A DNA stretch of 64,000 nucleotides, taken from contig NZ_JAHCST010000011.1 of assembly GCF_018476525.1 (NCBI RefSeq), forward strand, positions 1 to 64,000, written 5' to 3'. The position numbers and the translations under genes were made by a program. How positions within the stretch are numbered: position 1 is the first letter of the stretch; the number at the start of each line of letters is the position of its first letter. The DNA is from Acrocarpospora catenulata. Lineage in GTDB: Bacteria > Actinomycetota > Actinomycetes > Streptosporangiales > Streptosporangiaceae. The notes beneath the pieces are model-generated. The model worked only from the letters and a program-made list of their open reading frames with translations. It searched no databases and was not told the DNA's origin. Shown here one piece after another: positions 1 to 64,000 of this stretch.

Positions 1-72
1 TCGCCGACTGCTATACCCCGGGCATCGTCCCCGACCGTCCGCCACGCCCGGTCAGCCAGCTTCAGCGACTCT

Positions 73-189
73 GCCGACGGCTGTCAGCCCAGACCCCACA
101 ATGACCTCGAAGATCACCAACAGCATCCGGAATTTGTGCCAGAGCCGACGGCGTCCCCAACGGCGGCCAGTTATCTCCCCGCCGTCGGC
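73..189. repeat. Short repeats next to istB remnant, candidate IS21-type end
   Basis: The 9-mer GCCGACGGC occurs at 73-81 and 144-152, and its reverse complement GCCGTCGGC at 181-189, all just beyond the 3' end of the istB remnant. IS21-family termini carry several short internal repeats, so this may be the right end of the element. No gene is seen in 1-198. The outer boundary and target duplication cannot be placed. Confidence 0.35.
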
Positions 190-198
190 TGTTGATCG

Positions 199-684
199 TT
201 AGCTGAAAGGCTTGACCCCCTGTCCGGAGGTGGCTTGGGTGAGCCGGAAGCTGTCACCCTGGGTGACCACGACGTGGGCGTGGTGGAGGAGCCGGTCGAC
301 GGTGGCGGTGGCCAGGGTCTTGGGCATGATCTCGTCGAAGCCGGAGGGGTGCAGGTTGGAGCTGACCGCTAACGAGCGCCGCTCGTAAGCGGCGTCCACC
401 AGGCGGTAGAAGCCTTCGGCCGCGTCCGGGGAGACCGGGAGCAGCCCGATGTCGTCGATGATGATGAGGTCGCAGCGGATCAGGCGTGCCATGGTCCGGG
501 TGATGGAGTCGTCGACGCGGTGGCGGCGGACCAGGACACCGAGGTCTTCGATGGTGAACCAGGTGACGCTGAGCCCGGCCTCGACGGCGGCTTGACCGAG
601 GGCTTCGCTGAAGTGGCTCTTGCCGGTGCCTGAGGGGCCGCAGACGCATAGGTTCTCGCGGCGGGAGACCACCTTGTGGAATGA
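199..684 (-). pseudogene. istB: Truncated IstB-like ATPase (IS21-family helper), N-terminus missing
   Basis: About 161 codons survive of an IstB-type AAA+ ATPase, the helper that assists the IS21 transposase IstA. Walker A is GPSGTGKS, Walker B is LIIIDDIG, followed by the typical SSNLHPSGFDE and DRLLHHAHV segments and an intact C-terminus with a TAA stop at 199-201. Family members run about 240-260 residues, so roughly the first 90 are missing. The coding sequence ends abruptly at 684, and the next base (685) is the first base of a CRISPR repeat. A reading frame does continue through the array to 1113, but that part only translates repeats and spacers. No istA is present. The element is therefore dead, and the break point coincides with the repeat edge. 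Confidence 0.85.
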
Positions 685-1024
685 CTGCTCCCCACGCCCG
701 TGAGGGTGAACCGGCTCGGTAGGCAGCCCCAGCCAGCGCCTCAGCCTGCTCCCCACGCCCGTGAGGGTGAACCGCGGATCGAGTACCGGATCAAACCCCC
801 GGCCGGCTGCTCCCCACGCCCGTGGGGGTAAACCGCTCGTCTTCCGTTCTCGTCGTGAAATAGGCTGCTGGTCCCCAAGCCCGTGAGGGTGAACCGCCGC
901 GATCCTGTCCGGCGTCTTCGCCACCCGCCTGCTCCCCATCCCCACGCCCGTGGGGGTGAACCGGACTCGCTGATCGAGCGGTGGAAGTGGGGAACCTGCT
1001 CCCCACGCCCGTGGGGGTGAACCG
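685..1024 (+). CRISPR. Small decayed type I-E-like CRISPR array, 6 repeats and 5 spacers
   Basis: Repeats of 29 nt (starting CTGCTCCCC, ending GTGAACCG, with the dyad CCCCACGCCCGTGGGGG) start at 685, 746, 807, 868, 929 and 996. All five spacers are exactly 32 nt (714-745, 775-806, 836-867, 897-928, 964-995), the spacing of type I-E systems. Repeats are degenerate: 1 and 2 carry GTGAGGG, 3 ends GTAAACCG, 4 has three changes (CTGGTCCCCAAGC), and 5 is 35 nt long because of an inserted ATCCCC. By analogy with I-E arrays the plus strand is the crRNA sense and the leader should lie to the left, where the istB remnant now sits. No cas genes are seen anywhere in the window. Confidence 0.93.
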
Positions 1025-1233
1025 CCCCGGCTACACCGGATCGGTGGGCGGCGGCGCTCCTCTCCACTGTCCGCGTCTGATTTCGAGAGCCTTGGGGAAA
1101 GCCCCGGTCTCATGACGGTGACCCCGACAGCGGGCGACGCATTCGGTGTCTCGACGATTGCCAGGTCCTCGGGGAGCTTGTCCGGCTCCTCCTGCGTCGG
1201 CCCATCAGTGAAGGGTTTGGCTAGCCTTTACCT

Positions 1234-1240
1234 AGGAGGT
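1234..1240 (+). promoter_or_regulatory. Strong ribosome binding site for the 70-aa gene
   Basis: AGGAGGT lies 4 bases before ATG 1245, a perfect anti-Shine-Dalgarno match that makes this short gene credible. The 220 bp between the CRISPR array and this site contain no gene that I can see. Confidence 0.75.
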
Positions 1241-1244
1241 CGCT

Positions 1245-1457
1245 ATGTCTGAGCAGATGGAGTACCCCGAAACCCCCAGGCCGTTCCGTGACCCGTCTCA
1301 TGAGTTTGTCGTCGAGCAGGTCAGGGACATCACCAAGGGCGACGAAATCGTCATCGAGACGCGCGGCGGCGTGGACACCGCGTTCCGCATCCTCTTCCCG
1401 ACCACGTACGACCGGACCATCGAGCATCCGGAACCGACGACCGGCGAGGACAAGTAG
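1245..1457 (+). CDS. Small acidic protein of unknown function (70 aa)
   Basis: Unrecognised soluble protein of 70 residues, rich in Glu and Asp, with a central stretch FVVEQVRDITKGDEIVIETR that reads like alternating beta strands, and a polar C-terminus. No signal peptide or membrane segment. The ATG is preceded at 4 bases by AGGAGGT, so expression looks efficient. It sits upstream of the TipA-like regulator, which has its own promoter beginning 20 bases after this stop codon, so the two are probably separate transcripts. No function is proposed. Confidence 0.6.
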   Translation: MSEQMEYPETPRPFRDPSHEFVVEQVRDITKGDEIVIETRGGVDTAFRILFPTTYDRTIEHPEPTTGEDK

Positions 1458-1476
1458 TCCGCTGTCATCTGCCAGC

Positions 1477-1507
1477 TTGCTCCTGACGTTAGGTGAGGGC
1501 CTAGCTT
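1477..1507 (+). promoter_or_regulatory. MerR-type promoter with 19-bp spacer, leaderless start
   Basis: TTGCTC (1477-1482) and TAGCTT (1502-1507) are separated by exactly 19 bp (1483-1501), the overlong spacer typical of promoters that MerR proteins activate by DNA distortion. The spacer holds an imperfect dyad (CTGACGTTAGGTGAG). The predicted start point falls at about 1514-1515, which is the ATG, implying a leaderless, autoregulated mRNA. Confidence 0.6.
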
Positions 1508-1514
1508 GCTGGCT

Positions 1515-2240
1515 ATGGAGAAATGGACCATCGGGGAACTGGCGGAGGCCACGGGTCTCACGATCCGGACCCTGCACCACTACGACGAGATCGGCCTGGT
1601 GTCGGCGACCGAACGGACCGATGCCGGGCACCGCCGTTACACCGAGGCCGATCTGAGGCGGCTGTACCACGTACGCGGGCTGCGTCAGCTCGGCCTGTCG
1701 CTGGAGGAGATCGGCGTCGCGCTAGGACGCGAGACAGGAGACCTGCGCGACCTTCTCAGGGCACAGCTGGCCGTGCTCGACGTCCAGGCCAACCGGATCG
1801 CCGAGATGAAGGATCAGATCCGCGGCCTGGTCGAGCACGCCGATCCGGAGGGCATGCTCAAAACGCTCGAGCTGATGTCGGTGGCGGAGAACTACCTGAG
1901 CCGCGAGCAGCGGGACACATTGGCGCGGCGGCGGGCCGAGCTCGGTGCGGAGAAGGTCGAGGATCTGCGCGCGGAGTGGTTGGCGGTCGTGCAGGAGCTG
2001 CGGCGGCATGTGGTCGGCGGTACACCGCCGGATGATCCGCAAGTGCGGGACCTCGCGCGGCGTTGGACAGCCGTCGGCAAAGCGTTCGACACCGGCGACG
2101 AGCGCGTCGGGGCAGGTGCGCAGGCGATGTGGCAGGCCAACCGCGAGCAGCTCAACGAGCACCTCACGACCCGGATGGGCTGGGAAGGACCGGGTGACAT
2201 CGCCGACATTGTGGATTATCTGCAGCGGGTTCCGCAGTAG
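1515..2240 (+). CDS. MerR-family regulator with TipAS-type effector domain
   Basis: A 241-residue one-component regulator. Residues 1-70 form the MerR winged helix (WTIGELAEATGLTIRTLHHY, then YTEADLRRLYHVRGLRQLGLSLEEI), followed by a dimerisation coiled coil to about 120. The C-terminal half (LSREQRDTLARRRAEL to the end) resembles the TipAS antibiotic-binding domain, whose known members bind thiopeptides or other hydrophobic drugs and then activate transcription. An in-frame TTG lies at 1506, but ATG 1515 is preferred because the promoter places the transcript start on it. The target gene is not obvious; autoregulation is likely. The ligand is unknown. Confidence 0.88.
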   Translation: MEKWTIGELAEATGLTIRTLHHYDEIGLVSATERTDAGHRRYTEADLRRLYHVRGLRQLGLSLEEIGVALGRETGDLRDLLRAQLAVLDVQANRIAEMKDQIRGLVEHADPEGMLKTLELMSVAENYLSREQRDTLARRRAELGAEKVEDLRAEWLAVVQELRRHVVGGTPPDDPQVRDLARRWTAVGKAFDTGDERVGAGAQAMWQANREQLNEHLTTRMGWEGPGDIADIVDYLQRVPQ

Positions 2241-2409
2241 CTTCGGGCTCAGCGATGATCGAGTAGGGCCGGACGATCTGATACTCAGCGTTACCCGCAG
2301 TTAGGCGAAATGGCTCCTTGCCCGTCGTCCGATCTTGGGCCCCCGCATGATCACAATCTCATCCCCTCAGGCGGCGGATGAGGAGATCGATGCAAAGGGG
2401 GATGAGACC

Positions 2410-2610
2410 ATGACATATCCGGATCCGCGTTACTTCGGTGAGGGTGGCGAGATCAGCGCGACCTACCGTCCCAACGGGCATCCAGCCGAGATCGACTACG
2501 GCAACGGCGCCGGGCGATGCGTCCAAGGCCCAGCGGGCATCACCACAGTCAGTAAACTGCCTGTGTGGCCGATCCTAAGTTCGAGATTCAGATGCTGCAT
2601 GACCGGGTGA
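2410..2610 (+). pseudogene. Possible cupin-family N-terminal remnant
   Basis: ATG 2410 follows an AGGGGG-like ribosome binding site, and the first 33 residues (MTYPDPRYFGEGGEISATYR, then NGHPAEIDYGNG) resemble the start of a family of actinobacterial cupin proteins. After that the similarity ends: the frame runs into unrelated sequence and overlaps the GroES-like gene from 2565 to 2610. I read this as a gene truncated by a deletion whose reading frame closes by chance. The family assignment is from memory of similar N-termini and is weak. Confidence 0.3.
2553..2558 (+). promoter_or_regulatory. -10 box TAAACT of leaderless GroES-like gene
   Basis: TAAACT ends 6 bases before GTG 2565, so the transcript should begin at or next to the start codon. 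No Shine-Dalgarno sequence is visible. This spacing supports the GTG as the start. Confidence 0.5.
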
Positions 2611-2885
2611 TGGTCAAGGTCGAGCAGGACACGGAGGAGCGGCGGAGTACTGCGGGCATCGTCATTCCCGCCACCGTGAAGATGAACAATCGGCTGGTCT
2701 GGGGGCAGGTGTTCGGCGTGGGCGCCAACGCGCGTGCCGTCAAGGTGGGAGACAAGGTCCTGTTCAGCGCGGATGACCAGCTGGAAGTTGAGGTCCAGGG
2801 GCAGATCTACCTGGTCATGCGTGAACGGGATCTGCACGCTGTGGCCACTCCCCAGACCGACCACGGCACGGGGTTGTACCTCTGA
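2565..2885 (+). CDS. GroES-like (Cpn10) co-chaperonin homologue
   Basis: A 106-residue protein with the Cpn10 layout: LHDRVMVKVEQDTEERRSTA near the N-terminus (the canonical family reads LxDRVLVKxxExExxTxxGI), a mobile-loop region GIVIPATVKMN, GQVFGVG with VKVGDKVLFSADD in the middle, and YLVMRERDLHAV at the end. Cpn10 forms the lid of the GroEL folding chamber. No groEL gene is in the window and the gene stands alone, so it is probably a divergent second copy rather than the housekeeping groES. It is slightly longer than the usual 95-102 residues because of a short tail. A hairpin follows the stop. Confidence 0.85.
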   Translation: MADPKFEIQMLHDRVMVKVEQDTEERRSTAGIVIPATVKMNNRLVWGQVFGVGANARAVKVGDKVLFSADDQLEVEVQGQIYLVMRERDLHAVATPQTDHGTGLYL

Positions 2886-2891
2886 GAAATC

Positions 2892-2915
2892 CCTTCGACC
2901 TCAGACGGTCGAAGG
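2892..2915 (+). terminator. Hairpin after GroES-like gene
   Basis: CCTTCGACC (2892-2900) pairs perfectly with GGTCGAAGG (2907-2915) across a 6-base loop, starting 7 bases after the stop codon. There is no U tract, as is common for actinobacterial terminators. Confidence 0.6.
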
Positions 2916-3027
2916 TGCCAGGATGCTCGTGATGTTCCGAGCGTAGAAGTACGTCGATTCCCGCAGGGGACGGCAGGAAGCCGTCGCCCTTCTTTGTCGA
3001 CGTCTCGCTACGCAAAGGACATTTCAC

Positions 3028-4470
3028 ATGGACATCCATGAGTACGGAAGTTTCGACGCTGTCGCCCTCAGCGAACTGATCAAAAAGGGCGAGGTCACCG
3101 CCGCGGAGGTGGAGGCCGTCGCCAGGGAGGCCATCCTCGCCGCCGACGCCGAGCTGAACGGCTTGGCGTTACCCCTGTTCGACACGGCGCTCGCTCACGC
3201 CGGGGACGGCCCGTTCGCGGGGGTGCCGTTTCTCATCAAAGACCACGGACCGGTGGCCGAGGGGATGCCGTTCTTCCTGGGGAGCCGCGCCCTGCCTGGT
3301 ATCCCCGCCCAGCGGGACACCGATCTGATGACCCGATTCCGGGCCGCCGGGTTGCGTACCCTCGGCCTGACCGCCGCCCCGGAGATGGCGCTCAGCTTCG
3401 CGACCGAACCGCTGCGCTCGGGGCCGGTCCGCAATCCGTACGACCTCCGCGTCGGCGTGGGCGGGTCGAGTGGTGGGGCGGCGGCGCTGGTCGCGGCCGG
3501 GGCGGTTCCGGTGGCGCATGCCAGTGACGGTGCCGGGTCGATCCGGGTTCCGGCCTCCTGTTGTGGGCTGGTGGGGCTCAAGCCCAGCCGGGGGCGGGTC
3601 ACCTCGGGGCCGGACCTGGGGGAACCGATGCTGGGCATGGCGGCGGAGTTCGTACTGACCCGGACGGTCCGGGACACAGCGCACCTGCTCGACGCCGTTC
3701 ACGGGCCGGGTCTGGGCGACAAGTACACCGCACCACCGCCACGCCGCCGGTACGTCGAGGAGCTGACGGCCGCCCCGGGGCGGCTACGCGTGGCGCTCAC
3801 CACGGACGCCTGGTCGGGGGTGACCGTCGAGGAGGAGGTGGCGACGGCCACCCTTGAGGCGGGACGGATGCTGGAGCATCTCGGGCATGCCGTCTCCCTG
3901 GCCACCCTCAAGGTGGACTGGGACGCCATGCTGCGGGCGATCACGTTGGAGGCGGTGGTGATCGCGTCCATGTTGATCCGCGCCCCGCGCCCGCCGGATC
4001 CCGAGCGCATGGAGGCGGTCTCCCGGCGACTGTTGCGCCTGGCGGAGGGGTACACGGCGATGGACGTGATGAACGCCCTCGACGCCCAGAACAGGGTGAC
4101 CCGGTCGGTCGCCGCCTTCTTCGAAGAGTACGACCTGCTCGTCACCCCGACGCTGGGAAGGCTCCCGGCCGAGCACGGCACGCTCCGGTACGACGACCCG
4201 GAGCACACCTGGGCGAGCTGGCTGGACGACATGTTCGCTTACGGCCCGTTCACGGCGGTGTTCAACGTCACCGGCCAACCCGCGATCAGCCTGCCGCTGG
4301 GCGTGAGCCGCAGCGGCCTGCCGATCGGGGTGCAGTTCGTCGCTCCGTACGGCCGGGAGGATCAACTGATCCAGGTGGCGGCTCAGCTCAGCCCCGAGCC
4401 GCCACGCGGGCCAGGCGGGCCGCTCGGCGCTCCTCGAAGCGGGTGGCCGACTGGTCCAGCTGCTCCATGA
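3028..4470 (+). CDS. Amidase signature (AS) family hydrolase
   Basis: A 480-residue amidase of the Ser-cisSer-Lys family. The catalytic Lys is in PFLIKDHG (K71), the cis-Ser in the Gly-rich GVGGSSGG (S147/S148), and the nucleophile in SDGAGSIRVPAS (S171). These enzymes hydrolyse carboxamides in the cytoplasm; substrate is not predictable, and GatA is unlikely because no gatB or gatC is adjacent. The C-terminal core ends near LPIGVQFVAPYGREDQLIQVAAQL; the last 26 or so residues (SPEPPRGPGG onward) are Pro/Gly-rich and encoded antisense to the desaturase, so the original stop may have been lost. The 3' end overlaps the convergent desaturase by 83 bp. Confidence 0.88.
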   Translation: MDIHEYGSFDAVALSELIKKGEVTAAEVEAVAREAILAADAELNGLALPLFDTALAHAGDGPFAGVPFLIKDHGPVAEGMPFFLGSRALPGIPAQRDTDLMTRFRAAGLRTLGLTAAPEMALSFATEPLRSGPVRNPYDLRVGVGGSSGGAAALVAAGAVPVAHASDGAGSIRVPASCCGLVGLKPSRGRVTSGPDLGEPMLGMAAEFVLTRTVRDTAHLLDAVHGPGLGDKYTAPPPRRRYVEELTAAPGRLRVALTTDAWSGVTVEEEVATATLEAGRMLEHLGHAVSLATLKVDWDAMLRAITLEAVVIASMLIRAPRPPDPERMEAVSRRLLRLAEGYTAMDVMNALDAQNRVTRSVAAFFEEYDLLVTPTLGRLPAEHGTLRYDDPEHTWASWLDDMFAYGPFTAVFNVTGQPAISLPLGVSRSGLPIGVQFVAPYGREDQLIQVAAQLSPEPPRGPGGPLGAPRSGWPTGPAAP

Positions 4471-5326
4471 ACTGAGCGAGTTCGTCGCGAGCCTTCTCGC
4501 CCTCGGCGTCCAGGCCGGTCACGTCGAAGACCTTCCACTGGCGGATGACGGGGGCGAGCACCTCGTCGCAGTGCAGGCGGAGGTCGTAGATGCCGGCCAT
4601 GGCGATGGTGACCGACTTGCGGGCGAAGCCGTCCATGCCGGCGCCGGGCATCTGGAAGGTGGTGACCACGTCGGTGATGGCGCGCATGGCCTGGGAGGGG
4701 GCGAGTTCGAGGGCCGCGCCGAGGAGGTTGCGGTAGAAGAGCATGTGCAGGTTCTCGTCGGCGGCGACCCGGGCGAGGATGCGCTCGCAGGTCGGGTCCT
4801 CGGAGACGCGGCCGGTGTTGCGGTGCGCGATGCGGGTGGCCAGTTCCTGGAAGGAGACGTAGGCGAGCTGCTGGAGCATGGTGCCGTACTCGGTGGCGAA
4901 GCCGTGCTCCATGTGGCTCATCCGGGCCCGCTCCAGCGCGACCGGGTCGACGGCGCGGCTGGCCGTCAGGTAGTCGCGGATGACGATCGCGTGGCGGCCC
5001 TCCTCGGCGGTCCAGCGGTGCACCCAGGTGCCCCAGGCGCCGTCGCGGCCGAAGGTGGTGGCGATCTCGTGGTGGTAGCTGGGCAGGTTGTCCTCGGTCA
5101 GCAGGTTGACGATGAGGGAGACCTTGGCGGCCTCGGGGATGGTGGAGTCCTCCGGCCGCCACGGCTCGCCGCCGTCCAGGATGCCGTCGAAGGTCCGGGC
5201 CTCGGAGTACGGGACGTACTCGTGGGGGAACCATTCTTTGGCCACCTTGAGGTGCCGGTTCAGGTTCTCCTCGACCACGGGCTCCAGCTCCATGAGGAGC
5301 TCGGTCTGGGTCAGTTCGCGCGACAT
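4388..5326 (-). CDS. Acyl-ACP desaturase (ferritin-like di-iron)
   Basis: A 312-residue soluble stearoyl-ACP-type desaturase, which introduces a double bond into acyl chains on ACP using a di-iron centre, O2 and ferredoxin. Iron ligands are visible in the EENLNRH helix, TEDNLPSYHHE, the first ExxH (TAEEGRHA) and the second (DENLHMLF). Length fits the DesA1/DesA2 class. ATG 5326 follows AGGGGTGG; an upstream in-frame extension to 5461 lacks these features and crosses the promoter palindrome. The gene is divergent from the SHOCT membrane protein, and the 5348-5369 element suggests control by a TetR-type repressor responding to acyl-CoA or a similar signal (inference). Confidence 0.93.
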   Translation of the reverse strand: MSRELTQTELLMELEPVVEENLNRHLKVAKEWFPHEYVPYSEARTFDGILDGGEPWRPEDSTIPEAAKVSLIVNLLTEDNLPSYHHEIATTFGRDGAWGTWVHRWTAEEGRHAIVIRDYLTASRAVDPVALERARMSHMEHGFATEYGTMLQQLAYVSFQELATRIAHRNTGRVSEDPTCERILARVAADENLHMLFYRNLLGAALELAPSQAMRAITDVVTTFQMPGAGMDGFARKSVTIAMAGIYDLRLHCDEVLAPVIRQWKVFDVTGLDAEGEKARDELAQFMEQLDQSATRFEERRAARLARVAARG

Positions 5327-5347
5327 TTCCACCCCTAACCAGCGATT

Positions 5348-5369
5348 CCGTAACCTACGGTACCGTAAC
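5348..5369. promoter_or_regulatory. Palindrome plus direct repeat in desaturase promoter
   Basis: TACGGTACCGTA (5356-5367) is a perfect 12-bp palindrome, and CCGTAAC is directly repeated at 5348-5354 and 5363-5369 (15-bp period). It lies 22 bp upstream of the desaturase ATG in a divergent intergenic region. This looks like a dimeric repressor operator; the regulator is not identifiable here. Confidence 0.5.
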
Positions 5370-5462
5370 TTAGCGCACGCCACGCTCAGCGAAACCACAG
5401 AGATCAGGCGTGGTTCTTGTGGAACCTCGACTATGGCCGTTCCCTCGGCGCCGTCGGACAAC

Positions 5463-5468
5463 TAGTCT
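5463..5468 (+). promoter_or_regulatory. -10 box TAGTCT, leaderless start of SHOCT protein gene
   Basis: TAGTCT ends 6 bases before ATG 5475 with no ribosome binding site, indicating leaderless transcription and fixing the start. Confidence 0.45.
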
Positions 5469-5474
5469 TCGCGC

Positions 5475-6086
5475 ATGCCGAAGAAAGCCCGCATCTGGGT
5501 AGTCGTCTCGATCCTCATCCAGGTGGCGTGGAGCCTGCCGGTCGGGCTGGTCTTCGGCATTCGATGGTTCGCTTCGGAGCAGGACTCCGAGCTGGTCCTG
5601 GGGGCGGTCTTCACCGGGATCGCCGTCATCATGATCATCGTTGCGGCCGTGCTGGCCGTGCGCTGGATCAGGCGCGGCCGGGTGGAGCGCCACCTGACCG
5701 AGCACGGCCTGCGCGCGGACGCCGTGGTGACGCAGGCTCGGCCCACCAACTCGCGGATCAACGGCCAGGTCATCTACAAGCTGCGTGTCGAGGCGCCTGC
5801 CGTGAGCGGCCTGGAGTTCCAGGAAAGCACGATGTATCCGGTGCCGCCGGGCACCCGGCTGATGGTCGCCTACGACCCGGTCAACCCGTCCACCGCCATC
5901 ATTCTGGACGATCTGCAACAGCTGGCCTTCAGCCTCCGCTTCGGTGGCGCGAGCGGCGGATTCCGGGCTGGGCCGGACGCGGCCATCCAGCGGCTCAGCC
6001 AGCTGGACGGCCTGCGCAGGTCCGGGGCGATCAGTGAGGAGGAGTTCAACCGGCTCAAGGCGGAGGTGCTGGACGGGCGGGGATGA
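5475..6086 (+). CDS. Membrane protein with C-terminal SHOCT domain
   Basis: A 203-residue protein with two N-terminal membrane helices (about residues 7-28 and 41-63), a basic stretch (RWIRRGRVERH), and a soluble domain of beta-strand character (DAVVTQARPTNSRINGQVIYK) reminiscent of DUF3592-type proteins. The C-terminus (IQRLSQLDGLRRSGAISEEE, then FNRLKAEVL) is a SHOCT domain, a short oligomerisation-type motif found on many bacterial envelope proteins. No enzymatic motif. Convergent with kal, overlapping by 32 bp. Function unknown. Confidence 0.7.
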   Translation: MPKKARIWVVVSILIQVAWSLPVGLVFGIRWFASEQDSELVLGAVFTGIAVIMIIVAAVLAVRWIRRGRVERHLTEHGLRADAVVTQARPTNSRINGQVIYKLRVEAPAVSGLEFQESTMYPVPPGTRLMVAYDPVNPSTAIILDDLQQLAFSLRFGGASGGFRAGPDAAIQRLSQLDGLRRSGAISEEEFNRLKAEVLDGRG

Positions 6087-6438
6087 CCACCACGCCGGTC
6101 GCGGCGACCGCCACGATCGGTGGGTCGAGCACCTCGGCCGCCGAGGCGGACACCTCCGGCCGGGCCCGGCAGACCACCCGGGCCTCGAAGGCGAGGGTAC
6201 GGCTCCGGTTGCCGACCCTGGTCACCTCTGCGCTCACCTCGATCACGTCCCCGGCCCGCACCGGCGCCAGGAACCGGACGTCGGAGTAGGACGCGAACAG
6301 CCCCTCGTCGCCGTCCATCCGGATGCAGACCTCGGTGGCGACGTCCCCGAACAGGCCGAGCACGTACGCCCCGTCCACCAGCGAGCCGCCGTAGTGCGCG
6401 TGCGAGTAGGGCACGTACCGCCGGTGCGTCACCTTCAT
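6055..6438 (-). CDS. kal: 3-Aminobutyryl-CoA ammonia-lyase
   Basis: A 127-residue hotdog-fold protein that in lysine fermenters removes ammonia from L-3-aminobutyryl-CoA to give crotonyl-CoA. The start MKVTHRRYVPYSHAHYGG and the core GLFGDVATEVCIRMDGDEGL match the family layout, and length is right. The assignment is made firm by context: it is last in kdd-kamD-kamE-kal, and its ATG overlaps the kamE TGA (ATGA). Other hotdog thioesterases could look similar in isolation. Confidence 0.87.
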   Translation of the reverse strand: MKVTHRRYVPYSHAHYGGSLVDGAYVLGLFGDVATEVCIRMDGDEGLFASYSDVRFLAPVRAGDVIEVSAEVTRVGNRSRTLAFEARVVCRARPEVSASAAEVLDPPIVAVAATGVVVIPARPAPPP

Positions 6439-7199
6439 GACGGGCTCCAGGTGGGCAGCAGCGCGTGCACCAGGTAGCTGGCCACCTCGCCGGGTGTGGT
6501 GCCCTTGCCGAAGATGCGGTCCACGCCCAGGTCGGACGGGGTCACCGTGTCGAAGCGCGGCCCGCCGATCACCAGCAGCGGACGTCCCAGGCCGCAGGCC
6601 TCGGCGAAGGCGGCGGCCATCTGCTTGGTGTTGTGCAGGTGGGCGCTCTTCTGGGTGACCACTTGGGAGACCAGTACGGCGTCGGCGTCGCACGCCTTGG
6701 CACGGGCGACCAGTTCGGAGACCTCGACCTGGGCGCCCAGGTTGTGGACCTGGATCTCCCGGTAGTACTCCAGGCCCTTCTCCCCCGCGAAGCCCTTGAC
6801 GTTGAGGATGGCGTCGATGCCGACGGTGTGCGCGTCGGTGCCGATGCAGGCGCCCACCACGACGAGCTCGCGGCCGAGCACGGTGCGGATGGCCAGGTTG
6901 ACCTGCTGGGGGGTGAGCAGCGGGTACTCCCGGCCCTCGGGCACGCTGATGCCGGCGTAGTCGATGAGGTGGGTGGCCTTGCCGTACACGATGAAGAAGG
7001 TGAAGTCGGGGCCCATCGCCTTGCTGTGCACCACGCTGGCCGGGTCCAGGCCCATCTTGCCGGCCAGTTGCAGGGCGGCGGCCGCGGCGCGGGAGCCGTG
7101 CGGCACGGGCAGGGTGAAGGAGACCTGCACCATGGCGTCGCCGGTGGTGTCGCCGTAAGGGCGGATGATCTGTTTGATGGTCTCGGTCGAAATGGTCAC
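6435..7199 (-). CDS. kamE: Beta-lysine/lysine 5,6-aminomutase beta subunit
   Basis: A 254-residue cobalamin-binding subunit. The B12 motif DxHxxG is DAHTVG (122-127), followed by AILNVKG, where K135 corresponds to the lysine that in the clostridial enzyme forms the PLP aldimine from the beta subunit. The Rossmann-like B12 domain continues with DADAVLVSQVVTQKS and GGPRFD. With KamD it moves the terminal amino group of beta-lysine from C6 to C5 using adenosylcobalamin and PLP. GTG 7199 overlaps the kamD TGA (GTGA). A much longer frame running back to 8297 is only antiphase reading through kamD. Confidence 0.94.
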   Translation of the reverse strand: MTISTETIKQIIRPYGDTTGDAMVQVSFTLPVPHGSRAAAAALQLAGKMGLDPASVVHSKAMGPDFTFFIVYGKATHLIDYAGISVPEGREYPLLTPQQVNLAIRTVLGRELVVVGACIGTDAHTVGIDAILNVKGFAGEKGLEYYREIQVHNLGAQVEVSELVARAKACDADAVLVSQVVTQKSAHLHNTKQMAAAFAEACGLGRPLLVIGGPRFDTVTPSDLGVDRIFGKGTTPGEVASYLVHALLPTWSPS

Positions 7200-8716
7200 G
7201 GGCCCTCCTCCAGGAGCTCGGTGGCCGGGTTGTAGTAGCCGTCGGCGTGCGCGACCACGCCGTCCAGGCCCTTGCCGCCGTCGGCGGGGCGGCGGGTGAC
7301 CCCGAAGGTGCCCTGGGCGATTGCGGTCAGCAGGCCGTCGTCGGCGACCCGGTCGAGCAGGTCGACGGTCTCGGCGAGCACCTGGCGGGCGCGGGTGACG
7401 GTGAAGCCGCCGGGGGCGGGGCGGAAGTCCTCGGCCAGGGCGCCGGCGGCGCGGCGTACGTACCGGACGTTCTCCAGGGCGAGGTCGCGGTCGGAGAGCC
7501 AGGGGGTGTGGATGCCCTCGGTCATCATGCCGATCAGCAGGATGGACTGGCCGGTGAGCACCCCGGCCAGGTTGAAGAAGGCGTCCAGCAGGTAGCCGGC
7601 GAAGATGTTGCCGGTCATGTGCTTGGTGGGCGGCATGTACTTGAGCGGGGCGTCGGGAAAGAGCTCCCTGACCAGCTGGGCGTGCGCCAGCTCCAACCTG
7701 AACGAATCCGGAATTTCTGGATTTATCTCGAAGGCGTGGCCGAGGCCGAGTTGCCAGTCGGCCAGGCCCGCCTCGTGGCCGAAACGTTCGTTGAGCAGCT
7801 GGGAGGCGATCACGGTGTGCGCGGCGTCCACCGCGTCGGCCGTGGTCAGGTAGTTGTCCTCGCCGGTGTTGATGACGATGCCGGCGCGGGCGTGGATCTG
7901 GCGGGAAAAGCGCTGGTCGACGAAGGTGCGGCGGGGGTTGATGTCGCGGAAGATGATGCCGTACATGCAGTCGTTGAGCATCATGTCCAGGCGTTCCAGG
8001 CCGGCCAGGGTGGCGATCTCGGGCATGCAGAGGCCGCTGGCGTAGTTGGTGAGCCGGATGTACCTGCCGAGTTCGCCGGAGACCTCGTCCAGGGCGGCCC
8101 GCATCAGGCGGAAGTTCTCCTGGGTGGCGTACGTGCCGGCGTAGCCCTGCCGGGTGGCGCCCTCGGGCACGTAGTCGAGCAGGGACTGGCCGGTGGACCT
8201 GATCACGGCGATCACGTCGGCGCCCTCCCGGGCGGCGGCCTGCGCCTGGGGGATGTCCTCGTAGATGTCGCCGGTGGCCACGATCAGGTAGATCCACGGC
8301 GGCTCCGGGTCGCCGTGCTTGCCGAGCAGCAGGTTCCGGTCGGCCCTGTTCCGGTCGATCCGGGCGATTCCCCGGCCCACCGCCGCCCGTGCCCGTTCCC
8401 TGGCCCGTACGGCGTCCGCCCCGGAAGGGATCGTGAACCGGGCGCGCACCAGCTCACGGGGGTCGTCGCGGAGCGCGTGGAAGACCGGCAGGGCCACCCC
8501 GTGTTCCAGGCCCACCTGGTCGCGTACCGCGTCGACCAGGCGGTTCACCCAGGGCGTGCCGTCGGCGTCGGCCCCGGTGACCCCGGCCAGCCGCAGGACC
8601 GCGCGCTCCACCGAGACGGTGGTGTGGGTGCGGGCCAGCTCGATGATCGGCTCGGCGGCTCGGGCGGCCAGCCGCCGGGCCTTGGCCACGACCTCGGGGT
8701 CCAGGTCCAGCTTCAT
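7196..8716 (-). CDS. kamD: Beta-lysine/lysine 5,6-aminomutase alpha subunit
   Basis: A 506-residue TIM-barrel subunit of the adenosylcobalamin/PLP aminomutase that makes 3,5-diaminohexanoate from beta-lysine. Characteristic stretches include GKHGDPEPPWIYLIVATGDI, GYAGTYATQENFRLMRAALD, NDCMYGIIFRDINPRRTFVD and PLKYMPPTKHMTGNI. Full length for the family. The ATG overlaps the kdd stop (ATGA), and the 3' end overlaps kamE, so the subunits are translationally coupled. No lysine 2,3-aminomutase (kamA) is in the window, so beta-lysine must come from elsewhere in the genome or from outside. Confidence 0.94.
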   Translation of the reverse strand: MKLDLDPEVVAKARRLAARAAEPIIELARTHTTVSVERAVLRLAGVTGADADGTPWVNRLVDAVRDQVGLEHGVALPVFHALRDDPRELVRARFTIPSGADAVRARERARAAVGRGIARIDRNRADRNLLLGKHGDPEPPWIYLIVATGDIYEDIPQAQAAAREGADVIAVIRSTGQSLLDYVPEGATRQGYAGTYATQENFRLMRAALDEVSGELGRYIRLTNYASGLCMPEIATLAGLERLDMMLNDCMYGIIFRDINPRRTFVDQRFSRQIHARAGIVINTGEDNYLTTADAVDAAHTVIASQLLNERFGHEAGLADWQLGLGHAFEINPEIPDSFRLELAHAQLVRELFPDAPLKYMPPTKHMTGNIFAGYLLDAFFNLAGVLTGQSILLIGMMTEGIHTPWLSDRDLALENVRYVRRAAGALAEDFRPAPGGFTVTRARQVLAETVDLLDRVADDGLLTAIAQGTFGVTRRPADGGKGLDGVVAHADGYYNPATELLEEGP

Positions 8717-9732
8717 CGGTGCCTCCCCTCGAACAGGCGCCGCAGGCCGGGCTCGGTGCGGACCAGGTCGAGGGCCAGGGCCGCGTGGCCGGGGGCGTAC
8801 CCGTTGCCGACCAGCATGGTGACGTCGGCGGCGAGCCCTTCGGCGCCGAGGGCGGCGGCGGTGAAGGAGGTGGCCATGGAGAAGAAGATCACGGTGCCGC
8901 CGTCCCGGGTGGCCAGGATCGAGCCGTGCTCGCAGCCGGGCACGTCCACGCAGACCACGGTCACGTCCGCCGGTCCCCCTGCCGACTCGACGGCCCTGGC
9001 CAGCGCGACCGGGTCGCGGGCGTCGGCGATCACCACCGTGTCGGCCAGCCCGGCGCCGGTCAGCGCGTCCGCCTCCGCCTGGTGGGGCACCACGCCGATC
9101 AGGGTGGCCGCGCCCGCCTGACGTGCGGCGGCCAGCGACAGCGAGCCGCTCTTCCCTGCCGCGCCGATCACCGCGACCACGGCCTTCGGTGCCACCACCC
9201 TGCGGGTGAGCGCGGGCGCGCCGCAGACGTCCAGTACGGCCAGCGCCAGCGGCACCGGCAGGTCGCCGGGGAGCACGGCGGCGATCGAGCGGGCGAACAG
9301 GATGGCGTGGCCGTCGGCGGGGACCTGTTCCGAGTGGCCGTCCCAGTGCCGCAGCCCGTCGGTGATCCGCAGCGGGGTGAGGGTGAGCGAGACCAGGGTG
9401 GCGACCCGGTCGCCGGGGGTCAGGCCGAGCGGGGACTCCGGCGTGGTCTCCTCGACCACGCCGACCAGCATGCCGCCGGATCCGGTGACGGGGTTGTGCA
9501 TCTTGCCCCGCTCGGCGACGATCGCCAGCACCTCGGCGCGGACGGCGTCCCCGTCGCCGCCGTGCCGCTGGCTCAGCTGGCGGAAGGAGGCGGCGTCCAG
9601 GTTGAGGCGTTCCACCCGGATCCTGGTCTCCCCCGGGCGGAGCTCGGGCGAGGTGTCCAGCCGGTGGGCGGCCTGCGGGAGCACGCCCAGCGGATCCACC
9701 ACGCGGTGCAGCCCGATCGGAGAAACGTCCAT
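8713..9732 (-). CDS. kdd: L-erythro-3,5-diaminohexanoate dehydrogenase
   Basis: A 339-residue NAD-dependent dehydrogenase that oxidatively deaminates 3,5-diaminohexanoate to 3-keto-5-aminohexanoate. The N-terminal part (GLHRVVDPLGVLPQAAHRLD, then ERLNLDAASFRQL and GKMHNPVTGSGG) is characteristic of Kdd; the Rossmann fold begins at VVAVIGAAGKSGSLSL. Start chosen at ATG 9732, preceded by GGGAGCGGG; the frame extends upstream to 10056 but would run through kce in antisense. First gene of the minus-strand operon kdd-kamD-kamE-kal; all junctions are 4-base overlaps. The promoter lies beside the 26-bp palindrome. Confidence 0.93.
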   Translation of the reverse strand: MDVSPIGLHRVVDPLGVLPQAAHRLDTSPELRPGETRIRVERLNLDAASFRQLSQRHGGDGDAVRAEVLAIVAERGKMHNPVTGSGGMLVGVVEETTPESPLGLTPGDRVATLVSLTLTPLRITDGLRHWDGHSEQVPADGHAILFARSIAAVLPGDLPVPLALAVLDVCGAPALTRRVVAPKAVVAVIGAAGKSGSLSLAAARQAGAATLIGVVPHQAEADALTGAGLADTVVIADARDPVALARAVESAGGPADVTVVCVDVPGCEHGSILATRDGGTVIFFSMATSFTAAALGAEGLAADVTMLVGNGYAPGHAALALDLVRTEPGLRRLFEGRHR

Positions 9733-9741
9733 CCCGCTCCC

Positions 9742-9767
9742 AATTCCTGAGTCCCGACTCAGGAATT
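9742..9767. promoter_or_regulatory. Perfect 26-bp palindrome between kdd and kce
   Basis: AATTCCTGAGTC (9742-9753), two central C bases, then GACTCAGGAATT (9756-9767): 12-bp arms with no mismatch. It starts 10 bp from the kdd ATG and ends 41 bp before the kce ATG, well placed to control both divergent units. A dimeric regulator (TetR or GntR type) is the natural reader, but none is encoded next to it. Confidence 0.75.
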
Positions 9768-9771
9768 CATC

Positions 9772-9801
9772 TTGTCCCAGACCATCCCTAGCAGGCAATA
9801 T
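9772..9801 (+). promoter_or_regulatory. Candidate kce promoter, leaderless
   Basis: TTGTCC (9772-9777), 18-bp spacer, CAATAT (9796-9801), then 7 bases to ATG 9809. The -35 box starts 4 bp after the 26-bp palindrome, so a bound regulator would overlap RNA polymerase. No ribosome binding site is visible. Confidence 0.45.
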
Positions 9802-9808
9802 CTGGCAC

Positions 9809-10627
9809 ATGACAGGCACGACGCTCATCACGGTGGCGCCCACAGGGGCCGAGGCGGACAAGTCGGCGGTGCCCGCGCTGCCGGTCACCCTCGATGAGCT
9901 GGTGGCCACCGCCAAGGCGTGCGAGGCGGCGGGCGCGGCCGTGGTGCACGTGCACATCCGGGACGCCGAGGCCCGGCCCACCCTCGATCCCGGGCGGCTG
10001 GCCGACACGGTGGCGGCGCTGCGCGCCGAGACCACGCTGGTCGTGCAACTGTCCACCGGCGGCGCGGTCTCCGACCCCTACGAGGCGAGGTTGCGGGTGC
10101 TGGACGCGGCCCCCGACGCCTGCTCGCTCACCTGCGGCACGGTCAACTTCGGCGACGACGTCTTCCTGAATCCCTGGGGGTTCGTGGCCGAGCTCTACCA
10201 GGCCACCCAGGAGAAGGGTGTGGTCCCCGAGTTCGAGCTGTTCGATCTCGGCCACATCGCCACCCTGCACCGCCTGCTCGACCGGTACGGCCCCCCGTAC
10301 GGCGGGCGCGTCCACTGCGACCTGGTCATGGGTGTGCCTGGCGGCTTCGCCGGGGACCTGCGCACGGTGGCGGCGGCGGTGGCGCAGCTGCCGGCCGGGG
10401 CCACCTGGTCGGCGACCGGCATCGGGCGCACGGCGCTGCCGGTGCTCTTCGCGGCCCTGTCCGGCGGCGGGCACCTGCGGGTGGGCATGGAGGACACGCT
10501 GACCTTCGCCAAGGGCCGCCCGGTCCGCGACAACGCGGAACTGGTCACCCGCGCGGCGGCCGCCGCCACGCTGGCCCAGCGCCCGCCGATGGACTCGACG
10601 GCCGCACGGGCGTTCCTCGGCCTCTAG
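9809..10627 (+). CDS. kce: 3-Keto-5-aminohexanoate cleavage enzyme (BKACE family)
   Basis: A 272-residue zinc-dependent TIM-barrel enzyme that condenses acetyl-CoA with 3-keto-5-aminohexanoate to yield 3-aminobutyryl-CoA and acetoacetate. Family marks: ITVAPTGAEADK at the start, the zinc motif HVHIRD, QLSTGGAV, DACSLTCGTVNFGDDVF, EFELFDLGH, MGVPGG, SATGIGR and HLRVGMEDT. Start at ATG 9809; the frame is open to 9206 but that is antisense to kdd. Divergent from kdd across the 26-bp palindrome. The 3' end overlaps the convergent gene by 83 bp. Confidence 0.93.
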   Translation: MTGTTLITVAPTGAEADKSAVPALPVTLDELVATAKACEAAGAAVVHVHIRDAEARPTLDPGRLADTVAALRAETTLVVQLSTGGAVSDPYEARLRVLDAAPDACSLTCGTVNFGDDVFLNPWGFVAELYQATQEKGVVPEFELFDLGHIATLHRLLDRYGPPYGGRVHCDLVMGVPGGFAGDLRTVAAAVAQLPAGATWSATGIGRTALPVLFAALSGGGHLRVGMEDTLTFAKGRPVRDNAELVTRAAAAATLAQRPPMDSTAARAFLGL

Positions 10628-11096
10628 CCATCAGGTAGCTCGCCCCCGCGCCACTGGCCAGCGCCGCCAGCACCAGCACCGCGTTCACCACCCCGCGCCC
10701 GGGGGTGACCGGCTGCCCGGCCACCGCGTCGATGTCGGTCGCGCAGCTCACAGGCCGGCTCAGGTGCACCGTGAACAGGCAGGCGGTGGCGGCCACGTGG
10801 CTGCCCGGCGATGCTTTGAGTACCCCGGTGAGCCGGAACTCGGTGGGCCCGGGCGGCAGCTCGGCACTCCAGGAAGCCTGCCGTTTTCCCAGCTCCCCCT
10901 GTTCCGCCTGGAGCCTCGCCAACCCCCGCGGGAAGGTCATCCGCACGTCGGCCGTCACCGGCTTCGACTCCCGGTTCACCACCTCCACCACGTAGGTGAC
11001 CCGGCCGTCCACCTCGGCCGTGCCGTTCCCCAGCCCGATCGACACATCCGGGCGAGCACTCGCGAGCAGCGCCGCGAGAACCAGGCTCGCGATCAT
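10545..11096 (-). CDS. Secreted, membrane-anchored protein of unknown function
   Basis: A 183-residue protein with a short signal peptide (MIASLVLAALLASARPDV), an Ig/DUF11-like beta domain (GRVTYVVEVVNRESKPVTAD, then MTFPRGL), a likely disulphide pair (ACLF and SCATD) and a C-terminal membrane helix (VVNAVLVLAALASGAGASYLM) followed by a basic tail. ATG 11096 follows AGGGGGTG at 4 bases; the frame is open to 11201 without a better start. The tail is encoded antisense to the end of kce. The fold suggests an extracellular surface protein; nothing indicates a substrate. Divergent from the M20 amidohydrolase. Confidence 0.6.
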   Translation of the reverse strand: MIASLVLAALLASARPDVSIGLGNGTAEVDGRVTYVVEVVNRESKPVTADVRMTFPRGLARLQAEQGELGKRQASWSAELPPGPTEFRLTGVLKASPGSHVAATACLFTVHLSRPVSCATDIDAVAGQPVTPGRGVVNAVLVLAALASGAGASYLMARGRGTPVRPSSPSAGAGPAWRRPPRG

Positions 11097-11193
11097 CGTC
11101 ACCCCCTGTAATCCAGGATGGCAGCCGGTGACGACGCCCGCGATCATTGGCGCGCCGCGTTGCCGCCTGAAGGGATCTCGCCGACCATGAGGC

Positions 11194-12372
11194 ATGACCA
11201 TTCAGGACGAGTTGGTACGCCTCCGCCACGCCCTCCACGAAGAACCCGAACTCGGGCTGAACCTCCCCCGCACCCAGGAGAAGGTGCTGGCCGCCCTGGA
11301 CGGCCTGCCCCTGGAGGTCACCACCGGCACGGCCCTGTCCTCGGTCACCGCCGTGCTGCGCGGGGGCTCCCCCGGGCCGACCGTCCTGCTCCGCGGCGAC
11401 ATGGACGCGCTGCCCGTGCAGGAGCGGGTACCGGTGGACTACCGTTCCCGGATCAACGGCGTCATGCACGCCTGCGGCCACGACCTGCACACCGCCATGC
11501 TGGTCGGCGCCGCCCACCTGCTCGCCGCCGACCGGGACCGGCTGGCCGGGAACGTGGTCTTCATGTTCCAGCCGGGTGAGGAGGGCTTCGAGGGCGCCAA
11601 AATCATGATCGAGGAGGGCGTGCTGACGGCCTCCGGCACCCTCCCCGTCGCCGCGTACGGCATGCACGTGTTCTCCACCCGCGTCCCCCGGGGCCTGTTC
11701 CTCACCCGCCCCGGTCCCATCCTGGCCGCCGCCGACACCTTCCGGGTGACCGTACGGGGCCGGGGCGGGCACGGCTCCACCCCACACCGGGCGCTGGACC
11801 CCATCCAGGTCGGCTGCGAGATCGTCACCCAGCTCCAGACGTACGTGACGCGGACCTTCGACGTGTTCGACCCCGTGGTGATCACGGTCGGCCAGTTCCA
11901 CGCCGGCACCACCGACAACGTCATCCCCGACACCGCCTACTTCGAGGCCACCGTGCGCTCCTTCTCGGGCGCCACCCGGGAGCGGGTCAAGGCGGGCATC
12001 CGCCAGCTGGCCGAGGGTGTCGCCGCCGCGCACGGCCTGACCGCCGACTGCTCGTTCGGCATCGGCTACCCGGTCACCGTCAACAACGGCGCCGAGGCCG
12101 AGTTCGCCGCGGAGACGGTGCGGGAGACCTTCGGCGAGGAGCGTTACCTGACGATGCCGCAGCCGGCCACCGGCTCGGAGGACTTCTCGTACGTGCTCAA
12201 CGAGGTGCCAGGGGCGTACCTGATACTGGGCGCCTGCGCGCCTGGCCGCGACCCGGCCTCCGCGCCGACCAACCACTCCGCCGAGGCGGCCTTCGACGAC
12301 GCCGTGCTGGCGGACGGCGCCACCCTGCTTGCGGCGCTGGCCACCCGGCGGCTGGCGGCCGTCACCACTTGA
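11194..12372 (+). CDS. M20 family amidohydrolase (hippurate/IAA-amino acid hydrolase type)
   Basis: A 392-residue zinc amidohydrolase of the M20D group, which cleaves N-acyl amino acids and related amides in the cytoplasm. Metal-binding motifs are RGDMDALP, MHACGHD (residues 91-97) and PGEEG (128-131); the dimerisation (lid) domain starts at FRVTVRGRGGHGSTPH and the C-terminal ligand region contains GSEDFSY. Full length. It overlaps the convergent PGPGW protein by 11 bp. Substrate cannot be read from the sequence. Confidence 0.92.
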   Translation: MTIQDELVRLRHALHEEPELGLNLPRTQEKVLAALDGLPLEVTTGTALSSVTAVLRGGSPGPTVLLRGDMDALPVQERVPVDYRSRINGVMHACGHDLHTAMLVGAAHLLAADRDRLAGNVVFMFQPGEEGFEGAKIMIEEGVLTASGTLPVAAYGMHVFSTRVPRGLFLTRPGPILAAADTFRVTVRGRGGHGSTPHRALDPIQVGCEIVTQLQTYVTRTFDVFDPVVITVGQFHAGTTDNVIPDTAYFEATVRSFSGATRERVKAGIRQLAEGVAAAHGLTADCSFGIGYPVTVNNGAEAEFAAETVRETFGEERYLTMPQPATGSEDFSYVLNEVPGAYLILGACAPGRDPASAPTNHSAEAAFDDAVLADGATLLAALATRRLAAVTT

Positions 12373-12775
12373 GGAAGGCCCTGGCCTCCTCGATCAGGTC
12401 GACGCCGACGGTGAGCTTCAGGCAGAGCCAGACGATGGCCCCGGCCAGCGCGGCGGTGAGCAGGGTGGAGACGATCCGGATGAACCAGTTCTGCCGCTTC
12501 AGCCAGTCGGTGGCGGCGGTCACCACCCGCTTGGCGAAGGCGAGCAGGATGTTGGCCCAGTGGAACTCGGTGGCCAGCACGGCAAGACCGGCGAAGACCA
12601 CCAGCCAGCCCGGCCCCGGAAAGGGCACCATGATCAGGCCGCCGATCACCATGGCGCCGCCGAGCACCCCGATGACGATCTTCAAGGTCAACCGGCCCGC
12701 TCGGGTGGAGCGCACCCTGTCCCGCCACCCCGCCGCCTCCGTGGGCCCCGGCCGGGTCTCCTCGGTCGTCGCCAT
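12362..12775 (-). CDS. PGPGW-motif membrane protein (TIGR02611-like)
   Basis: A 137-residue small membrane protein with three predicted helices: KIVIGVLGGAMVIGGLIMVP, then the diagnostic PFPGPGWLVVFAGLAVLATEF, and a C-terminal IVSTLLTAALAGAIVWLCL. An amphipathic stretch (ANILLAFAKRVVTAATDWLK) lies between helices 2 and 3. This family is widespread in actinobacteria with unknown role. It is transcribed towards the amidohydrolase and lies upstream of the ackA-pta transcript end. Confidence 0.82.
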   Translation of the reverse strand: MATTEETRPGPTEAAGWRDRVRSTRAGRLTLKIVIGVLGGAMVIGGLIMVPFPGPGWLVVFAGLAVLATEFHWANILLAFAKRVVTAATDWLKRQNWFIRIVSTLLTAALAGAIVWLCLKLTVGVDLIEEARAFLKW

Positions 12776-12826
12776 GACTCACCCCCAGGGACCCAGGATA
12801 GCCAGCGATGATCGGTCACCCGGTCA

Positions 12827-14005
12827 TTACAACGGACGATTCGGGCGTAATCCGCAGGTAGTAATTGTCTGTTCGGCGATCTCCACTTCCTCGTCGGTGG
12901 GGACCACCAGCACCGCCACCTCCGCGCCGTCCGGGGAGATCCGGCGGGGTTCCCGGGCGTGCGCGGCGTTGCGGGCCGGGTCCACCGCGATGCCCAGGCG
13001 GTCGAGACCGGTGAGGGCGAGTTCCCGGGTCCTGGCGTCGTTCTCGCCCACGCCGGCGGTGAAGACGACCGCGTCCACCCGGCCCAGCACGGCGTAGTAG
13101 GCGCCGATGTAGGAGCGCAGACGGTGCGCGTACACGTCCACGGCCAGGCGGGCCTGCGGCGAGCCCTCGTCCACCAGTCGCCAGACCTCGCGCATGTCCC
13201 CCGCCCCGCACAGGCCGAGCATGCCGCTGGCCCGGTTGAGCGCGGAGTCGATCTCCGGCAGGCTCATCCCGGCCGTCCTGCCCAGGTAGGAGAGCACCCC
13301 CGGGTCCACGTCGCCGGAACGGGTGCCCATGACCAGCCCGGCCAGCGGCGTCAGGCCCATGGAGGTGTCCACGCTCCGCCCGCCCTGGATGGCCGCCGCG
13401 CTCGCGCCGTTGCCCAGGTGCAGCACGATCATGTTCGTCTCGCCGTACGGCCTGGCCAGGAACTCCGCCGCCCGCCGGGAGACGTACGCGTAGGAGGTGC
13501 CGTGGAACCCGTACTTGCGCACCCCCCACTCGGGCGGCACCGCGTAGGTGTAGGCCTGCGGCGGCAGCGTCTGGTGGAACGCGGTGTCGAACACGGCCAC
13601 CTGCGGCAGCCCGGGAAAGGCGCGGCGGGCCACCCGGATGCCCTCCAGGTTGGCGGTGTTGTGCAGCGGGGCGAGCGGGATCAGGGCCTCGATGTCCTTC
13701 TCCACCTCGTCGTCCACCAGCACGGGCCCCGAGAACACCGACCCCCCGTGCACCACCCGGTGGCCCACGGCAACCACACCGTCCAGGCTGGGGCCCCGTT
13801 CGGCGAACGCGTCCAGCATCGCCCGCAGGCCGCTCTCGTGATCGGGGAAGCCCTGTGCGGTCAGTTCCTCGCCGTTGTGCACCAGCCGCCCGTCCGGCTG
13901 CCCGATGCGGTCGGCCAGGCCGGTGGCCAGCCGCTTCCGCTCGGTCATGTCCAGCAGCTGGTACTTGATCGTGGACGAGCCGGTGTTCAACACCAGGACG
14001 TGCAT
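12827..14005 (-). CDS. ackA: Acetate kinase
   Basis: A 392-residue ASKHA-fold kinase interconverting acetyl phosphate plus ADP with acetate plus ATP. Signature motifs are LVLNTGSSTIKYQL at the N-terminus, VGHRVVHGG, DTAFHQTLP, KYGFHGTSYAYVSRRA, HLGNGASAAA, SMGLTPLAGLVMGTRSGD and FTAGVGEND. Slightly shorter than most AckA (about 400) but complete. The ATG follows the pta stop with no intervening base, so the two are co-transcribed and coupled. The products link acetyl-CoA from central metabolism, and possibly from beta-lysine breakdown, to acetate and ATP. Confidence 0.96.
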   Translation of the reverse strand: MHVLVLNTGSSTIKYQLLDMTERKRLATGLADRIGQPDGRLVHNGEELTAQGFPDHESGLRAMLDAFAERGPSLDGVVAVGHRVVHGGSVFSGPVLVDDEVEKDIEALIPLAPLHNTANLEGIRVARRAFPGLPQVAVFDTAFHQTLPPQAYTYAVPPEWGVRKYGFHGTSYAYVSRRAAEFLARPYGETNMIVLHLGNGASAAAIQGGRSVDTSMGLTPLAGLVMGTRSGDVDPGVLSYLGRTAGMSLPEIDSALNRASGMLGLCGAGDMREVWRLVDEGSPQARLAVDVYAHRLRSYIGAYYAVLGRVDAVVFTAGVGENDARTRELALTGLDRLGIAVDPARNAAHAREPRRISPDGAEVAVLVVPTDEEVEIAEQTITTCGLRPNRPL

Positions 14006-16054
14006 TCAGTCCCCCTGGGCCTGGATGGCTGTAATGGCGACCGTGTTGACGATGTCGTGCACGGTCGCGCCGCGCGACAGGTCGTTGACCGGTTTCCGCA
14101 GACCCTGCAGCACCGGCCCGACGGCGACCGCGCCCGCGCTGCGCTGCACCGCCTTGTACAGGTTGTTGCCGGTGTTCAGGTCGGGCACCACGAACACGGT
14201 GGCCCGGCCCGCCACCGGGCTGTCCGGCATCTTGGTGCGGGCGACACTGGGCTCGGCCGCCGCGTCGTACTGGATGGGGCCCTCCACCAGCAGGTCCGGC
14301 CGCCGCTCCCGGACCATCGCGGTGGCCGCGCGCACCTTCTCCACCTCGGGCCCGGCCCCGGACTCACCGGTCGAGTACGACAGCAGCGCGACCCGCGGCT
14401 CCACCCCGAACCTGGCCGCCGTGGCCGCCGAGGAGATCGCGATGTCGGCCAGCTGGACCGCCGTAGGATCGGGGACCACGGCGCAGTCGCCGTACACCAG
14501 GACGCGGTCGGCCAGGCACATGAAGAACACGCTCGAGACCACCCCGGCGCCCAGGGTCTTGATGATCTCGAAGGACGGGCGGATGGTGTGCGCGGTGGTG
14601 TGCACGGCGCCGGAGACCATGCCGTCGGCCAGCCCCAGGTGCACCATCATCGTGCCGAAGTAGGACACGTCGGTGACGGTGTCCCAGGCCCGCTCCAGGG
14701 TGATGCCCTTGTGCGCGCGGATCTTGGCGTACTCGGCGGCGAAGCGTTCCCGCAGTTCGGGGTCGAACGGGCTGAGCACCTTGGCGTCCTCGACCGCCAG
14801 GCCGAGTTGGGCGGCGGTGGCCCTGATCTCGGTCTCCTCGCCGAGCAGGGTCAGGTCGGCCACGCCCCGCCGGAGCAGGATGTCGGCGGCCCGGAGGATG
14901 CGCGGCTCGGCGCCCTCCGGGAGCACGATGTGGCGGCGGTCGGCGCGGGCCCGCTCCAGCAGGTCGTACTCGAACATCAGCGGGGTGACCACGGTGGCGG
15001 GGGTGACGTGCAGCCGGGCCAGCAGGGCCGGGCCGTCCACGTGCTCGGCGAACAGGCCGAGGGCGCTGTCGATCTTGCCGGACGCGTCCGGGGTGAACCG
15101 GCCCTCCGCCCGGGAGAGGCGGGTGGCGGTCTCGAAGGTGTCACCCGGCGTGGTGATCATCGGGAGGTGGATGTCCATGCCGGTCAGCAGCCGCTCCACC
15201 GAGTCCGGCAACGGCATCCCGCCGTTCATGATGATCGCCGACAGCGCCGGGAAGGTCGGGGTCCGGTGCGCGGCGATCAACCCGGGCAGCAGCGCGGCCG
15301 CCCGGTCGGCCGGAACGATCAACGCCACCCCCTCGGTCAGCCGGTCCAGGATGTTGGGCAGCGACATGGCGCACACCATCAGCGCCCCGACCTCCCGGCC
15401 CAGCTGCTGCTCATCCCCCAGGTAGAGCCGGCCGTGGCACGCCGCCAGCAGGTCCGCGACCGTGGGCGCCGACAGCCTCGGCACCTCCGGCAGCACGTAC
15501 GCCGAATCGGGCAGGGCCGTCCGTACCCGTTCCACCAGCGCGGGCGCCACCCGGGAGACCACCAGCGCGATCTGCACCGCGTGCTCCTCGGCCAACTCCT
15601 TCGCCGACACCTCGGCGGCGGCGACGATCTCGTCCACCGTCCGGGCCAGCCCGGTGACCACGTTCAGGACCGGGGTGCCCAGGTTCGCGGCCACCTGGGC
15701 GTTGAACTCGAACTCGGTGGGCGCCCCCACGTCGGTGTAGTCGGTCCCGATCACCACGACCGCCGCGCACCGGGCCGCCACCTCCCGGTACCCGGCCACG
15801 ATGTCGGCGATCGCCTGGTCGAGATCGGCGTGCACGTCCTCGTAGGTGACCCCCGCGCACTGCTCGTAGCTCAGCTCCATCCGGAACCGGCTACGAGCAG
15901 TGTTGATCAGGCCGTCCTCGACGCCCGCCCGCACCACCGGCCGGTAGACGCCCACCGTCCCCACCTGACGGAACAGCAACTCGATCAGCCCGAGGGCGAC
16001 GGCGCCCTTGTTACTCCTGGCATCGCTCGCCGCGACGTACACACCGATCGCCAT
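14006..16054 (-). CDS. pta: Phosphate acetyltransferase, long form
   Basis: A 682-residue enzyme converting acetyl-CoA and phosphate into acetyl phosphate. Three domains are visible: a BioD-like P-loop-type domain (1 to about 210), a DRTGG domain (about 210-330), and the catalytic PTA_PTB domain (about 365-680) with VLPEGAEPRILRAADILLRR, DGMVSGAVHTTAHTIRP and VVPDLNTGNNLYKAVQRSAGA. This is the long Pta form. The N-terminus MAIGVYVAASDARSNKGAVA lacks a classic GKT loop. The stop abuts the ackA ATG directly. Confidence 0.95.
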   Translation of the reverse strand: MAIGVYVAASDARSNKGAVALGLIELLFRQVGTVGVYRPVVRAGVEDGLINTARSRFRMELSYEQCAGVTYEDVHADLDQAIADIVAGYREVAARCAAVVVIGTDYTDVGAPTEFEFNAQVAANLGTPVLNVVTGLARTVDEIVAAAEVSAKELAEEHAVQIALVVSRVAPALVERVRTALPDSAYVLPEVPRLSAPTVADLLAACHGRLYLGDEQQLGREVGALMVCAMSLPNILDRLTEGVALIVPADRAAALLPGLIAAHRTPTFPALSAIIMNGGMPLPDSVERLLTGMDIHLPMITTPGDTFETATRLSRAEGRFTPDASGKIDSALGLFAEHVDGPALLARLHVTPATVVTPLMFEYDLLERARADRRHIVLPEGAEPRILRAADILLRRGVADLTLLGEETEIRATAAQLGLAVEDAKVLSPFDPELRERFAAEYAKIRAHKGITLERAWDTVTDVSYFGTMMVHLGLADGMVSGAVHTTAHTIRPSFEIIKTLGAGVVSSVFFMCLADRVLVYGDCAVVPDPTAVQLADIAISSAATAARFGVEPRVALLSYSTGESGAGPEVEKVRAATAMVRERRPDLLVEGPIQYDAAAEPSVARTKMPDSPVAGRATVFVVPDLNTGNNLYKAVQRSAGAVAVGPVLQGLRKPVNDLSRGATVHDIVNTVAITAIQAQGD

Positions 16055-16093
16055 GAGGCAAAGATACGGCCCCTGGATTAACCCCCGGTGGCG

Positions 16094-17419
16094 CTACAGG
16101 AGGGTGAGCGCCCGTTCCACCGCCGGGTCTCGGCCGGTGGCCAGGTCGCGGGCCGTGGTCGGGACGTGGTGGTCGACCGGGATGCCGATGGTGTCGAGGA
16201 TCTCCCGGTTCGGGCCCAGGTGCCGGACCTTCGGCAGGAGCAGGACGCTGCCGTCGTCGAGCAGGTAGGCCTCGGAGGGGCCGGAGATGGCTCCCGCTGT
16301 GCGGGTGCCGATGAGGGTGCCCAGGTGGAGGTCCTTGACGGCGGCGGTGAAGTCCTCGCAGGCGGAGGCGCAGGCGCGGTCGGTCAGGACGACCAGGGGG
16401 ATGTCGAGCAGGGGGACGGTGTCGTCGGTGTGGTTGGGGCGGCACTCGCCGGTGAACGGGCAGAAGTAGCTGGTGGTCTTGCCGTGGGCGAAGGCGCTGA
16501 GCAGGCGGGTGACCTCGCGGGGCGAGCCGCCGCCGTTGCCGCGCAGGTCGAGGATGAGGGCCTTCGGGTGGTTCCGCAGGAGGGCGAGGACCTGGTCGGC
16601 CGCGCCGGGGAAGAAGCCGGGCAGCTGGACCAGGCGGACACCGCCACGGAGCTGCTTGGTGGTCACCTGGGGCGGTTCGATGGTGATGGGGGCTTCGGTC
16701 AGGCGGATGGTCCGGATCTTGCCGGTGACGGGGTGCTGGAGGGTGAGCCGCACCGTGGCCGCGGCCGCGGCCTCCAGGATGGACGCGTTGGCGGTGTCGC
16801 CGGTGAAGGCGGGCGTGTCGTTGACCTTGAGGATGATGTCGCCGGGGCGGATGCCGGCCTTGGCCGCGGGGCTGCCGGGGATGACGCGGGTGATGAACAT
16901 CGGCGGCCGGGCCGCCGGATCGAACCCGTCACCCCGCAGGGCCGACAGGCCCGCGATTCCGGTCCCCCGCGGCGGGCCGTCCGGGTCCTGTCTGGGCGGC
17001 ATCCAGCGGGCGTGGTTGTCCTGGAGAGCGGTGACCATGCCGTCGATGGCGGCCCGGAGGGCGGCGGGGTCGCCGGTGCCGAGGACGGGCGCGAACGCGG
17101 CCCAGTCGCCGTCGCGGTCCCCGGTGAGCGGGGGCAGCTGGAGATCCGGCCGGTCGGCGCCGCGCCGCAGCAGGTCGCGGGTGTAGGCGGCGAACGCGTG
17201 GCGGAGCAGGTCCCTGGAGTCCAGCTTCGGGCCGCTGTAGTAGTTGTCGAGCAGGCAGTGGTAGGCCTGCCGGAGCGTGTTCACCGAGGTGGGCGGCGCG
17301 GACGGCGGGGGCGGCGCGGTGGCGGGGGCACAGCCGGCGGGCGGGGCGGCGGGCAGGGCGGCGGGAGCGGAGACGCTCAGGGCGGCCACCAGCAGGGCGG
17401 CGGAGAGAATTCTGATCAT
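16094..17419 (-). CDS. Secreted S41-like peptidase with PDZ domain
   Basis: A 441-residue exported protein: signal peptide (MIRILSAALLVAALSVSAPA), Ala/Pro linker, helical N-terminal region, PDZ domain (about 150-245; FITRVIPGSPAAKAGIRPGD) and tail-specific protease fold (about 255-410). The likely nucleophile is the Ser in RACASACED. Where C-terminal processing peptidases have a catalytic Lys (TxGKG) this protein has GTRTAGAISG, so the Ser/Lys dyad is not intact and it may use the Ser/Glu arrangement of other S41 members or be inactive. Divergent from the two-component operon, sharing a nested palindrome with it, so it may be a target of that system. Confidence 0.85.
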   Translation of the reverse strand: MIRILSAALLVAALSVSAPAALPAAPPAGCAPATAPPPPSAPPTSVNTLRQAYHCLLDNYYSGPKLDSRDLLRHAFAAYTRDLLRRGADRPDLQLPPLTGDRDGDWAAFAPVLGTGDPAALRAAIDGMVTALQDNHARWMPPRQDPDGPPRGTGIAGLSALRGDGFDPAARPPMFITRVIPGSPAAKAGIRPGDIILKVNDTPAFTGDTANASILEAAAAATVRLTLQHPVTGKIRTIRLTEAPITIEPPQVTTKQLRGGVRLVQLPGFFPGAADQVLALLRNHPKALILDLRGNGGGSPREVTRLLSAFAHGKTTSYFCPFTGECRPNHTDDTVPLLDIPLVVLTDRACASACEDFTAAVKDLHLGTLIGTRTAGAISGPSEAYLLDDGSVLLLPKVRHLGPNREILDTIGIPVDHHVPTTARDLATGRDPAVERALTLL

Positions 17420-17454
17420 GTGCGCCAGGGTGGCGGGCAGCCGGTTGCGCGGCC

Positions 17455-17483
17455 GTGACCGGAAGCGTTAACGCCGCTGTCAC
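17455..17483. promoter_or_regulatory. Nested palindrome between S41 peptidase and response regulator
   Basis: GCGTTAACGC (17465-17474) is a perfect 10-bp palindrome, bracketed by GTGAC (17455-17459) and GTCAC (17479-17483), which are inverted and centred within half a base of it. The site lies in the 87-bp divergent gap and is a reasonable response-regulator or repressor operator. Confidence 0.4.
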
Positions 17484-17494
17484 CTCCTGTGGGG

Positions 17495-17500
17495 TATGAA
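17495..17500 (+). promoter_or_regulatory. -10 box TATGAA, leaderless start of response regulator
   Basis: TATGAA ends 6 bases before ATG 17507. This selects ATG 17507 (MRVLVAED) over an in-frame upstream GTG at 17489. Confidence 0.5.
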
Positions 17501-17506
17501 CGCCGC

Positions 17507-18160
17507 ATGCGGGTTCTGGTGGCCGAGGACGAGCGCGATCTGGCCGATCTGGTGGCGATGGGCTTACGCCGCCACGCGATGGCGGTCGATGTGGTGTACG
17601 ACGGCCTGGCGGCCTCCCAGCGGCTGGCCGTGCACGACTACGACGTGCTGGTGCTGGACCGGGATCTGCCGGAGCTGGCCGGGGATCTGGTCTGCCGGGA
17701 GCTGGTGGCGCGCGGGAGCCGTACCAGGATCCTGATGATGACGGCGGCGGCCTCGGTGCCGGAGCGGGTGGCGGGGCTGGGCATGGGGGCCGACGACTAC
17801 CTGCCCAAGCCGTTCGACTACGCCGAGCTGGTGGCCAGGGTACGGGCGCTGGGGCGGCGGAGCCAGGATCGGGTGCCGCCGGTGCTGGCCCGGCACGGGA
17901 TCGTGCTCGACCCGCACCGGCTCCAGGCGTCCAGGGACGGGCGGCATCTGCGCCTGTCCCTGAAGGAGTTCGCGGTGCTTGAGGTGCTGATGCGGGCGGA
18001 CGGCGCGGTGGTGAGCGCGGAACGGCTGCTGGAGGCGGCCTGGGACGAGCACGCCGACCCGTTCACCACGGTGGTGCGGGTGGTGGTGAGCCGACTGCGG
18101 GCGAAACTGGGCGATCCGCCGTGCATCCAGACGGTTCCCGGCGCGGGTTACCTGCTGTGA
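17507..18160 (+). CDS. OmpR-type response regulator
   Basis: A 217-residue two-component regulator. The receiver domain begins MRVLVAEDERDLADLV with the acidic pocket, phospho-acceptor D51 in VLVLDRDLP, the Thr in MMTAAASV and the Lys in LPKPFDYAEL. The DNA-binding domain is a winged helix (RLSLKEFAVLEVLMRADGAV, then RVVVSRLRAKLG and TVPGAGYLL). Cognate kinase follows with a GTGA overlap. The input signal is unknown; the divergent S41 protease is a candidate target. Confidence 0.94.
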   Translation: MRVLVAEDERDLADLVAMGLRRHAMAVDVVYDGLAASQRLAVHDYDVLVLDRDLPELAGDLVCRELVARGSRTRILMMTAAASVPERVAGLGMGADDYLPKPFDYAELVARVRALGRRSQDRVPPVLARHGIVLDPHRLQASRDGRHLRLSLKEFAVLEVLMRADGAVVSAERLLEAAWDEHADPFTTVVRVVVSRLRAKLGDPPCIQTVPGAGYLL

Positions 18161-19293
18161 CCACGATCCGGGTACGGCTCACGCTGATCTACTCGGGCGT
18201 GTTCGTGCTGACCTCGATCCTGCTGCTGACGCTGGTCAACCTGACGGTCGGGCAGACGTTGCAGGACCGGATCGGGCCCTACGCGAACGCCCCGGACGCG
18301 CCACCGGCGCCGGGAGCGCCGATGCTGCTGCCCCGGCCGGTGGCCCTGCCGACGCTGGTCGACGACGTGCTGGCGCACCAGTGGGAGGTGACCGTCCCGA
18401 TCCTCGGGATCACCGCGCTGGTGGCGGTGGTGGTCGGCTGGGTGCTGGCCGGGCGGATCCTGCGGCCGATCCACCGGATCACCGCGACCGCGCGGCGGCT
18501 GTCCGCGTCCAACCTGCACGAGCGGATCATGCTGAGCGGGCCGAAGGACGAGCTGCGCGAGCTGGCCGACACCTTCGACGCGATGCTCGGGCGGCTGGAA
18601 CGGTCGGTGGAGGGACAGCGGCGGTTCATCGCGAACGCGTCGCACGAGCTGCGGACGCCGCTGGCGGTGCAGCGGGCGGCGATCGAGATCGGGTTGCCGG
18701 AGGACGTCGGGGAGGTCCGCGAGCGGCTGCTGGTCCACAACCACCGGATGGAGCGGCTCATCGAGTCGCTGCTGATCCTGGCGCGGGCCGGGCACGGTCT
18801 GGACGTGCGGGAGCCGGTGGCGGTGGATCAGGTGGTCCGGCGGGTGCTGGCCGAGACGAAGGCGGACGGGATCGCCGTGACGGAGCGGGTGGAGCCGTTC
18901 GTGGTGGACGGGGACGAGGTGCTGCTGCACCGGTTGGTCACGAATCTGGTGGACAACGCGGTGCGGTACAACCGTCCAGGGGGAACCGTCGAGGTGTCCC
19001 TGCTCGACGGGGTTCTCACGGTGCGGAACACGGGTTCCGAGGTGCCGGAGGAACGGCTCGGGGATCTTTTCCAGCCGTTCCGGCGGTTGCACACGACGCG
19101 GGAGCAGGGCAGCGGGCTGGGGCTGTCGATCGTGGCGTCGATCGCGGAGGCGCACGGGGCCGGGGTGGATGCGGAGCCCAACCCGGGGGGCGGGCTCCGC
19201 CTTGTGGTGACTTTTCGGGATTTGGGCACGGCTCCCGCCGCAGGGCGGGCGGCGGGAGCCGTACGTCACGGGGTCAGACCGCGGTACAGGTGA
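18157..19293 (+). CDS. Membrane sensor histidine kinase
   Basis: A 378-residue kinase with two membrane helices (about 9-31 and 77-99) flanking a short Pro-rich extracytoplasmic loop of about 45 residues, a HAMP linker, HisKA domain with H163 in NASHELRTPLA, and HATPase domain (NLVDNAVRYN, GSGLGLSIV). GTG 18157 overlaps the regulator TGA, which fixes the start; an in-frame ATG at 18121 lies inside the regulator. The small sensor loop suggests intramembrane or envelope-stress sensing (inference). The 3' end overlaps the convergent xyloglucanase by 20 bp. Confidence 0.93.
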   Translation: MTTIRVRLTLIYSGVFVLTSILLLTLVNLTVGQTLQDRIGPYANAPDAPPAPGAPMLLPRPVALPTLVDDVLAHQWEVTVPILGITALVAVVVGWVLAGRILRPIHRITATARRLSASNLHERIMLSGPKDELRELADTFDAMLGRLERSVEGQRRFIANASHELRTPLAVQRAAIEIGLPEDVGEVRERLLVHNHRMERLIESLLILARAGHGLDVREPVAVDQVVRRVLAETKADGIAVTERVEPFVVDGDEVLLHRLVTNLVDNAVRYNRPGGTVEVSLLDGVLTVRNTGSEVPEERLGDLFQPFRRLHTTREQGSGLGLSIVASIAEAHGAGVDAEPNPGGGLRLVVTFRDLGTAPAAGRAAGAVRHGVRPRYR

Positions 19294-22036
19294 CCGGGTT
19301 GGGGACGTTGTTGGTGCCGTTCCAGGTGCCGTTGAAGCCGAACGACGTGGTGGCGTTCGGGTTCAGGTTGCCGTTGTAGCTGAGGTTGGTGACCGTGATG
19401 TTGGCCCCGCTGGCGGTGTGGGAGCCGTTCCAGAGGGAGCTGACGGTCTGGCCGTTGGCGAAGGCCCAGCGGACCGTCCAGCCGGTGATCGCGGCGGTGC
19501 CGCTGGCGCGGACCGTCACGTCGGCGCTGAAGCCGCCCGGCCACGAGTTGGTGATCACGTACGTGGCGGTGCAGGCCTTACCGGGGTTCGGGCTCGGGCT
19601 CGGCGACGGCGACGGGCTCGGGCTGGGTGACGGGCTGGGACTCGGCGACGGCGACGGACTCGGGCTCGGCGACGGGCTGGGGCTCGGCGACGGCGACGGG
19701 CTCGGTGACGGGCTCGGGCTGGGCGACGGGGTTGCGCCGGTGCGGTCGCCGTAGATGATGCCGCGGCCGTTGGTGCCCAGGTAGACCCGCCCATAGATGC
19801 GCGGGTCGCCGGTGATCGCCTCGCCGATGTTGCCGTACTGGTGGGTGTCGTCGTTGATCCGCACCCAGGTGGTGCCGCCGTTGTCCGACCGGTAGACGCC
19901 GCGAACGTTGTCGATCTTGGCGATGGTGAACAGCGCCGGGTAGGTCTGGCCGGTGGCCGCCTTGCCGAAGCCGATGTTGTCGGCCTCCTGCACGTTGGTC
20001 AGCTTGGTGAAGGAGGCGCCCGAGTTGGTGGAGTGCCACAGGCCGTAGCTGGTCGTGCTGGTGCCGCCGGCCAGCCAGATGTCACCCTCGCGTCCCGGCA
20101 CCGCCTTGAACCTGCCCGTGGTCGGCAGGCCGGTCGCCGCGGTCTGGGTGAAGGTCGCGCCGCCGTTGGTGCTCACGTAGAAGCGGCCGTTGTTGAAGGC
20201 GTAGAACTTCTGCGCGTTCACCCGGTCGGACTCGATGACCGAGTTGGCCGGCACGCCGGTCGAGGTCTGCCAGGAGTTGCCGAAGCCGACCGAGTACACG
20301 ACCTGGATGCCGGAGTCGCCCGGCGCCCAGACGAACCGGCTGCCGTCGGCCGCGGCGGCCACCGTGCCGCCGTTGTTGACCCCGCCCGGCTCGCTGCCCT
20401 GGAACCAGTTGGCGCCGCCGTCGGTGGAGAAGGCCACGTGGCGGTCGTTGGGCCGGTCGGCGGCGGTGAAGTTGCCGGACCGCACCATCACGCTCGGGTT
20501 GTTCTCGGCGTAGTCGAGCGAGGTGGTGGAGGTGAAGTTGGGCGAGAGGAACATCATCGGGGGCACCGCGTCCAGGTTGGTGTGCCGGAAGCCGCCGATG
20601 TCGCCCAGGCCGCTGATCAGCGAGGCCGCCCCGGTGGGCGGGCTGATCAGGTCGAGGACGGCGGTCTCCTCCAGGCCCTTCACCATCGGCTTGATGGTGA
20701 ACTGCCCGCCGGTGTCCCAGAGTTTGAGGTCGGTGCTGCCGTAGATGGTGGCGCCGGTGCCGTACATGAACCGGTTGCCGTTGAACGGGTCGATCTCCAG
20801 GGACTCGACCATCCAGCCCAGCTTGGGCGTCACCTCGGGCGGCTGCGGGTTGGCGCCCCAAGAGAGCCACGGCGAAGAGCTGATGTCCATCTTGTAGCGG
20901 AAGCTACGGTTCGGGTACGAGGTCCAGTCCCACACCCGGGTCCAGGTCTGGCCGCTGTTGGTGGACCGGAAGAAGATCACGTCCGGCCACCAGGACATCT
21001 GGGTGGAGACCATGATGGTGCCCGGGTTCTGCCGGTCGATGGTCAGGCCGCTGTAGCCGAAGTAGTCGTCGGAGCTGCTGGACGGGATCGGGCTGATCTG
21101 GGTCCAGGTGCCGGTGGCGGTGGCGTACCGCCAGACGTCGCCCTTGGCGCCGTCGTACGGGCCGCCGGTGTCGCTGGTGGCGAGGTACAGGTAGCCGTTG
21201 ACGTGGTCGAGCACGCCCTTGTGGGCGATGTAGCCGGTGGGCTGCCCGGCCAGCCGCTCCCAGGTGGTGCCGCCGTTGGTGGTGCGGTAGACGGTGTTCT
21301 GCTTGTCGGCCACGCCCACGTAGATGGTCTGGGTGGCGTTCCCCGAGGTGCCTGTGCGCTTGTCGAAGGTCACCCAGACGACGCCCGGCTGGTGGGTGCC
21401 GTAGCCGTTGGGGTCGCTCGGGTCGGAGGCGTAGTTGCCGGCGTTCGGGAAGTTGGTCACCTTGGCCCAGGTGGCGCCGTAGTCGGTGCTCCGCCAGAGG
21501 CCGTTGCCGTTGGGGGCGCCCAGGTAGAGGGTGCTGTTGCGGTTGGGGTCGATGGCCAGCCGCTCACCCATGCCCCGGCCCGGCATGTTGCCGCCCATCT
21601 TGAACGGCAGCGGCGTGACCGACCAGCTGTCGCCCTTGTTGGTGGAGCGCAGGATGGCCCCGTTGTTGGGGTCCCAGCTGTTGGTGTACATGCCGACGGC
21701 GGCGTACACGCGGTTGGTCTGTACGGGGTCGGTGGCGATGCTGTCGACGCCGTTGTAGCCCCAGTTGGTGAAGCCGACCCAGTCCAGCAAGGGCTTCCAG
21801 GTCGAGGTGGCCTGCTCCCAGCGGTACATGCCGCCGATGTCGGTGCGCGCGTAGATCAGGTTCTGCTCGGTCTGGTTGAAGATGATGCCCGGGACGAACC
21901 CGCCGCCGTCAATCCGCACGTTCTTGAAGTTGTACGGGTCGGACGCGGCGGCGCCGGCCGGGGTGGCGGTGCGTACGACTGCCACCGCGAGCGCCACAAC
22001 GGCGATCGCGAGCAGGCTGAGGAGCTTTTTTCGCAT
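19274..22036 (-). CDS. Secreted xyloglucanase, GH74 with CBM2
   Basis: A 920-residue exported enzyme that cuts the beta-1,4-glucan backbone of xyloglucan. Signal peptide is about 1-30 (MRKKLLSLLAIAVVALAVAV). The GH74 double beta-propeller spans about 32-745; catalytic Asp candidates are in YARTDIGG and in GLGDIGGFRH. BNR-like blades such as RSTNKGDSW, RSTDYGATW and RTTNGGTTW recur. A Ser-Pro repeat linker follows, then a C-terminal CBM2 cellulose-binding module (about 815-920) with paired Cys (KACTATY and VTCTAV) and aromatic residues. ATG 22036 follows GAGGGAGA. No regulator gene is adjacent. Secreted plant-polysaccharide degradation fits a soil saprophyte. Confidence 0.95.
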   Translation of the reverse strand: MRKKLLSLLAIAVVALAVAVVRTATPAGAAASDPYNFKNVRIDGGGFVPGIIFNQTEQNLIYARTDIGGMYRWEQATSTWKPLLDWVGFTNWGYNGVDSIATDPVQTNRVYAAVGMYTNSWDPNNGAILRSTNKGDSWSVTPLPFKMGGNMPGRGMGERLAIDPNRNSTLYLGAPNGNGLWRSTDYGATWAKVTNFPNAGNYASDPSDPNGYGTHQPGVVWVTFDKRTGTSGNATQTIYVGVADKQNTVYRTTNGGTTWERLAGQPTGYIAHKGVLDHVNGYLYLATSDTGGPYDGAKGDVWRYATATGTWTQISPIPSSSSDDYFGYSGLTIDRQNPGTIMVSTQMSWWPDVIFFRSTNSGQTWTRVWDWTSYPNRSFRYKMDISSSPWLSWGANPQPPEVTPKLGWMVESLEIDPFNGNRFMYGTGATIYGSTDLKLWDTGGQFTIKPMVKGLEETAVLDLISPPTGAASLISGLGDIGGFRHTNLDAVPPMMFLSPNFTSTTSLDYAENNPSVMVRSGNFTAADRPNDRHVAFSTDGGANWFQGSEPGGVNNGGTVAAAADGSRFVWAPGDSGIQVVYSVGFGNSWQTSTGVPANSVIESDRVNAQKFYAFNNGRFYVSTNGGATFTQTAATGLPTTGRFKAVPGREGDIWLAGGTSTTSYGLWHSTNSGASFTKLTNVQEADNIGFGKAATGQTYPALFTIAKIDNVRGVYRSDNGGTTWVRINDDTHQYGNIGEAITGDPRIYGRVYLGTNGRGIIYGDRTGATPSPSPSPSPSPSPSPSPSPSPSPSPSPSPSPSPSPSPSPSPSPSPSPNPGKACTATYVITNSWPGGFSADVTVRASGTAAITGWTVRWAFANGQTVSSLWNGSHTASGANITVTNLSYNGNLNPNATTSFGFNGTWNGTNNVPNPVTCTAV

Positions 22037-22254
22037 GGACGGTCTCCCTCGTGAATGGTTAACCGCCATGCACGATCAGGTGGGGACCCTGACCGTCCGC
22101 CCAGCGCGTGCATGGAACTGCCGAGAATTTCACACAGCCGCGGAGCCCCCGTCAATAGTTTGGAGGGCAAACGAACTTCTGTTGTTCGCGGGTAGTTTTG
22201 GTTGCCTTCGTTTCGATCGTCATGACAACCGATTCTTTCGTCATCCGGGTCTGC

Positions 22255-22260
22255 TACTTT
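22255..22260 (+). promoter_or_regulatory. -10 box TACTTT, leaderless start of aminotransferase
   Basis: TACTTT ends 6 bases before ATG 22267; the upstream in-frame stretch from 22198 is AT-richer promoter DNA. Supports ATG 22267 as start. The remaining 230-bp gap to the xyloglucanase gene shows nothing else I can name. Confidence 0.5.
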
Positions 22261-22266
22261 CGATTC

Positions 22267-23583
22267 ATGATTGACCGGGCTCACCTCGCCACCCTGCTCG
22301 ACCGCGAGCGCACCACCTACGAACACCGCCTGCCGCGCAGCAGGGCCGCCTACGAAGCCGCCGGCTCGCTCCTCGGCCGGGTGCCGATGACCTGGATGAA
22401 CAAGGCCGCCGGGCGGTTCCCCGCCTATCTCGCGCAGGCGAGCGGGGCCGCCGTGACCGACCTGGACGGTCACACGTACGTGGACTTCTGCCTCGGCGAC
22501 ACCGGCGCGATGGCCGGGCACTCCCCCGAGCCGGTGGTGCGCGCCCTCGCCGCCCGCGCCGGGTTCACCGCGATGCTGCCCACCGAGGACGCCGAGTGGG
22601 TCGGCGCGGAGCTCGCCCGGCGCTTCGGGATGCCGCTCTGGAGCTTCAGCCTGACCGCCACCGACGCCAACCGGTGGGCGATCCGGCTGGCCCGGCAGAT
22701 CACCCGGCGGCCCAAGATCCTCGTCTTCAACTACTGCTACCACGGCAGCGTGGACGAGACGGTGGTGACACTGGGGCCGGTGCCCCGGGCCGGGAACGTG
22801 GGGGCACCGGTGGATCCCGCGCTCACCACCCGGGTGGTCGAGTTCAACGACGCCGCCGCGCTCCGCGCCGAACTCGCCCACGGCGACGTGGCCTGCGTGC
22901 TGATGGAACCCGCGCTCACCAACATCGGCATCGTGCTGCCCGAACCCGGCTTCCTGGCCGAGGTACGGCGGGCCACCCGGGAGCACGGAGTGCTCCTGAT
23001 CAACGACGAGACCCACACGTTCTCGGCCGGGCCCGGCGGATGCACGCTCGCCTGGGATCTCGATCCGGACATCGTGACCATCGGCAAGGCGATCGCGGGC
23101 GGCGTGCCCATCGGGGCCTACGGGGTGACCCACGAGGTCGCCGAGCGGATCGCGGCCGAGAAGGAGGCCGACCTGGTGGACGTGGGCGGGGTCGGCGGCA
23201 CACTGGCCGGGAACGCGCTCTCCCTGGCGGCGGCCCGGGCGACGCTCGGCTCGGTGCTCACCGAGGCGGCGTTCGCGCACATGATCGAGCTCTCCACCCG
23301 GTTCACGGCGGGGGTCGCGGCGGCGATCGAGGGGCTGCCCTGGTCGGTGACCCAGCTCGGCGCGCGTACCGAATACCGTTTCGGGACCCCGCGCAACGGC
23401 GGCGAATCGGCCGCCCTCTCCGATGACGCCCTAGACGACTACTTCCACCTTTATACGCATAACCGGGGGATTCTCATGACGCCGTTCCACAACATGGCGT
23501 TGATGTGCCCCGCCACCACACAGGCCGACGTCGATCTGCACACCGAGGTGTTCGGCGCGGCCGTCGCGGAGCTGATCCGGTGA
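22267..23583 (+). CDS. Class III PLP aminotransferase
   Basis: A 438-residue fold-type I enzyme similar to glutamate-1-semialdehyde aminomutase and other class III transaminases. PLP-binding lysine is K274 in TIGKAIAGGVPIGAYG; D248 in LINDETHTF contacts the pyridine nitrogen. FNYCYHGSVDE carries the aromatic/His element that stacks on PLP. HemL itself is unlikely because the gene is paired with an Lrp regulator through a GTGA overlap, which points to amino-acid catabolism controlled by its own substrate. Substrate unknown. Confidence 0.9.
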   Translation: MIDRAHLATLLDRERTTYEHRLPRSRAAYEAAGSLLGRVPMTWMNKAAGRFPAYLAQASGAAVTDLDGHTYVDFCLGDTGAMAGHSPEPVVRALAARAGFTAMLPTEDAEWVGAELARRFGMPLWSFSLTATDANRWAIRLARQITRRPKILVFNYCYHGSVDETVVTLGPVPRAGNVGAPVDPALTTRVVEFNDAAALRAELAHGDVACVLMEPALTNIGIVLPEPGFLAEVRRATREHGVLLINDETHTFSAGPGGCTLAWDLDPDIVTIGKAIAGGVPIGAYGVTHEVAERIAAEKEADLVDVGGVGGTLAGNALSLAAARATLGSVLTEAAFAHMIELSTRFTAGVAAAIEGLPWSVTQLGARTEYRFGTPRNGGESAALSDDALDDYFHLYTHNRGILMTPFHNMALMCPATTQADVDLHTEVFGAAVAELIR

Positions 23584-24029
23584 TCGCCCTCGACGCGACC
23601 GACCGCACCATCCTCAGGGAGCTCCAGCGGGACGGGCGCATGTCGTACGCGGCGCTGGGCGAGGCCGTGGGGTTGTCCGCGCCGGCCGCCCGGCAGCGCG
23701 TACAGCGCCTGACCGAGGCGAAGGTGCTCCAGGTCGTCGGGATCACCGACCCGCTCGTGCTCGGCTGGCCGGCCATGGCGATGCTCGGCGTCCGCACCTC
23801 GGGGGACCCTCGGGCGGTGGCGGACGCGCTCGGCGAGCTGACCGAGGTCATCTACGTGGTGCTGACGGCGGGCTCCTTCCAGCTCTTCGCCGAGGTGGTC
23901 TGCGCCTCCACCGGGGACCTGCTCAACCTCGTGGAGGACCGGGTGAGAACGGTGGACGGGGTGTCCGGCGTGGAGACCTTCCCTTACTTCGCGCTGCACA
24001 CCCACCGTTTCACCTGGGACATCCCCTAG
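23580..24029 (+). CDS. Lrp/AsnC-family regulator
   Basis: A 149-residue feast/famine regulator: N-terminal helix-turn-helix (LDATDRTILRELQRDGRMSY, then AALGEAVGLSAPAARQRVQRL) and a C-terminal RAM ligand-binding domain (GWPAMAMLGVRTSGDPRAVA through FPYFALHTHRFTWDI). GTG 23580 overlaps the aminotransferase stop. It most likely senses the amino acid handled by the aminotransferase and controls this two-gene unit. A 7-bp hairpin follows. Confidence 0.92.
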   Translation: MIALDATDRTILRELQRDGRMSYAALGEAVGLSAPAARQRVQRLTEAKVLQVVGITDPLVLGWPAMAMLGVRTSGDPRAVADALGELTEVIYVVLTAGSFQLFAEVVCASTGDLLNLVEDRVRTVDGVSGVETFPYFALHTHRFTWDIP

Positions 24030-24030
24030 T

Positions 24031-24051
24031 TTTTCCGACGTCGCCGGAAAA
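24031..24051 (+). terminator. Hairpin after Lrp gene
   Basis: TTTTCCG (24031-24037) and CGGAAAA (24045-24051) pair across a 7-base loop immediately after the stop codon. Confidence 0.5.
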
Positions 24052-24125
24052 CATCATTTGCGGCAATCTCGTCCGGAATTCGTGTGATACAAGGAGAGTC
24101 GCCTGGTCACTCCTTGGAGTTGGGA

Positions 24126-26015
24126 ATGCCGCGTACAGCACCGCTCACCGCCCGCGATCCCGACAGGCTCGGCGAGTACCGGCTGATCGCGCGCCTGGGG
24201 CAGGGCGGGCAGGGGGTGGTGTTCCTCGCGGAGAGCCCGTCGGGGCAGCGGGTCGCGGTCAAGCTTCTGACGGCGGCCCTGGTGAGTGACACCTCGGCGC
24301 GGCGGCGTTTCCGTGGCGAACTGGAGGCGGTCCGGCGGGTGGCCCCCTTCTGTACGGCGCAGGTGCTGGCCGCCGACATCGACGGGGACCATCCGTACAT
24401 CGTCAGCGAGTACGTGGACGGGATCTCGCTGGAGGCGGCCATCCGGCAGGACGGTCCCCGTACCGGGGCCGACCTCGACCGCGTGGCCGTGGGGACCGCG
24501 ACGGCGCTGGCCGCCATCCACCAGGCGGGGGTGGTGCACCGGGACTTCAAGCCGCAGAACGTGCTGCTCGGTCCTGACGGGGTCCGGGTGATCGACTTCG
24601 GGATCGCGCGCCTGCTCGGGCCGTCCATGACGACCAGCAAGGTCATGGTGGGCACGCCCTCGTACATGTCCCCCGAGCAGATCTCCGGCGAGGACGTGGG
24701 GCCCGCGGCCGACATGTTCTCCTGGGGCGCGTTCCTCGTCTACACCGCCACCGGCCATCTCGCCTTCGAGGGCGACACCTATCCGGCCGTCCTGGCCCGA
24801 ATCCTGTACGGCACCGCCAACCTGGACGGCCTGGACGGCCCTATCCGCACCCTGGTGGAAGCCTGCCTGTCGAGAGACCCGGCCCAGCGACCGACCGCAG
24901 ACGAGGCACTACACCGCCTCCGCAGCCAGCACACAACCTCCCCATCACCACCGTCCTCTCCGCCTCTGCCGCCACCTCTGCCGCCACCCCTGTCGCCGCC
25001 CCTGTCGCCATCGCTGTCGCCATCGCCCTCCCTACCGCCATCACCACCGGATCCGGCCCGTCCTGCGGCAGCGGCCGACCGGGCCGACGCGTCACCACCG
25101 CCGTCACCACCGCCGTCACCACCACCGTCACCCCCTTCGCCACCACCGCCCTCGTCATCTCCGCAGCCCTCGTCATCTCCGCAGCCTTTGACGCCCCCGC
25201 TCTTAACGCCCCAGCCGGATTTGACGCCTTTGGCGCGTTTGACGCCCCCCTCGGCCCCTACGCCTTCGATTCCCCCGGTGTCCGGGCCAGCTCAAGTGCC
25301 CGGGCCAGCTCAAGTGCCCGGGCCAGCTCAAGTGCCCGGGCCAGCTCAAGTGCTCGAGCCGCCTCAGGTGATCACGGGTGACACCGATCCGGTTCGGCTC
25401 GGGGAGACCCTTCCGCCGAAGCCTCCGCTGCCGGTGCGCCGGATCGCCCTCGCAGCGGGCAGCGTCGCGGCTGCCGTCGCCGTGGGCGCGACCGTCAGCC
25501 TCAGCCTGCTGAACCCTTCGGGCCCGTCGAACTCAGCGCTACCGCCCACCTCCGAGGCGACCTCCGTCGTAAACAATTCCGTCAACCCCGCTCCAACTGG
25601 AACGCTCCCGGCTCCCCCGGTGACCCCATCGCCTTCGCCCTCCCCCACGCCTTCTCCTTCGCCCACGAAGGAAGAGGCCAAGAAGAAGGAACCCACCTTC
25701 AAAGGCTCCTGGCAGGGCAGTCTCCGCCGGCTCGCGACCGGAACCGTCGGCCCGGTGAAATTCACGTTGAGCGACGCGGCCATCGACGACCGGGAACGGA
25801 CCTCCCTGTGGTGGGGCGCCGCCTACCACTGCCACGCCACCATCAGAAGAACCGAGGTCTCCTCGAAGCAGATCTCGTTCAGCCTCTCCGGAGTCTCCGG
25901 CTACGGCTGCTACGGCGGAACCCTCGTCCTCTCCAACCTGACCAAGAACCGGGTGACCTTGAACGTCTACAACAACGACGGCTCCACCCGCATGACCGGT
26001 TCCGCCTCCCGCTGA
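24126..26015 (+). CDS. Membrane Ser/Thr protein kinase
   Basis: A 629-residue Hanks-type kinase. The catalytic domain (about 14-270) has the Gly loop LGQGGQGVVF, K46 in VAVKLL, HRDFKPQN with D140, DFG at 157-159 and GTPSYMSPEQ. A disordered Pro/Ser linker (about 275-410) includes four identical GPAQVP units, followed by one membrane helix (about 430-452; IALAAGSVAAAVAVGATVSL) and an extracytoplasmic domain with three Cys (YHCHATI, GYGCYGG) of unknown fold and no PASTA repeats. ATG 24126 is preferred; an in-frame GTG at 24084 has no ribosome binding site. Stand-alone gene; signal unknown. Confidence 0.92.
   Translation: MPRTAPLTARDPDRLGEYRLIARLGQGGQGVVFLAESPSGQRVAVKLLTAALVSDTSARRRFRGELEAVRRVAPFCTAQVLAADIDGDHPYIVSEYVDGISLEAAIRQDGPRTGADLDRVAVGTATALAAIHQAGVVHRDFKPQNVLLGPDGVRVIDFGIARLLGPSMTTSKVMVGTPSYMSPEQISGEDVGPAADMFSWGAFLVYTATGHLAFEGDTYPAVLARILYGTANLDGLDGPIRTLVEACLSRDPAQRPTADEALHRLRSQHTTSPSPPSSPPLPPPLPPPLSPPLSPSLSPSPSLPPSPPDPARPAAAADRADASPPPSPPPSPPPSPPSPPPPSSSPQPSSSPQPLTPPLLTPQPDLTPLARLTPPSAPTPSIPPVSGPAQVPGPAQVPGPAQVPGPAQVLEPPQVITGDTDPVRLGETLPPKPPLPVRRIALAAGSVAAAVAVGATVSLSLLNPSGPSNSALPPTSEATSVVNNSVNPAPTGTLPAPPVTPSPSPSPTPSPSPTKEEAKKKEPTFKGSWQGSLRRLATGTVGPVKFTLSDAAIDDRERTSLWWGAAYHCHATIRRTEVSSKQISFSLSGVSGYGCYGGTLVLSNLTKNRVTLNVYNNDGSTRMTGSASR
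25282..25353 (+). repeat. Four perfect 18-bp tandem repeats inside kinase gene
   Basis: CCGGGCCAGCTCAAGTGC is repeated without change at 25282, 25300, 25318 and 25336. It encodes GPAQVP units in the linker between kinase and membrane helix. Perfect identity suggests recent copy-number change. Confidence 0.9.
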
Positions 26016-26041
26016 CACCCCGACCCGGCACCCCCGGAAGG

Positions 26042-26064
26042 CCGGAGCACATCGGACACTCCGG
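26042..26064 (+). terminator. Hairpin after kinase gene
   Basis: CCGGAG (26042-26047) and CTCCGG (26059-26064) around an 11-base loop, 27 bases after the kinase stop and before the convergent gene. Modest stem. Confidence 0.35.
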
Positions 26065-26086
26065 TAGCTGATGGCCTCCAGTGCGA

Positions 26087-26995
26087 TCATGGTTGGCTCT
26101 TCTTCACTGGCGCCGCAGATTCCGGCCGGGTTGAAATCTTGTACGCGTGCCGTCGGCCCCACACATTCACCCGCACCCGAGCGCGGTAGCCGAGGTCCGG
26201 GTTTTCGTCAACGAACGAAAGAACCAGCGGCTCACTCGGTGGCGGCTCGGATGAGGGCCCCCGGTAGCCAAGCGCGAAGCCTTGCCCAAGAAGAAGATCG
26301 ATAGCCTCGACGAGGAGATCCGTGTCCTCGGTGCATATGAACGTGCCGTGATGACTCGACCAGTCGCGGCCGTCCGCTAGCACGATTCGCAGCTCTTTGA
26401 CCCACACCCCCTTACCGATCCACCCGGATGTGTGCTCACCCATCGTCGGTGGGTGCGGAACGGCTCCAACAAGACCGGCCAGAAGTTCGCCGCGAAGAGC
26501 GTCCACCCGCAAGGTGTGAAGCCGGTCGGACAACGGGGCGAACGCCAGTACCTCCAGGAAGTGCTCCAGCGACGAGAACGCCGGGACCGGGCCGTAAGGG
26601 GCGTCGAAGAGTGAGATAGCTCCCGACGCCGACACCAGGCAGAACGACGATTCCCACTCGGCCAGATGGTCCGAAATGCCAAAGATCGGAAACGCCGCGC
26701 CTTCCGCGACTTCCGGCAGATCGCACAGCCGAAGCGACGGGCATCCCCGGAGGAAACACGCAGCCCCCAGAACCTGTCCCTGGGGAAACGCAGCGCCACC
26801 CGCCCGCGCCTCCAGGGCCACGAGCGCCTCATGGACCGGAAAACCGCGCCGCGTCAGAAGCCCGCGCAGCTCTTCAGGGGATGTGTACAGCTCCGCATGA
26901 CGGCCGACCCTGGCCGCACGCAGGTGCTTCAAGGCATTGTCCGAGAGCAGGTGCGCCAGACTGTCGGCCAGGAGGCGCGTACTGCGCATGGACAT
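26087..26995 (-). CDS. Unknown protein, SUKH/SMI1-like in places
   Basis: A 302-residue soluble protein with no signal peptide. The N-terminal half (ELRGLLTRRGFPVHEALVAL followed by EARAGG, later FGISDHLAEWESSFCLVSAS and LFDAPYGPVPAFSSLEHFLE) has the rhythm of SUKH-superfamily proteins, which often act as immunity proteins against polymorphic toxins. The C-terminal part (WIGKGVWVKELRIVLADGRD, GTFICTEDTDLLVEAIDLLL) is unplaced. No toxin gene is adjacent. Starts possible at GTG 26998, ATG 26995 or ATG 26989; none has a strong ribosome binding site. The family link is by eye only. Confidence 0.6.
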   Translation of the reverse strand: MSMRSTRLLADSLAHLLSDNALKHLRAARVGRHAELYTSPEELRGLLTRRGFPVHEALVALEARAGGAAFPQGQVLGAACFLRGCPSLRLCDLPEVAEGAAFPIFGISDHLAEWESSFCLVSASGAISLFDAPYGPVPAFSSLEHFLEVLAFAPLSDRLHTLRVDALRGELLAGLVGAVPHPPTMGEHTSGWIGKGVWVKELRIVLADGRDWSSHHGTFICTEDTDLLVEAIDLLLGQGFALGYRGPSSEPPPSEPLVLSFVDENPDLGYRARVRVNVWGRRHAYKISTRPESAAPVKKSQP

Positions 26996-27293
26996 CACCT
27001 GTTCGCGGCTGGGCGTGACATACGGCGTTGGTCAGCCGCGTAAATGGAATCATGTGCACAGAACCGACAACACCGAAGAACTCCACAACCCGGCGAACGA
27101 CCTACACACAAGATGCACAACCTCCCCAACTCCCCTGGCTCCGCCACGACGAGAGTCAGCCAGTCCGCCCGCCTCACACCCTGCTGGAAGTCGAGTCGAC
27201 CGGCGGTCAAATGCTGACCACTACGAACCTTCCACCACATCGGCCGGTCGGCATGACCTCCTCGACGACAACGCGAATTGGGCGATGACCTGA

Positions 27294-28376
27294 GTGTCCG
27301 AATGCTGCTCCCCAGGCCGCCCCAGTGACGGCATCATCACCAACCACCACGCCGACCTTCCAAGGGGCACTACCCCTCCAGGAGGCACCCCCATACTTCT
27401 GGGAAGTACTGCGGTAGGAAGCACCGCAGTGGCAAGTACCGCAGTGGCAAGTACCGCAGTGGCAAGTACTGCGGTAGCAAGTACTGCGGTAGCAAGTACC
27501 GCGGTGGGAAGTACTGCGGCGCCAACCGGCATGGTGCTGATCCCATCGGGCCCGTTCCTCATGGGCTCAGACTCCCCCGACGCCATCCCCACCGACGGCG
27601 AGGGACCGGTCCGCTCCATCGAGGTCAGCGCATTCTGGATCGACGTAGCAACCGTCACCAACGCGGAATTCGCAGCATTCGTCCGCGAGACAGGTTTCAT
27701 CACCGAAGCCGAGGAATGGGGCTGGTCCTACGTCTTCGACGGATATATCCACCCAGACGCGCGCCAATCAATCATCGACGGCACCGTACCCGGCGCCCCC
27801 TGGTGGCGCGCCGTCCGCGACGCGGCCTGGAACCGCCCCTTCGGCCCCGGCTCGACAGCCCTCGACGACCACCCCGTCGTCCACGTCTCCTGGAACGACG
27901 CCAACGCGTACGCCACCTGGACCGGCAAACGCCTCCCCACCGAAGCCGAATGGGAAAAAGCCGCCCGAGGAGACCTGAACCAAGCCCCCTACCCCTGGGG
28001 CCACGACCTCACCCCAAACGACGAACACCACGCCAACATCTGGCAGGGCCCCTTCCCCCACACCAACACCGCCACCGACGGCTACCTGACAACAGCCCCC
28101 TCCCTGTCCTTCCCCCCCAACGCCTACGGCCTCCACAACTGCTCCGGAAACGTCTGGGAATGGACAGCAGACTGGTGGTCGACAACCTGGCACCACCCCA
28201 ACGCCCCAGCCACCCGCAAAAACCCATCAGGCCCCCCAACCGGCCAGGCGAAGGTAATCAGAGGCGGCTCCTACATGTGCCACGACTCCTACTGCCACCG
28301 CTACCGCACCTCAGCCCGCACCCAGAACACCCCCGACTCCTCCACCGGCCACACCGGCTTCCGCTGCGCCATATAG
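27294..28376 (+). CDS. Formylglycine-generating enzyme-type protein with repeat-bearing N-terminus
   Basis: A 360-codon frame whose conserved core starts near residue 80 (ATG 27532, MVLIPSGPFLMGSD) and matches the FGE/sulfatase-modifying fold: WIDVATVTNAEFAAFVRETG, HPVVHVSWNDANAYATWTGK, RLPTEAEWEKAARG, NVWEWTADWW and GGSYMCHDSYCHRYR. Both active-site cysteines of copper-dependent FGE (C329 and C334, five apart) are present, so it could convert a substrate Cys to formylglycine; no sulfatase gene is near. The first 75 or so codons are low-complexity and include 15-bp tandem repeats (STAVA). Whether they are translated is unclear, since no ribosome binding site precedes GTG 27294 or ATG 27532. 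Confidence 0.85.
   Translation: MSECCSPGRPSDGIITNHHADLPRGTTPPGGTPILLGSTAVGSTAVASTAVASTAVASTAVASTAVASTAVGSTAAPTGMVLIPSGPFLMGSDSPDAIPTDGEGPVRSIEVSAFWIDVATVTNAEFAAFVRETGFITEAEEWGWSYVFDGYIHPDARQSIIDGTVPGAPWWRAVRDAAWNRPFGPGSTALDDHPVVHVSWNDANAYATWTGKRLPTEAEWEKAARGDLNQAPYPWGHDLTPNDEHHANIWQGPFPHTNTATDGYLTTAPSLSFPPNAYGLHNCSGNVWEWTADWWSTTWHHPNAPATRKNPSGPPTGQAKVIRGGSYMCHDSYCHRYRTSARTQNTPDSSTGHTGFRCAI
27405..27521 (+). repeat. 15-bp minisatellite, about 7.8 units
   Basis: Units alternate between AGTACTGCGGTAGCA and AGTACCGCAGTGGCA. TACTGCGGT and ACCGCAGTA-type halves are mutual inverted complements (ACTGCGGTA versus TACCGCAGT), so neighbouring units can pair into hairpins. In frame it encodes STAV(A/G) repeats at the start of the FGE-type gene; equally, it may lie upstream of the true start. 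Confidence 0.85.
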
Positions 28377-28472
28377 CTCACAGAAGCCCTAGGCCGACAG
28401 TGATCGATACTTTCCGACTTGACTAGTCAGATTGTGTGACAAATCATCATTGCTGGCGGTCAGGCGGGGCCA

Positions 28473-28478
28473 TACGGT
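28473..28478 (+). promoter_or_regulatory. -10 box TACGGT, leaderless start of LysR gene
   Basis: TACGGT ends 7 bases before ATG 28486, selecting this ATG over the upstream in-frame start at 28432. Confidence 0.4.
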
Positions 28479-28485
28479 CGGCGTT

Positions 28486-29445
28486 ATGGACTTGGAGCTC
28501 CGTCATCTGCGTATCGTGCGTACGGTCGCCGAGGCCGGCAGTGTCAGCAAGGCGGCGACCATGCTCGGGCTGGCCCAACCGGCGTTGACCGCACAGCTCA
28601 AGCGGATCGAACGGGCGCTCGGGGGAAGCCTGTTCCAACGCGACCACACGGGATCACGTCCCACCGCCCTTGGCGAGCTGGTGCTGGCTCGTGCCCAGGT
28701 GTTGCTGCCCGCCGTACGTCAGTTACAGGAGGAGGCGGCGCGGCTGGCCAACGGGGGCGAGCCGGGGCGGCGGTACCGGATCGGCGCCGCCAACGGGCCG
28801 ATTCTCGGCGGCCTGGTGGACCGGCTGGCGGCGGCCGAGCCGGACGCGGTCATCGCCACCTCGACCACCTGGTCGGCCGGGGAACTCGCCACCAAGGTCA
28901 TGCTCGGCCGGCTCGACTTCGCGCTCATCGGCGTCTGCGGCGACATGCGGGCGCCGGGGGACGAGGCGGTCGCCTGGGCGCAGGTGGCCGTGGACCCGGT
29001 CTTCGTGCTCGTCGCCAGTACGCATCCGCTGGCCGGGGAGCAGGAGGTCGAGCTGGGCCGGCTGGCCGGCGAGCAGTGGGCGGTCACCCCGGGGGACGGG
29101 TGTTTCGGCGAGTGTTTCGCGGTGGCCGCCGCGCGGGCCGGGTTCACCCCCGCCACCATCTACGAGACCGACGTCGCCACCTGCGTGCACCTGGTCAGGG
29201 TCGGCCGCGCGGTGGCGCTCTGCCAGGCGACCTTCCGGCTCAGCGAGGGCCTGGTCGCGCTCCCCATCGCCGGCGCGCCGCTGCGCTGGGGCCATCTGCT
29301 CGGCTGGCACCCGGAAACCCCCGCCGCGGAAACCGCCGCCGCCGTCGTGGGCCACGCCAAGGCCGCCCATCTGGACGCGGTACGGCACAGCCCGCCGTAC
29401 TCAAATTGGCTGGACCGAAACCCCGGTTACGGAACGATGCCATAA
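28486..29445 (+). CDS. LysR-family transcriptional regulator
   Basis: A 319-residue LTTR: N-terminal winged helix (MDLELRHLRIVRTVAEAGSV, SKAATMLGLAQPALTAQLKR, IERALGGSLF) and a periplasmic-binding-protein-like effector domain (about 90-300). The effector domain contains three Cys in GVCGDM, GDGCFGECF. It precedes the secreted S1 protease by 86 bp on the same strand, so it may control that gene, although LTTRs more often regulate divergent genes and none is present. Confidence 0.9.
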   Translation: MDLELRHLRIVRTVAEAGSVSKAATMLGLAQPALTAQLKRIERALGGSLFQRDHTGSRPTALGELVLARAQVLLPAVRQLQEEAARLANGGEPGRRYRIGAANGPILGGLVDRLAAAEPDAVIATSTTWSAGELATKVMLGRLDFALIGVCGDMRAPGDEAVAWAQVAVDPVFVLVASTHPLAGEQEVELGRLAGEQWAVTPGDGCFGECFAVAAARAGFTPATIYETDVATCVHLVRVGRAVALCQATFRLSEGLVALPIAGAPLRWGHLLGWHPETPAAETAAAVVGHAKAAHLDAVRHSPPYSNWLDRNPGYGTMP

Positions 29446-29531
29446 CACGGAACAAGGGGGACAACTGATAGCTCCTCACGGAGGGTGGCCGCCGTTACGT
29501 TGACGGCACTGCCACCCCCCAAGGAGCATTG

Positions 29532-30980
29532 ATGCGCAGCAGGCACATCCTGAGCGCGGCGAGCGCCCTCACCCTCGGCATCGCCCTCGTCCTCACCTCC
29601 ACCCCGGCATCCTCGGCCGCCAAACCCGCGCCCACCATGCTGGAGGCCCTCCAGCGCGACCTCGGCCTCACCGCCGAGCAGGCCCAGCTCCGCCTGGCCA
29701 ACGAGAAGATCCACCTCAAGACCGAAGGCAAGCTCCGCCGCGCCCTGGGCGACCGGTTCGCCGGTTCCTGGCTCAGCGCGGACGGCGCCGGCCTGACCGT
29801 CGCGGTCACCGACTCCGCCGCCACCGGCGAGATCGCCGCGACCGGCGCCCAGGCCCAGGTCGTCGCCCGTACGCTGGCCGATCTGGACACCGTCAAGGCC
29901 CGCCTCGACGCGACCGCCGCCCCGGCCACCGTCCCCGGCTGGTACGTGGACGTGCGCGCCAACACCGTGGTCGTGCTCTCCCGCGACCAGGCCGCCGCCG
30001 AGGCGTTCGTCGCCGCCAGCGGCGTGGACGCAGGCGCCGTACGCATCGAGGCCACCACCGAGCAGCCGCAGGCCTACTACGACTTACGCGGCGGCGAGGC
30101 GTACTACATCAACAACAGCGGCCGGTGCTCGATCGGCTTCTCCGTCACCCGCGGCACCACCAACGGCTTCGTGACGGCGGGCCACTGCGGCACCGCCGGC
30201 GCCTCCACCCAGGGCTTCAACCGGGTGGCGCAGGGCACCTTCCAGGCCTCGTCCTTCCCGGGCAACGACTACGCCTGGGTGGCCGTCAACAGCAACTGGA
30301 CTCCCCAACCGGTCGTCATCGGCTCCGGCGGCGCCACCGTGAACGTGGCCGGTTCGACCGCCCAGGTGGTCGGCGGCTCCATCTGCCGCTCCGGCTCCAC
30401 CACCGGCTGGCACTGCGGCACCGTGCAGCAGCTCAACGCCACCGTCACCTACTCGCAGGGCACCGTCACCGGGCTGACCCGCACCAACGTCTGCGCCGAG
30501 CCCGGCGACTCGGGCGGCTCCTGGATCTCCGGCAACCAGGCCCAGGGCGTCACCTCCGGCGGTTCCGGCAACTGCACCTCCGGCGGCACCACCTACTTCC
30601 AGCCGGTCAACGAGATCCTCAGCGCGTACGGCCTGACCCTGGTCACCCAGGGCGGCGGTGGCGGGGGCACCTGCACCGGCTACGCCAACACCTACACGGG
30701 CTCGCTGAGCAGCGGCGCGAACGTGTACCTGCCCAACAACTCCTACTACACCTCGAACGCCTCGGGCACCCACACCGCCTGCCTTGACGGCCCGACCGGC
30801 GCCGACTTCGACCTTTACCTCCAGCGCTGGAACGGCAGCGCCTGGGTGAACGTCGCCAGCGGCACCTCCGCCGGCCCCGACGAGAGCGTCAGCTACAACG
30901 GCGCCTCCGGCTACTACCGCATCCGCGTCCACGCCTACAGCGGCTCCGGCGCCTACACCGTCGGATCCACCCGCCCGTAA
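29532..30980 (+). CDS. Secreted S1 (streptogrisin/alpha-lytic type) protease with C-terminal PPC-like domain
   Basis: A 482-residue preproprotease. Signal peptide about 1-30, alpha-lytic protease pro-domain about 100-175, and mature chymotrypsin-fold domain from about YDLRGGEAYYINN (near 183) with catalytic H218 (TAGHC), D246 (GNDYAWV) and S327 (EPGDSGG). Disulphide cysteines sit at the usual places (RCSIGF/GHC, ICRSG/WHC, VCAEP/NCTS). A Gly linker leads to a bacterial pre-peptidase C-terminal domain (about 380-482; DFDLYLQRWNGSAWVNVASG), often involved in substrate or surface binding. AAGGAG lies 5 bases before ATG 29532. Scavenging or developmental protease. Confidence 0.95.
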   Translation: MRSRHILSAASALTLGIALVLTSTPASSAAKPAPTMLEALQRDLGLTAEQAQLRLANEKIHLKTEGKLRRALGDRFAGSWLSADGAGLTVAVTDSAATGEIAATGAQAQVVARTLADLDTVKARLDATAAPATVPGWYVDVRANTVVVLSRDQAAAEAFVAASGVDAGAVRIEATTEQPQAYYDLRGGEAYYINNSGRCSIGFSVTRGTTNGFVTAGHCGTAGASTQGFNRVAQGTFQASSFPGNDYAWVAVNSNWTPQPVVIGSGGATVNVAGSTAQVVGGSICRSGSTTGWHCGTVQQLNATVTYSQGTVTGLTRTNVCAEPGDSGGSWISGNQAQGVTSGGSGNCTSGGTTYFQPVNEILSAYGLTLVTQGGGGGGTCTGYANTYTGSLSSGANVYLPNNSYYTSNASGTHTACLDGPTGADFDLYLQRWNGSAWVNVASGTSAGPDESVSYNGASGYYRIRVHAYSGSGAYTVGSTRP

Positions 30981-30990
30981 CCTCGCCCCT

Positions 30991-31623
30991 TCACTCCGCC
31001 GCCCCGGGCTCACCCGGGGCGGCGGACCCATGTCGGTACGCGTCCGGGAGGACGGCCGCCGCGACCTGGCCCGCCACCCTGCACGCCTGCGCGAAGTCGG
31101 CGCCCTCGTCGTACGCGGCCAGGATGCAGGTCGGCACGCTCAGGAACGCGAGCCGGACGCGGAGCCGGTCGGTGAGCTCGGCCTGCGGCGGGTCGATGGC
31201 CGCCAGAAGCCGCCACAGCCGGTCGGCGAGGCTGCTGCCGCCGATGCGGAGCCCTTCCACCATGCTTCGCTCGCGTTGCAGGAGCACGATGAGCTCCCGT
31301 TCCTGATCGGCGAGCAGGTCGCCCCAGCGCTCGATGACCTCGCGCCGGAAGCGGTCGTCCACGGGCTGGTCGGCCATCCAGGCGAGCAGGTCGTCGACGG
31401 CGTCGGCCAGGTCCGTGAGCAGGGACCGGCCGATGTCCTCCTTGGTGGTGAAGTGGTAGTAGAGCGCCGCCTTGCTGACACCGAGCCGGTCGGAGATCTC
31501 GCGCAGCGAGGTGGCGTGGTAGCCGACGGAACTGAACAGTTCCAGTGCCACGCGCCGGATCTCGGCTCTGGTGTCGCAGGCGGCGGCGTGGTGGTGGGTC
31601 GTGCTCTGCTGGGCAGGGATCAT
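30991..31623 (-). CDS. TetR-family repressor of the DHA2 pump
   Basis: A 210-residue regulator with an N-terminal helix-turn-helix (ALELFSSVGYHATSLREISD, RLGVSKAALYYHFTTKEDIG) and a ligand-binding helical domain. It lies 20 bp downstream of the MFS efflux gene on the same strand, the common arrangement for a repressor of its own pump. The last codons are part of a perfect hairpin. Confidence 0.92.
   Translation of the reverse strand: MIPAQQSTTHHHAAACDTRAEIRRVALELFSSVGYHATSLREISDRLGVSKAALYYHFTTKEDIGRSLLTDLADAVDDLLAWMADQPVDDRFRREVIERWGDLLADQERELIVLLQRERSMVEGLRIGGSSLADRLWRLLAAIDPPQAELTDRLRVRLAFLSVPTCILAAYDEGADFAQACRVAGQVAAAVLPDAYRHGSAAPGEPGAAE
30996..31025. terminator. Strong bidirectional hairpin between protease and tetR
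   Basis: CCGCCGCCCCGGG (30996-31008) pairs over 13 bp with CCCGGGGCGGCGG (31013-31025) across a 4-base loop. It starts 16 bases after the protease stop and also encodes the C-terminus of the convergent TetR protein, so it can end transcription from both sides. Confidence 0.8.
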
Positions 31624-31643
31624 GCGGACTCCCTTGCTGGGTC

Positions 31644-33293
31644 TCAGCGCCGGTGGCGGGGGCCGGCAGCCTCCGCGATGGGCGAAGTGGTGGAGCTCCC
31701 CGCGCCGACCGCCGCGAACACCTCGGTGTCGTCCGGATCCGCGGGGGCGGGCAGGTCGATGCTGGTCCGCAGGGGCGCGGGCCGGAGGAACACGGCGGCG
31801 ACGACGCCGATGAGGGCGATGCCGGCGGAGATGAGGAAGATCCTGCCCGTGGCGTCCCCGTACGCCTCCCGCACGATCGTCCGCATCGCCTCGGGCAGCG
31901 CGTTCAGGTTGAGGCTGCTGGTCCCGCCACCGCTCGGGGCGTGCATCCCGGCCGCGGCCAGGTGCTGGGTGATGGTCTCGGTGACCCGGTTGGCCAGCAC
32001 CGCCCCGAGCACCGACACCCCGACGGTGCCCCCGAGTGACCGGAAGAACGCGATCGAGGAGCTGGCCGCGCCGATGTCCCGCAACGCGACCGTGTTCTGC
32101 ACGGCCAGCACGAGGTTCTGCATCGACATGCCGACTCCTGCCCCGACCAGCACCATGGCCCCGCCCACCGAGACGAGCGAGGTCTCGTGGTCGATGGTGG
32201 ACAGCCAGCCGAACCCTGCCACCAGCACCAGGGTTCCGGTGACGATGTACGGCTTGATCTGGCCGGTTCTGGTGATGAGCTGCCCGGAGACGGTGGAGGC
32301 CACCAGCACGCCGAACATCATCGGGATGGTGAGCAGCCCGGCCTCGGTGGGGGTGAAGCCCCGGCCGATCTGGAAGTACTGGCCGAGGAACACCGCTCCG
32401 CCGAACATGGCCATGCCGACGGCGAGGCTGGCCACGATCGCCAGCGCGGTGGTGCGCTGCCGGACGATGTCGAGCGGCACCACGGGTTCGGCCGCCCGCG
32501 ACTCCACCCACACGGCCGCGGCGAGGAGCACGACGGCCCCACCGACCATGGCTGCCGTCTGCCACGAGCCCCAGGCGAACGATCCGCCGACGAACGACAC
32601 CCAGATGAGCAGCACGGCGACCCCGGCGGCGATCAGCGCGGCCCCCAGATAGTCGATCTTCACATTGTCGCGCCGGATGGTCGCGACATGCAGCGTCTTC
32701 TGGAGCACGGCCAGCGCCAGGACGGCGAACGGCACCCCGATGAAGAAGCACCACCGCCAGCCCAGCCACGAGGTGTCCACGATGACGCCGCCGAGCAGCG
32801 GCCCGCCCACCGTGGCGACCGCCATCACCCCGCCGAGGTAACCGTTGTACCGCCCCCGCTCCCTGGGCGGGATCATCGCCGCGATCACGACCTGCACCAG
32901 CGCCTGGAGGCCGCCCACCCCCAGCCCCTGGAACGCCCTGGCGGCGATGAGCTGGCTCGTGTTCTGGGCGAAACCGCTGACCAGCGACCCGACCAGAAAG
33001 ATCACGATGGCGATCTGCACCAGCGCTTTCTTGTTGTAGAGGTCGGCCAGCTTGCCCCAGATCGGGGTGGCCGCCGTCGCGGTGAGCAGGGTCGCCGTGA
33101 CCACCCAGGTGTACTGGCTCTGCGTGCCGTTGAGCGACCCGATGATCCTCGGCAACGCCGTCGACACGATGGTCGAACTGATCATGGCCACGAACAGGAC
33201 GAGCAACAGTCCGCTGAGGGCCTCAAGCACCTGCCGGTGCTCCATCGGTCCGTCTTCGGGTGGGGGAACCTTGACCTTCCGATGTGTACCCAT
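31644..33293 (-). CDS. MFS drug efflux transporter, DHA2 (14-TM) family
   Basis: A 549-residue proton-driven multidrug exporter of the EmrB/QacA type. Motif A is seen after helix 2 (WGKLADLYNKK), the antiporter motif C region is GGPLLGGVIVDTSWLGWRW, and 14 hydrophobic segments can be traced. N-terminal residues up to about 20 are cytoplasmic. ATG 33293 is used; a second Met (GPMEHRQVLEAL) 16 residues in is possible. Followed by its tetR gene. Substrates unknown. Confidence 0.93.
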   Translation of the reverse strand: MGTHRKVKVPPPEDGPMEHRQVLEALSGLLLVLFVAMISSTIVSTALPRIIGSLNGTQSQYTWVVTATLLTATAATPIWGKLADLYNKKALVQIAIVIFLVGSLVSGFAQNTSQLIAARAFQGLGVGGLQALVQVVIAAMIPPRERGRYNGYLGGVMAVATVGGPLLGGVIVDTSWLGWRWCFFIGVPFAVLALAVLQKTLHVATIRRDNVKIDYLGAALIAAGVAVLLIWVSFVGGSFAWGSWQTAAMVGGAVVLLAAAVWVESRAAEPVVPLDIVRQRTTALAIVASLAVGMAMFGGAVFLGQYFQIGRGFTPTEAGLLTIPMMFGVLVASTVSGQLITRTGQIKPYIVTGTLVLVAGFGWLSTIDHETSLVSVGGAMVLVGAGVGMSMQNLVLAVQNTVALRDIGAASSSIAFFRSLGGTVGVSVLGAVLANRVTETITQHLAAAGMHAPSGGGTSSLNLNALPEAMRTIVREAYGDATGRIFLISAGIALIGVVAAVFLRPAPLRTSIDLPAPADPDDTEVFAAVGAGSSTTSPIAEAAGPRHRR

Positions 33294-33435
33294 TTGCGAA
33301 TGATCACCTTCTGTGTCCCGATATGACCCGGACCAGTATCAGCCAAATCATTCCCATCAAGCAAGTTTGCCCATCAGGAACCCAGTCGCCTCCCCTCCGG
33401 CCCACCCCCTCCGAACCACAGGCCACCTCAACCAC

Positions 33436-33644
33436 AAGTTGATCTCGCCTGCACTCCCACATCCCCCCATGGCCGAAGTTGTGAGAGACTCCACCATTGC
33501 GGGGCGGTAGCTCAGCCGGTCAGAGCATCGGACTCATAATCCGTGGGTCGTGGGTTCAAGTCCCACCCGCCCTACTCCGTCACACCCCATCCGACCTGGG
33601 GTTTCTCGGTTCTCTTGAGCCTTGCGTCGAGAAGTTGATCTCGC
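33436..33644 (+). repeat. 13-bp direct repeat flanking tRNA(CAT)
   Basis: AAGTTGATCTCGC occurs at 33436-33448 and 33632-33644, on either side of the tRNA gene. It could be a remnant of an insertion or chance; it does not coincide with the tRNA 3' end as an integrase attachment site would. Confidence 0.4.
33501..33574 (+). tRNA. tRNA with CAT anticodon (elongator Met, or Ile2)
   Basis: Full cloverleaf: acceptor GGGGCGG/CCGCCCT with a G1-U72 pair, D arm GCTC/GAGC, anticodon loop CTCATAA (anticodon 33535-33537), T arm GTGGG-TTCAAGT-CCCAC, discriminator A at 33574, no encoded CCA. The outermost anticodon-stem pair is T/T. The loop is the same in elongator tRNA-Met and in lysidine-modified tRNA-Ile2, so either is possible; initiator is unlikely. 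Confidence 0.93.
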
Positions 33645-33718
33645 GGGGTCGCTCGCGTGTGCGGTGCGTGCACACGCTAGATCGTTTAGACCTGCGGGGC
33701 TCAATAATGGGATTCCTG

Positions 33719-33790
33719 TCAGTTGGCGATCTGGTACTCGTTGACAAGGCCGCCGAGGATGGCTCTGCGGTGAACTCGGTGGTTGGCCAG
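33719..33790 (-). pseudogene. C-terminal tail of integrase-core transposase
   Basis: The minus strand reads LANHRVHRRAILGGLVNEYQ then IAN and a TGA stop. RR-x-x-LGGLxxEYxxA is the terminal motif of a family of actinobacterial integrase-core (rve) transposases, and the same tail recurs at 45277-45345. Nothing upstream in this frame is recognisable. Confidence 0.6.
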
Positions 33791-33801
33791 GTCAATTGGG
33801 G

Positions 33802-33839
33802 TTGGCCGTCCGGTTTCGGCTTGGCCGTCCGGTTTCGGC
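33802..33839 (+). repeat. Perfect 19-bp tandem duplication
   Basis: TTGGCCGTCCGGTTTCGGC is present at 33802-33820 and again at 33821-33839 with no change, in non-coding DNA. Confidence 0.8.
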
Positions 33840-34077
33840 TTGCGACGAAGACAGCTGTCCGATGCCGCGACACCAGTTCTGGCACCGGACAGGCCACACC
33901 GCCGGCGTACCGGCGAAAACAGGAAAAATGTCCATTCCGGTCCCAGCTGCAGCCGAGGCGACGGCCCAGAGTGCTGGGTGAAAGCGAACAGGCCACGATT
34001 CGCGGTCAAGCTGTCGAGCGCTGATCTTTCCGTTATATAAAGAAGGAAAATCCCCCATCGTCGGAGCTGATGAATCC

Positions 34078-34722
34078 GTGGCCGGACTACAGCTTCAGCT
34101 GGACGGTCTCTCCTGGGAGCACGACGGGGACCACAGGGCACTGAAGCCCGACCAGCTGATCGTCGAGGCCGGGGAGACCGCAGTCGTGCTGGCGGGCGAC
34201 GCCGCCGACGCCGGGACCTTCACCGATGTGCTGTTGGGGCAGGCCTGGCCGCTCAGGGGCAGGATACGGATCGCGGGAAGCGAGATCACCTCGCTCCCCA
34301 CCGAGGACCGCGGCATCGCCCTCGTACCCGCGGGCGGCGGCCTCTTCCCCCATCTGACCGTCGAGCAGAACATCGGCTTCGGAACGCGGAGGCATCGCCG
34401 CGACGGCTTCCAGCGGGGGCGCGTGAACTACGTGGCCGGGCGGCTGAGCCTCCAGGGGTTTCTCGGCTGGCGACCGTACGAACTCTCGCCCGACGAGAGG
34501 CTCCGCGTGGCGCTCGCCCGCGCGATGTGCCGCTGGCACGCGGCGAGGGCCGTGGTGATCGAGGACCGCGCCGGATACACCCCCTGTCACGCGGCGGTGA
34601 GCGAGAGCTTGAAGGCTTATCCCGACCTCCCAGTCCTGGTGGTCAGCGATGACAGGCACCGGGTCGAGACGCTTCGCGCCCCCAACCGCTCCTGGGAGGT
34701 CGTGGATGCGGATGGATCGTAG
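34078..34722 (+). CDS. ABC-ATPase-like protein lacking all catalytic motifs
   Basis: A 214-residue protein that aligns along its length with sugar-importer ATPases (MsmK/UgpC/MalK type): LIVEAGETAVVL, GRIRIAGSEITSLPTEDRGI, GLFPHLTVEQNIGFG, RPYELSPDERLRVALARAM. Yet the Walker A site (expected GPSGCGKST) reads GDAADAGT (40-47), the Q-loop reads VPAGGG, the LSGGQ signature reads LSPDE (136-140), Walker B lacks the Asp-Glu-Pro ending (VVIEDR) and the H-loop is VSDD. It therefore should not bind or hydrolyse ATP normally. The frame is intact and high-GC, so this is a maintained pseudo-enzyme rather than a decayed gene. GTG 34078 has GGAG 11 bases upstream. First of four coupled genes; overlaps the next by 17 bp. 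Confidence 0.85.
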   Translation: MAGLQLQLDGLSWEHDGDHRALKPDQLIVEAGETAVVLAGDAADAGTFTDVLLGQAWPLRGRIRIAGSEITSLPTEDRGIALVPAGGGLFPHLTVEQNIGFGTRRHRRDGFQRGRVNYVAGRLSLQGFLGWRPYELSPDERLRVALARAMCRWHAARAVVIEDRAGYTPCHAAVSESLKAYPDLPVLVVSDDRHRVETLRAPNRSWEVVDADGS

Positions 34723-35941
34723 GCAGGCCCTGACCATGTTGTCCGGCCTGGCCGCGGCAGGGCTCGCCGGATGCGGCGGGGAGCCTCCGCTGCGGATCGC
34801 CGTGGTGTGGAGCGGCTGGGAGTTGAGCCGCTTCCGCGACATCCTGGACGAGCGCAACGCCGTCGTGTACTCGGCCGGAGACAACATCGCCGCCCTGATC
34901 AGAAACCCGGTGGCCCGGACGGCCGCCCCCGACGTGGCGATCGTGCCGCGAGGGCTGGTGGAGGACCACGCCATCTGCACCCGGCTGCGAACGGTCTCCT
35001 CGAAGAACGATCCCCCCTACTGGCAGGAGCTCCTGCGCTGCGGAGCGGACGGGTCGATCAAGGGGGCCTGGTTCAAGGTCGCGCACAAGTCGCTGGTGTG
35101 GTACCGGCCGGAGGCGGTCCCGGACCCTCCCGCCGACTGGGAGTCGTGGGTGCGGATGTGCGAGAGCCGTGCCGCGAGCGGGCACCCGCCGCTCGCCATC
35201 GGCGCGGCCGACGGCTGGGTGCTCACCGACTGGTTCGAGAACGTCCTGGCCGGGCTCGATCGGGACACCTACCGGACGCTGCACGAGAAGACCGGCGACT
35301 GGTCGCAGGAGTCCGTCAGGGAGGCGCTCCGGCGGCTGGCGCGCTTGTGGTCCATCGAGAACCTCTTCCCCGGCGGGGGCCGGCGGGCGCTGATCACCCA
35401 GTTCCACGACTCGATCCTCGACGTCTTCCGGTACGGCCGTGCGGACATGGTGGCCGCGTCCGACTTCGCCTGGCCGGTCATCGCCCAATACCGCTCACCC
35501 GGCCAGGCGGCGCGGCGCTTCCGCTTCCCCGGGCCGCGCGGCCGACCGGCTCCGCCCGTGGTGGCCGGAGGGGACGCCGTGGTGGCGCTCAGGTCGAGCG
35601 GAGATCGCGGCGGGAGGCTGGTGGAGAAGCTCACCGGAGACGAGGGCGTCAGCCGGCTGGAGAGGTGGGCCGCAGCTGGCGGCTTCCTGTCCCTCAACCC
35701 CCGGGTCCAGGGCTATCCGCCCGAGCTCCAGAACTTGGCGCAGGAGGTACGCGGCGACATCGAGTTCGATCTCTCCGACCGGCTCACGGGCCGCCTGGCC
35801 GGCGGAAACGGCCAGGGCCTCTGGCGGGTCCTCACCGAGCTCTTCGCCAAAGTCGCCGTCGACGGGCAGCACCCCGACCAGGTCGCGGACAGCGCGGTGC
35901 AGGCGTTGCGGGTGCTCAGCGAGGCGGGAGAAGGGTCGTGA
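34706..35941 (+). CDS. Lipoprotein, extracellular solute-binding protein-like
   Basis: A 411-residue exported lipoprotein: RRQ near the N-terminus followed by a hydrophobic stretch and lipobox LAGC (C23). The body resembles family 1 (maltose/sugar) binding proteins in layout (LVWYRPEAVPDPPADWESWV, FAWPVIAQYR, LVEKLTGDEGVSRLERWAAA GGFLSLNP), but the similarity is faint. ATG 34706 has GGGAGGT at 5 bases and lies inside the end of the ATPase-like gene. It should sit on the outer face of the membrane, presenting a ligand to the fused permease. Ligand unknown. Confidence 0.8.
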   Translation: MRMDRRQALTMLSGLAAAGLAGCGGEPPLRIAVVWSGWELSRFRDILDERNAVVYSAGDNIAALIRNPVARTAAPDVAIVPRGLVEDHAICTRLRTVSSKNDPPYWQELLRCGADGSIKGAWFKVAHKSLVWYRPEAVPDPPADWESWVRMCESRAASGHPPLAIGAADGWVLTDWFENVLAGLDRDTYRTLHEKTGDWSQESVREALRRLARLWSIENLFPGGGRRALITQFHDSILDVFRYGRADMVAASDFAWPVIAQYRSPGQAARRFRFPGPRGRPAPPVVAGGDAVVALRSSGDRGGRLVEKLTGDEGVSRLERWAAAGGFLSLNPRVQGYPPELQNLAQEVRGDIEFDLSDRLTGRLAGGNGQGLWRVLTELFAKVAVDGQHPDQVADSAVQALRVLSEAGEGS

Positions 35942-37665
35942 CGGGCGGAGACTCCTTCCTCTTCGAGGTGACGCCGCACCACGACATGCGCGCACCGGCC
36001 ACGTGGCATGGCCAGAGCCGATGGGGAGCCTGGGGATACCTGCTCCCCGCGGCCGTGCTCGCCGTGGTCGTCCTGCTCGCCCCACTGGTCGCGACCGTGG
36101 TGACGAGCGTGACCGGCGCCGAGGGCGCGGGCGGCTATCTGGAGGTCCTGACGGATGAGGACGTCTGGCTGGCCCTGGTCCACAACGCCGTGTGGCTGGT
36201 GCTCGCCCTGGTGGTCTGCGGGCTCGGGCTGGGGCTGGCCTGGCTCTCCCGGGACGCGGGCCCGCGGATGCGCCGGCTGCTCCTCACCGTGCTGGCGCTA
36301 CCCGCCGTGACCTCGCCGCTGACCGCCGGAGTGGCGTTCCGCCTGATCTTCGACGCGAATCCCAGCCGGGGCGTGGTGAGCGCCCTGCTGCCGGGCGACG
36401 TGCTGTTCCTCGGCCCCGGCTGGATCTGGCTGGTGCTCGGCCTGGCGTTCGTCTGGCAGTGGACGGGGCTCGCGTACCTGGTCTTCCACGTGGGCCTGGC
36501 CAACGTGCCCGTGGACCTGCTGCGGGTGGCACGCGTCTTCGACGCCGGGAGGCTTCGCCGGCTTCGCACGGTGGTGTTCCCTGCCCTGTTCCCGACCGCG
36601 GCCGTGGTGATGCTGGTCGTGCTGACCGCCGCCGTCCGCGTGTTCGACCTGGTCCTGATCGGCGCGCCCGGTTCGATCCAGACCGAGGTGGACGTGGTCG
36701 GGCTCTTCTGGTGGCGGCACCGGAACGATCTCGGGGACGGGCGGGCGTCGGCACTCGCGATCCTGCTGTTCGCGCTGGCCGTCGCGGTGGTGATGCTCGT
36801 CATCTGGCGGCTGCGCCGGGACTGGCCGGAAGCGGGGCCACAGCGGGCGGAGCCGCACGCGCCCGTACCGTCGCGTCCCCGGTGGGGCGTCCAGATCCTG
36901 GCCGCGGCGGTGGCCCTGGCGTGGGGATTTCCCTTCGTCACGCTCCTGGTCACCTCGTTGCGGTCTCCGGACGCGGTGGCCACGTCCGGGTGGTGGTCCG
37001 GCGGCTACGGCCTCGGATCGTACGGCGAGGCCTTCGCCGACGGTTCCTTCGCCGGCGCGCTGGCCGCCACGGCGCAGCGCGGGCTACTGGTCGCCGTCCT
37101 CGTCGTCCTGCTGGCCGTGCCCGCCGCCTACGCTCTGACACCGGGGCAGTTGCCTCGACGTACGCGCCGGATCGTGGCGGCGGTGGCGGTCGTCCTCGCG
37201 GTGCTGCCCCCGCAGGCGCTGGCCGTGCCGCTCGGAGAGGTGCTCGGCACGTTGCTGGGCAGCGCCGTGATCCTGAGTTTCGTGCACACCGCGCTGGTGC
37301 TGCCCCTGGGGGTGCTGCTGCTGCGCAACGCCTTCACCTCGGTGCCCCGCCCGGTGGTGCTGCGCCCGCTCGCGGAGGGGCGTTCCGCGATGATGCGGAT
37401 GACGATCGAGAGCGGTCCCTCCGTGGTGGCGGTCGCGGTGCTGGCCTTCGTGCTCACCTGGAACGACCTGGTGGTCGGTCTGCTGCTGAACTGGCCGGCC
37501 GCGGACCAGGCGCCGCTGATCGTGCTGCAACAGGCGCGCCAGTTCGCGACCTCGGCCGGTGGGCTCACCGCCCAGGCGGTCGTACTGACGGCGGTGCCGG
37601 TGCTGCTGCTGTCCGCGACCGGTAGGTGGCTGATCAGGGGCCTGACGCAGGGGGTGCGCCGATGA
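35938..37665 (+). CDS. Fused ABC permease (MalF-like plus MalG-like halves)
   Basis: A 575-residue protein with about twelve hydrophobic segments in two sets of six, joined near residue 300-320 by a Pro/Arg-rich cytoplasmic linker (EPHAPVPSRPR). Each half resembles a binding-protein-dependent inner-membrane component; these are normally two separate genes. The EAA loops that contact the ATPase are degenerate: LLRVARVFDAGRLRRLRTVV with FPALFP in the first half, VVLRPLAEGRSAMMRMTIES in the second (the conserved Gly and Leu-Pro are lost). GTG 35938 overlaps the preceding stop (GTGA). A longer frame open from 34771 is only the antiphase of the lipoprotein gene. Confidence 0.82.
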   Translation: MTGGDSFLFEVTPHHDMRAPATWHGQSRWGAWGYLLPAAVLAVVVLLAPLVATVVTSVTGAEGAGGYLEVLTDEDVWLALVHNAVWLVLALVVCGLGLGLAWLSRDAGPRMRRLLLTVLALPAVTSPLTAGVAFRLIFDANPSRGVVSALLPGDVLFLGPGWIWLVLGLAFVWQWTGLAYLVFHVGLANVPVDLLRVARVFDAGRLRRLRTVVFPALFPTAAVVMLVVLTAAVRVFDLVLIGAPGSIQTEVDVVGLFWWRHRNDLGDGRASALAILLFALAVAVVMLVIWRLRRDWPEAGPQRAEPHAPVPSRPRWGVQILAAAVALAWGFPFVTLLVTSLRSPDAVATSGWWSGGYGLGSYGEAFADGSFAGALAATAQRGLLVAVLVVLLAVPAAYALTPGQLPRRTRRIVAAVAVVLAVLPPQALAVPLGEVLGTLLGSAVILSFVHTALVLPLGVLLLRNAFTSVPRPVVLRPLAEGRSAMMRMTIESGPSVVAVAVLAFVLTWNDLVVGLLLNWPAADQAPLIVLQQARQFATSAGGLTAQAVVLTAVPVLLLSATGRWLIRGLTQGVRR

Positions 37666-39950
37666 GCCGACCCCGGAAGCCCAGGCCGCGACCGGCTCGG
37701 CTGCGCTCGGTGCTGCCGAGGAACCGCAAGGAGCTGGTGGCCGTCGCGGCGACCTTCGGCCCCTCGCTGGGCGGGACCATCCTCCTGGAGTTGGCGTTCA
37801 ACGGCCTGCTGCCCCTGATCCCCGTCGGGCTCGTCATCGGCACGGCCCTGTTCCTGATCTCCACCAGATGGCTTCGTACGCGCGAGAAGGTCTCGCCCCG
37901 CCCCCCGATGCCACAGCACCTCCCCCCGAGGGTCGATCCGCTGATCGGAAGGGATGCCGAGGTGTCCGACGTGGTGGAACGGGCCCTGGAGCGGGGCCTG
38001 GTCGTGGTGCGCGGGGTGGCCGGCATCGGCACCTCCGCGCTGGCGATCAACGCCGGGTGGAAGCTGGTGCGGCAGACCGACCGGCAGTACTACGCGGACC
38101 TTCGCGGACAGGACAGGGGCGAGCCCGAGGACACGACAAGCGTGATCGAACGCGTGCTGCGGACGCTCGGCCTCCCGCTCGGGCCCATCGAGAGCGCGGA
38201 CGTGGCGGCGCAGGACGTCTTCGCCGTGCTCCGGGACACCGGCCGCGTGCTGCTCCTGGACAATGTCGAGCGGTGGAGCCAGGTGGCGTGGCTGCCCCGC
38301 CACGTGCCGGGGAGCTGGATCATCGTCGCCGGGGACCTGAAGGCCGGCGCGGACGACGCCGTACCGACCGACGTGGCGGTCGTCCAGCCCGGTCCGCTGG
38401 ACCCCGACGACGGCGTGGCGCTGCTGCGCACCCAGATCGCGGCCGACCGCATCGAGGCCGATCCGGCGGCCACCGCCAGGCTGGCGGGCCTGTTCCTGCG
38501 CCGGCCCGCCATCGCGGTCGGGATCGGCCGCTGGCTGGGCGACAATCCGCAGGTCCCGATAGCCGCGCTGGTGGCCGACCTGGAGCAGGGGCCGCAGGAC
38601 CACACGCTTCAGGTGCTGCTCGCCAAACAGCTACGCCGCGTGCGACCGGCGGCACGGCGCCTGCTGGCGCTGCTGGCGCGGGCGCCGATAGCCGAGCTCG
38701 GAGGCGACGGCGCCGCCGCCCTCGCGGGCGGGTCGGAACGTGACGCCGAGCAGGCGATGGAGGAGCTGAACCAGCACGGCCTCGTGGAGAAGGTACGGGA
38801 GTCGCGGGTACGCGTGGTGGACGCCGCCCGCGCGATCGTGACGCCGCCGGACGACTGGGAGGCGGCGTGGCAGCGCCTGGTGGAGCGCTTCGCGGATCGA
38901 GCGGACTTCTTCGCCGAGCGGCTCCCGCAGGACGAGGCGCGAGACTGGTTCGGCATCGAGGACAAGGCGCTGCTGCGGATCCTGAAGACGCGTCGGCCTG
39001 CCTCGTGGGCGGCTGGACCGCTGTGGCGGATCGCGGACGCCCTGGAAGTGTGGTTCCTCCTGGAACAGCGTCACAAGGAGAGGCGCGAGACCGCCCGCGC
39101 CCTGGCGTACGCCGCCAAGGCTCTCGGCGACGCGGACGTCTGGGCGACCGCCGAGCTGAGGCTGTGCCTGATCGCCCTGGTGCTGGGCGAGCCCCGCGTG
39201 GCGCAGCAGCACCTCGACACCGCCGCGGGCCTGCAGGACCGCGTCGAGTCCTGGCCCGCCCAGATCCATCTGGCGCGCGCGGCGACGCTGCTGGCGACCG
39301 GCGACGAGTTCGCCGCCGTCGAGGCGTCGCTGGTGCGGTACGGCCAGGCCCTGCCAAGCGGGGACACCGCGGGGCAGGCCATCCGGTGGATCAACATGGC
39401 CGTGCTGCAGATACGCCGAGGGCAGGTGCGCGGCTTCGAGGGCGGCACCGACGAGGCGAACCGCCTGTACGCGGACGCCCTCGCGACCCTGGTCCAGGCC
39501 CTCGGGATCGCGCGGGAGGCAGGTGACGTGCACGCCGAGGCCCACACCCGGGAGCTGCTTGCGCTCGTCCACTGGTACATCGGCTGGGCACGCGACGCCG
39601 CGAGCGACTGGAAGAAGGCCGTCCAGCTGTACGCGCGCTCGGGGGACACGATCGGCCGGGCCCGCTGCCAGGTGCACCAGGCGGCGGCCCTGCCGGAGAC
39701 GAGTCGCCGGGAGGCCGCGAGGCTCCTGCGGTCGGCCCTGCGACGGCTACCGGCGACCGGGGTGACCACCGCGCTGGCTCGGTTGCACCTTGCCTCGGCG
39801 GATCCGAGAAGTGCCCTGGCGCAGTGCGAGAAAGGACTGGCCGCACTCGCCCCGTGGGACGGGATCGCCGAGCCCCTCCAGGTCACCGAGATACGGCGGC
39901 GACTACTTGACGTACGGCCGGCGGGTGGGCCTGCAGGGACGCTTCCGTAG
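37662..39950 (+). CDS. Membrane-anchored STAND/AP-ATPase-like protein with TPR-like C-terminus
   Basis: A 762-residue protein: Arg-rich N-terminus, two membrane helices (about 26-46 and 50-68), then an NTPase-like module starting LIGRDAEVSDVVERALERGL. The P-loop reads GVAGIGTSA (118-126), with Thr124 where the Lys should be, while the Walker B-like VLLLDNVE (196-203) remains. After a winged-helix-like part (QLRRVRPAARRLLALLARAP) the C-terminal half is alpha-helical and repetitive (RETARALAYAAKALGDADVW, VAQQHLDTAAGLQDRV, LQIRRGQVRGFEGG, SRREAARLLRSALRR), typical of TPR arrays. ATG 37662 overlaps the permease stop. STAND proteins normally switch on ligand-triggered NTP-dependent oligomerisation; here NTP binding is doubtful. 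Confidence 0.75.
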   Translation: MSRPRKPRPRPARLRSVLPRNRKELVAVAATFGPSLGGTILLELAFNGLLPLIPVGLVIGTALFLISTRWLRTREKVSPRPPMPQHLPPRVDPLIGRDAEVSDVVERALERGLVVVRGVAGIGTSALAINAGWKLVRQTDRQYYADLRGQDRGEPEDTTSVIERVLRTLGLPLGPIESADVAAQDVFAVLRDTGRVLLLDNVERWSQVAWLPRHVPGSWIIVAGDLKAGADDAVPTDVAVVQPGPLDPDDGVALLRTQIAADRIEADPAATARLAGLFLRRPAIAVGIGRWLGDNPQVPIAALVADLEQGPQDHTLQVLLAKQLRRVRPAARRLLALLARAPIAELGGDGAAALAGGSERDAEQAMEELNQHGLVEKVRESRVRVVDAARAIVTPPDDWEAAWQRLVERFADRADFFAERLPQDEARDWFGIEDKALLRILKTRRPASWAAGPLWRIADALEVWFLLEQRHKERRETARALAYAAKALGDADVWATAELRLCLIALVLGEPRVAQQHLDTAAGLQDRVESWPAQIHLARAATLLATGDEFAAVEASLVRYGQALPSGDTAGQAIRWINMAVLQIRRGQVRGFEGGTDEANRLYADALATLVQALGIAREAGDVHAEAHTRELLALVHWYIGWARDAASDWKKAVQLYARSGDTIGRARCQVHQAAALPETSRREAARLLRSALRRLPATGVTTALARLHLASADPRSALAQCEKGLAALAPWDGIAEPLQVTEIRRRLLDVRPAGGPAGTLP

Positions 39951-40102
39951 GTTCGGGTGCCGCGCCTGCGCGTGATCCCGCTGAACATCGTCGTAGCGCG
40001 TCGGCGATCCGGCTTATCCACGGACTCGCGATCCCTGGTTCCCGTTCCGGCGAGGCCGGAGAGTATCCAAAAGAAGACCACACCACCGCATCAGGGAGAC
40101 GC

Positions 40103-40978
40103 ATGCAACTCGGCATCCACTTCATGAACTTCGCCTTTCCCACCGGAGCCAGGGAACTGGCGACGACCATCGCGGAGACGGCCAAGACCGCCGATGAGGC
40201 CGGCGCGACATGGTTCACCTTCATGGACCACTACTTCCAAATGGAACAGTTCGGCGGTGCCGCCGCGCCGATGCTGGAGGGCTACACCGCCCTCGGCTTC
40301 GTCGCGGGACAGACCCGCAACCTCCGCCTTGGTCTGCTGGTCACCGGCGTCACCTACCGTCACCCCGGCCTGCTCGCCAAGATCGTCACTACGCTCGACG
40401 TACTCTCGCAGGGCCGCGCGATGCTGGGCTTGGGAGCCGCCTGGTACGACCGCGAACACGAAGGTCTCGGCGTGCCCTTCCCGCCGCTGGGCGAGCGGTT
40501 CGAACGACTCGAAGAGACGATACAGATCGTGCGGCAGATGTGGAGCGATGACGACGGACCCTACGACGGCGCCCACTATCGTCTCGCCGAGACCGTCAAC
40601 GTCCCCCAGCCGCTACAGCAGCCCCGGCCACCGATCCTCATCGGCGGTACCGGTGAGAAGAAGACCCTCCGGCTCGTGGCCAAGTACGCCGACGCGTGCA
40701 ACATCTTCGCGATGGGACCCGAGGTCGTGAGGAGCAAGCTCGACGTGCTCGCCCGACACTGCGAGAACGAGGGCCGCGACTACGCGACCATCCAGAAGAC
40801 CATCCTCGGCGGCCCCGACCCCCTCGCCGACACCGACGCGTTCCTGGCAGAAATGGAACGCTATGCGGCGATCGGCATCGACCACGTCCAGCTCGTGCCG
40901 TCGACCTCCGACCCCGTCGCGTTCGCCGGACAACTGGGCGAACGCGTCATTCCCCGCCTGGCCGACATCACTGCCTGA
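40103..40978 (+). CDS. LLM-class (probable F420-dependent) oxidoreductase
   Basis: A 291-residue TIM-barrel protein of the bacterial luciferase-like superfamily. Characteristic stretches: LGIHFMNFAFPTGARELATT, WFTFMDHYFQ, LGLLVTGVTYRHPGLLAKIV, GRAMLGLGAAWYDREHEGLG, FPPLGERFERLEETIQIVRQ. Members of this actinobacterial subgroup mostly use F420H2 to reduce or oxidise small molecules. GGGAG lies 6 bases before ATG 40103. Monocistronic. Substrate unknown. Confidence 0.9.
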   Translation: MQLGIHFMNFAFPTGARELATTIAETAKTADEAGATWFTFMDHYFQMEQFGGAAAPMLEGYTALGFVAGQTRNLRLGLLVTGVTYRHPGLLAKIVTTLDVLSQGRAMLGLGAAWYDREHEGLGVPFPPLGERFERLEETIQIVRQMWSDDDGPYDGAHYRLAETVNVPQPLQQPRPPILIGGTGEKKTLRLVAKYADACNIFAMGPEVVRSKLDVLARHCENEGRDYATIQKTILGGPDPLADTDAFLAEMERYAAIGIDHVQLVPSTSDPVAFAGQLGERVIPRLADITA

Positions 40979-41214
40979 CGCGGTCCTCCCGGATCACCGC
41001 CCGGCGCGTCATTCCCCGACCCGGAGCCGTCCCATAGCAGGCAGTCGCGGCGCTCGTTCAGCTCCATCGGCCTGTCCCGCTCGACTCCTCCGCCTCGCAC
41101 CCGCTCATCGCTGCTTTCGTTGGGCACCGCGTGCATGCTCCGTCAGAGCCTCAACAGGCGATGCGCGGAGGTGATGTATGACGACCAGAAGTTGTCCTGT
41201 GAGGGTGTGGGCCC

Positions 41215-42054
41215 TCAGCCAAGGGCCTGCATCCCGATCACAGACAGCAGGTGCATCTTGTCGTGGCTCTCGCTGCCAGGAATGGCGGTGTAGACGAGCA
41301 GTGAGTGGGCCTGGCCAGGGTCGACCAGTCGCTGGCACGTCAGCTCAAGGGCGCCCACTTCCGGGTGGATGAAGTGCTTGACCTCGTGGGGGCGTATCCC
41401 GATCTCGTGCTCGTCCCACACCCGCCGGAACTCCTCGCTGCGAGCGAGGAGCAGGTCGGCGAGGTGCGCGGCTCGGGAGCCGGGGCCACGGAGGGTGGCG
41501 ATCTCGCGCAGCCCCGAGGCGTACATCCGGGTAAGGAACGAATGTTCCTCGGGCGCGTAGAGCTTCCGCACGGCTGGATCAGTGAACCACCGGTCCCCCA
41601 CGCTGCGGGCGGGCCCGGTGTACCGAGTCGTGTCGCCGGTGAGCGCGACGCCCATCGGGGTCTGCCGCAGGGTTTCGCCGAGCTCGGTGACGATCTCCGC
41701 AGGAGTGTCGTTCAGGCGATCGAGAATGCGCAGCAGGCCGGGGCTGATGTGCTCGCTGACTCCGCCGCGGGCGGGCGGATTCTGTCCCGCGAGGCGGAAC
41801 AGATGGTCTCGCTCGTCGAGCGACAGGTGCAGCCCCTGGGCGATCGAGGCGAGCATCTGGCTGGACGGCTGCGGCCCGCGTTCCCGCTCAAGGCGGGAGT
41901 AATAGTCGGTCGACATGTGGCACAGCGACGCGACTTCCTCGCGCCGCAACCCGTTGGTCCTGCGACGGAGACCGCGCGGAAGACCGACGTCCTCGGGTTG
42001 CAGCACCTCCCGACGACTTCGGAGGAACTCCGCCAGCCCGGCGCGATCGATCAT
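41215..42054 (-). CDS. XRE-family regulator with MmyB-like ligand-binding domain
   Basis: A 279-residue regulator. N-terminal helix-turn-helix (GLRRRTNGLRREEVASLCHM, STDYYSRLERERG) and a C-terminal MmyB-type domain that in relatives binds small hydrophobic molecules. ATG 42054 follows AGAGGA; the frame stays open to 42129 without a better start. Divergent from the SDR gene, an arrangement very common for this family in actinobacteria, where the regulator controls the SDR. Confidence 0.93.
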   Translation of the reverse strand: MIDRAGLAEFLRSRREVLQPEDVGLPRGLRRRTNGLRREEVASLCHMSTDYYSRLERERGPQPSSQMLASIAQGLHLSLDERDHLFRLAGQNPPARGGVSEHISPGLLRILDRLNDTPAEIVTELGETLRQTPMGVALTGDTTRYTGPARSVGDRWFTDPAVRKLYAPEEHSFLTRMYASGLREIATLRGPGSRAAHLADLLLARSEEFRRVWDEHEIGIRPHEVKHFIHPEVGALELTCQRLVDPGQAHSLLVYTAIPGSESHDKMHLLSVIGMQALG

Positions 42055-42426
42055 GGCATTCCTCTTCTCGCAGTGTTGCCTCGTTTCTACCGTCCTCGTA
42101 CGACGCCGACCACGGATCGCTGATCCCACCCTCCGGCAGAAGGGCGGCCTGGTGAGCGTGGCACACCCGACGACGCGGTCACCCGCCAGCCCCGCTGCGC
42201 CAGCCAGATCGCGTCGCCCCCCGCAACCCAGATCGCCGACGCCGCGGAATACCTCGCCGGCGATCTGGCGGGAGGGTCAGCGGCCAGTCGCTCCTGATCG
42301 CGGGCGGCGCTCAGTGACCCAGGGCCCACTGCCGGACCCCTCGCATCCGTGGATCGGTAGTCCCTGGAAAGCCGCCGCGGCGTCCAGAACCGTGGTTCCG
42401 AGACGACAACACAAGGAGCAGAAACA
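42055..42426. other. Divergent intergenic region of regulator and SDR
   Basis: 372 bp with no credible gene on either strand. Expected to hold both promoters; I see no perfect palindrome longer than 12 bp. AAGGAGCAGAAACA precedes the SDR start. Confidence 0.5.
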
Positions 42427-43371
42427 ATGCCACGCCAAGCAATCGACATCACCATCCCGGACCTAACCGGAAAGCGCGCGATCGTCACCGGCGCCAGCGA
42501 CGGAATGGGCCTGGGAATAGCCGCGCGACTCGCCGCCGCGGGTGCGGAGGTGATCATGCCTGTCCGCAACCCCCGCAAGGGCGAGAACGCGATCGCGCGG
42601 ATCCGCCAAAGCGTCCCGAACGCGAAGGTCTCACTGCGCAGCCTCGACCTGTCGTCACTGGAGTCGATCGCGGCCCTCGGAGACACCCTCCGCGAGGAGG
42701 GTCACCCCATCCACATCCTCATCAACAACGCCGGAGTGATGACACCGCCAAGCCGGCAAACCACCGCGGACGGCTTCGAACTCCAGTTCGGCACCAACCA
42801 CCTCGGTCATTTCGCCCTCGTCGGCCACATCCTCCCGCTTCTGCGGGCAGGTCGCGCCCGCGTCACCTCGCAGATCAGCATCGCCGCGCGCCGTGGCGCC
42901 ATCAACTGGAACGACCTGAACTGGGAACGCGACTACCGCGGGCAGCGTGCCTACAGCCAGTCCAAGATCGCGTTCGGACTATTCGGTCTCGAACTAGACC
43001 GCCGCAGCAAGGCCCACGGATGGGGCATCACCAGCAACCTCTCCCATCCCGGAGTCACCCCCACCAGCCTCCTCGCCGCCCGCCCCGAACTCGGCCGCAG
43101 CGAGGACACCCCCCAGGTGCGCCTGATCCGCGCGCTCTCGGCCCGCGGCATCCTCCTCGGCACCATCGACTCCGCGAAACTACCCGCCCTGATGGCCGCG
43201 ACCGACCCTACGGCCAAGTCCGGTGCCCTCTACGGCCCCAGCGGCCCCGGCCACCTCGGCGGCTCACCCGCCGAACATCGGCTGTACCCACCGCTGCGCA
43301 GCCCCGACGACGCCAAGCGCATCTGGCAAACCTCGCAGCACCTCACCAAGACCGCCATCCCAACCACCTGA
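42427..43371 (+). CDS. Short-chain dehydrogenase/reductase
   Basis: A 314-residue SDR of the WW-oxidoreductase/protochlorophyllide-reductase-like subgroup. NADP-binding TGASDGMG (21-28), NNAG (100-103), and catalytic YSQSK (Y176, K180) are present; the usual catalytic Ser region reads [13 protein letters not shown]. Rather long C-terminal extension, typical of the subgroup. AAGGAG lies 10 bases before the ATG. Likely regulated by the divergent MmyB-type protein. Substrate unknown. Confidence 0.93.
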
Positions 43372-43622
43372 CCACCGCTGCGGCCCTTGTGGCCCCGAGA
43401 GCGCCCGATCGGGTGCCGGATCAACGCCTTCTTGCTTGAGGTGACGGCGTAGACCATGGGCAAGATCACGAAAGTTGATCCCAGGCGACCCAGACCAGCC
43501 GCTCAACGCCCTGGGAGCTCCCGATCTACACAACGAAGGATTCAGTGCCGGAGGTGATCCGTGTTCTCGAAGCCTCACACGAACATGGACGCGTAAATTC
43601 CAGGTGAGGGGAAGGAGTGACG

Positions 43623-43895
43623 ATGAGCGCAACCTACGGCATGTCGCCTCCCGTTCGTTCGGATGACGCGCACCCGTTGCGGACTATCCGGGAGATCCGC
43701 GCGTCCTTGCCTGGCGGCCAGCTCGGCCACTTCGACGCCGAGCTCGCCGAGACCGACATCTCCGAGCTGGAATCGATGCTCACCCGCTGGGCCACGCTTG
43801 CCAACGACGGCTTCGAGGAGTTCCTCCTCTCGACTCCGTTCGAGGACCTGGACTTCGGGGGGCGCTCCTACGATGAGCGACCGGAGAGCGAGTGA
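43623..43895 (+). CDS. Putative antitoxin of VapBC-like pair
   Basis: A 90-residue acidic protein (REIRASLPGGQLGHFDAELA, ETDISELESMLTRWATLAND, EEFLLSTPFEDLDFGGRSYD) with GAAGGAG at 5 bases before ATG 43623. Its stop overlaps a GTG start that begins MIYLLDTNVVAEL, the hallmark start of a PIN-domain VapC toxin, which makes this the antitoxin by position. No DNA-binding motif is recognisable. The toxin partner is broken, so the antitoxin is probably an orphan. Confidence 0.6.
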   Translation: MSATYGMSPPVRSDDAHPLRTIREIRASLPGGQLGHFDAELAETDISELESMLTRWATLANDGFEEFLLSTPFEDLDFGGRSYDERPESE

Positions 43896-44238
43896 TCTAC
43901 CTTCTCGACACCAACGTGGTAGCCGAACTTACGACCAGGCCCAAAAGCAGGTCGCAGCCGTCGCTGATCCTCTGCGCAAGGCGTGGTACGGCCAGGCGCT
44001 GGCCCAGATCCGGATCGACTATCGGGACCGGATCGCCTTGATCGGCGAGCGGGAGGCAGGGGCGTACCTGGCCATTCATAAGACCCTCAAGAGCGCCGGG
44101 ACAAGCATCGACCCGCCCGACGCCCTGATCGGCGCAACCGCCATGGCCAACAACTGGACGCTGGCCACCCGCAACACCAAACACCTGGCCCGAACAGGTG
44201 CTCGCGTGGAGAATCCGTGGGAGGAACGTTCGGCGTAG
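43892..44238 (+). pseudogene. VapC-like PIN-domain toxin, internally deleted and frameshifted
   Basis: GTG 43892 starts VIYLLDTNVVAELTTRPKSR, containing the first catalytic Asp of the PIN domain. After about 18 residues the frame loses similarity. A second frame (ending at 44238) carries VAAVADPLRKAWYGQALAQI, IDYRDRIALIGEREAG, DALIGATAMANNWTLATRNT and KHLARTGARVENPWE, the C-terminal half including the D-A-L-I-G-A-T-A helix and TRNTKH. The middle segment (about 25 residues with the SVLTLGEI-type motif) is missing and the two parts are one base out of phase, so the RNase toxin is dead. Confidence 0.8.
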
Positions 44239-44417
44239 AAATTCAGGGTCAGGGGCGCGTAATGCGGCCCGGCAAAGCTCTGCGGGGTAGCCGATGGCTG
44301 CTCGTTGGTTGCTCATGGGCACGATGTAATGGCCTGGAGAGCCCTGCGGCCCTCAGCCCGGCTTCCTGGGTGGTGACGTTAACGACGAGCCGCCAGGCGA
44401 TGTTCGTGCGAGAATCC

Positions 44418-45276
44418 ATGATCGTGAAATCTTTGGCCGCCGGAGTGTGCATCGCCGTCCTTGCCAGTGTTGTCCTGGTCCCGACTTCCGCTGCGGCCGC
44501 CGCCGACCCCGTCGCAGCGGTAAAGCGGTTGATGGCGCAGGGGCGTACGGCGAAAGTCATCGAGTGGGGCACGGTAATGCTGGGCGGCCGGGGACGCACG
44601 GTTAACAACATGGCGAGCCTCTTCGACTACCACTTCGAGCGCAAAGGCTGGCTGGAGCTCGGGAAAGGCGGCGTGGTCGCCTCCAATTTGACGCGGCGGG
44701 TCATGTTCAAGCGGCCGGGCACGCTCGCAATCGCCAAGGAGGACGCGGCGGGCGGCGACCTGCAGGCCAAGAGCCTGCTGGCGCAGACCAGCATCCACCG
44801 TTCGGCGAGTGTAAGAGGCCGCCTCTATACCGCGGGCAAGCTGTACGCCCCGGCACTGCCGAAGGGGAAGACGTGGGCCTATCGCGGCAAGACCGTCAGT
44901 GGCGGCGCCTTCACCGATCAGATCATCAACATTTTCGAGCCGAGGACACTGCAGCGGTTGCTGTCCGACACGTACGAGAAGAAGTTCGTCGCTGGGCCCG
45001 CCTTCAATGATCCGACGGGGCGTGTCCACAAGGACGCCTACCTCTACAGGGGCAAGCTGACCTTCTCCGACCTCTACGCCGTATCTCCCACTTTCCAGGC
45101 ACTCGCCCAGACCAAGCCGGATGAGTCCTATGGACCGGCCCTGGTCTGGTGGGACTTGTGGACGGACAGGGCGGGCACGCCACTGCGGTTCTCGATCATG
45201 TGGGACACCTATCTATCAGGGCTACTATTCCTCGCGGGAGCGCGCCGAAGGAAGCACGATCACGGACTGTTGCGCC
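44418..45276 (+). pseudogene. Secreted protein gene, frameshifted and interrupted
   Basis: ATG 44418 begins a signal peptide (MIVKSLAAGVCIAVLASVVL ending TSAAAAAD) and about 240 residues of an unrecognised exported protein (KRLMAQGRTAKVIEWGTVML, FDYHFERKGWLELGKGG, KTWAYRGKTVSGGAFTDQII). Near 45212-45220 the conserved-looking reading switches from frame ...WDTYLSG to another frame reading GYYSSRERAEGSTITD, i.e. a frameshift, and that second frame then runs straight into a transposase tail. The longer open frame to 45545 is chance. The original C-terminus is lost. Confidence 0.65.
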
Positions 45277-45345
45277 GTTGGAAGGCGGATCGAGCGCCGG
45301 AAGGTGCTCGGCGGGCTGGTCAACGAGTATCACCAAGCTGCGTAG
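45277..45345 (+). pseudogene. C-terminal tail of integrase-core transposase
   Basis: VGRRIERRKVLGGLVNEYHQ then AA and TAG. Same terminal motif as the remnant at 33719-33790. It is fused in frame to the end of the broken secreted-protein gene. Confidence 0.7.
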
Positions 45346-45875
45346 CCGCTCAGAGAATCCCAGCTCAAGCCCTATGCGATGGTTTTGAAGCGGTACAGTC
45401 CTTGACCCGCCGCCTGACCGGCAACCACCTCCACCTGGCGCTGCTTGTCGGCACCGGGGCTGTCAGCGTAGCCAGAGGCTTGGATGCGAGAGGTGCTGGC
45501 ACGGCTGAAGCAACGCCAGATAGCCGTCCATTGCGCGCCACCTGAAGGCACCGGTCAACCGCGTGGGCGTCGGCCGCGGATCACCTCGGCGACGTCGTCG
45601 AACTCGGGCAGCCCGCCCGCTGGGCCGGAGACCGCGGCGACCTTGCTGGAGTGGGGCGGCTTGACGGGGAGGTTGGACCTCCAGCCGATGAAGTCCGTTC
45701 ATCCTGATCGGGTGGTTGCTGCCGACGGGACTGGTGCGGCCGGTACATGACCGTTTAATGATCGGCATACTCGACCAGGACCGATCACAGGTGCCGCTCA
45801 CCATAGATCAGCACACGGTCGGCGCACTCTTGGAGTGAGTGCTATCGACGATAGCGTCGGTTACTGGTGTGGCGC
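45346..45875. other. Insertion-sequence debris, no intact gene
   Basis: 530 bp between two transposase remnants. Apart from the minus-strand remnant at 45690-45832, nothing recognisable in either strand. Confidence 0.6.
45690..45832 (-). pseudogene. Integrase-core transposase remnant with two stop codons
   Basis: Read on the minus strand from about 45832: CADRVLIYGERHL, stop, SVLVEYADH, stop, TVMYRPHQSRRQQPPDQDE. This matches the C-terminal part of rve-type transposases, where an intact copy would read xRVLIYxERHLxxVLxEYxxHYN followed by RPHQSxxQxPPDxD. Two internal stops and a small indel show it is long dead. Confidence 0.75.
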
Positions 45876-46472
45876 TCATTTATAGTTCGCCAGAAAAGCC
45901 GATGCAAAATCGCGCGGAACGCCATGTTTATAGAATGCCAGAGACACGAAATCCTCCAGGGTTTCGACTGCGTTCAACAGCGGCACGTAGACCAGAGGTG
46001 ACAGCGTCGCAGGCCACCCCTGAACGGCCGCAATCTCGTAACCGCTTTCCGCCCAGCAACCCCATTCTCCCGAGTCCCCAGTAAAAGCAACCACCTCAGC
46101 CGAGAAGGCGAGAGCTCCGGTCACATCCCCCCCGGGTTCCTCGCTAATCGTTTCCCAGTATTCGTCTTCACTCGCAGTCGAGGACAACACGGCCGCCGGG
46201 TAGACGCCATATTCCGGCGCATAGTATGAGTCGCCGTCCGGGGCAACCACCAGCAGATAGACCCTGTCGTCGGCGTAGGTCCGAGCCAGTTCGCGAAGCA
46301 CAGGCCAGAAGTGTCCACCGAGCGCCACTGCGAACTCCGCAAAAACTGTCGATTCCCGAGGGCTTTTGAAGACCATTCCGGGTAGGCGAGCATCAAGATC
46401 GAAGACGCGTTCGACCCTTGCCTGGATGTCACGATATTCGCCTCGACTGGCCACCAAACGACTGTCCACCAA
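45876..46472 (-). CDS. Unknown protein, immunity-like
   Basis: A 198-residue soluble acidic protein (YRDIQARVERVFDLDARLPG, SYYAPEYGVYPAAVLSSTAS, WGCWAESGYEIAAVQGW). No signal or membrane segment. The start is uncertain: TTG 46472 opens the frame, GTG 46469 follows, and a Met lies 33 residues in. First of four consecutive minus-strand genes of unusual composition; size and acidity are typical of immunity proteins, but that is inference. Confidence 0.5.
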   Translation of the reverse strand: MVDSRLVASRGEYRDIQARVERVFDLDARLPGMVFKSPRESTVFAEFAVALGGHFWPVLRELARTYADDRVYLLVVAPDGDSYYAPEYGVYPAAVLSSTASEDEYWETISEEPGGDVTGALAFSAEVVAFTGDSGEWGCWAESGYEIAAVQGWPATLSPLVYVPLLNAVETLEDFVSLAFYKHGVPRDFASAFLANYK

Positions 46473-46504
46473 CTCTAGCCACCCAACCTGATTTTCAGAG
46501 ATGC

Positions 46505-46936
46505 CTACTTAGCTCCGGGCTTGAAATATTCAGCCGTCCATCCATCATAGGACTTGGCTGCGCTCCGCAAAACATACTTCGCGCCATCCGCGGCCTCGTT
46601 TCGGATAGGCCCGCTTCCGGGTGACCAGGCCGCCGATGCCAACGCAGCAGAGTGACCAGCCGGTGCGCCGAAGCGCTTTCGGCAACACGCGGGCGTCACC
46701 GCGCGGTTACCGATAATTCGCCACCTGCCGGACTCAAGATTTGCATCCAACGCAATGACCATGAATTCAGGCCGGTCAAGATCGAGCTTGTCGAGATCCA
46801 TAGAAGCAGATCTTCCGACACGAATCGAAAACGTGGCCAACAGGAAGGAATGGCCCTCAACTGCAACGGCCTGACCGATACATGACCGCGCGCTGGTTGC
46901 TGGAACCAGGATAATATCTCCTTCCTGGATGCGCAT
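46505..46936 (-). CDS. Small protein, possibly Imm26-like immunity protein
   Basis: A 143-residue protein beginning MRIQEGDIILVPATSARSCI, then GQAVAVEGHSF. The GDI(I/F)xxP...G(Q/K)A/V start is like immunity protein 26. The C-terminal half (ACCRKRFGAPAGHSAALASA) is less convincing and could reflect a frameshift. GC is lower than in flanking genes. Family call is tentative. Confidence 0.5.
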   Translation of the reverse strand: MRIQEGDIILVPATSARSCIGQAVAVEGHSFLLATFSIRVGRSASMDLDKLDLDRPEFMVIALDANLESGRWRIIGNRAVTPACCRKRFGAPAGHSAALASAAWSPGSGPIRNEAADGAKYVLRSAAKSYDGWTAEYFKPGAK

Positions 46937-46954
46937 ACATCGCCTTCTGCGACT

Positions 46955-47596
46955 CTACAGATCCTTAGTATTTTCACAAACTTGCCCCCGGTCCATGCTT
47001 CCAAGTGCAAGCAGGTCGCCAACCTCATCATTCCGCAGCAAGAGATAGGCGATCCCAGAATCATCGACTGCTTCCATGTGGACATACGGAACGGAATTTC
47101 TATTGATAAATAGCCTCAATTTTGCTCCATCGTTTTGATCACAGATGGTAAGCACCCCGATCATGACCTCCTCAACAAGAAGCGGTGTGGCGGCCTGGAG
47201 CAGCAAGGCGGCCGTCAGGATCGCTGGCACGGCAATGGCATCTTGCCACTGCCGTCGCGAAAGGCTCTGGAACTGAGGGAAGACAGGCCCATTATTGTCG
47301 GGGTCGTCGATGTAGAAGCTGTTGATGAAGAGCTCGTAGTCTAGTGCGCCTTGGTCCTGCCGCCTCGGGGAATGAGGAGCGAGCTCAAAGAATGTGAGCA
47401 CCAGTGAATTGAGCTCCCCACGCCGCCATCCTCGGTCGATGAGATTGGTCAGCCGAGAAGGTATCACCAGAGATGAAAGATGTTCCAGGTTGATTTTGCC
47501 GAGGATCTCGGCCATGCGTCTGTTAGTTTCCAAGTTCACATCCCAGAAATTGGAGTGCCTTCTGAAGCTCCAGCTGGGAAGCTTGATTGTTGGCAA
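46955..47596 (-). CDS. Unknown protein in lower-GC cluster
   Basis: A 213-residue soluble protein (LTNLIDRGWRRGELNSLVLT, DYELFINSFYIDDPDNNG, SLSRRQWQDAIAVPAILTAA). Nothing recognised. TTG 47596 opens the frame; GTG 47539 and ATG 47515 are alternatives. The sequence around 47100-47200 is near 45% GC, far below the window average. Confidence 0.45.
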   Translation of the reverse strand: MPTIKLPSWSFRRHSNFWDVNLETNRRMAEILGKINLEHLSSLVIPSRLTNLIDRGWRRGELNSLVLTFFELAPHSPRRQDQGALDYELFINSFYIDDPDNNGPVFPQFQSLSRRQWQDAIAVPAILTAALLLQAATPLLVEEVMIGVLTICDQNDGAKLRLFINRNSVPYVHMEAVDDSGIAYLLLRNDEVGDLLALGSMDRGQVCENTKDL

Positions 47597-47611
47597 TCCA
47601 ACCCAACCCCG

Positions 47612-48049
47612 CTACACCGAGTGGAAAGAAATTGTCGGGCCGTAGTCGGTGTCTTCATCAGTCACAGTGACAAGGAATCTCATGGCCGGAAACGCCATCC
47701 CCAGGGCGGCCATCCACATCTCACCAACCCGTATCGCGAGCTCGGACAGGACCTGATACTCGGCCGACGATTTCGATACTATGGCGTCCCACAAGTGCAC
47801 GTGGTTCACAACTGATTCGACGGCATGCAGGTCTCCCTTCAGCTCGCCGAACCAATTGTCAACCGCCTGCTCCTCGAAGAGGAACTTGAGAAAAACGCCT
47901 CCGCGATATTCCGTGAACTGCGGCCAGAAGAGAAGGGATACAGCCGCAGCCTCGCCCACTGTCACGCTGGACAGCAGGAACGTCCTGGGGTCAAAGGCCC
48001 CATTGGCACTGATGAAACCATCCAGCTGGGTAATTTTGCTGAGATCCAC
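47612..48049 (-). CDS. Unknown protein in lower-GC cluster
   Basis: A 145-residue protein from GTG 48049 (VDLSKITQLDGFISANGAFD, SVTVGEAAAVSLLFWPQFTE, WFGELKGDLHAVESVVNHVH). The frame is open to ATG 48127, but that extension is Arg/Cys-rich and looks untranslated; AGGTAGG lies upstream of 48049. No family recognised. Separated by 15 bp from the next gene on the same strand. Confidence 0.45.
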   Translation of the reverse strand: MDLSKITQLDGFISANGAFDPRTFLLSSVTVGEAAAVSLLFWPQFTEYRGGVFLKFLFEEQAVDNWFGELKGDLHAVESVVNHVHLWDAIVSKSSAEYQVLSELAIRVGEMWMAALGMAFPAMRFLVTVTDEDTDYGPTISFHSV

Positions 48050-48336
48050 GCCCGCCAACCTACCTGCTCTTCTGCCTATTTCCAGTAGGCAACGTGATCC
48101 GCTTCGTGTGCACGACAGGAGTCTCATCTCTGCTCATGAGCGGGAAGCATAGAGTCCGTCAGCGACAATTTCTGCTGTAGGCGACAGCACAACCGGGCAG
48201 CCCGCGTTGGGACGATGAACGACTTCCCTGCCAGAACCTGCAGGGCCTCGCGGTCACTCATGGCGACCCACGGTCACGAGACCTGCCGCGGCCTGGGGCT
48301 CCTGTCTTCGCAACTCAGCACGGGCAAAATCAGTAG

Positions 48337-48819
48337 CCGGTTCCCGAGCGGATCGTGCCCGGATCCTTCGGCGTGCTGGGGCCCGACGATCTGCTCCAGG
48401 GCGCGATCACGCCTGTGGTCCGCGAGCCGGTCGCGAAACTGCCCTCCGGCAAGGTCGCGCTGGCTGTCGGTGACGCCTGGATCACCAACGACCCGATCAC
48501 CGGTCAGGGGGCGAACCTCGGCTCGCACTGCGCCTGGGTCGCCGCCGAGGCCATCACCACCGGTGGCCCTTATGACGAGCGGTTCGCGCAGGCCGTGGCC
48601 GACTCGATGTGGGAGGTGGCCGGGCCGGTCACCGACTGGACCAACGCCTTCCTCCAGCCTCCGGCCGAGCATGTGCAGAGGTTCCTGGCGGGCGCCGCCG
48701 CTGACCCGGAACTGGCCGCTCTCTTCGCCGACCTGTTCGGCGACCCGGTGCGCGCGTGAGCGCTGCTGTCGGATCCGGCCAAGGTCGACGCCCTGTTGGC
48801 GTCCCGAAGCCACTCCTAG
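48337..48819 (+). pseudogene. C-terminal remnant of StyA-like FAD monooxygenase
   Basis: An in-frame stretch from 48337 carries FGVLGPDDLLQGAITPVVRE, KVALAVGDAWITNDPITGQG, ANLGSHCAW, the C-terminal third of styrene-monooxygenase-type flavoproteins with the FAD-binding GD..xxDPxxGQG motif. At 48757-48759 a TGA interrupts what reads PVRA-stop-ALLSDPAKVDALLASRS, most simply a TGG to TGA change, and TAG at 48817-48819 ends it. The N-terminal two thirds, with the dinucleotide-binding fold, are absent. Confidence 0.75.
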
Positions 48820-49811
48820 TCCGACCCGAACGCGTCCGTGGGTGGGTAGAGCGAGGACAGGGCCGTCGCGGTCGCGGTCAGTTTTGCGCGGAGGGGTGGG
48901 GGTTCGAGGATCTCGCATTCGGCGCCGAGCTTGAGGAACTCGGTGTGGGCGTGGGTGAGCGACTCGATGGGGACCGTCGCGGTGATCCAGCCCAGGTCGT
49001 CCGGGGTGGAGGCGGTGTCGTTCACGGCGTTGACCACTTGGGAGCTCATGCATTCGCCCAGGCGGATCCGGCCGACCGGGGAGAGGCGGATAACCGCGTT
49101 GCCCTGGATGAGGCTGGCGCGGAAGTCGACCAGGTGGTCCCGCCAGAAGGTGACGAGGTCGAAGTCGGCGGGGCGGGTGAAGGTCGCCGCGGTCACGTGG
49201 AGGTCGAGGATCTGGTTGACGCGGTAGGTGCGCAACGTTCCCTCGCAGCGGGCGACCAGGTACCACTTGCCCGCTTTGAGCACCAGCCCGTACGGCTCCA
49301 GCGTGCGCTTGACCTCCTGAGGTTCGCGCCAACGGTGGTAGAGGACCTGAATGACGCGTTTGTTCCAGACGGCGTCGGCGACGGCGGGGAGGTGAGGGAC
49401 CTGGTCGCCGTCGTGATACCAGCCGGGGGCGTCGAGGTAGAAGTGTTCGCGTACGCAGCGGGAGCCTTCGCGCAGGTCCGGTGGGAGGGCTGCTTCGATC
49501 TTGAGCTCGGCCGCGGCGGCCAGTGCGCCGAGGCCGAGTTCGGCGGCGGGGCCGGGGAGTCCGGCGAGGAACAGCGCCTGGGCTTCCTTTTCTGTCAGGC
49601 CGGTCAGGCGGGTGCGGAAGCCGTCGAGCAGCTGGTAGCCGCCGTCGTGGCCGGCCTCGCCGTACATGGGGATGCCCGCGGTGTGCAGGGAGTCCACGTC
49701 CCGGTAGATGGTGCGCACACTGACTTCGAGCTCGTCCGCGAGCTGCTGCGCGGTCATGCGGCCACGTGACTGCAGGAGGAGGAGTATCGACAGAAGCCGG
49801 GAAGCTCGCAT
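48816..49811 (-). CDS. WYL-domain transcriptional regulator
   Basis: A 331-residue regulator: N-terminal HTH ([39 protein letters not shown]), a WYL domain (about 140-225; [20 protein letters not shown]) and a WCX C-terminal extension. WYL proteins sense nucleic acids or nucleotides in several stress and defence contexts. ATG 49811 is chosen; the frame is open 4 codons further into the palindrome. Divergent from the 157-aa gene, sharing a 17-bp inverted repeat. Its last codons overlap the flavoprotein remnant. Confidence 0.92.
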
Positions 49812-49816
49812 GTCTG

Positions 49817-49833
49817 CTGACAATACGTGTCAG
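49817..49833. promoter_or_regulatory. 17-bp inverted repeat between WYL regulator and its divergent gene
   Basis: CTGACA (49817-49822), 5-bp spacer, TGTCAG (49828-49833): perfect 6-bp arms, 5 bp from the WYL start codon and 23 bp from the divergent ATG. Probable autoregulatory operator. Confidence 0.6.
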
Positions 49834-49844
49834 TGGAGTGTTTC

Positions 49845-49850
49845 TATCGT
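49845..49850 (+). promoter_or_regulatory. -10 box TATCGT, leaderless start
   Basis: TATCGT ends 6 bases before ATG 49857, choosing this start over the in-frame GTG at 49827, which lies in the operator. Confidence 0.45.
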
Positions 49851-49856
49851 CCGGGC

Positions 49857-50330
49857 ATGACATTCGTCCAGAAGGAGATGCGGCCGGCCGGGCTCATGCG
49901 GATCGACGGCCGACCGTACAAGTGCTATCACGTGGACCGCGCGGGCCATGAGCTGGAGCCCGAGGTGGTGAAGGCGGCGGAGGAGTTCGTTCCCCAACTC
50001 GTACCGCCGCTCGCCGATGACTCCCCGGCGGGGTGGATCGTCGTTCACCGAGGGGACGACAGCGGCGCTTACCTGCTCGTCTACACCTGGGCGTGGGACA
50101 ACGTGGTGGAAACGCACACGGCGTCGGCCGGCCAGCCCGCGCTCGGGTGCCCGGACTCCGATCCCACCCATTTCGTGCGCAATCCGCAGCGGTACGTGGG
50201 GTGTGTGTGGGAGTTGGCCGTGCTGGAGTACGAGCGGGCCTCGTTCGTACGGCACATGCTCGCACCCGACGAGCCAGACCTGGACGCGTACCTGGCCGAC
50301 CTGCGCCCGGCCGGAGAGGTGGGACGATGA
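49857..50330 (+). CDS. Unknown protein, probable WYL target
   Basis: A 157-residue soluble protein (MTFVQKEMRPAGLMRIDGRP, GWIVVHRGDDSGAYLLVYTW, RYVGCVWELAVLEYERASFV). Not recognised. Its stop overlaps the next ATG (ATGA), so the two form an operon under the 17-bp palindrome, most likely controlled by the WYL regulator. Confidence 0.7.
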   Translation: MTFVQKEMRPAGLMRIDGRPYKCYHVDRAGHELEPEVVKAAEEFVPQLVPPLADDSPAGWIVVHRGDDSGAYLLVYTWAWDNVVETHTASAGQPALGCPDSDPTHFVRNPQRYVGCVWELAVLEYERASFVRHMLAPDEPDLDAYLADLRPAGEVGR

Positions 50331-50782
50331 ACAACTTTGATTTCCTGGTCGGCACGTGGGACGTGCACAGCCGGAAGCTGCTCAGGCGCGGGGTCGGCGA
50401 CGACCAGTGGGTGGAGCACCCGGCCAGGATGGTCAACCAGAGCTTCTTCGGCGGCGCGGGCAACTTCGACGAGATCACGTTCCCGACGGAGAGCTACAAC
50501 GGGGCGACCGTACGCCTCTACGACCCGAAGACGGATCTGTGGTCGCTGCACTGGATCGACGGCAGGGTGGGCATGGACCCGATCCCCTGCGTGGGCCGGT
50601 TCGGGGACGACGGGGTGGGCCGGTTCTACGCCGACGAAACCTGGGAGGGACGACCGATCCGGGTACGGTTCGTCTGGTCCGCGATCACTCCCACCTCCTG
50701 CCGCTGGGAGCAGGCGTTCTCCTGGGACGACGAGGCCACCTGGGAGATCAACTGGATCATGGACTTCACCCGGGTGAACTAG
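50327..50782 (+). CDS. Small DUF1579-like / lipocalin-type protein
   Basis: A 151-residue protein beginning MNNFDFLVGTWDVHSRKLLR with FDEITFPTESYNGATVRLYD, WSLHWIDGRVG and FVWSAITPTSCRWEQAFSWD: repeated W-rich beta strands like DUF1579-type beta-barrels. Cytoplasmic. GGAGAGGTGGGA precedes the ATG. Role unknown; co-transcribed with the preceding gene. Confidence 0.75.
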   Translation: MNNFDFLVGTWDVHSRKLLRRGVGDDQWVEHPARMVNQSFFGGAGNFDEITFPTESYNGATVRLYDPKTDLWSLHWIDGRVGMDPIPCVGRFGDDGVGRFYADETWEGRPIRVRFVWSAITPTSCRWEQAFSWDDEATWEINWIMDFTRVN

Positions 50783-50860
50783 CCGGCCCGCTGCCCGACC
50801 TGCCCCATCGCGACCCCCGCTTGCCGGTCCTGCGGCGCGCCAGGGCCGTATCCCGCCCGG

Positions 50861-51082
50861 ATGGACGCGGTCGTGATGCTCGAATGGCTCCTGGAACGCG
50901 ACGTGAACGCTCTGCTGAGGTTGGATGCCGAGCGTGCGGGTGTCCGGCCCTGGACCTTCCACGCGAGCGGCGGATTCCAAGGGGAAAGGTGGACCGTTCG
51001 GGCCGATGCCGACTCCGCGGAGGAATGCCTCGACCGGGCTCGCGTCGCGCTCAGGGCCCGCGGACTGGAGCTACCCGAGTAG
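50861..51082 (+). CDS. Small protein of unknown function (73 aa)
   Basis: MDAVVMLEWLLERDVNALLR followed by RLDAERAGVRPWTFHASGG-type residues and a helical C-terminus (SAEECLDRARVALRARGLEL). The fold could be a small alpha/beta domain. A weak TATCCC box lies 6 bases before the ATG, suggesting a leaderless transcript. It ends 5 bp from the convergent tetR stop. Codon bias at third positions supports coding. Confidence 0.5.
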   Translation: MDAVVMLEWLLERDVNALLRLDAERAGVRPWTFHASGGFQGERWTVRADADSAEECLDRARVALRARGLELPE

Positions 51083-51087
51083 GAACA

Positions 51088-51693
51088 TCAAGGTGACGGG
51101 AGCCTGCCGGCGCGCAGGTAGGCGATGCCCATGTCCAGGGCGGCCTCCAGGTGGGTGGTCTGGCCGGTGGACATCTGGATCAGGACGCCGCCCTGGATGC
51201 AGGCGAGCAGGGCCGCTGCCGCGCGGTCGGCGTCCAGGGCCGGGTCGATTTCGCCGGCGTTCTGCATGTGCCGTACGCCGGTGGCGAGCTCGGACTGCCA
51301 GCGGTTCATCAGTTCGGTGACCACGGCCTGGGCGCCGGGTGTGCGGTTGCCCAGGTGTGCGGTGACGGAGTTGAGCGGGCACAGGCGGCCCTGGCGCCGG
51401 TAACGGTCGACCACCGTGTCGCGCCAGGACTGCCAGGCGGGCCAGGAGGTGAGGTCGCTGAGGTGGGGCCGCTGGTCCTCCAGTACGCGGTCGGCCTCGA
51501 GGCGGGCCACGGCCAGCAGCAGTTCCTCCCGCCCGCCGGGGAAGTAGTGGAACAGCTGGCTCTTGCTGGTCGCGGTCCTGGCCAGCACGTCGTCGAGGGC
51601 CGTGGCGGCCACGCCGTGCTCGCGGATGTGCGCGGCCGCGCCCTCCAGGATGCGCTGCCGCGTCGCGGCTCCCTTACGGGTCAGCGGGCGCAT
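51088..51693 (-). CDS. TetR-family repressor
   Basis: A 201-residue regulator with N-terminal HTH (ILEGAAAHIREHGVAATALD, DVLARTATSKSQLFHYFPGG) and a ligand domain of the TetR_C (LmrA/YxaF-like) type with WPAWQSWRDTVVDRYRRQGR and GIAYLRAGRL. ATG 51693 follows GGAGAGGTGACC. Divergent from an aldo/keto reductase with a 16-bp palindrome between them, so it most likely represses that gene and itself. Confidence 0.92.
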   Translation of the reverse strand: MRPLTRKGAATRQRILEGAAAHIREHGVAATALDDVLARTATSKSQLFHYFPGGREELLLAVARLEADRVLEDQRPHLSDLTSWPAWQSWRDTVVDRYRRQGRLCPLNSVTAHLGNRTPGAQAVVTELMNRWQSELATGVRHMQNAGEIDPALDADRAAAALLACIQGGVLIQMSTGQTTHLEAALDMGIAYLRAGRLPSP

Positions 51694-51740
51694 GGTCACC
51701 TCTCCAGGAATGGACTGTCCAGGCCATACTAAAGGGATTT

Positions 51741-51756
51741 TGGACTTGCGAGTCCA
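51741..51756. promoter_or_regulatory. TetR operator candidate, TGGACT-4-AGTCCA
   Basis: TGGACT (51741-51746) and AGTCCA (51751-51756) are perfect inverted arms around TGCG, centred in the divergent gap between tetR and the aldo/keto reductase. A half-site TGGACTGTCC also occurs nearer tetR (51711-51720). Confidence 0.65.
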
Positions 51757-51810
51757 TTTTTTGCTCCGCAAGCTGAGCGGACAAACGGCTCAGAACGGAG
51801 TTATGTCCCC

Positions 51811-52914
51811 ATGTCTCTCGATCACTACTACTTGCTCGGACGTTCCGGGCTGCGCGTCAGCCGGCTGGCCCTGGGCACGATGAACTTCGGCACAGGCGGC
51901 TTCCACGCCGCGTACGGCAAGACCGAGGAGGAAGCCCGCCCGATCTTCCGCCGCTACCTCGAAGCGGGCGGGAACTTCATCGACACCGCCGACTTCTACA
52001 CGGCCGGCGAGAGCGAGATCATCCTCGGCAACCTCATCGCCGAGGCCAAGGTACGCGACCGGGTGGTGCTCACCACCAAGTTCACCAACAGCGTCGACCC
52101 CGGAGATCCGAACGCGGGCGGCAACGGCCGCAAGCACATGATCAGGGCGGTCGAGGCGTCACTGCGCCGCCTGCGTACCGACTACATCGACCTGTTCCTG
52201 CTGCACACCTGGGACCGGATCACTCCCGTCGAGGAGGTCATGCGGACCTTCGACGACCTCGCCAGGGCCGGAAAGATCCGGTACGCGGGCCTGTCCGACG
52301 TGCCCAGCTGGTATGCGGCACGCGCCCAGACCCTCGCCGAGGCGCACGCCCTGGTACCGGTGATCAGCCTGCAACTGCCCTACTCCCTTCTCGACCGGAT
52401 GATCGAGCTGGAGCACGTCGCGATGGGGCAGACCCTGGGACTCGGCATCACCGCGTGGAGTCCGCTCGGCGGCGGCTTCCTCACCGGGAAGTACCGGAAT
52501 GCCGGCCAGGGCCTGGCCGGGGAAGGCCGGCTCACCGGCGGCGGCTCGCCCGCGCGCTCGTGGACGGACCGGGAATGGCGGCTGCTGGCGACGCTGGAGA
52601 GCGTCGCGGGCAAGCTCGAGGTGACGATGGCCCAGGTCGCCCTCAACTGGGTCGCCACCCAGCCCGGGGTCGCCTCGGCGATCATCGGGGCGAGCGGCGC
52701 GGACCAGCTTGACGCCAACCTGGCCGCCCTCGACTTCGAGCTGCCGCCCGAGCTGCGCGCCGAGCTCGACGAGGCGAGTGCCGTCCCGCCGCAGTCGGTC
52801 TACCGGATGTTCACGCCGGACTATCAGGGCTGGCTGGTCAGTCCGGGCGTCAAGGTCGGGGACAAGCCGACCGGGTACGCCCCCGCCGTGCGGAACTGGA
52901 TACCAGCTTGGTGA
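51811..52914 (+). CDS. Aldo/keto reductase
   Basis: A 367-residue NADPH-dependent TIM-barrel oxidoreductase. The tetrad is visible: D in FIDTADFYTAGESE with its Tyr, K in VVLTTKFTN, and H in LFLLHTWDR; the cofactor region has AWSPLGGGFLTGKYR and IIGASGADQLDANLAALDF. CGGAG lies 10 bases before ATG 51811. Likely induced when the divergent TetR repressor binds its ligand. Substrate unknown. Confidence 0.93.
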   Translation: MSLDHYYLLGRSGLRVSRLALGTMNFGTGGFHAAYGKTEEEARPIFRRYLEAGGNFIDTADFYTAGESEIILGNLIAEAKVRDRVVLTTKFTNSVDPGDPNAGGNGRKHMIRAVEASLRRLRTDYIDLFLLHTWDRITPVEEVMRTFDDLARAGKIRYAGLSDVPSWYAARAQTLAEAHALVPVISLQLPYSLLDRMIELEHVAMGQTLGLGITAWSPLGGGFLTGKYRNAGQGLAGEGRLTGGGSPARSWTDREWRLLATLESVAGKLEVTMAQVALNWVATQPGVASAIIGASGADQLDANLAALDFELPPELRAELDEASAVPPQSVYRMFTPDYQGWLVSPGVKVGDKPTGYAPAVRNWIPAW

Positions 52915-52924
52915 ATCCTCTTTC

Positions 52925-52937
52925 TGTCAGTTTGACA
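52925..52937. promoter_or_regulatory. NrtR-like operator, TGTCA-3-TGACA
   Basis: TGTCA (52925-52929) and TGACA (52933-52937) inverted around GTT, 19 bp before the Nudix gene start. Known NrtR sites have the same TGTCA-n-TGACA core. Its position just upstream of the -10 box suits autorepression. Confidence 0.55.
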
Positions 52938-52943
52938 AAAAGC

Positions 52944-52949
52944 TAGTCT
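52944..52949 (+). promoter_or_regulatory. -10 box TAGTCT, leaderless start of Nudix gene
   Basis: TAGTCT ends 6 bases before ATG 52956. No ribosome binding site is visible. This is the only promoter seen for the three-gene operon that follows. Confidence 0.5.
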
Positions 52950-52955
52950 CGTCAC

Positions 52956-53684
52956 ATGACCGATGCCCAATGGTCGGCGCCCGCCGTCCTGCTCGCCGTC
53001 GACCTGGTGATTCTGACGTTGCGCGAGTCAAGCCTGCAGGTGCTGCTCGTCGAGCGCGGCGTCGAGCCGTACCGGGGGGCGCTCGCGTTGCCCGGCGGTT
53101 TCCTCCAGCACGCCGAGGAGAACATCGTCGCCGCGGCCCACCGGGAGTTGGCCGAGGAGACCGACATGGACGTCGAGACCCTCGCCCTGGAGCAGGCGGG
53201 GGTCTACGGCGACCCCGGGCGGGATCCGCGGGGCCGGGTCGTGTCCGTGGCCTATCTGGCGATCGCGCCACGGCTGCCGGAGCCGACCGCCGGATCGGAC
53301 GCGTCCGGCGCCGGATGGCAGCCGGTCGATCGCGTGCTTTCCGGAGACCTGGAACTCGCCTTCGACCATCGGCGGATCGTCGCCGACGGCGTCGAGCGCG
53401 CCCGCGTCAAGCTTGAGCATTCCGCGCTCGCGACGGCGTTCTGCGGGCCGACCTTCACGATCACCGACCTGCAGGAGGTGTACGAGGCGGTCTGGGGGAT
53501 CCGGCTGGATCCCCGGAACTTCTACCGCAAGGTCCAGAAAAACGACGGCTTCATCGTCGCGGCCGGTTCGGCGCGCAAGTCCGCGACCGGCCGGCCGGCC
53601 CGGCTGTTCAAGGCGGGCCCGTGCAAAGTCCTGTATCCACCGATGGTCCGGCCCAACGGGCCGTCGTCACCAGAGGAGCAGTAA
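52956..53684 (+). CDS. NrtR-like Nudix-wHTH regulator
   Basis: A 242-residue protein with a Nudix domain (about 8-150) and a C-terminal winged helix (about 165-235; FTITDLQEVYEAVWGIRLDP, NFYRKVQKNDGFI), the NrtR arrangement. NrtR repressors bind ADP-ribose or NAD-related ligands through a Nudix fold that is usually inactive. The Nudix box GGFLQHAEENIVAAAHRELA has one extra residue between Gly and the first Glu (GX6E rather than GX5E), so hydrolysis is doubtful. The NrtR-like operator precedes it. Its TAA is followed immediately by the GTG of the nucleosidase gene (zero gap), so it probably controls a nucleotide-related operon and not NAD biosynthesis genes. Confidence 0.87.
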   Translation: MTDAQWSAPAVLLAVDLVILTLRESSLQVLLVERGVEPYRGALALPGGFLQHAEENIVAAAHRELAEETDMDVETLALEQAGVYGDPGRDPRGRVVSVAYLAIAPRLPEPTAGSDASGAGWQPVDRVLSGDLELAFDHRRIVADGVERARVKLEHSALATAFCGPTFTITDLQEVYEAVWGIRLDPRNFYRKVQKNDGFIVAAGSARKSATGRPARLFKAGPCKVLYPPMVRPNGPSSPEEQ

Positions 53685-54614
53685 GTGAGCCACCGGCCGG
53701 TTGTGATCCTCACGGCATTGGATCTGGAGTACCAAGCGATCCGCGACAAGCTGACCGACCTTCGCCCGCGCCGACACCCGCAGGGCACCCGCTTCGAGAT
53801 CGGCCGACATGCGAACGGCCGGTGCCAGGTGGCGCTGGCCCATGTCGGCAAGGGCAACCACGCCGCGGCGGTGCTGGCCGAACGCGCCATCAACGAGTTC
53901 GCCCCGGCCGCCCTGCTCTTCGTGGGCGTGGCGGGCGCGCTGCACTCGCACATCTCCCTCGGGGACCTCGTGGTGGCGACGCACGTGTACGCCTTCCACG
54001 GCGGGACCAGCGAAGACGACGCGTTCAAGGGCCGTCCGCGCGTCTGGGAAACCGCGCACGCGGCCGACCAGATCGCCCGGCACGTCGACCGCGGCCGCTC
54101 GTGGCTGGGCGGCCTTCCGGACGGCGATCGCAGGCCCCAGGTGTACTTCGGGCCGATCGCCGCCGGCGAGGTGGTCCTGAATTCGCGGATCTCCGCGCAC
54201 GCCCGGTGGCTCAACGAGCACTACAACGACGCGCTGGCGATCGAAATGGAAGGCGCCGGTGTGGCGCAGGCCGGGCACCTGAACCGGTCGCTGCCGGTGG
54301 TCGTGGTCCGGGGCATCAGCGACCGGGCCGACGGCACCAAGCAGGCCACGGACCGCGAGCAGTGGCAGCCGCGAGCCGCGGCCAACGCGGCGGCGTTCGC
54401 GGTCGTCCTGGCCGAAGAGCTGACCGCCGACGAACAGGATGGCGGCCTACCGATGGAAGCAGAGCTGACGAGGAGCCTGACCGTGCACGAGACGACCCGG
54501 AACATCGCGACAGGGAACGCCCGGGTGGGAGTTCAGGCCGGCACCGTACACGGCGACATCCGCATCACCATGGACCCGGCCCCACCGTCAGTTCCCGCCC
54601 AGGAAGAGTCATGA
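53685..54614 (+). CDS. PNP/MTAN-superfamily nucleosidase with C-terminal QAGTVHGDI motif
   Basis: A 309-residue protein. Residues 5-246 match the phosphorylase/nucleosidase superfamily closest to MTA/SAH nucleosidases: VILTALDLEYQAI, LAHVGKGNHAAA, FVGVAGALHSHISLGDLVVA, IEMEGAGVAQ (E187, E189, ribose contacts) and VVVRGISDRADG (D213, catalytic acid). A flexible tail follows, ending in TGNARVGVQAGTVHGDIRIT; the motif VGVQAGTVHGDI (281-292) is repeated almost exactly at the N-terminus of the next protein. Housekeeping MTANs lack this tail. The domain is used as a nucleotide-cleaving effector in some anti-phage systems (for example Detocs DtcC), which makes an immune role plausible but unproven. 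Overlaps the next gene (ATGA). Confidence 0.87.
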   Translation: MSHRPVVILTALDLEYQAIRDKLTDLRPRRHPQGTRFEIGRHANGRCQVALAHVGKGNHAAAVLAERAINEFAPAALLFVGVAGALHSHISLGDLVVATHVYAFHGGTSEDDAFKGRPRVWETAHAADQIARHVDRGRSWLGGLPDGDRRPQVYFGPIAAGEVVLNSRISAHARWLNEHYNDALAIEMEGAGVAQAGHLNRSLPVVVVRGISDRADGTKQATDREQWQPRAAANAAAFAVVLAEELTADEQDGGLPMEAELTRSLTVHETTRNIATGNARVGVQAGTVHGDIRITMDPAPPSVPAQEES

Positions 54615-56602
54615 CGGTCCCGACCAACGTGGCCGGGGATTTCGCGCACGTCGGGATGCAGGCGGGCACCGTCCACGGCGACATCACCGTCTACACGACA
54701 TCTCCGGACGCCTCACCTGAGGAGAAGTTCGAAACGGGCGTCTACTTTCTTGAGGGCGGCATGCCGGGACGGGCCTGGCAGCTTATCCGCGAAGTCGTGG
54801 CGACCGAATACGTCACCAACCGGATGTGCTTCTACTGGCTGCTCGCGCTGACGAGCGGGAGAACGCGGCACGAACTCCCGAAAGAGGATGCCGCACTGCT
54901 GCGGGACAGGCGGCGCGTACTTCGCGTCGTCGGCGATGGCGCCTGGGCGGACGGCGTCAGGATGATCAACCGGCTGCTGGACTGCGCGGAGCAACCCGAC
55001 GCCGACCTGCGCCTCCTCTTCAAGGAGTTCCAGGTGCTGGGCTACACCCAGCGCAGCAGGATTCTCCGCCATCTTGAGCTGTTCCTGGACGGACCGCTCA
55101 AGGACCAGATGTGGCAGCTCGCTCTGACGCGGGCCGAGTCGGAGCGACTGGCCGGTGATCGGGTGGATCGGGTCTGGAAGTTCTTCCAGCCCCAGCCGGC
55201 CGGACCGCGCAGTCGTGAGCCGTTACCTGTCACGATCCCTATGACCACCTGGTTCCAAGCCGTGCCGGCGACGGCCGTCCTGGTCGTGGCGGCGGGCCAC
55301 ATCGGTTCCCTGCTGGCCTGGTACGGCCGACCGACCGCGTTTCTCGCGTACCTCGTGAGCATTGCCGGGGGCTACTTCGGTGTGCGTAGCGGCCTGGAAT
55401 GGCATTTCCGTACGATGCGGCGTCGCGCGAAAGACGGGGACTTCGCGGCTGTCCCCCACAGGACGAGCGCACCGCCGGGCGGTTTCGCCAGGAAAGTAGA
55501 CCAGCGCTTCGACTACTACTTCGCCAAATACGTCCCAGAAGGGATGAGCCGCGATGCGTGGCTGACCCTGACGGCGGGGATCCGCAGACACATGCGCGAC
55601 GAGACGGTCGAGGTCTATCGGGAGAGGAGAACCAGCGCCGAGCAGATCTCCTGGCTGATCCGGTACCGGGCCGCAGACGTCAAACGTCGCTGGTGTAATG
55701 GCACGCTGTGGGAATACCGCCGGGAACTCGCCACCCCTGTCCGCACGAAAGCGGCGGCTGTCGGCGGGATCGCCCTCCTGGCCGGAGGTGGGACCTTGGC
55801 GGCGGGCGGCGCGGTGCTGGTCAGTCCGCTGAGCGGCGTCGGCTCGATTTTCGTCGCGCTGGCAGGCGGGTGGATCGCCGCACGCGCCTGGCTGCACATC
55901 GCCCTGGAGCGCCGCCGGTACGCGGCCGACAGGTCCGAGGCCGAACAGGACAAGGCTGAGATCACGGCGGCCTTCGCGGATTGGCAGGCGACTCTGGCCG
56001 ACAGACCCGACGACCGGGAAATGGCCGCCTGGCTGGACTGTGACAGAAAGGTCCTGCTGAACGAGGCGTTGCGGCACTACAGGCTGAGCATGAGCGACGT
56101 CATCTCGCACGCGTTCATCGAAGCGCCGGCTCCGTCGACCGCACGCGCACGCGTCCGGGGCGGTCCTTGGCGCTATACGAGGTATCAGCTTCTCCTCTTC
56201 GTCCTCACCGCAGACGGGGTACGTCAGATCACCGTCAGCCTCGATTTCCGGCAGGGCACATTCCATGACCGGAAGCGGGCGAACTACCGCTTCGAGAAGA
56301 TCGCCGCCGTACGCGTCAACCAGGCGGACAACCATGAGCAGACCTTCGAACTCGCGCTGGTCAACGGGACTGAGATCCGGGTTCAGGTGATGGCTCCGGA
56401 AATGGAGGAACTCCAGCAAGGAGAGAACTCAGGAGAGGTGTCCGAGGTGACGTTGGACGCCGCGGGTCTGCACCACACACTGCACGTTCTGGAAGGGATC
56501 GCCGCGGAAGGAAGCGCGTGGCTTGCGCAGGAACACCGACGCGGACAGGACCGCATGAACGGACAGAGCCGTATGACCAACAGGCGGGACCGGATGCCCT
56601 GA
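54611..56602 (+). CDS. Four-helix membrane protein with VGMQAGTVHGDI motif, unknown
   Basis: A 663-residue protein with no recognised family. Residues 14-25 (VGMQAGTVHGDI) copy the tail motif of the nucleosidase. A helical domain follows (SPEEKFETGVYFLEGGMPGR, FYWLLALTSGRTRHELPKED, RILRHLELFLDG), then a membrane hairpin (about 216-236 and 241-258), a basic cytoplasmic segment (FRTMRRRAKD; DETVEVYRERRTSAEQISWL), a second, Gly-rich hairpin (about 381-404 and 409-430) and a soluble C-terminal domain (RYTRYQLLLFVLTADGVRQI, FEKIAAVRVNQADNHEQTFE) rich in beta strands. No signal peptide. A membrane-perturbing or membrane-anchoring partner for the nucleosidase is a reasonable inference. ATG 54611 overlaps the preceding stop. 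Confidence 0.78.
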   Translation: MTVPTNVAGDFAHVGMQAGTVHGDITVYTTSPDASPEEKFETGVYFLEGGMPGRAWQLIREVVATEYVTNRMCFYWLLALTSGRTRHELPKEDAALLRDRRRVLRVVGDGAWADGVRMINRLLDCAEQPDADLRLLFKEFQVLGYTQRSRILRHLELFLDGPLKDQMWQLALTRAESERLAGDRVDRVWKFFQPQPAGPRSREPLPVTIPMTTWFQAVPATAVLVVAAGHIGSLLAWYGRPTAFLAYLVSIAGGYFGVRSGLEWHFRTMRRRAKDGDFAAVPHRTSAPPGGFARKVDQRFDYYFAKYVPEGMSRDAWLTLTAGIRRHMRDETVEVYRERRTSAEQISWLIRYRAADVKRRWCNGTLWEYRRELATPVRTKAAAVGGIALLAGGGTLAAGGAVLVSPLSGVGSIFVALAGGWIAARAWLHIALERRRYAADRSEAEQDKAEITAAFADWQATLADRPDDREMAAWLDCDRKVLLNEALRHYRLSMSDVISHAFIEAPAPSTARARVRGGPWRYTRYQLLLFVLTADGVRQITVSLDFRQGTFHDRKRANYRFEKIAAVRVNQADNHEQTFELALVNGTEIRVQVMAPEMEELQQGENSGEVSEVTLDAAGLHHTLHVLEGIAAEGSAWLAQEHRRGQDRMNGQSRMTNRRDRMP

Positions 56603-56707
56603 CGTTCACGGGAGAGGCGGATACAGCGCGAAAGATTGCGGGGCAAGATGCGGCGCAACATCGCTAGCATCGGGGTGCGAGCTGATCCGCGAGCTGTGAG
56701 GCGGTCG

Positions 56708-57601
56708 ATGGTGGCCGGCTATGACACCCCGTCCGTGCGGGAGCGCAACCTGGCGAAGGAATTACGGACGCTTCGCCGGGCGGCTCAGTTGCAGGGGAAA
56801 GATGTGGCCGGGCGGCTGGGGTGGTCGGCTTCCAAGGTGTCGCGGATCGAGAACGGGCGGATCGGGATCGGGGTGGAGGATCTCGAACTGCTTATTGCGT
56901 TGTATGCCGTGCCGTACGAACGTGCCACGTTTCTGCGGCGGCTGGCCGACTCGATCAGGGCCAAGGGGTGGTGGGACGCCTACCGCGAGACGCTCAATCC
57001 GGGGTACGGCAGTCTGATCAAGCTGGAGGCGGGCTCGTCGGCGCTGCGCTCCTACTGCGTGCTGGTGCCGCACGCGTTGCTGATGACGCGGGATTTCGCG
57101 CGCCAGATCATTCTGCTGGCGCCGCAGAGTCCGTCCGCGTCGGAGCTGGAGCACCGGCTGGAGGTGGTGCGCCGCCGTCAGGAGGTGCTCCAGGCGCGCG
57201 GCGACCGGGAGCCGCTCCAGCTGTCGGTGATTCTTGATGAGTCGTTCCTGCACCGGCGGGTGGTGAGCCCCGAAGGTGACGAGGCGGGCCGGGCGCTCAT
57301 GCGACAGCAGCTGGAACGCCTGCTGGCCGACGCGGAGCGGCCCAACGTGACGCTGCGGCTGCTGCCGCTGACGGTGGGGCTGCCGCCGGTGACCGTGGGG
57401 TCGTTCTCGATCCTCGGATCCACCGCCACCGGCTCCCCGGATGTGGTTTACATGGAGAACAAGTCGCGCATCTTCTTCATCGACGCGGAGAGTGAGGTCA
57501 ACAGTTACGTGCAGGACTTCGAGCTGATCGCGTCGTGGGCGCTGACCCCGGCCGCCTCCGCCGATAGGATCCGGCGCCGCGTCGCCGACCTGGACAGTTG
57601 A
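56708..57601 (+). CDS. XRE-family regulator with DUF5753
   Basis: A 297-residue actinobacterial regulator: HTH (LRTLRRAAQLQGKDVAGRLG, WSASKVSRIENGRIG) and a DUF5753 domain (LLMTRDFARQIILLA, RRQEVLQARGDREPLQLSVI, VTLRLLPLTVG, VYMENKS). BldB/WhiJ-type systems use such proteins with small partner proteins, but no DUF397 gene is adjacent. ATG 56708 has GAGG at 6 bases; GTG 56675 is an alternative in frame. Stop is 2 bp before the AKR start, so the two are co-transcribed. Confidence 0.9.
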   Translation: MVAGYDTPSVRERNLAKELRTLRRAAQLQGKDVAGRLGWSASKVSRIENGRIGIGVEDLELLIALYAVPYERATFLRRLADSIRAKGWWDAYRETLNPGYGSLIKLEAGSSALRSYCVLVPHALLMTRDFARQIILLAPQSPSASELEHRLEVVRRRQEVLQARGDREPLQLSVILDESFLHRRVVSPEGDEAGRALMRQQLERLLADAERPNVTLRLLPLTVGLPPVTVGSFSILGSTATGSPDVVYMENKSRIFFIDAESEVNSYVQDFELIASWALTPAASADRIRRRVADLDS

Positions 57602-57603
57602 CC

Positions 57604-58596
57604 ATGCGCTACCGCCGCCTCGGCACGAACGGCCCCACCGTCTCCGCGCTCGGCCTCGGCTGCATGCCGATGTCGGAGTTCTACTGGTCGGCGGACCCGC
57701 GGCGCTTCACGCGGACGGTGCACCGGGCCCTCGACCTGGGCGTCACCCTGCTGGACACCGCCTCGGCGTACGGCGCCAAACGGTACGGCGAGGCCGCGAA
57801 CGAGCTGGCCGTCGCCCGTGCCCTGGCCGGCCGGAAGCGTACGGAGGTGGTGCTGGCCACCAAGTGCGGCGTGGTCCGCAGAGGCGGGCGGCACGTCGCC
57901 GACAACTCCCCCGGCCACATCCGGCGTTCCATGGACGAGTCGCTGAAGCGGCTGAACACCGACTACGTCGACCTGCTCTACCTGCACCGGCGTGACCCCG
58001 CGGTCCCGATCGAGGAGACCGTCGGGGTGATGGCGGAACTGGTGGCCGCCGGGAAGGCGCGGCATCTCGGGCTCTCCGAGGTCAACGGGGAGACCCTGCG
58101 CCGAGCCTGGGGCGTCCATCCGATCGCGGCGTTACAGAGCGAGTACTCGCTGGTCAGCCGCCACCATGAAGGGGACGCCATCGCCGCCGCGCGGGAACTC
58201 GGCGTCGGGGTCGTCGCCTACTCCCCGCTCGGCCGGGCGTTGCTGACCGGCCACCTGCCCGCCCGGCTCCAGCCGCAGGACCTGCGCCGGAGCATGCCCC
58301 GGTTCCTCGGCGGCTTCCTGGAGCGCAACCTGCGACTCGTCGAGCGCGTGGCGCCGTACGCGGCCGAGCTCGGGGTCACGACCAGCCAGCTGGCGCTGGC
58401 CTGGCTGCTGGCCAAGAGCCCGGACATCGTGCCGATTCCGAGCACCCAGAAGATCAGTCACCTTGAGGAGAATCTGGGCGCGATCGATATCACTCTTACG
58501 GACGCGCAGATTCGCACGCTGGAAAGCGTCTTTCAACCTGATGCCGTCGCGGGGGAACGTAACACCAGTGACGCACTGGCTCTCATGAATCTGTGA
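57604..58596 (+). CDS. Aldo/keto reductase
   Basis: A 330-residue AKR with MRYRRLGTNGPTVSALGLGC, LLDTASAYGAKRYGEAANEL (catalytic Asp and Tyr), VVLATKCG (Lys) and LLYLHRRDP (His), plus VAYSPLGRALLTG and IPIPSTQKISHLEENLGAID-like cofactor residues. Close to the group acting on aryl aldehydes and quinones. Translationally coupled to the DUF5753 regulator; followed by a long hairpin. Substrate unknown. Confidence 0.92.
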   Translation: MRYRRLGTNGPTVSALGLGCMPMSEFYWSADPRRFTRTVHRALDLGVTLLDTASAYGAKRYGEAANELAVARALAGRKRTEVVLATKCGVVRRGGRHVADNSPGHIRRSMDESLKRLNTDYVDLLYLHRRDPAVPIEETVGVMAELVAAGKARHLGLSEVNGETLRRAWGVHPIAALQSEYSLVSRHHEGDAIAAARELGVGVVAYSPLGRALLTGHLPARLQPQDLRRSMPRFLGGFLERNLRLVERVAPYAAELGVTTSQLALAWLLAKSPDIVPIPSTQKISHLEENLGAIDITLTDAQIRTLESVFQPDAVAGERNTSDALALMNL

Positions 58597-58599
58597 ACG

Positions 58600-58643
58600 G
58601 GCGGATTGAAGCCAGCCCCCGCCCATGCCGGCTTCAATCCGCC
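58600..58643 (+). terminator. Long hairpin after AKR
   Basis: GGCGGATTGAAGCC (58600-58613) pairs perfectly over 14 bp with GGCTTCAATCCGCC (58630-58643) across a 16-base loop, beginning 4 bases after the stop. Also lies downstream of the convergent glycosyltransferase, so it may act on both. Confidence 0.75.
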
Positions 58644-58749
58644 TGCTGATCAGCAATTCCCTCGTCAGGGAACCCGGTGCAGCCATAATGCGGTGGTTTC
58701 GCCACCCCGCGATAGATTGATTGCAATATTGCACGGAATGACGCCGGCA

Positions 58750-59673
58750 TTAGCGGGGTGGGAGTGACCAGCCGCCGTGCACCGCGACGTAGTCATCGCA
58801 TTTGGGAAGGTTCATCTCCCGGATGTGGTCGTTGAGTTCGAAGAAGTTGAGCTCCCCGATGCGGGGCAGCAGGCCGATGACGGGTGTGCCGTACTTGCGG
58901 AACATGTACTTGTAGTTCTCGGCCGCCTGGTCGTTGTTGCCGTCGAAGCTCTTCGGGTGCGGCACGTGGATGGCGGCGGCCTCGCGGTTGAGGACGAAGC
59001 GGGCGCCGTCGCGGTGCAGGCGGTAGCCGAGGTCGAGGTCCTCGCCGCCCCACCGGCGGAACTGCTCGTCGAACATGCCGACCCGGTGCAGTTGCTCGGT
59101 GCGGGCCGAGACGTTGCAGGTCCAGTAGTTGAGCCAGGGGGCGGGCAGGTCGGCGAAGTCGTCGCCGTACTTTCCGTAGAAGATCTCGCGGACGTCCAGG
59201 TACATGCCGGCGCTCCGGAGTTTGGCGATGGTGCCGTCCGGGTCGGCCACGTCGATGGCCTGGTTGATCAGGATGGCGTCCTCGTTGTCCAGGTTGAAGC
59301 AGTAGACGTACCCGCAGACCGCCAGCGGCGCGTCGGCGGCGGCGTGCGAGGCCAGGTGGGCGGTGAGCAGCCGGGAGTGGCCCAGCACGCCGGAGTCCAT
59401 CAGCACGGTGATCTCGCCCCGCGCCTGGGAGAGGCCGAGGTTGCGGGCCTGGGCGGCCCGGTGGCCGAGGTCCTCCTGGTAGAAGTAGCGCAGGTTGAGC
59501 CTGTCCCGGAAGGTGTCCACCATCTCCCGGGTGCCGTCGCTGGAGCCGTCGTCGCCGATCAGCACCTCGAAGCGGTCGGCCGGGAGCTCCTGCCCGGCGA
59601 GCGAGTCGAGGGTGTGGCGGAGCAGCTCCTCCCGGTTGTACGTGGGGATCACCACACTGCAGTCAAGACTCAT
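58750..59673 (-). CDS. Family 2 glycosyltransferase
   Basis: A 307-residue GT-A fold transferase: SVVIPTYNREELLRHTLDSL, IGDDGSSDGT (nucleotide-sugar site), VLMDSGVLGHS, WLNYWTCNVSARTEQLHRVG, GGEDLDLGYRLHRDGARFVL (ED acceptor motif). No membrane segment. ATG 59673 has AAGGAG at 5 bases; an in-frame GTG two codons earlier has none. It is a paralogue of the GT2 at 60688-61593, with near-identical central motifs. Makes a glycan or glycoside together with the UDP-sugar enzyme immediately upstream (2-bp gap). Confidence 0.92.
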   Translation of the reverse strand: MSLDCSVVIPTYNREELLRHTLDSLAGQELPADRFEVLIGDDGSSDGTREMVDTFRDRLNLRYFYQEDLGHRAAQARNLGLSQARGEITVLMDSGVLGHSRLLTAHLASHAAADAPLAVCGYVYCFNLDNEDAILINQAIDVADPDGTIAKLRSAGMYLDVREIFYGKYGDDFADLPAPWLNYWTCNVSARTEQLHRVGMFDEQFRRWGGEDLDLGYRLHRDGARFVLNREAAAIHVPHPKSFDGNNDQAAENYKYMFRKYGTPVIGLLPRIGELNFFELNDHIREMNLPKCDDYVAVHGGWSLPPR

Positions 59674-59675
59674 GA

Positions 59676-60620
59676 TCACTCCTTCTCCCGGAACCAGGCG
59701 ACGGTCGCGGCGATCCCGTCGGGGATGCTGGTGGCAGGGGCCCAGCCGAGCAGGCGGCGGGCCAGGTCGATGACGGGCCGGCGCCGCTCCGGGTCGTCCT
59801 GGCCGAGCGGGTGGTAGGTGTGCCGGACGGGACGGCCGGTCTCGGCGGCGACCAGTTCGGCGATGTCGAGCACGGCCATTTCCTGGGTGCTGCCCAGGTT
59901 GACCGGCCCGCGCTGGCCGGAGCGCATCAGCGCGATCAACGCCGCCACCATGTCGGCGACGTAGCAGAGGGAGCGGGTCTGCTTCCCGGTGCCGTTGATG
60001 GTGAACGGCCGGCCGGCCAGGGCCTGGGCGATGAAGGTGGGCACCACCCTGCCGTCGTCCATGCGCATGCGCGGGCCGAAGGTGTTGAAGATGCGGGCGA
60101 TCGCCACGTCCACGCCGTGGGTGCGGTGGTAGGCCATGGTGATCGCCTCGGCGTACCGTTTGGCCTCGTCGTAGACGGAGCGGGGGCCGATGGTGCTGAC
60201 GTTGCCCAGGTACGACTCCGGCTGCGGGTGCTCCAGCGGGTCGCCGTACACCTCGGAGGTGGAGGCGAGCAGGAAGCGCGCGCCCTTGGCCCGGGCCAGG
60301 GCGAGCACGTTGTCGGTCCCGGCCGAGCCCGTACGGAGGGTCTCCAGCGGCAGCCGGAAGTAGTCGGCCGGGGAGGCCGGGGAGGCCAGGTGGAACACCC
60401 AGTCGACGGGACCGGGGATGTCGAGCGGGTGCACGACGTCGGCCTCGACCAGGTGGAAGCGGGGTTCCGGCAGCAGGGACGCCAGGTTCTCCCGGCGTCC
60501 CGTGCAGAAGTTGTCGGCGCAGACCACCGTGTGGCCGAGCCGGAGCAGCCGGTCGCAGAGGTGGGAGCCGATGAATCCGGCGCCCCCGGTGACCAGCACG
60601 CGGGGGGAGTTCGAGCGCAT
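59676..60620 (-). CDS. UDP-glucuronate decarboxylase-like NAD-dependent epimerase/dehydratase
   Basis: A 314-residue extended SDR with VTGGAGFIGSHLCDRLL, VCADNFCTGRREN, HLASPASPADY, STSEVYGDPLEHPQPESYLG, GPRSVYDEAKRYAEA (catalytic YxxxK) and IFNTFGPRMRMDDGRVVPTF. These stretches match UDP-xylose synthases rather than 4-epimerases. The product, UDP-xylose or a related pentose, could feed the two GT2 enzymes. ATG 60620 follows GAGGA. Confidence 0.88.
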   Translation of the reverse strand: MRSNSPRVLVTGGAGFIGSHLCDRLLRLGHTVVCADNFCTGRRENLASLLPEPRFHLVEADVVHPLDIPGPVDWVFHLASPASPADYFRLPLETLRTGSAGTDNVLALARAKGARFLLASTSEVYGDPLEHPQPESYLGNVSTIGPRSVYDEAKRYAEAITMAYHRTHGVDVAIARIFNTFGPRMRMDDGRVVPTFIAQALAGRPFTINGTGKQTRSLCYVADMVAALIALMRSGQRGPVNLGSTQEMAVLDIAELVAAETGRPVRHTYHPLGQDDPERRRPVIDLARRLLGWAPATSIPDGIAATVAWFREKE

Positions 60621-60687
60621 GACCAGAGTCCTCCTCAGGACAGGGTGGATCGGCCCGTCGGCGCTCGGGCTGGGATGAGCGGGTACG

Positions 60688-61593
60688 TCAGCGGCTGCTA
60701 CGGGCGGCCGTGTACTCGGCGCAGGCGGGCATGCCGCGCAGCGAGATGACGTCGTTCAGGTTGAAGAAGTGCACGTCCGGGATGGAGAGCAGGAGCCGCG
60801 TGATGGGGGTGCGGTACTTGGCGGCCATCTTCTTGTAGTTGGCGTCGGCCTCGGCGTTGTTGCCGTCCTCGGTCTTGTCGTGCGGGCAGTGGATGGCCGC
60901 GGCGGCCCGGTTGAGCACGAACCGCGCGCCGTCCCGGTGCAGGCGGTAGCCGAGGTCGATGTCCTCGGCGCCCCAGGCGGTGAAGTCCTCGTCGAAGCCG
61001 CCCACCCGGCGGAGCTGGTCGGTCCTGGCCGAGACGTTGCAGGTCCAGTAGTTCATCCAGGGCGCGGGCAGGTAGTCGTAGTCGTCGCCGTACTTGGTGT
61101 AGAAGTCCTCGCGCATGTCCAGCCAGAGCCGCTTCTCGGCGAGCAGGGCGATGGTGGCGTCGGGGTCGGTGACGTCGATGGTGCGGTTCATCAGGTCGGC
61201 GTCGTCGTTGTTGAAGTTGTAGCAGTAGACGTAACCGGTGACCGCCACCGGCCGGTCGGTGTCCCGGTGGCTGTCCAGGTGGGCGGCCAGGCAGCCGGAG
61301 TGCGGCAGCACCCCGCAGTCGAAGAGCACGCAGATCTCGGCGCGGGCCTGCCAGATGCCCACGTTCCTGGTCTTGGCCGCCCGGTAGCCCTCCCGCTCCC
61401 GGAAGATGTACCGCAGGTTCAGCCGGGATTCGAAGGAACGTGCCACCTCGGCGGTGTGGTCGTCGGAGCCGTCGTCCACGACGATCACTTCGTACTCGTC
61501 CAGGGGCAGGGTCTGGCGGGCCAGCGCGCCGAGTGTGTGGCGGAGCAGTTCTGCGCGGTTGTACGTCGGAATGACCACGCTGCAACGGAGCAT
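60688..61593 (-). CDS. Family 2 glycosyltransferase
   Basis: A 301-residue paralogue of the other GT2 here: CSVVIPTYNRAELLRHTLGA, VVDDGSDDHT, VLFDCGVLPHS, PAPWMNYWTCNVSARTDQLR, WGAEDIDLGYRLHRDGARFV. ATG 61593 is preceded by GCGAGG at 7 bases; the reading frame upstream to 62334 is antiphase to the flavin monooxygenase gene. Tandem duplication with divergence suggests that the two add different or successive sugars. Confidence 0.92.
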   Translation of the reverse strand: MLRCSVVIPTYNRAELLRHTLGALARQTLPLDEYEVIVVDDGSDDHTAEVARSFESRLNLRYIFREREGYRAAKTRNVGIWQARAEICVLFDCGVLPHSGCLAAHLDSHRDTDRPVAVTGYVYCYNFNNDDADLMNRTIDVTDPDATIALLAEKRLWLDMREDFYTKYGDDYDYLPAPWMNYWTCNVSARTDQLRRVGGFDEDFTAWGAEDIDLGYRLHRDGARFVLNRAAAAIHCPHDKTEDGNNAEADANYKKMAAKYRTPITRLLLSIPDVHFFNLNDVISLRGMPACAEYTAARSSR

Positions 61594-61607
61594 GATGACC
61601 TCGCGCC

Positions 61608-62744
61608 TCAGAGGTAGGGGGTATCGGGTTCGAGCCCGCACAGCACGCGCCCGTAGAGTTCGAGATTGGTCAGCGGGTGCATCAGCGCGTGCAGGGTGAT
61701 GGCCCGTACGTCCCGCTCGATGCGCTGGACGGGCACGAAGTCGTACAGGGACGAGCCGCCGCTGGCGCTGTTCACGATGTCCACCGCGGCCTTGGCCAGC
61801 TCGCCGACGGTGCCCAGGTCGGCGCGGGCCCTGGCCCGTTCGTCGATCGTCCACTCCTCGCCGCGCTCGGCTTTGCCGTCCACCTGGGCGGCCAGCCGCC
61901 CGGCGTGGAAGCCGGCCTGGTCGATCTTCATGGTGGCGGCGGCGACCTGGAGGTGGGTGACGGGGGCCTCGCTCTGGTTGGCGTAGCCGGTGTAGGTGAT
62001 CGGGCGGCCGGGCACCCGCCGCAGGAAGCCGTTCATCGCGGCCCGGGCCAGGCCGAGCAGCGGGCCGACCGACGAGGCCGCCGCGGTCGGCAGCAGCGGC
62101 GCGCCGGGCTCCCGCCCGCGCAGCACCTCGGCCAGCGGGAGCGCCCGTACGGCGGGCACGTGCACGCCGTACGCGAAGGTGGTGACGCTGCCGGAGCCCT
62201 TCAGGCCGCTGGTGTACCAGTCGTCCATGATCTCCAGCTCGGCCATCGGCACCAGGGCCATGATCGGCCCGGTCTCGGTCCCGGCCACGATCACCTGCCA
62301 CTGGCTGTGGTGGGCGCCGCTCATGAAGGCCCACTGGCCGGTCACCGTGTACCCGCCGCCGGTCGGTACGGCTGTCGCGCTCGGGCTGAGCGTGGCGCAG
62401 ATCCGCACGTCCGGGGTGGCGAAGACCTCGTCCTGGACCTCCTCAGGGAACTGCCGGGTCAGCCACGCCCCGATCGACCAGACCGCGGCGGTCCAGGCCG
62501 CCGACCCGTCCGCTTCGGCCAGTGTGGCGCAGACCTCGACAAGGGTGCGGGTGTCGCAGTCGTGACCGCCGTACCGGGCGGGGACGCGGAGCCGGAACAC
62601 CCCGGCCTCGGCCATCACCTCGATCGAGAGCGGGTGGAGCCGCCGGTGCCCCTCCGACCAGTACGCGTTGCCGCCCAGCAGCGGAACAATTGCGGACACT
62701 CTCCGAAATATTTCAGCAGAATCGATACTCCGAACCGTTTCCAT
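61608..62744 (-). CDS. Acyl-CoA dehydrogenase-fold flavin monooxygenase (group D)
   Basis: A 378-residue protein with the three-domain acyl-CoA dehydrogenase fold (LHPLSIEVMAEAGVFRLRVP, VWSIGAWLTRQFPEEVQDEV, YTVTGQWAFMSGAHHSQWQV, LPTAAASSVGPLLGLARAAM). This variant, with the GxWxFxSG strand, is typical of reduced-flavin-dependent monooxygenases such as HsaA, DszC and sugar N-oxygenases (KijD3-like), which need a separate flavin reductase; none is nearby. ATG 62744 follows GAGGAG. In the glycosyltransferase unit it may oxidise a sugar or aglycone (inference). Confidence 0.85.
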   Translation of the reverse strand: METVRSIDSAEIFRRVSAIVPLLGGNAYWSEGHRRLHPLSIEVMAEAGVFRLRVPARYGGHDCDTRTLVEVCATLAEADGSAAWTAAVWSIGAWLTRQFPEEVQDEVFATPDVRICATLSPSATAVPTGGGYTVTGQWAFMSGAHHSQWQVIVAGTETGPIMALVPMAELEIMDDWYTSGLKGSGSVTTFAYGVHVPAVRALPLAEVLRGREPGAPLLPTAAASSVGPLLGLARAAMNGFLRRVPGRPITYTGYANQSEAPVTHLQVAAATMKIDQAGFHAGRLAAQVDGKAERGEEWTIDERARARADLGTVGELAKAAVDIVNSASGGSSLYDFVPVQRIERDVRAITLHALMHPLTNLELYGRVLCGLEPDTPYL

Positions 62745-62831
62745 GGCTCTCCTCGCTTGCCAGTACATGCACCGTAGGCCGGTACGGCGAGGGATCGCAT
62801 CTCCTGAATTGCCTCGAAAGTTTCAGGTGAG

Positions 62832-62908
62832 TGGTGCCGCTCCGGGGATTCGAACCCCGACGTCCCGTGTCCTGAGCACGGTGCCTCCTGCCGTTGGGCT
62901 AGAGCGGC
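62832..62908 (-). tRNA. tRNA gene with CAG (Leu) anticodon on a class I body
   Basis: Minus-strand cloverleaf: acceptor GCCGCTC/GAGCGGC, D arm GCCC/AGGC, anticodon stem CCGTG/CACGG with loop CTCAGGA (anticodon at 62872-62874), 5-base variable loop, T arm CGGGG-TTCGAAT-CCCCG, discriminator A at 62835 and encoded CCA at 62832-62834. CAG decodes CUG (Leu), but genuine tRNA-Leu has a long variable arm; this one does not. Confidence 0.8.
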
Positions 62909-62918
62909 CAGTGGTACG

Positions 62919-62991
62919 TACGTCCGGCGGGATTCGAACCCGCATCCTCCGGCACCTCGGGCCGGCGCCTCTGCCGTTGGGCTACGGACGT
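62919..62991 (-). tRNA. tRNA-like gene with GAG (Leu) anticodon, C33
   Basis: Acceptor ACGTCCG/CGGACGT, D stem GCCC, anticodon stem CCGGC/GCCGG with loop CCGAGGT, short variable loop, T arm GCGGG-TTCGAAT-CCCGC, discriminator A at 62919, no CCA encoded. The anticodon would be GAG (Leu) but the nearly universal U33 is C, and again there is no long variable arm. Possibly a tRNA pseudogene or a specialised tRNA. Confidence 0.7.
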
Positions 62992-63001
62992 CAGAAATCG
63001 G

Positions 63002-63077
63002 TGGCTGCCAGAGCACGACTCGAACGCGCACTTTCCCGGTTCAAAGCCGGGCGTCCTGCCAATTAGACGATCTGGCA
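63002..63077 (-). tRNA. tRNA-Gln (TTG anticodon)
   Basis: Acceptor TGCCAGA/TCTGGCA, D loop AATTGGCA, anticodon stem CCCGG/CCGGG with loop CTTTGAA (anticodon 63042-63044), 5-base variable loop, T stem with one G-U pair (GCGCG/CGTGC), discriminator G at 63005 and encoded CCA at 63002-63004. Body and D loop are like tRNA-Gln. First of the three clustered genes in the direction of transcription. Confidence 0.85.
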
Positions 63078-63146
63078 TCGTGCGCCGTGGAATTCAAAAG
63101 AGAAAGGCCGCCGGTTTCCCTGGCGGCCGCACGATTCCCCGGAATT

Positions 63147-63248
63147 TCACCCGAGTCTGCGGCCGATCCACAGCGCGAGGCCACCGAGCAGCAGCTCACG
63201 GCGCATCCGCCGACCGCGTTGCCGTTCCTTGCTCGCCTGGTGGTTCAT
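63147..63248 (-). CDS. Possible 33-aa basic membrane peptide
   Basis: MNHQASKERQRGRRMRRELL, LGGLALWIGRRLG: a basic half followed by a short hydrophobic stretch. GAGGA lies 6 bases before ATG 63248. Too short to judge by composition; listed because of the ribosome binding site and the amphipathic design. Confidence 0.3.
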   Translation of the reverse strand: MNHQASKERQRGRRMRRELLLGGLALWIGRRLG

Positions 63249-63551
63249 GGCTCGTCCTCTGTGGTTTCCGTTCTCCGGTTGTTCAGAACCGTAGTGCCCG
63301 GGGTCGGCGGCGGGCCACTCATTTACGCGACGCCAATGGAGTCGGAGGGCTCGGAAGGGACCACCAAGGGCCTGGCGGCAACCGTGTGGGGGCAGCCGGG
63401 GTTTGGGACAACCAGATACGCCCATAGGGGATATTTCGGCTAGTCACTATTTTGTCATGCTAAATGTCGAAATGCGGGGTTCCCAAACGACGGGAAATGC
63501 GTCATCGTTGCTTCTGGTTCGGGGGGAATCTGGATCTTGAGGGGCTGGACG
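63249..63551. other. Intergenic region before the large unknown gene
   Basis: 303 bp without a convincing gene. Around 63420-63480 it is AT-richer (TAGTCACTATTTTGTCATGC) and may hold the promoter of the rightward gene. Confidence 0.4.
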
Positions 63552-64000
63552 GTGAGCTCGCTGATTGTCGTGCCCGTGCATTTAGATGCGCTTTGTCTGG
63601 AACGGTCCACTGATGTCAGTGGCCCCACGGCCGACTTCACCCGGCTGCCGTACGCGGCGGAGGGCGGCGACCAGCACGCGGACCAGCCGTACCTGAGTGA
63701 CATCGTGGTTCCCGAGCCGTTCGAGGACCAGGATTTCCGGCTCAAGGCGGGCGTTCACCTGCACTGGGCGCTACCGGATGGGCTGACCCGGATGGTGCAG
63801 CAGGACGACGGGCAGACCTCGATTCCCGCGGTGCCCGACCGGTGGCTGGTGACGCGGAGCCGGGACGGGGTGGTCGAGGCGCAGTGGGTGGTGGAGAGCG
63901 ACGTGTTCTCCCAGGAGAACGTGGGCGCGATCGCCTATCCGCTGTCGGACGGCCCGGAGACGTACCGCCGACTCGGGCGGCAGGTGCCGCTCAATGTCTG
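63552..64000 (+). CDS. N-terminal part of a large protein of unknown function, cut by the window edge
   Basis: GTG 63552, with GAGGGG 7 bases upstream, opens a frame that runs without a stop to the end of the window (149 codons seen): VSSLIVVPVHLDALCLERST, LKAGVHLHWALPDGLTRMVQ, SIPAVPDRWLVTRSRDGVVE. HLHWALPDxLT and FPAVPxRWLVxR recall the start of very long uncharacterised actinobacterial proteins. No signal peptide. Function unknown. Confidence 0.75.
   Translation, partial: MSSLIVVPVHLDALCLERSTDVSGPTADFTRLPYAAEGGDQHADQPYLSDIVVPEPFEDQDFRLKAGVHLHWALPDGLTRMVQQDDGQTSIPAVPDRWLVTRSRDGVVEAQWVVESDVFSQENVGAIAYPLSDGPETYRRLGRQVPLNV

What the first reader, a model, noticed from the sequence alone, without database searches (positions are those of the whole stretch)
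52925..56602. Candidate undescribed nucleotide-conflict operon: NrtR-like regulator, PNP/MTAN nucleosidase and four-helix membrane protein
Three genes follow one leaderless promoter with an NrtR-type palindrome; junctions are zero-gap (TAA-GTG) and ATGA. The regulator family senses NAD-related nucleotides, the second gene is a nucleosidase with intact catalytic residues (E187, E189, D213) and a non-housekeeping tail, the third is an unrecognised membrane protein. PNP-domain enzymes cleave ATP in the Detocs anti-phage system, so a nucleotide-depleting or nucleotide-sensing defence module is plausible. That role is inference.
Basis: partly seen in the sequence, partly recalled or inferred. Interest (0 to 1): 0.85.

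Follow-up and report, generated by a model that had tools for sequence, protein, structure and literature searches.

The report
Enzyme–membrane pair sharing amyloid-like tag
A three-gene bacterial operon links a nucleoside-cutting enzyme to a new kind of membrane protein by giving both the same short tag, of the type used in amyloid immune signalling, but without the usual NLR receptor, which suggests a simpler and undescribed form of bacterial self-destruct or defence signalling.

Summary
The operon is real and conserved: an NrtR-like regulator (A), an MTAN-like PNP nucleosidase (B) and a 663-aa membrane protein (C). A and B stand beside C in 57 of 68 C-bearing places. In 5 of the 10 places without A and B, C's upstream neighbour is a TIR (3) or BTAD (2) protein with a related motif, though two of the TIR motifs have lost the core Q. 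The motif also heads NB-ARC proteins in related genomes, while in the own genome it hits only B and C. Some related PNP domains are fused to STAND NTPases. C has no Walker A. I read this as a RHIM/BASS3-type motif signalosome in which a membrane protein replaces the NLR and PNP or TIR is the effector. Amyloid formation, direction of signalling and defence are untested; motif matching beyond phylogeny is weak within the main clade. A conserved palindrome, unique in the genome, precedes A. New variant of a known kind; it would answer a stated open question.

The parts
52920..52942 (+). Palindromic operator CTTTCTGTCA-N3-TGACAAAAAG, presumably bound by A
   Evidence: Only site in own genome at up to 3 mismatches; TGTC-N5-GACA in 51 of 57 operon upstream regions
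52944..52949 (+). -10-like TAGTCT, 6 nt before the ATG (leaderless start inferred)
   Evidence: Read from sequence; similar TA-rich hexamers visible at this place in many aligned upstream regions, not counted
52956..53684 (+). A: NrtR-like regulator, NUDIX plus winged helix, 242 aa
   Evidence: Pfam NUDIX and NrtR_WHD; below the NCBIfam NtrR equivalog cut-off, 120.6 of 400 bits
53685..54614 (+). B: PNP_UDP_1/MTAN-like nucleosidase with motif tail, 309 aa
   Evidence: Pfam 7.4e-33; E15, E187, E189, D213 invariant in 55 of 55
54495..54578 (+). B motif, residues 271-298, core GVQAG (RHIM-like)
   Evidence: profile hit 3.7e-15 (the window's motifs are in that profile)
54611..56602 (+). C: membrane protein with N-terminal motif, 663 aa
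   Evidence: AF2 model m8034df42b981, pLDDT 87.1, pTM 0.81; no Walker A in 59 of 59 C proteins
54620..54703 (+). C motif, residues 4-31, core GMQAG
   Evidence: core Q invariant in 17 of 17 and 90% or more of 59; residues 1-18 disordered in the model
54716..55183 (+). C helical, perhaps TPR-like region (residues 36-191)
   Evidence: Model secondary structure; best Foldseek hit Tom70, E 8e-3, weak
55241..55441 (+). C first long helix pair (residues 211-277)
   Evidence: Model; hydropathy peak only at 217-235
55739..55993 (+). C second long helix pair (residues 377-461)
   Evidence: Model; hydropathy peaks 386-431
56099..56392 (+). C PH-like beta domain (residues 497-594)
   Evidence: Foldseek: PH domain 3u12_A prob 1.00, TMt 0.60, E 0.09; 3dcx prob 0.77-0.96

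Best explanation
The operon encodes an NLR-free signalosome of the RHIM/BASS3 amyloid-motif kind. C, anchored in the membrane, is the receptor: its helical and PH-like parts sense a disturbance (phage entry or membrane damage; inferred), and its exposed N-terminal motif then nucleates an ordered, probably cross-beta assembly. B's C-terminal motif is templated onto it, which clusters the nucleosidase domain and switches on cleavage of an adenine nucleotide or nucleoside, causing depletion and growth arrest or death (inferred). A represses the operon at one dedicated operator and probably releases it when ADP-ribose or a related nucleotide rises (from the NrtR family). Shown here: the operon, the shared motif, its presence in alternative partners, the lack of a Walker A in C. 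Inferred: amyloid nature, direction, trigger, substrate, defence role.
For: B tail and C head align at 46% over 35 aa, E 3e-5; no other segment scores below E 2. An HMM built from C motifs alone, run on 15,544 ORFs, gives 131 domain hits; in the 68 first places they fall on C (61 of 68), B (51 of 58) and five others: a frame-shifted B, a TIR partner and three small motif proteins; the 14 in ten further loci lie in C or B. In B the motif stands out: commonest-residue fraction 0.64 against 0.35 before and 0.44 after it (43 sequences). Partners swap: TIR in L095, L096, L100, BTAD in L097 and L098 (the last by reading), each next to C with a related motif. The order is that of known pairs: enzyme with C-terminal motif, partner with N-terminal motif, adjacent or overlapping genes (passages of PMC7889193 and PMC9815663). 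The motif heads NB-ARC proteins L165 and L169, yet in the own genome the motif profile hits only B and C. Four of ten fetched PNP relatives (44-58% identity) are fused to NTPases, two of them behind an NrtR-like gene. PF01048 effectors degrade (d)ATP in known systems (PMC10952713 passage).
Against: No fibril, interaction or enzyme data. In C the motif is not more conserved than other parts (0.60; PH-like 0.59). Matching of own pairs is weak: own C is among the five best for 13 of 54 B motifs, median rank 13.5; partial Mantel r 0.118, p 0.035, against r 0.072, p 0.060 for control segments. Own-partner match fails for L103 (rank 39 of 63) and L131 (20 of 63). G002 keeps B without C. Four C-bearing places show no motif partner (L055, L079, L101, L102). 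C could itself be a pore, which would reverse the direction.
Confidence: 0.47

Rival explanations
1. Reversed direction: B (or TIR) is the sensor or signal maker and C is the executioner. The enzyme domain senses or makes a nucleotide signal, the motif recruits or seeds C, and C opens a pore in the membrane, as proposed for SLATT proteins and HeLo/Bell domains.
For: C is a multi-helix membrane protein; nucleotide enzymes near pore-forming SLATT proteins were proposed in conflict systems (PMC7159879 passage); C is constant while the enzyme varies.
Against: The motif is at C's N-terminus, the receptor side in known pairs, and the fused PNP relatives sit at the N-terminal end of STAND proteins, where effector domains sit. 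C is long, with helical and PH-like domains of its own, unlike short Bell or SLATT proteins.
Confidence: 0.26
2. The shared motif is a non-amyloid docking tag: B and C (or TIR and C) form a stable membrane-bound enzyme complex through paired beta strands, with no templated assembly.
For: A motif of ~22 residues with alternating hydrophobics could pair as strands; both motifs are disordered in monomer models; some partners lack the core Q.
Against: Core, flanking N and G residues, positions in the two proteins and presence at the head of NB-ARC proteins match the amyloid-motif class.
Confidence: 0.17
3. Metabolic operon: an ADP-ribose-responsive repressor controls a nucleoside salvage enzyme held at the membrane by C, without immune function.
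For: NrtR family members control NAD metabolism (recalled); B is closest to MTAN.
Against: Patchy distribution, 71 of 250 family genomes with any C match; flanks not conserved, at most 2 of 67 loci share a given window neighbour; decayed copies (L091, L181); TIR replaces B; own MTA phosphorylase present; the operator occurs once in the genome.
Confidence: 0.1

Closest known systems
BASS3 / RHIM-like NLR-associated amyloid motif pairs of multicellular bacteria
   Same: Adjacent, often overlapping genes share a short motif, at the C-terminus of an effector and the N-terminus of its partner; a like motif heads NB-ARC proteins in this bacterial family.
   Different: Partner C is not an NLR: no Walker A in 59 of 59, membrane helices, PH-like domain. 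The effector side carries PNP, TIR or BTAD rather than Bell. 53 of 58 B proteins read are 373-392 aa long, with a domain after the motif that folds as four helices in the L039 model.
Fungal PUASM (PNP_UDP-associated amyloid signalling motif)
   Same: PNP_UDP enzyme with a C-terminal amyloid motif next to a gene with the matching N-terminal motif (PMC9815663 passages).
   Different: There the partner is a NACHT NLR and the motif pattern is FxGxGxQxxGxGxF; here the partner is C and the core is GVQAG.
Detocs / Cap17-type PNP effectors
   Same: PF01048 domain as a likely nucleotide-cleaving effector; B hits PADLOC 'Effector, PN-superfamily' at 8.8e-19 (PMC10952713 passage).
   Different: No TPALS (PF18178) hit in B; substrate unknown.
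NrtR ADP-ribose-responsive repressors
   Same: NUDIX plus NrtR_WHD domains, palindromic operator.
   Different: Its only genomic site of this pattern is before its own operon; below the NtrR equivalog cut-off.
Drosophila PGRP-LC/Imd RHIM-like signalling
   Same: RHIM-like motifs outside NLRs (PMC7885112 passage); PGRP-LC is a membrane receptor (recalled).
   Different: Unrelated proteins and outputs.

Membership tests
NLR-associated amyloid signalosome (BASS) | Shared short motif in products of adjacent genes, C-terminal in one and N-terminal in the other | tested here: met
NLR-associated amyloid signalosome (BASS) | One partner is an NLR (P-loop NTPase) | tested here: not met
   No Walker A in 59 of 59 C proteins; no NTPase Pfam hit in C; no NTPase among the 50 Foldseek hits listed with a whole-chain fit
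NLR-associated amyloid signalosome (BASS) | Motif forms amyloid and cross-seeds | not testable with these tools
   Needs peptides or cells
RHIM/PP/BASS3 motif class | Core G-phi-Q-phi-G with conserved flanking N and G | tested here: inconclusive
   GVQAG, GMQAG, GAQIG cores; Q in 28 of 28 chosen rows of A3, but Ala for I/V at the fourth place, and Q lost in L081 and in two TIR partners. No BASS3 profile was at hand to score
MTAN nucleosidase | Catalytic E12, E174, D197 equivalents | tested here: met
   E15, E187/E189, D213 invariant in 55 of 55; Foldseek of the L039 homologue to MTAN 1.7e-19; residue roles recalled
MTAN nucleosidase | Equivalog score cut-off | tested here: not met
   104.4 of 169 and 54.6 of 73.8 bits
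Detocs/Cap17 PNP effector | TPALS domain fused to PNP | tested here: not met
   Only PNP_UDP_1 found in B
Detocs/Cap17 PNP effector | ATP cleavage | not testable with these tools
   Needs assay
NrtR | NUDIX plus NrtR winged helix | tested here: met
NrtR | Binds operator, released by ADP-ribose | not testable with these tools
   Conserved palindrome only
SLATT | SLATT domain | tested here: not met
   No SLATT hit in C with Pfam at E 1

The most novel reading that the evidence does not exclude
C founds a class of membrane-embedded, NTPase-free receptors that drive RHIM-type templated assembly in bacteria, with interchangeable PNP, TIR or transcription-factor outputs, and with expression released by a nucleotide-damage signal through an NrtR-like repressor: amyloid-motif immunity without NLRs.
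Probability: 0.33. Interest if true: 0.88.

Novelty: new variant of a known kind. Interest (0 to 1): 0.77.

Why it matters
A 2021 commentary (PMC7889193, passages read) asks whether signalling amyloids exist in fungi and bacteria in pathways that do not depend on NLRs, and notes that motif searches were biased to NLR pairs. This operon is a concrete candidate: a non-NLR pair with a RHIM-like motif, an enzymatic output that can be measured, swappable partners (PNP, TIR, BTAD) and a dedicated regulator. It would also tie the PNP and TIR effectors of bacterial and fungal immunity to a membrane receptor.

Tried and rejected
Housekeeping MTAN: rejected as the likely role (equivalog cut-offs not met; own MTA phosphorylase). 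Detocs: no TPALS domain in B. C as a hidden NLR: no Walker A, no NTPase hit. C as a known membrane effector: no Pfam family over cut-off, no NCBIfam hit, no PDB sequence relative; Foldseek finds no match at E 0.001, only PH-like domains and weak helical hits. Motif as chance: no foreign hit among 131 in 15,544 ORFs.

Strict co-evolution of the two motifs: only weakly supported. Own pairs are more alike than other pairs (0.42 against 0.36, n = 54; 0 of 20,000 permutations), but own C is among the five best for only 13 of 54 and the partial Mantel control is nearly as strong; the crossed controls gave r -0.30 and 0.003. Rows dropped: L086 before that test (B frame-shifted); L091, L092, L099 from the B alignment. 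Alignment A4 holds 43 of 54 usable B proteins; Q is invariant there, but L081, left out, has M. Seven C proteins were left out of the motif profile as partial or doubtful. Short C fragments (G106, G245, G073, G223, G065) were not fetched. L055, L079, L101 and L102 have truncated or motif-less C and no clear partner and count against universality.

Of seven further loci of the motif-only search inspected, L165, L167 and L169 are NLR-like (two scanned), L157 is the B of G002, L163 has the motif in a protein without Pfam hit, L161 and L168 gave nothing clear. The many other weak matches were not inspected. Of ten fetched PNP relatives (L170-L178, L180) four are fused to NTPases (L170, L171, L175 scanned, L172 read), L178 runs into one at a contig end, five are not. 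The neighbour control found at most 2 of 67 loci sharing a given window neighbour. Class search: 18 of 246 genomes, 7 of them from the window's family and 3 with fragments only; phylum 2 of 198, the own genome and a fragment; family f69 13 of 35, 9 of them with long matches.

Papers: searches showed, in listings and the passages I opened, no description of this operon or of an NLR-free bacterial pair; only open-licence papers are held, and the key 2020 J Mol Biol survey is not, so it may list some of these motifs.
Full report
What is there. Three genes on the + strand: A 52956-53684, B 53685-54614, C 54611-56602. A has NUDIX and NrtR winged-helix domains, B a PNP_UDP_1 domain, C nothing over a Pfam cut-off and no PDB sequence relative. 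B scores below the equivalog cut-offs for MTAN and futalosine hydrolase, though E15, E187, E189 and D213 are invariant in 55 of 55 aligned B proteins and the L039 homologue's model matches MTAN structures at E 1.7e-19.

Comparing B and C gave one significant alignment: B residues 273-307 with C residues 6-39, 46% identity, E 3e-5. Both hold N-x-A-x-x-x-A-x-V-G-(V/M)-Q-A-G-T-V-H-G-D-I. I fetched 67 regions around C homologues of the family search (71 of 250 genomes with any match). With the window that makes 68 places: 57 have A and B with C; L099 has B and C at a contig start; 10 have neither A nor B. By extrapolated gene ends the A-to-B gap is within 11 nt in 50 of 57 and the B-to-C gap in 47 of 57.

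Specificity of the motif. A profile built only from C motifs was run on 15,544 stop-to-stop ORFs of 40 aa or more from 78 loci. It gave 131 domain hits. In the first 68 places 61 of 68 C and 51 of 58 B proteins were hit; the five other hits are a frame-shifted B (L086), a TIR partner (L095) and three small motif proteins (L092, L093, L103); the 14 hits in ten further loci lie in C or B. For five of the seven B proteins not hit, the motif can still be read (L073, L078, L084, L087, L088); L086 and L091 are broken. In B the motif is an island (0.64 against 0.35 and 0.44 for the flanking linkers); in C it is not (0.60, with 0.59 for the PH-like part). AF2 leaves it at low confidence in both proteins. 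In the own genome a motif-only profile finds B and C and nothing else at E 0.01.

Swappable partners. Of the 10 places without A and B, three have a TIR_2 protein directly upstream of C (L095 4.5e-11, L096 1.2e-8, L100 5.5e-12), two a BTAD protein (L097, scanned; L098, read), one a small motif protein (L103), and four no clear partner. The partners end in motifs close to that of their own C, for example AQIGVQGTVMGNV and ATIGVQGTVIGDV in L095; but the core Q is E in the TIR of L096 and V in that of L100. Among 63 C motifs the own C ranks 2, 1, 1 for the TIR proteins of L095, L100, L096, 1 for BTAD, 2 and 2 for the small proteins of L092 and L093, 1 for the PNP proteins of L130 and L099, but 39 for L103 and 20 for L131. 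Within the main clade own pairs are more alike than others (0.42 against 0.36, 0 of 20,000 permutations), yet most of this follows phylogeny: median rank 13.5 of 54, partial Mantel r 0.118, p 0.035, control segments r 0.072, p 0.060. So the recurrence of the motif across different partner folds is the stronger argument, not fine co-evolution. The TIR loci have an HTH regulator upstream instead of A (L095 by Pfam; L096 and L100 by reading).

Relation to NLRs. Over 120 family genomes the motif-only profile matches in 41. Of seven loci inspected beyond the operons, L165 and L169 have the motif followed by an NB-ARC domain; L167 looks alike but was not scanned. Of ten fetched PNP relatives of B (43-58% identity), four are fused to NTPases: NB-ARC-TPR (L170), nSTAND1 with beta-propeller-like repeats (L171; L172 alike, read), another STAND-type NTPase (L175); L171 and L172 follow an NrtR-like gene. 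Thus an NrtR-PNP unit occurs either fused to an NLR-like protein or joined by a motif to C. C has no Walker A in 59 of 59.

Structure of C. The model (59 sequences, pLDDT 87.1, pTM 0.81) has a disordered N-terminus, a helical region, two pairs of long helices that include the hydrophobic segments, and a PH-like beta domain. No solved structure matches at E 0.001. Of 58 B proteins read, 53 are 373-392 aa long, with a region after the motif that is a four-helix bundle in the L039 model; the window's B (309 aa) lacks it, and the small proteins of L092, L093 and L103 consist of motif plus a similar region.

Regulation and spread. The operator palindrome is conserved upstream of A (51 of 57) and unique in the genome, so A looks like a dedicated regulator. 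Window neighbours recur in at most 2 of 67 loci, the distribution in the family is patchy and broken copies exist (L091, L181). Beyond the family, long C matches occur in 9 of 35 genomes of family f69 and in one genome of f3; of the ten regions fetched there, 8 show NrtR-like, PNP and C genes by reading of the ORF lists and hits. The six named loci are Microtetraspora, Sphaerisporangium and Streptosporangium.

Reading. In known pairs the effector carries the motif at its C-terminus and the NLR at its N-terminus, in adjacent or overlapping genes (PMC7889193 passages), and fungi have PNP_UDP effectors wired this way, with peptides shown to aggregate (PMC9815663 passages). The core G-(I,V)-Q-(I,V)-G marks the RHIM/PP class (PMC7885112 passage); ours is mostly G-V-Q-A-G. 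I place B as effector and C as receptor in the NLR slot, at confidence 0.47 (0.5 before I noted the lost core Q in two TIR partners and L081), with the reverse direction as main rival. PF01048 effectors degrade (d)ATP in several defence systems (PMC10952713 passage), so nucleotide depletion is the likeliest output. Whether it defends against phage is not shown.

Novelty. [quoted passage not shown] Ten searches showed no such bacterial pair in their listings or in the passages opened, within an open-licence library that lacks the 2020 survey. PNPase effectors are discussed in PMC7159879 and PMC8195603 (passages) without this motif or operon in the passages seen.

Noticed in passing
L186:1288-2160 (G000:C160, own genome): A second PNP_UDP protein (2.2e-17) begins with a different motif-like stretch, NSGIINQGGSMIINGTAIGDGA, before the enzyme domain; possibly another amyloid-type motif family.
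   Followed up: partly
L092:8795-9211 and L093:8265-8654 (- strand), L103:1587-1976 (- strand): Small proteins made only of the motif plus a helical region like B's C-terminal domain, placed directly upstream of C; a possible adaptor.
   Followed up: partly
window 53685-54614: The window's B lacks the C-terminal region after the motif that 53 of 58 B proteins read have; its stop overlaps C's start.
   Followed up: partly
L179 (G002:C51), same genus as the window: A and B with motif and helical region but no C downstream; an orphan effector side.
   Followed up: partly
L171:5082-10182 and L172:2534-7696: NrtR-like gene followed by a ~1450-aa PNP-STAND fusion with beta-propeller-like repeats.
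   Followed up: partly
L173:5528-7991: PNP protein followed shortly by a 230-aa protein weakly like a holin (E 0.043); another possible PNP-membrane pair.
   Followed up: no
G110:C8:193842-193919, G037:C14:78116-78184 and similar short ORFs: Motif matches in ORFs of about 100 aa away from the operon; possible further small motif proteins.
   Followed up: no
L081:6631-9755: Both B (GVMAG) and C (GVLAD) of this operon have lost the core Q, which may be a matched change or decay.
   Followed up: no
window 56636-57601: HTH_31/DUF5753 regulator just downstream of the operon; found near it in 1 of 67 other loci.
   Followed up: partly
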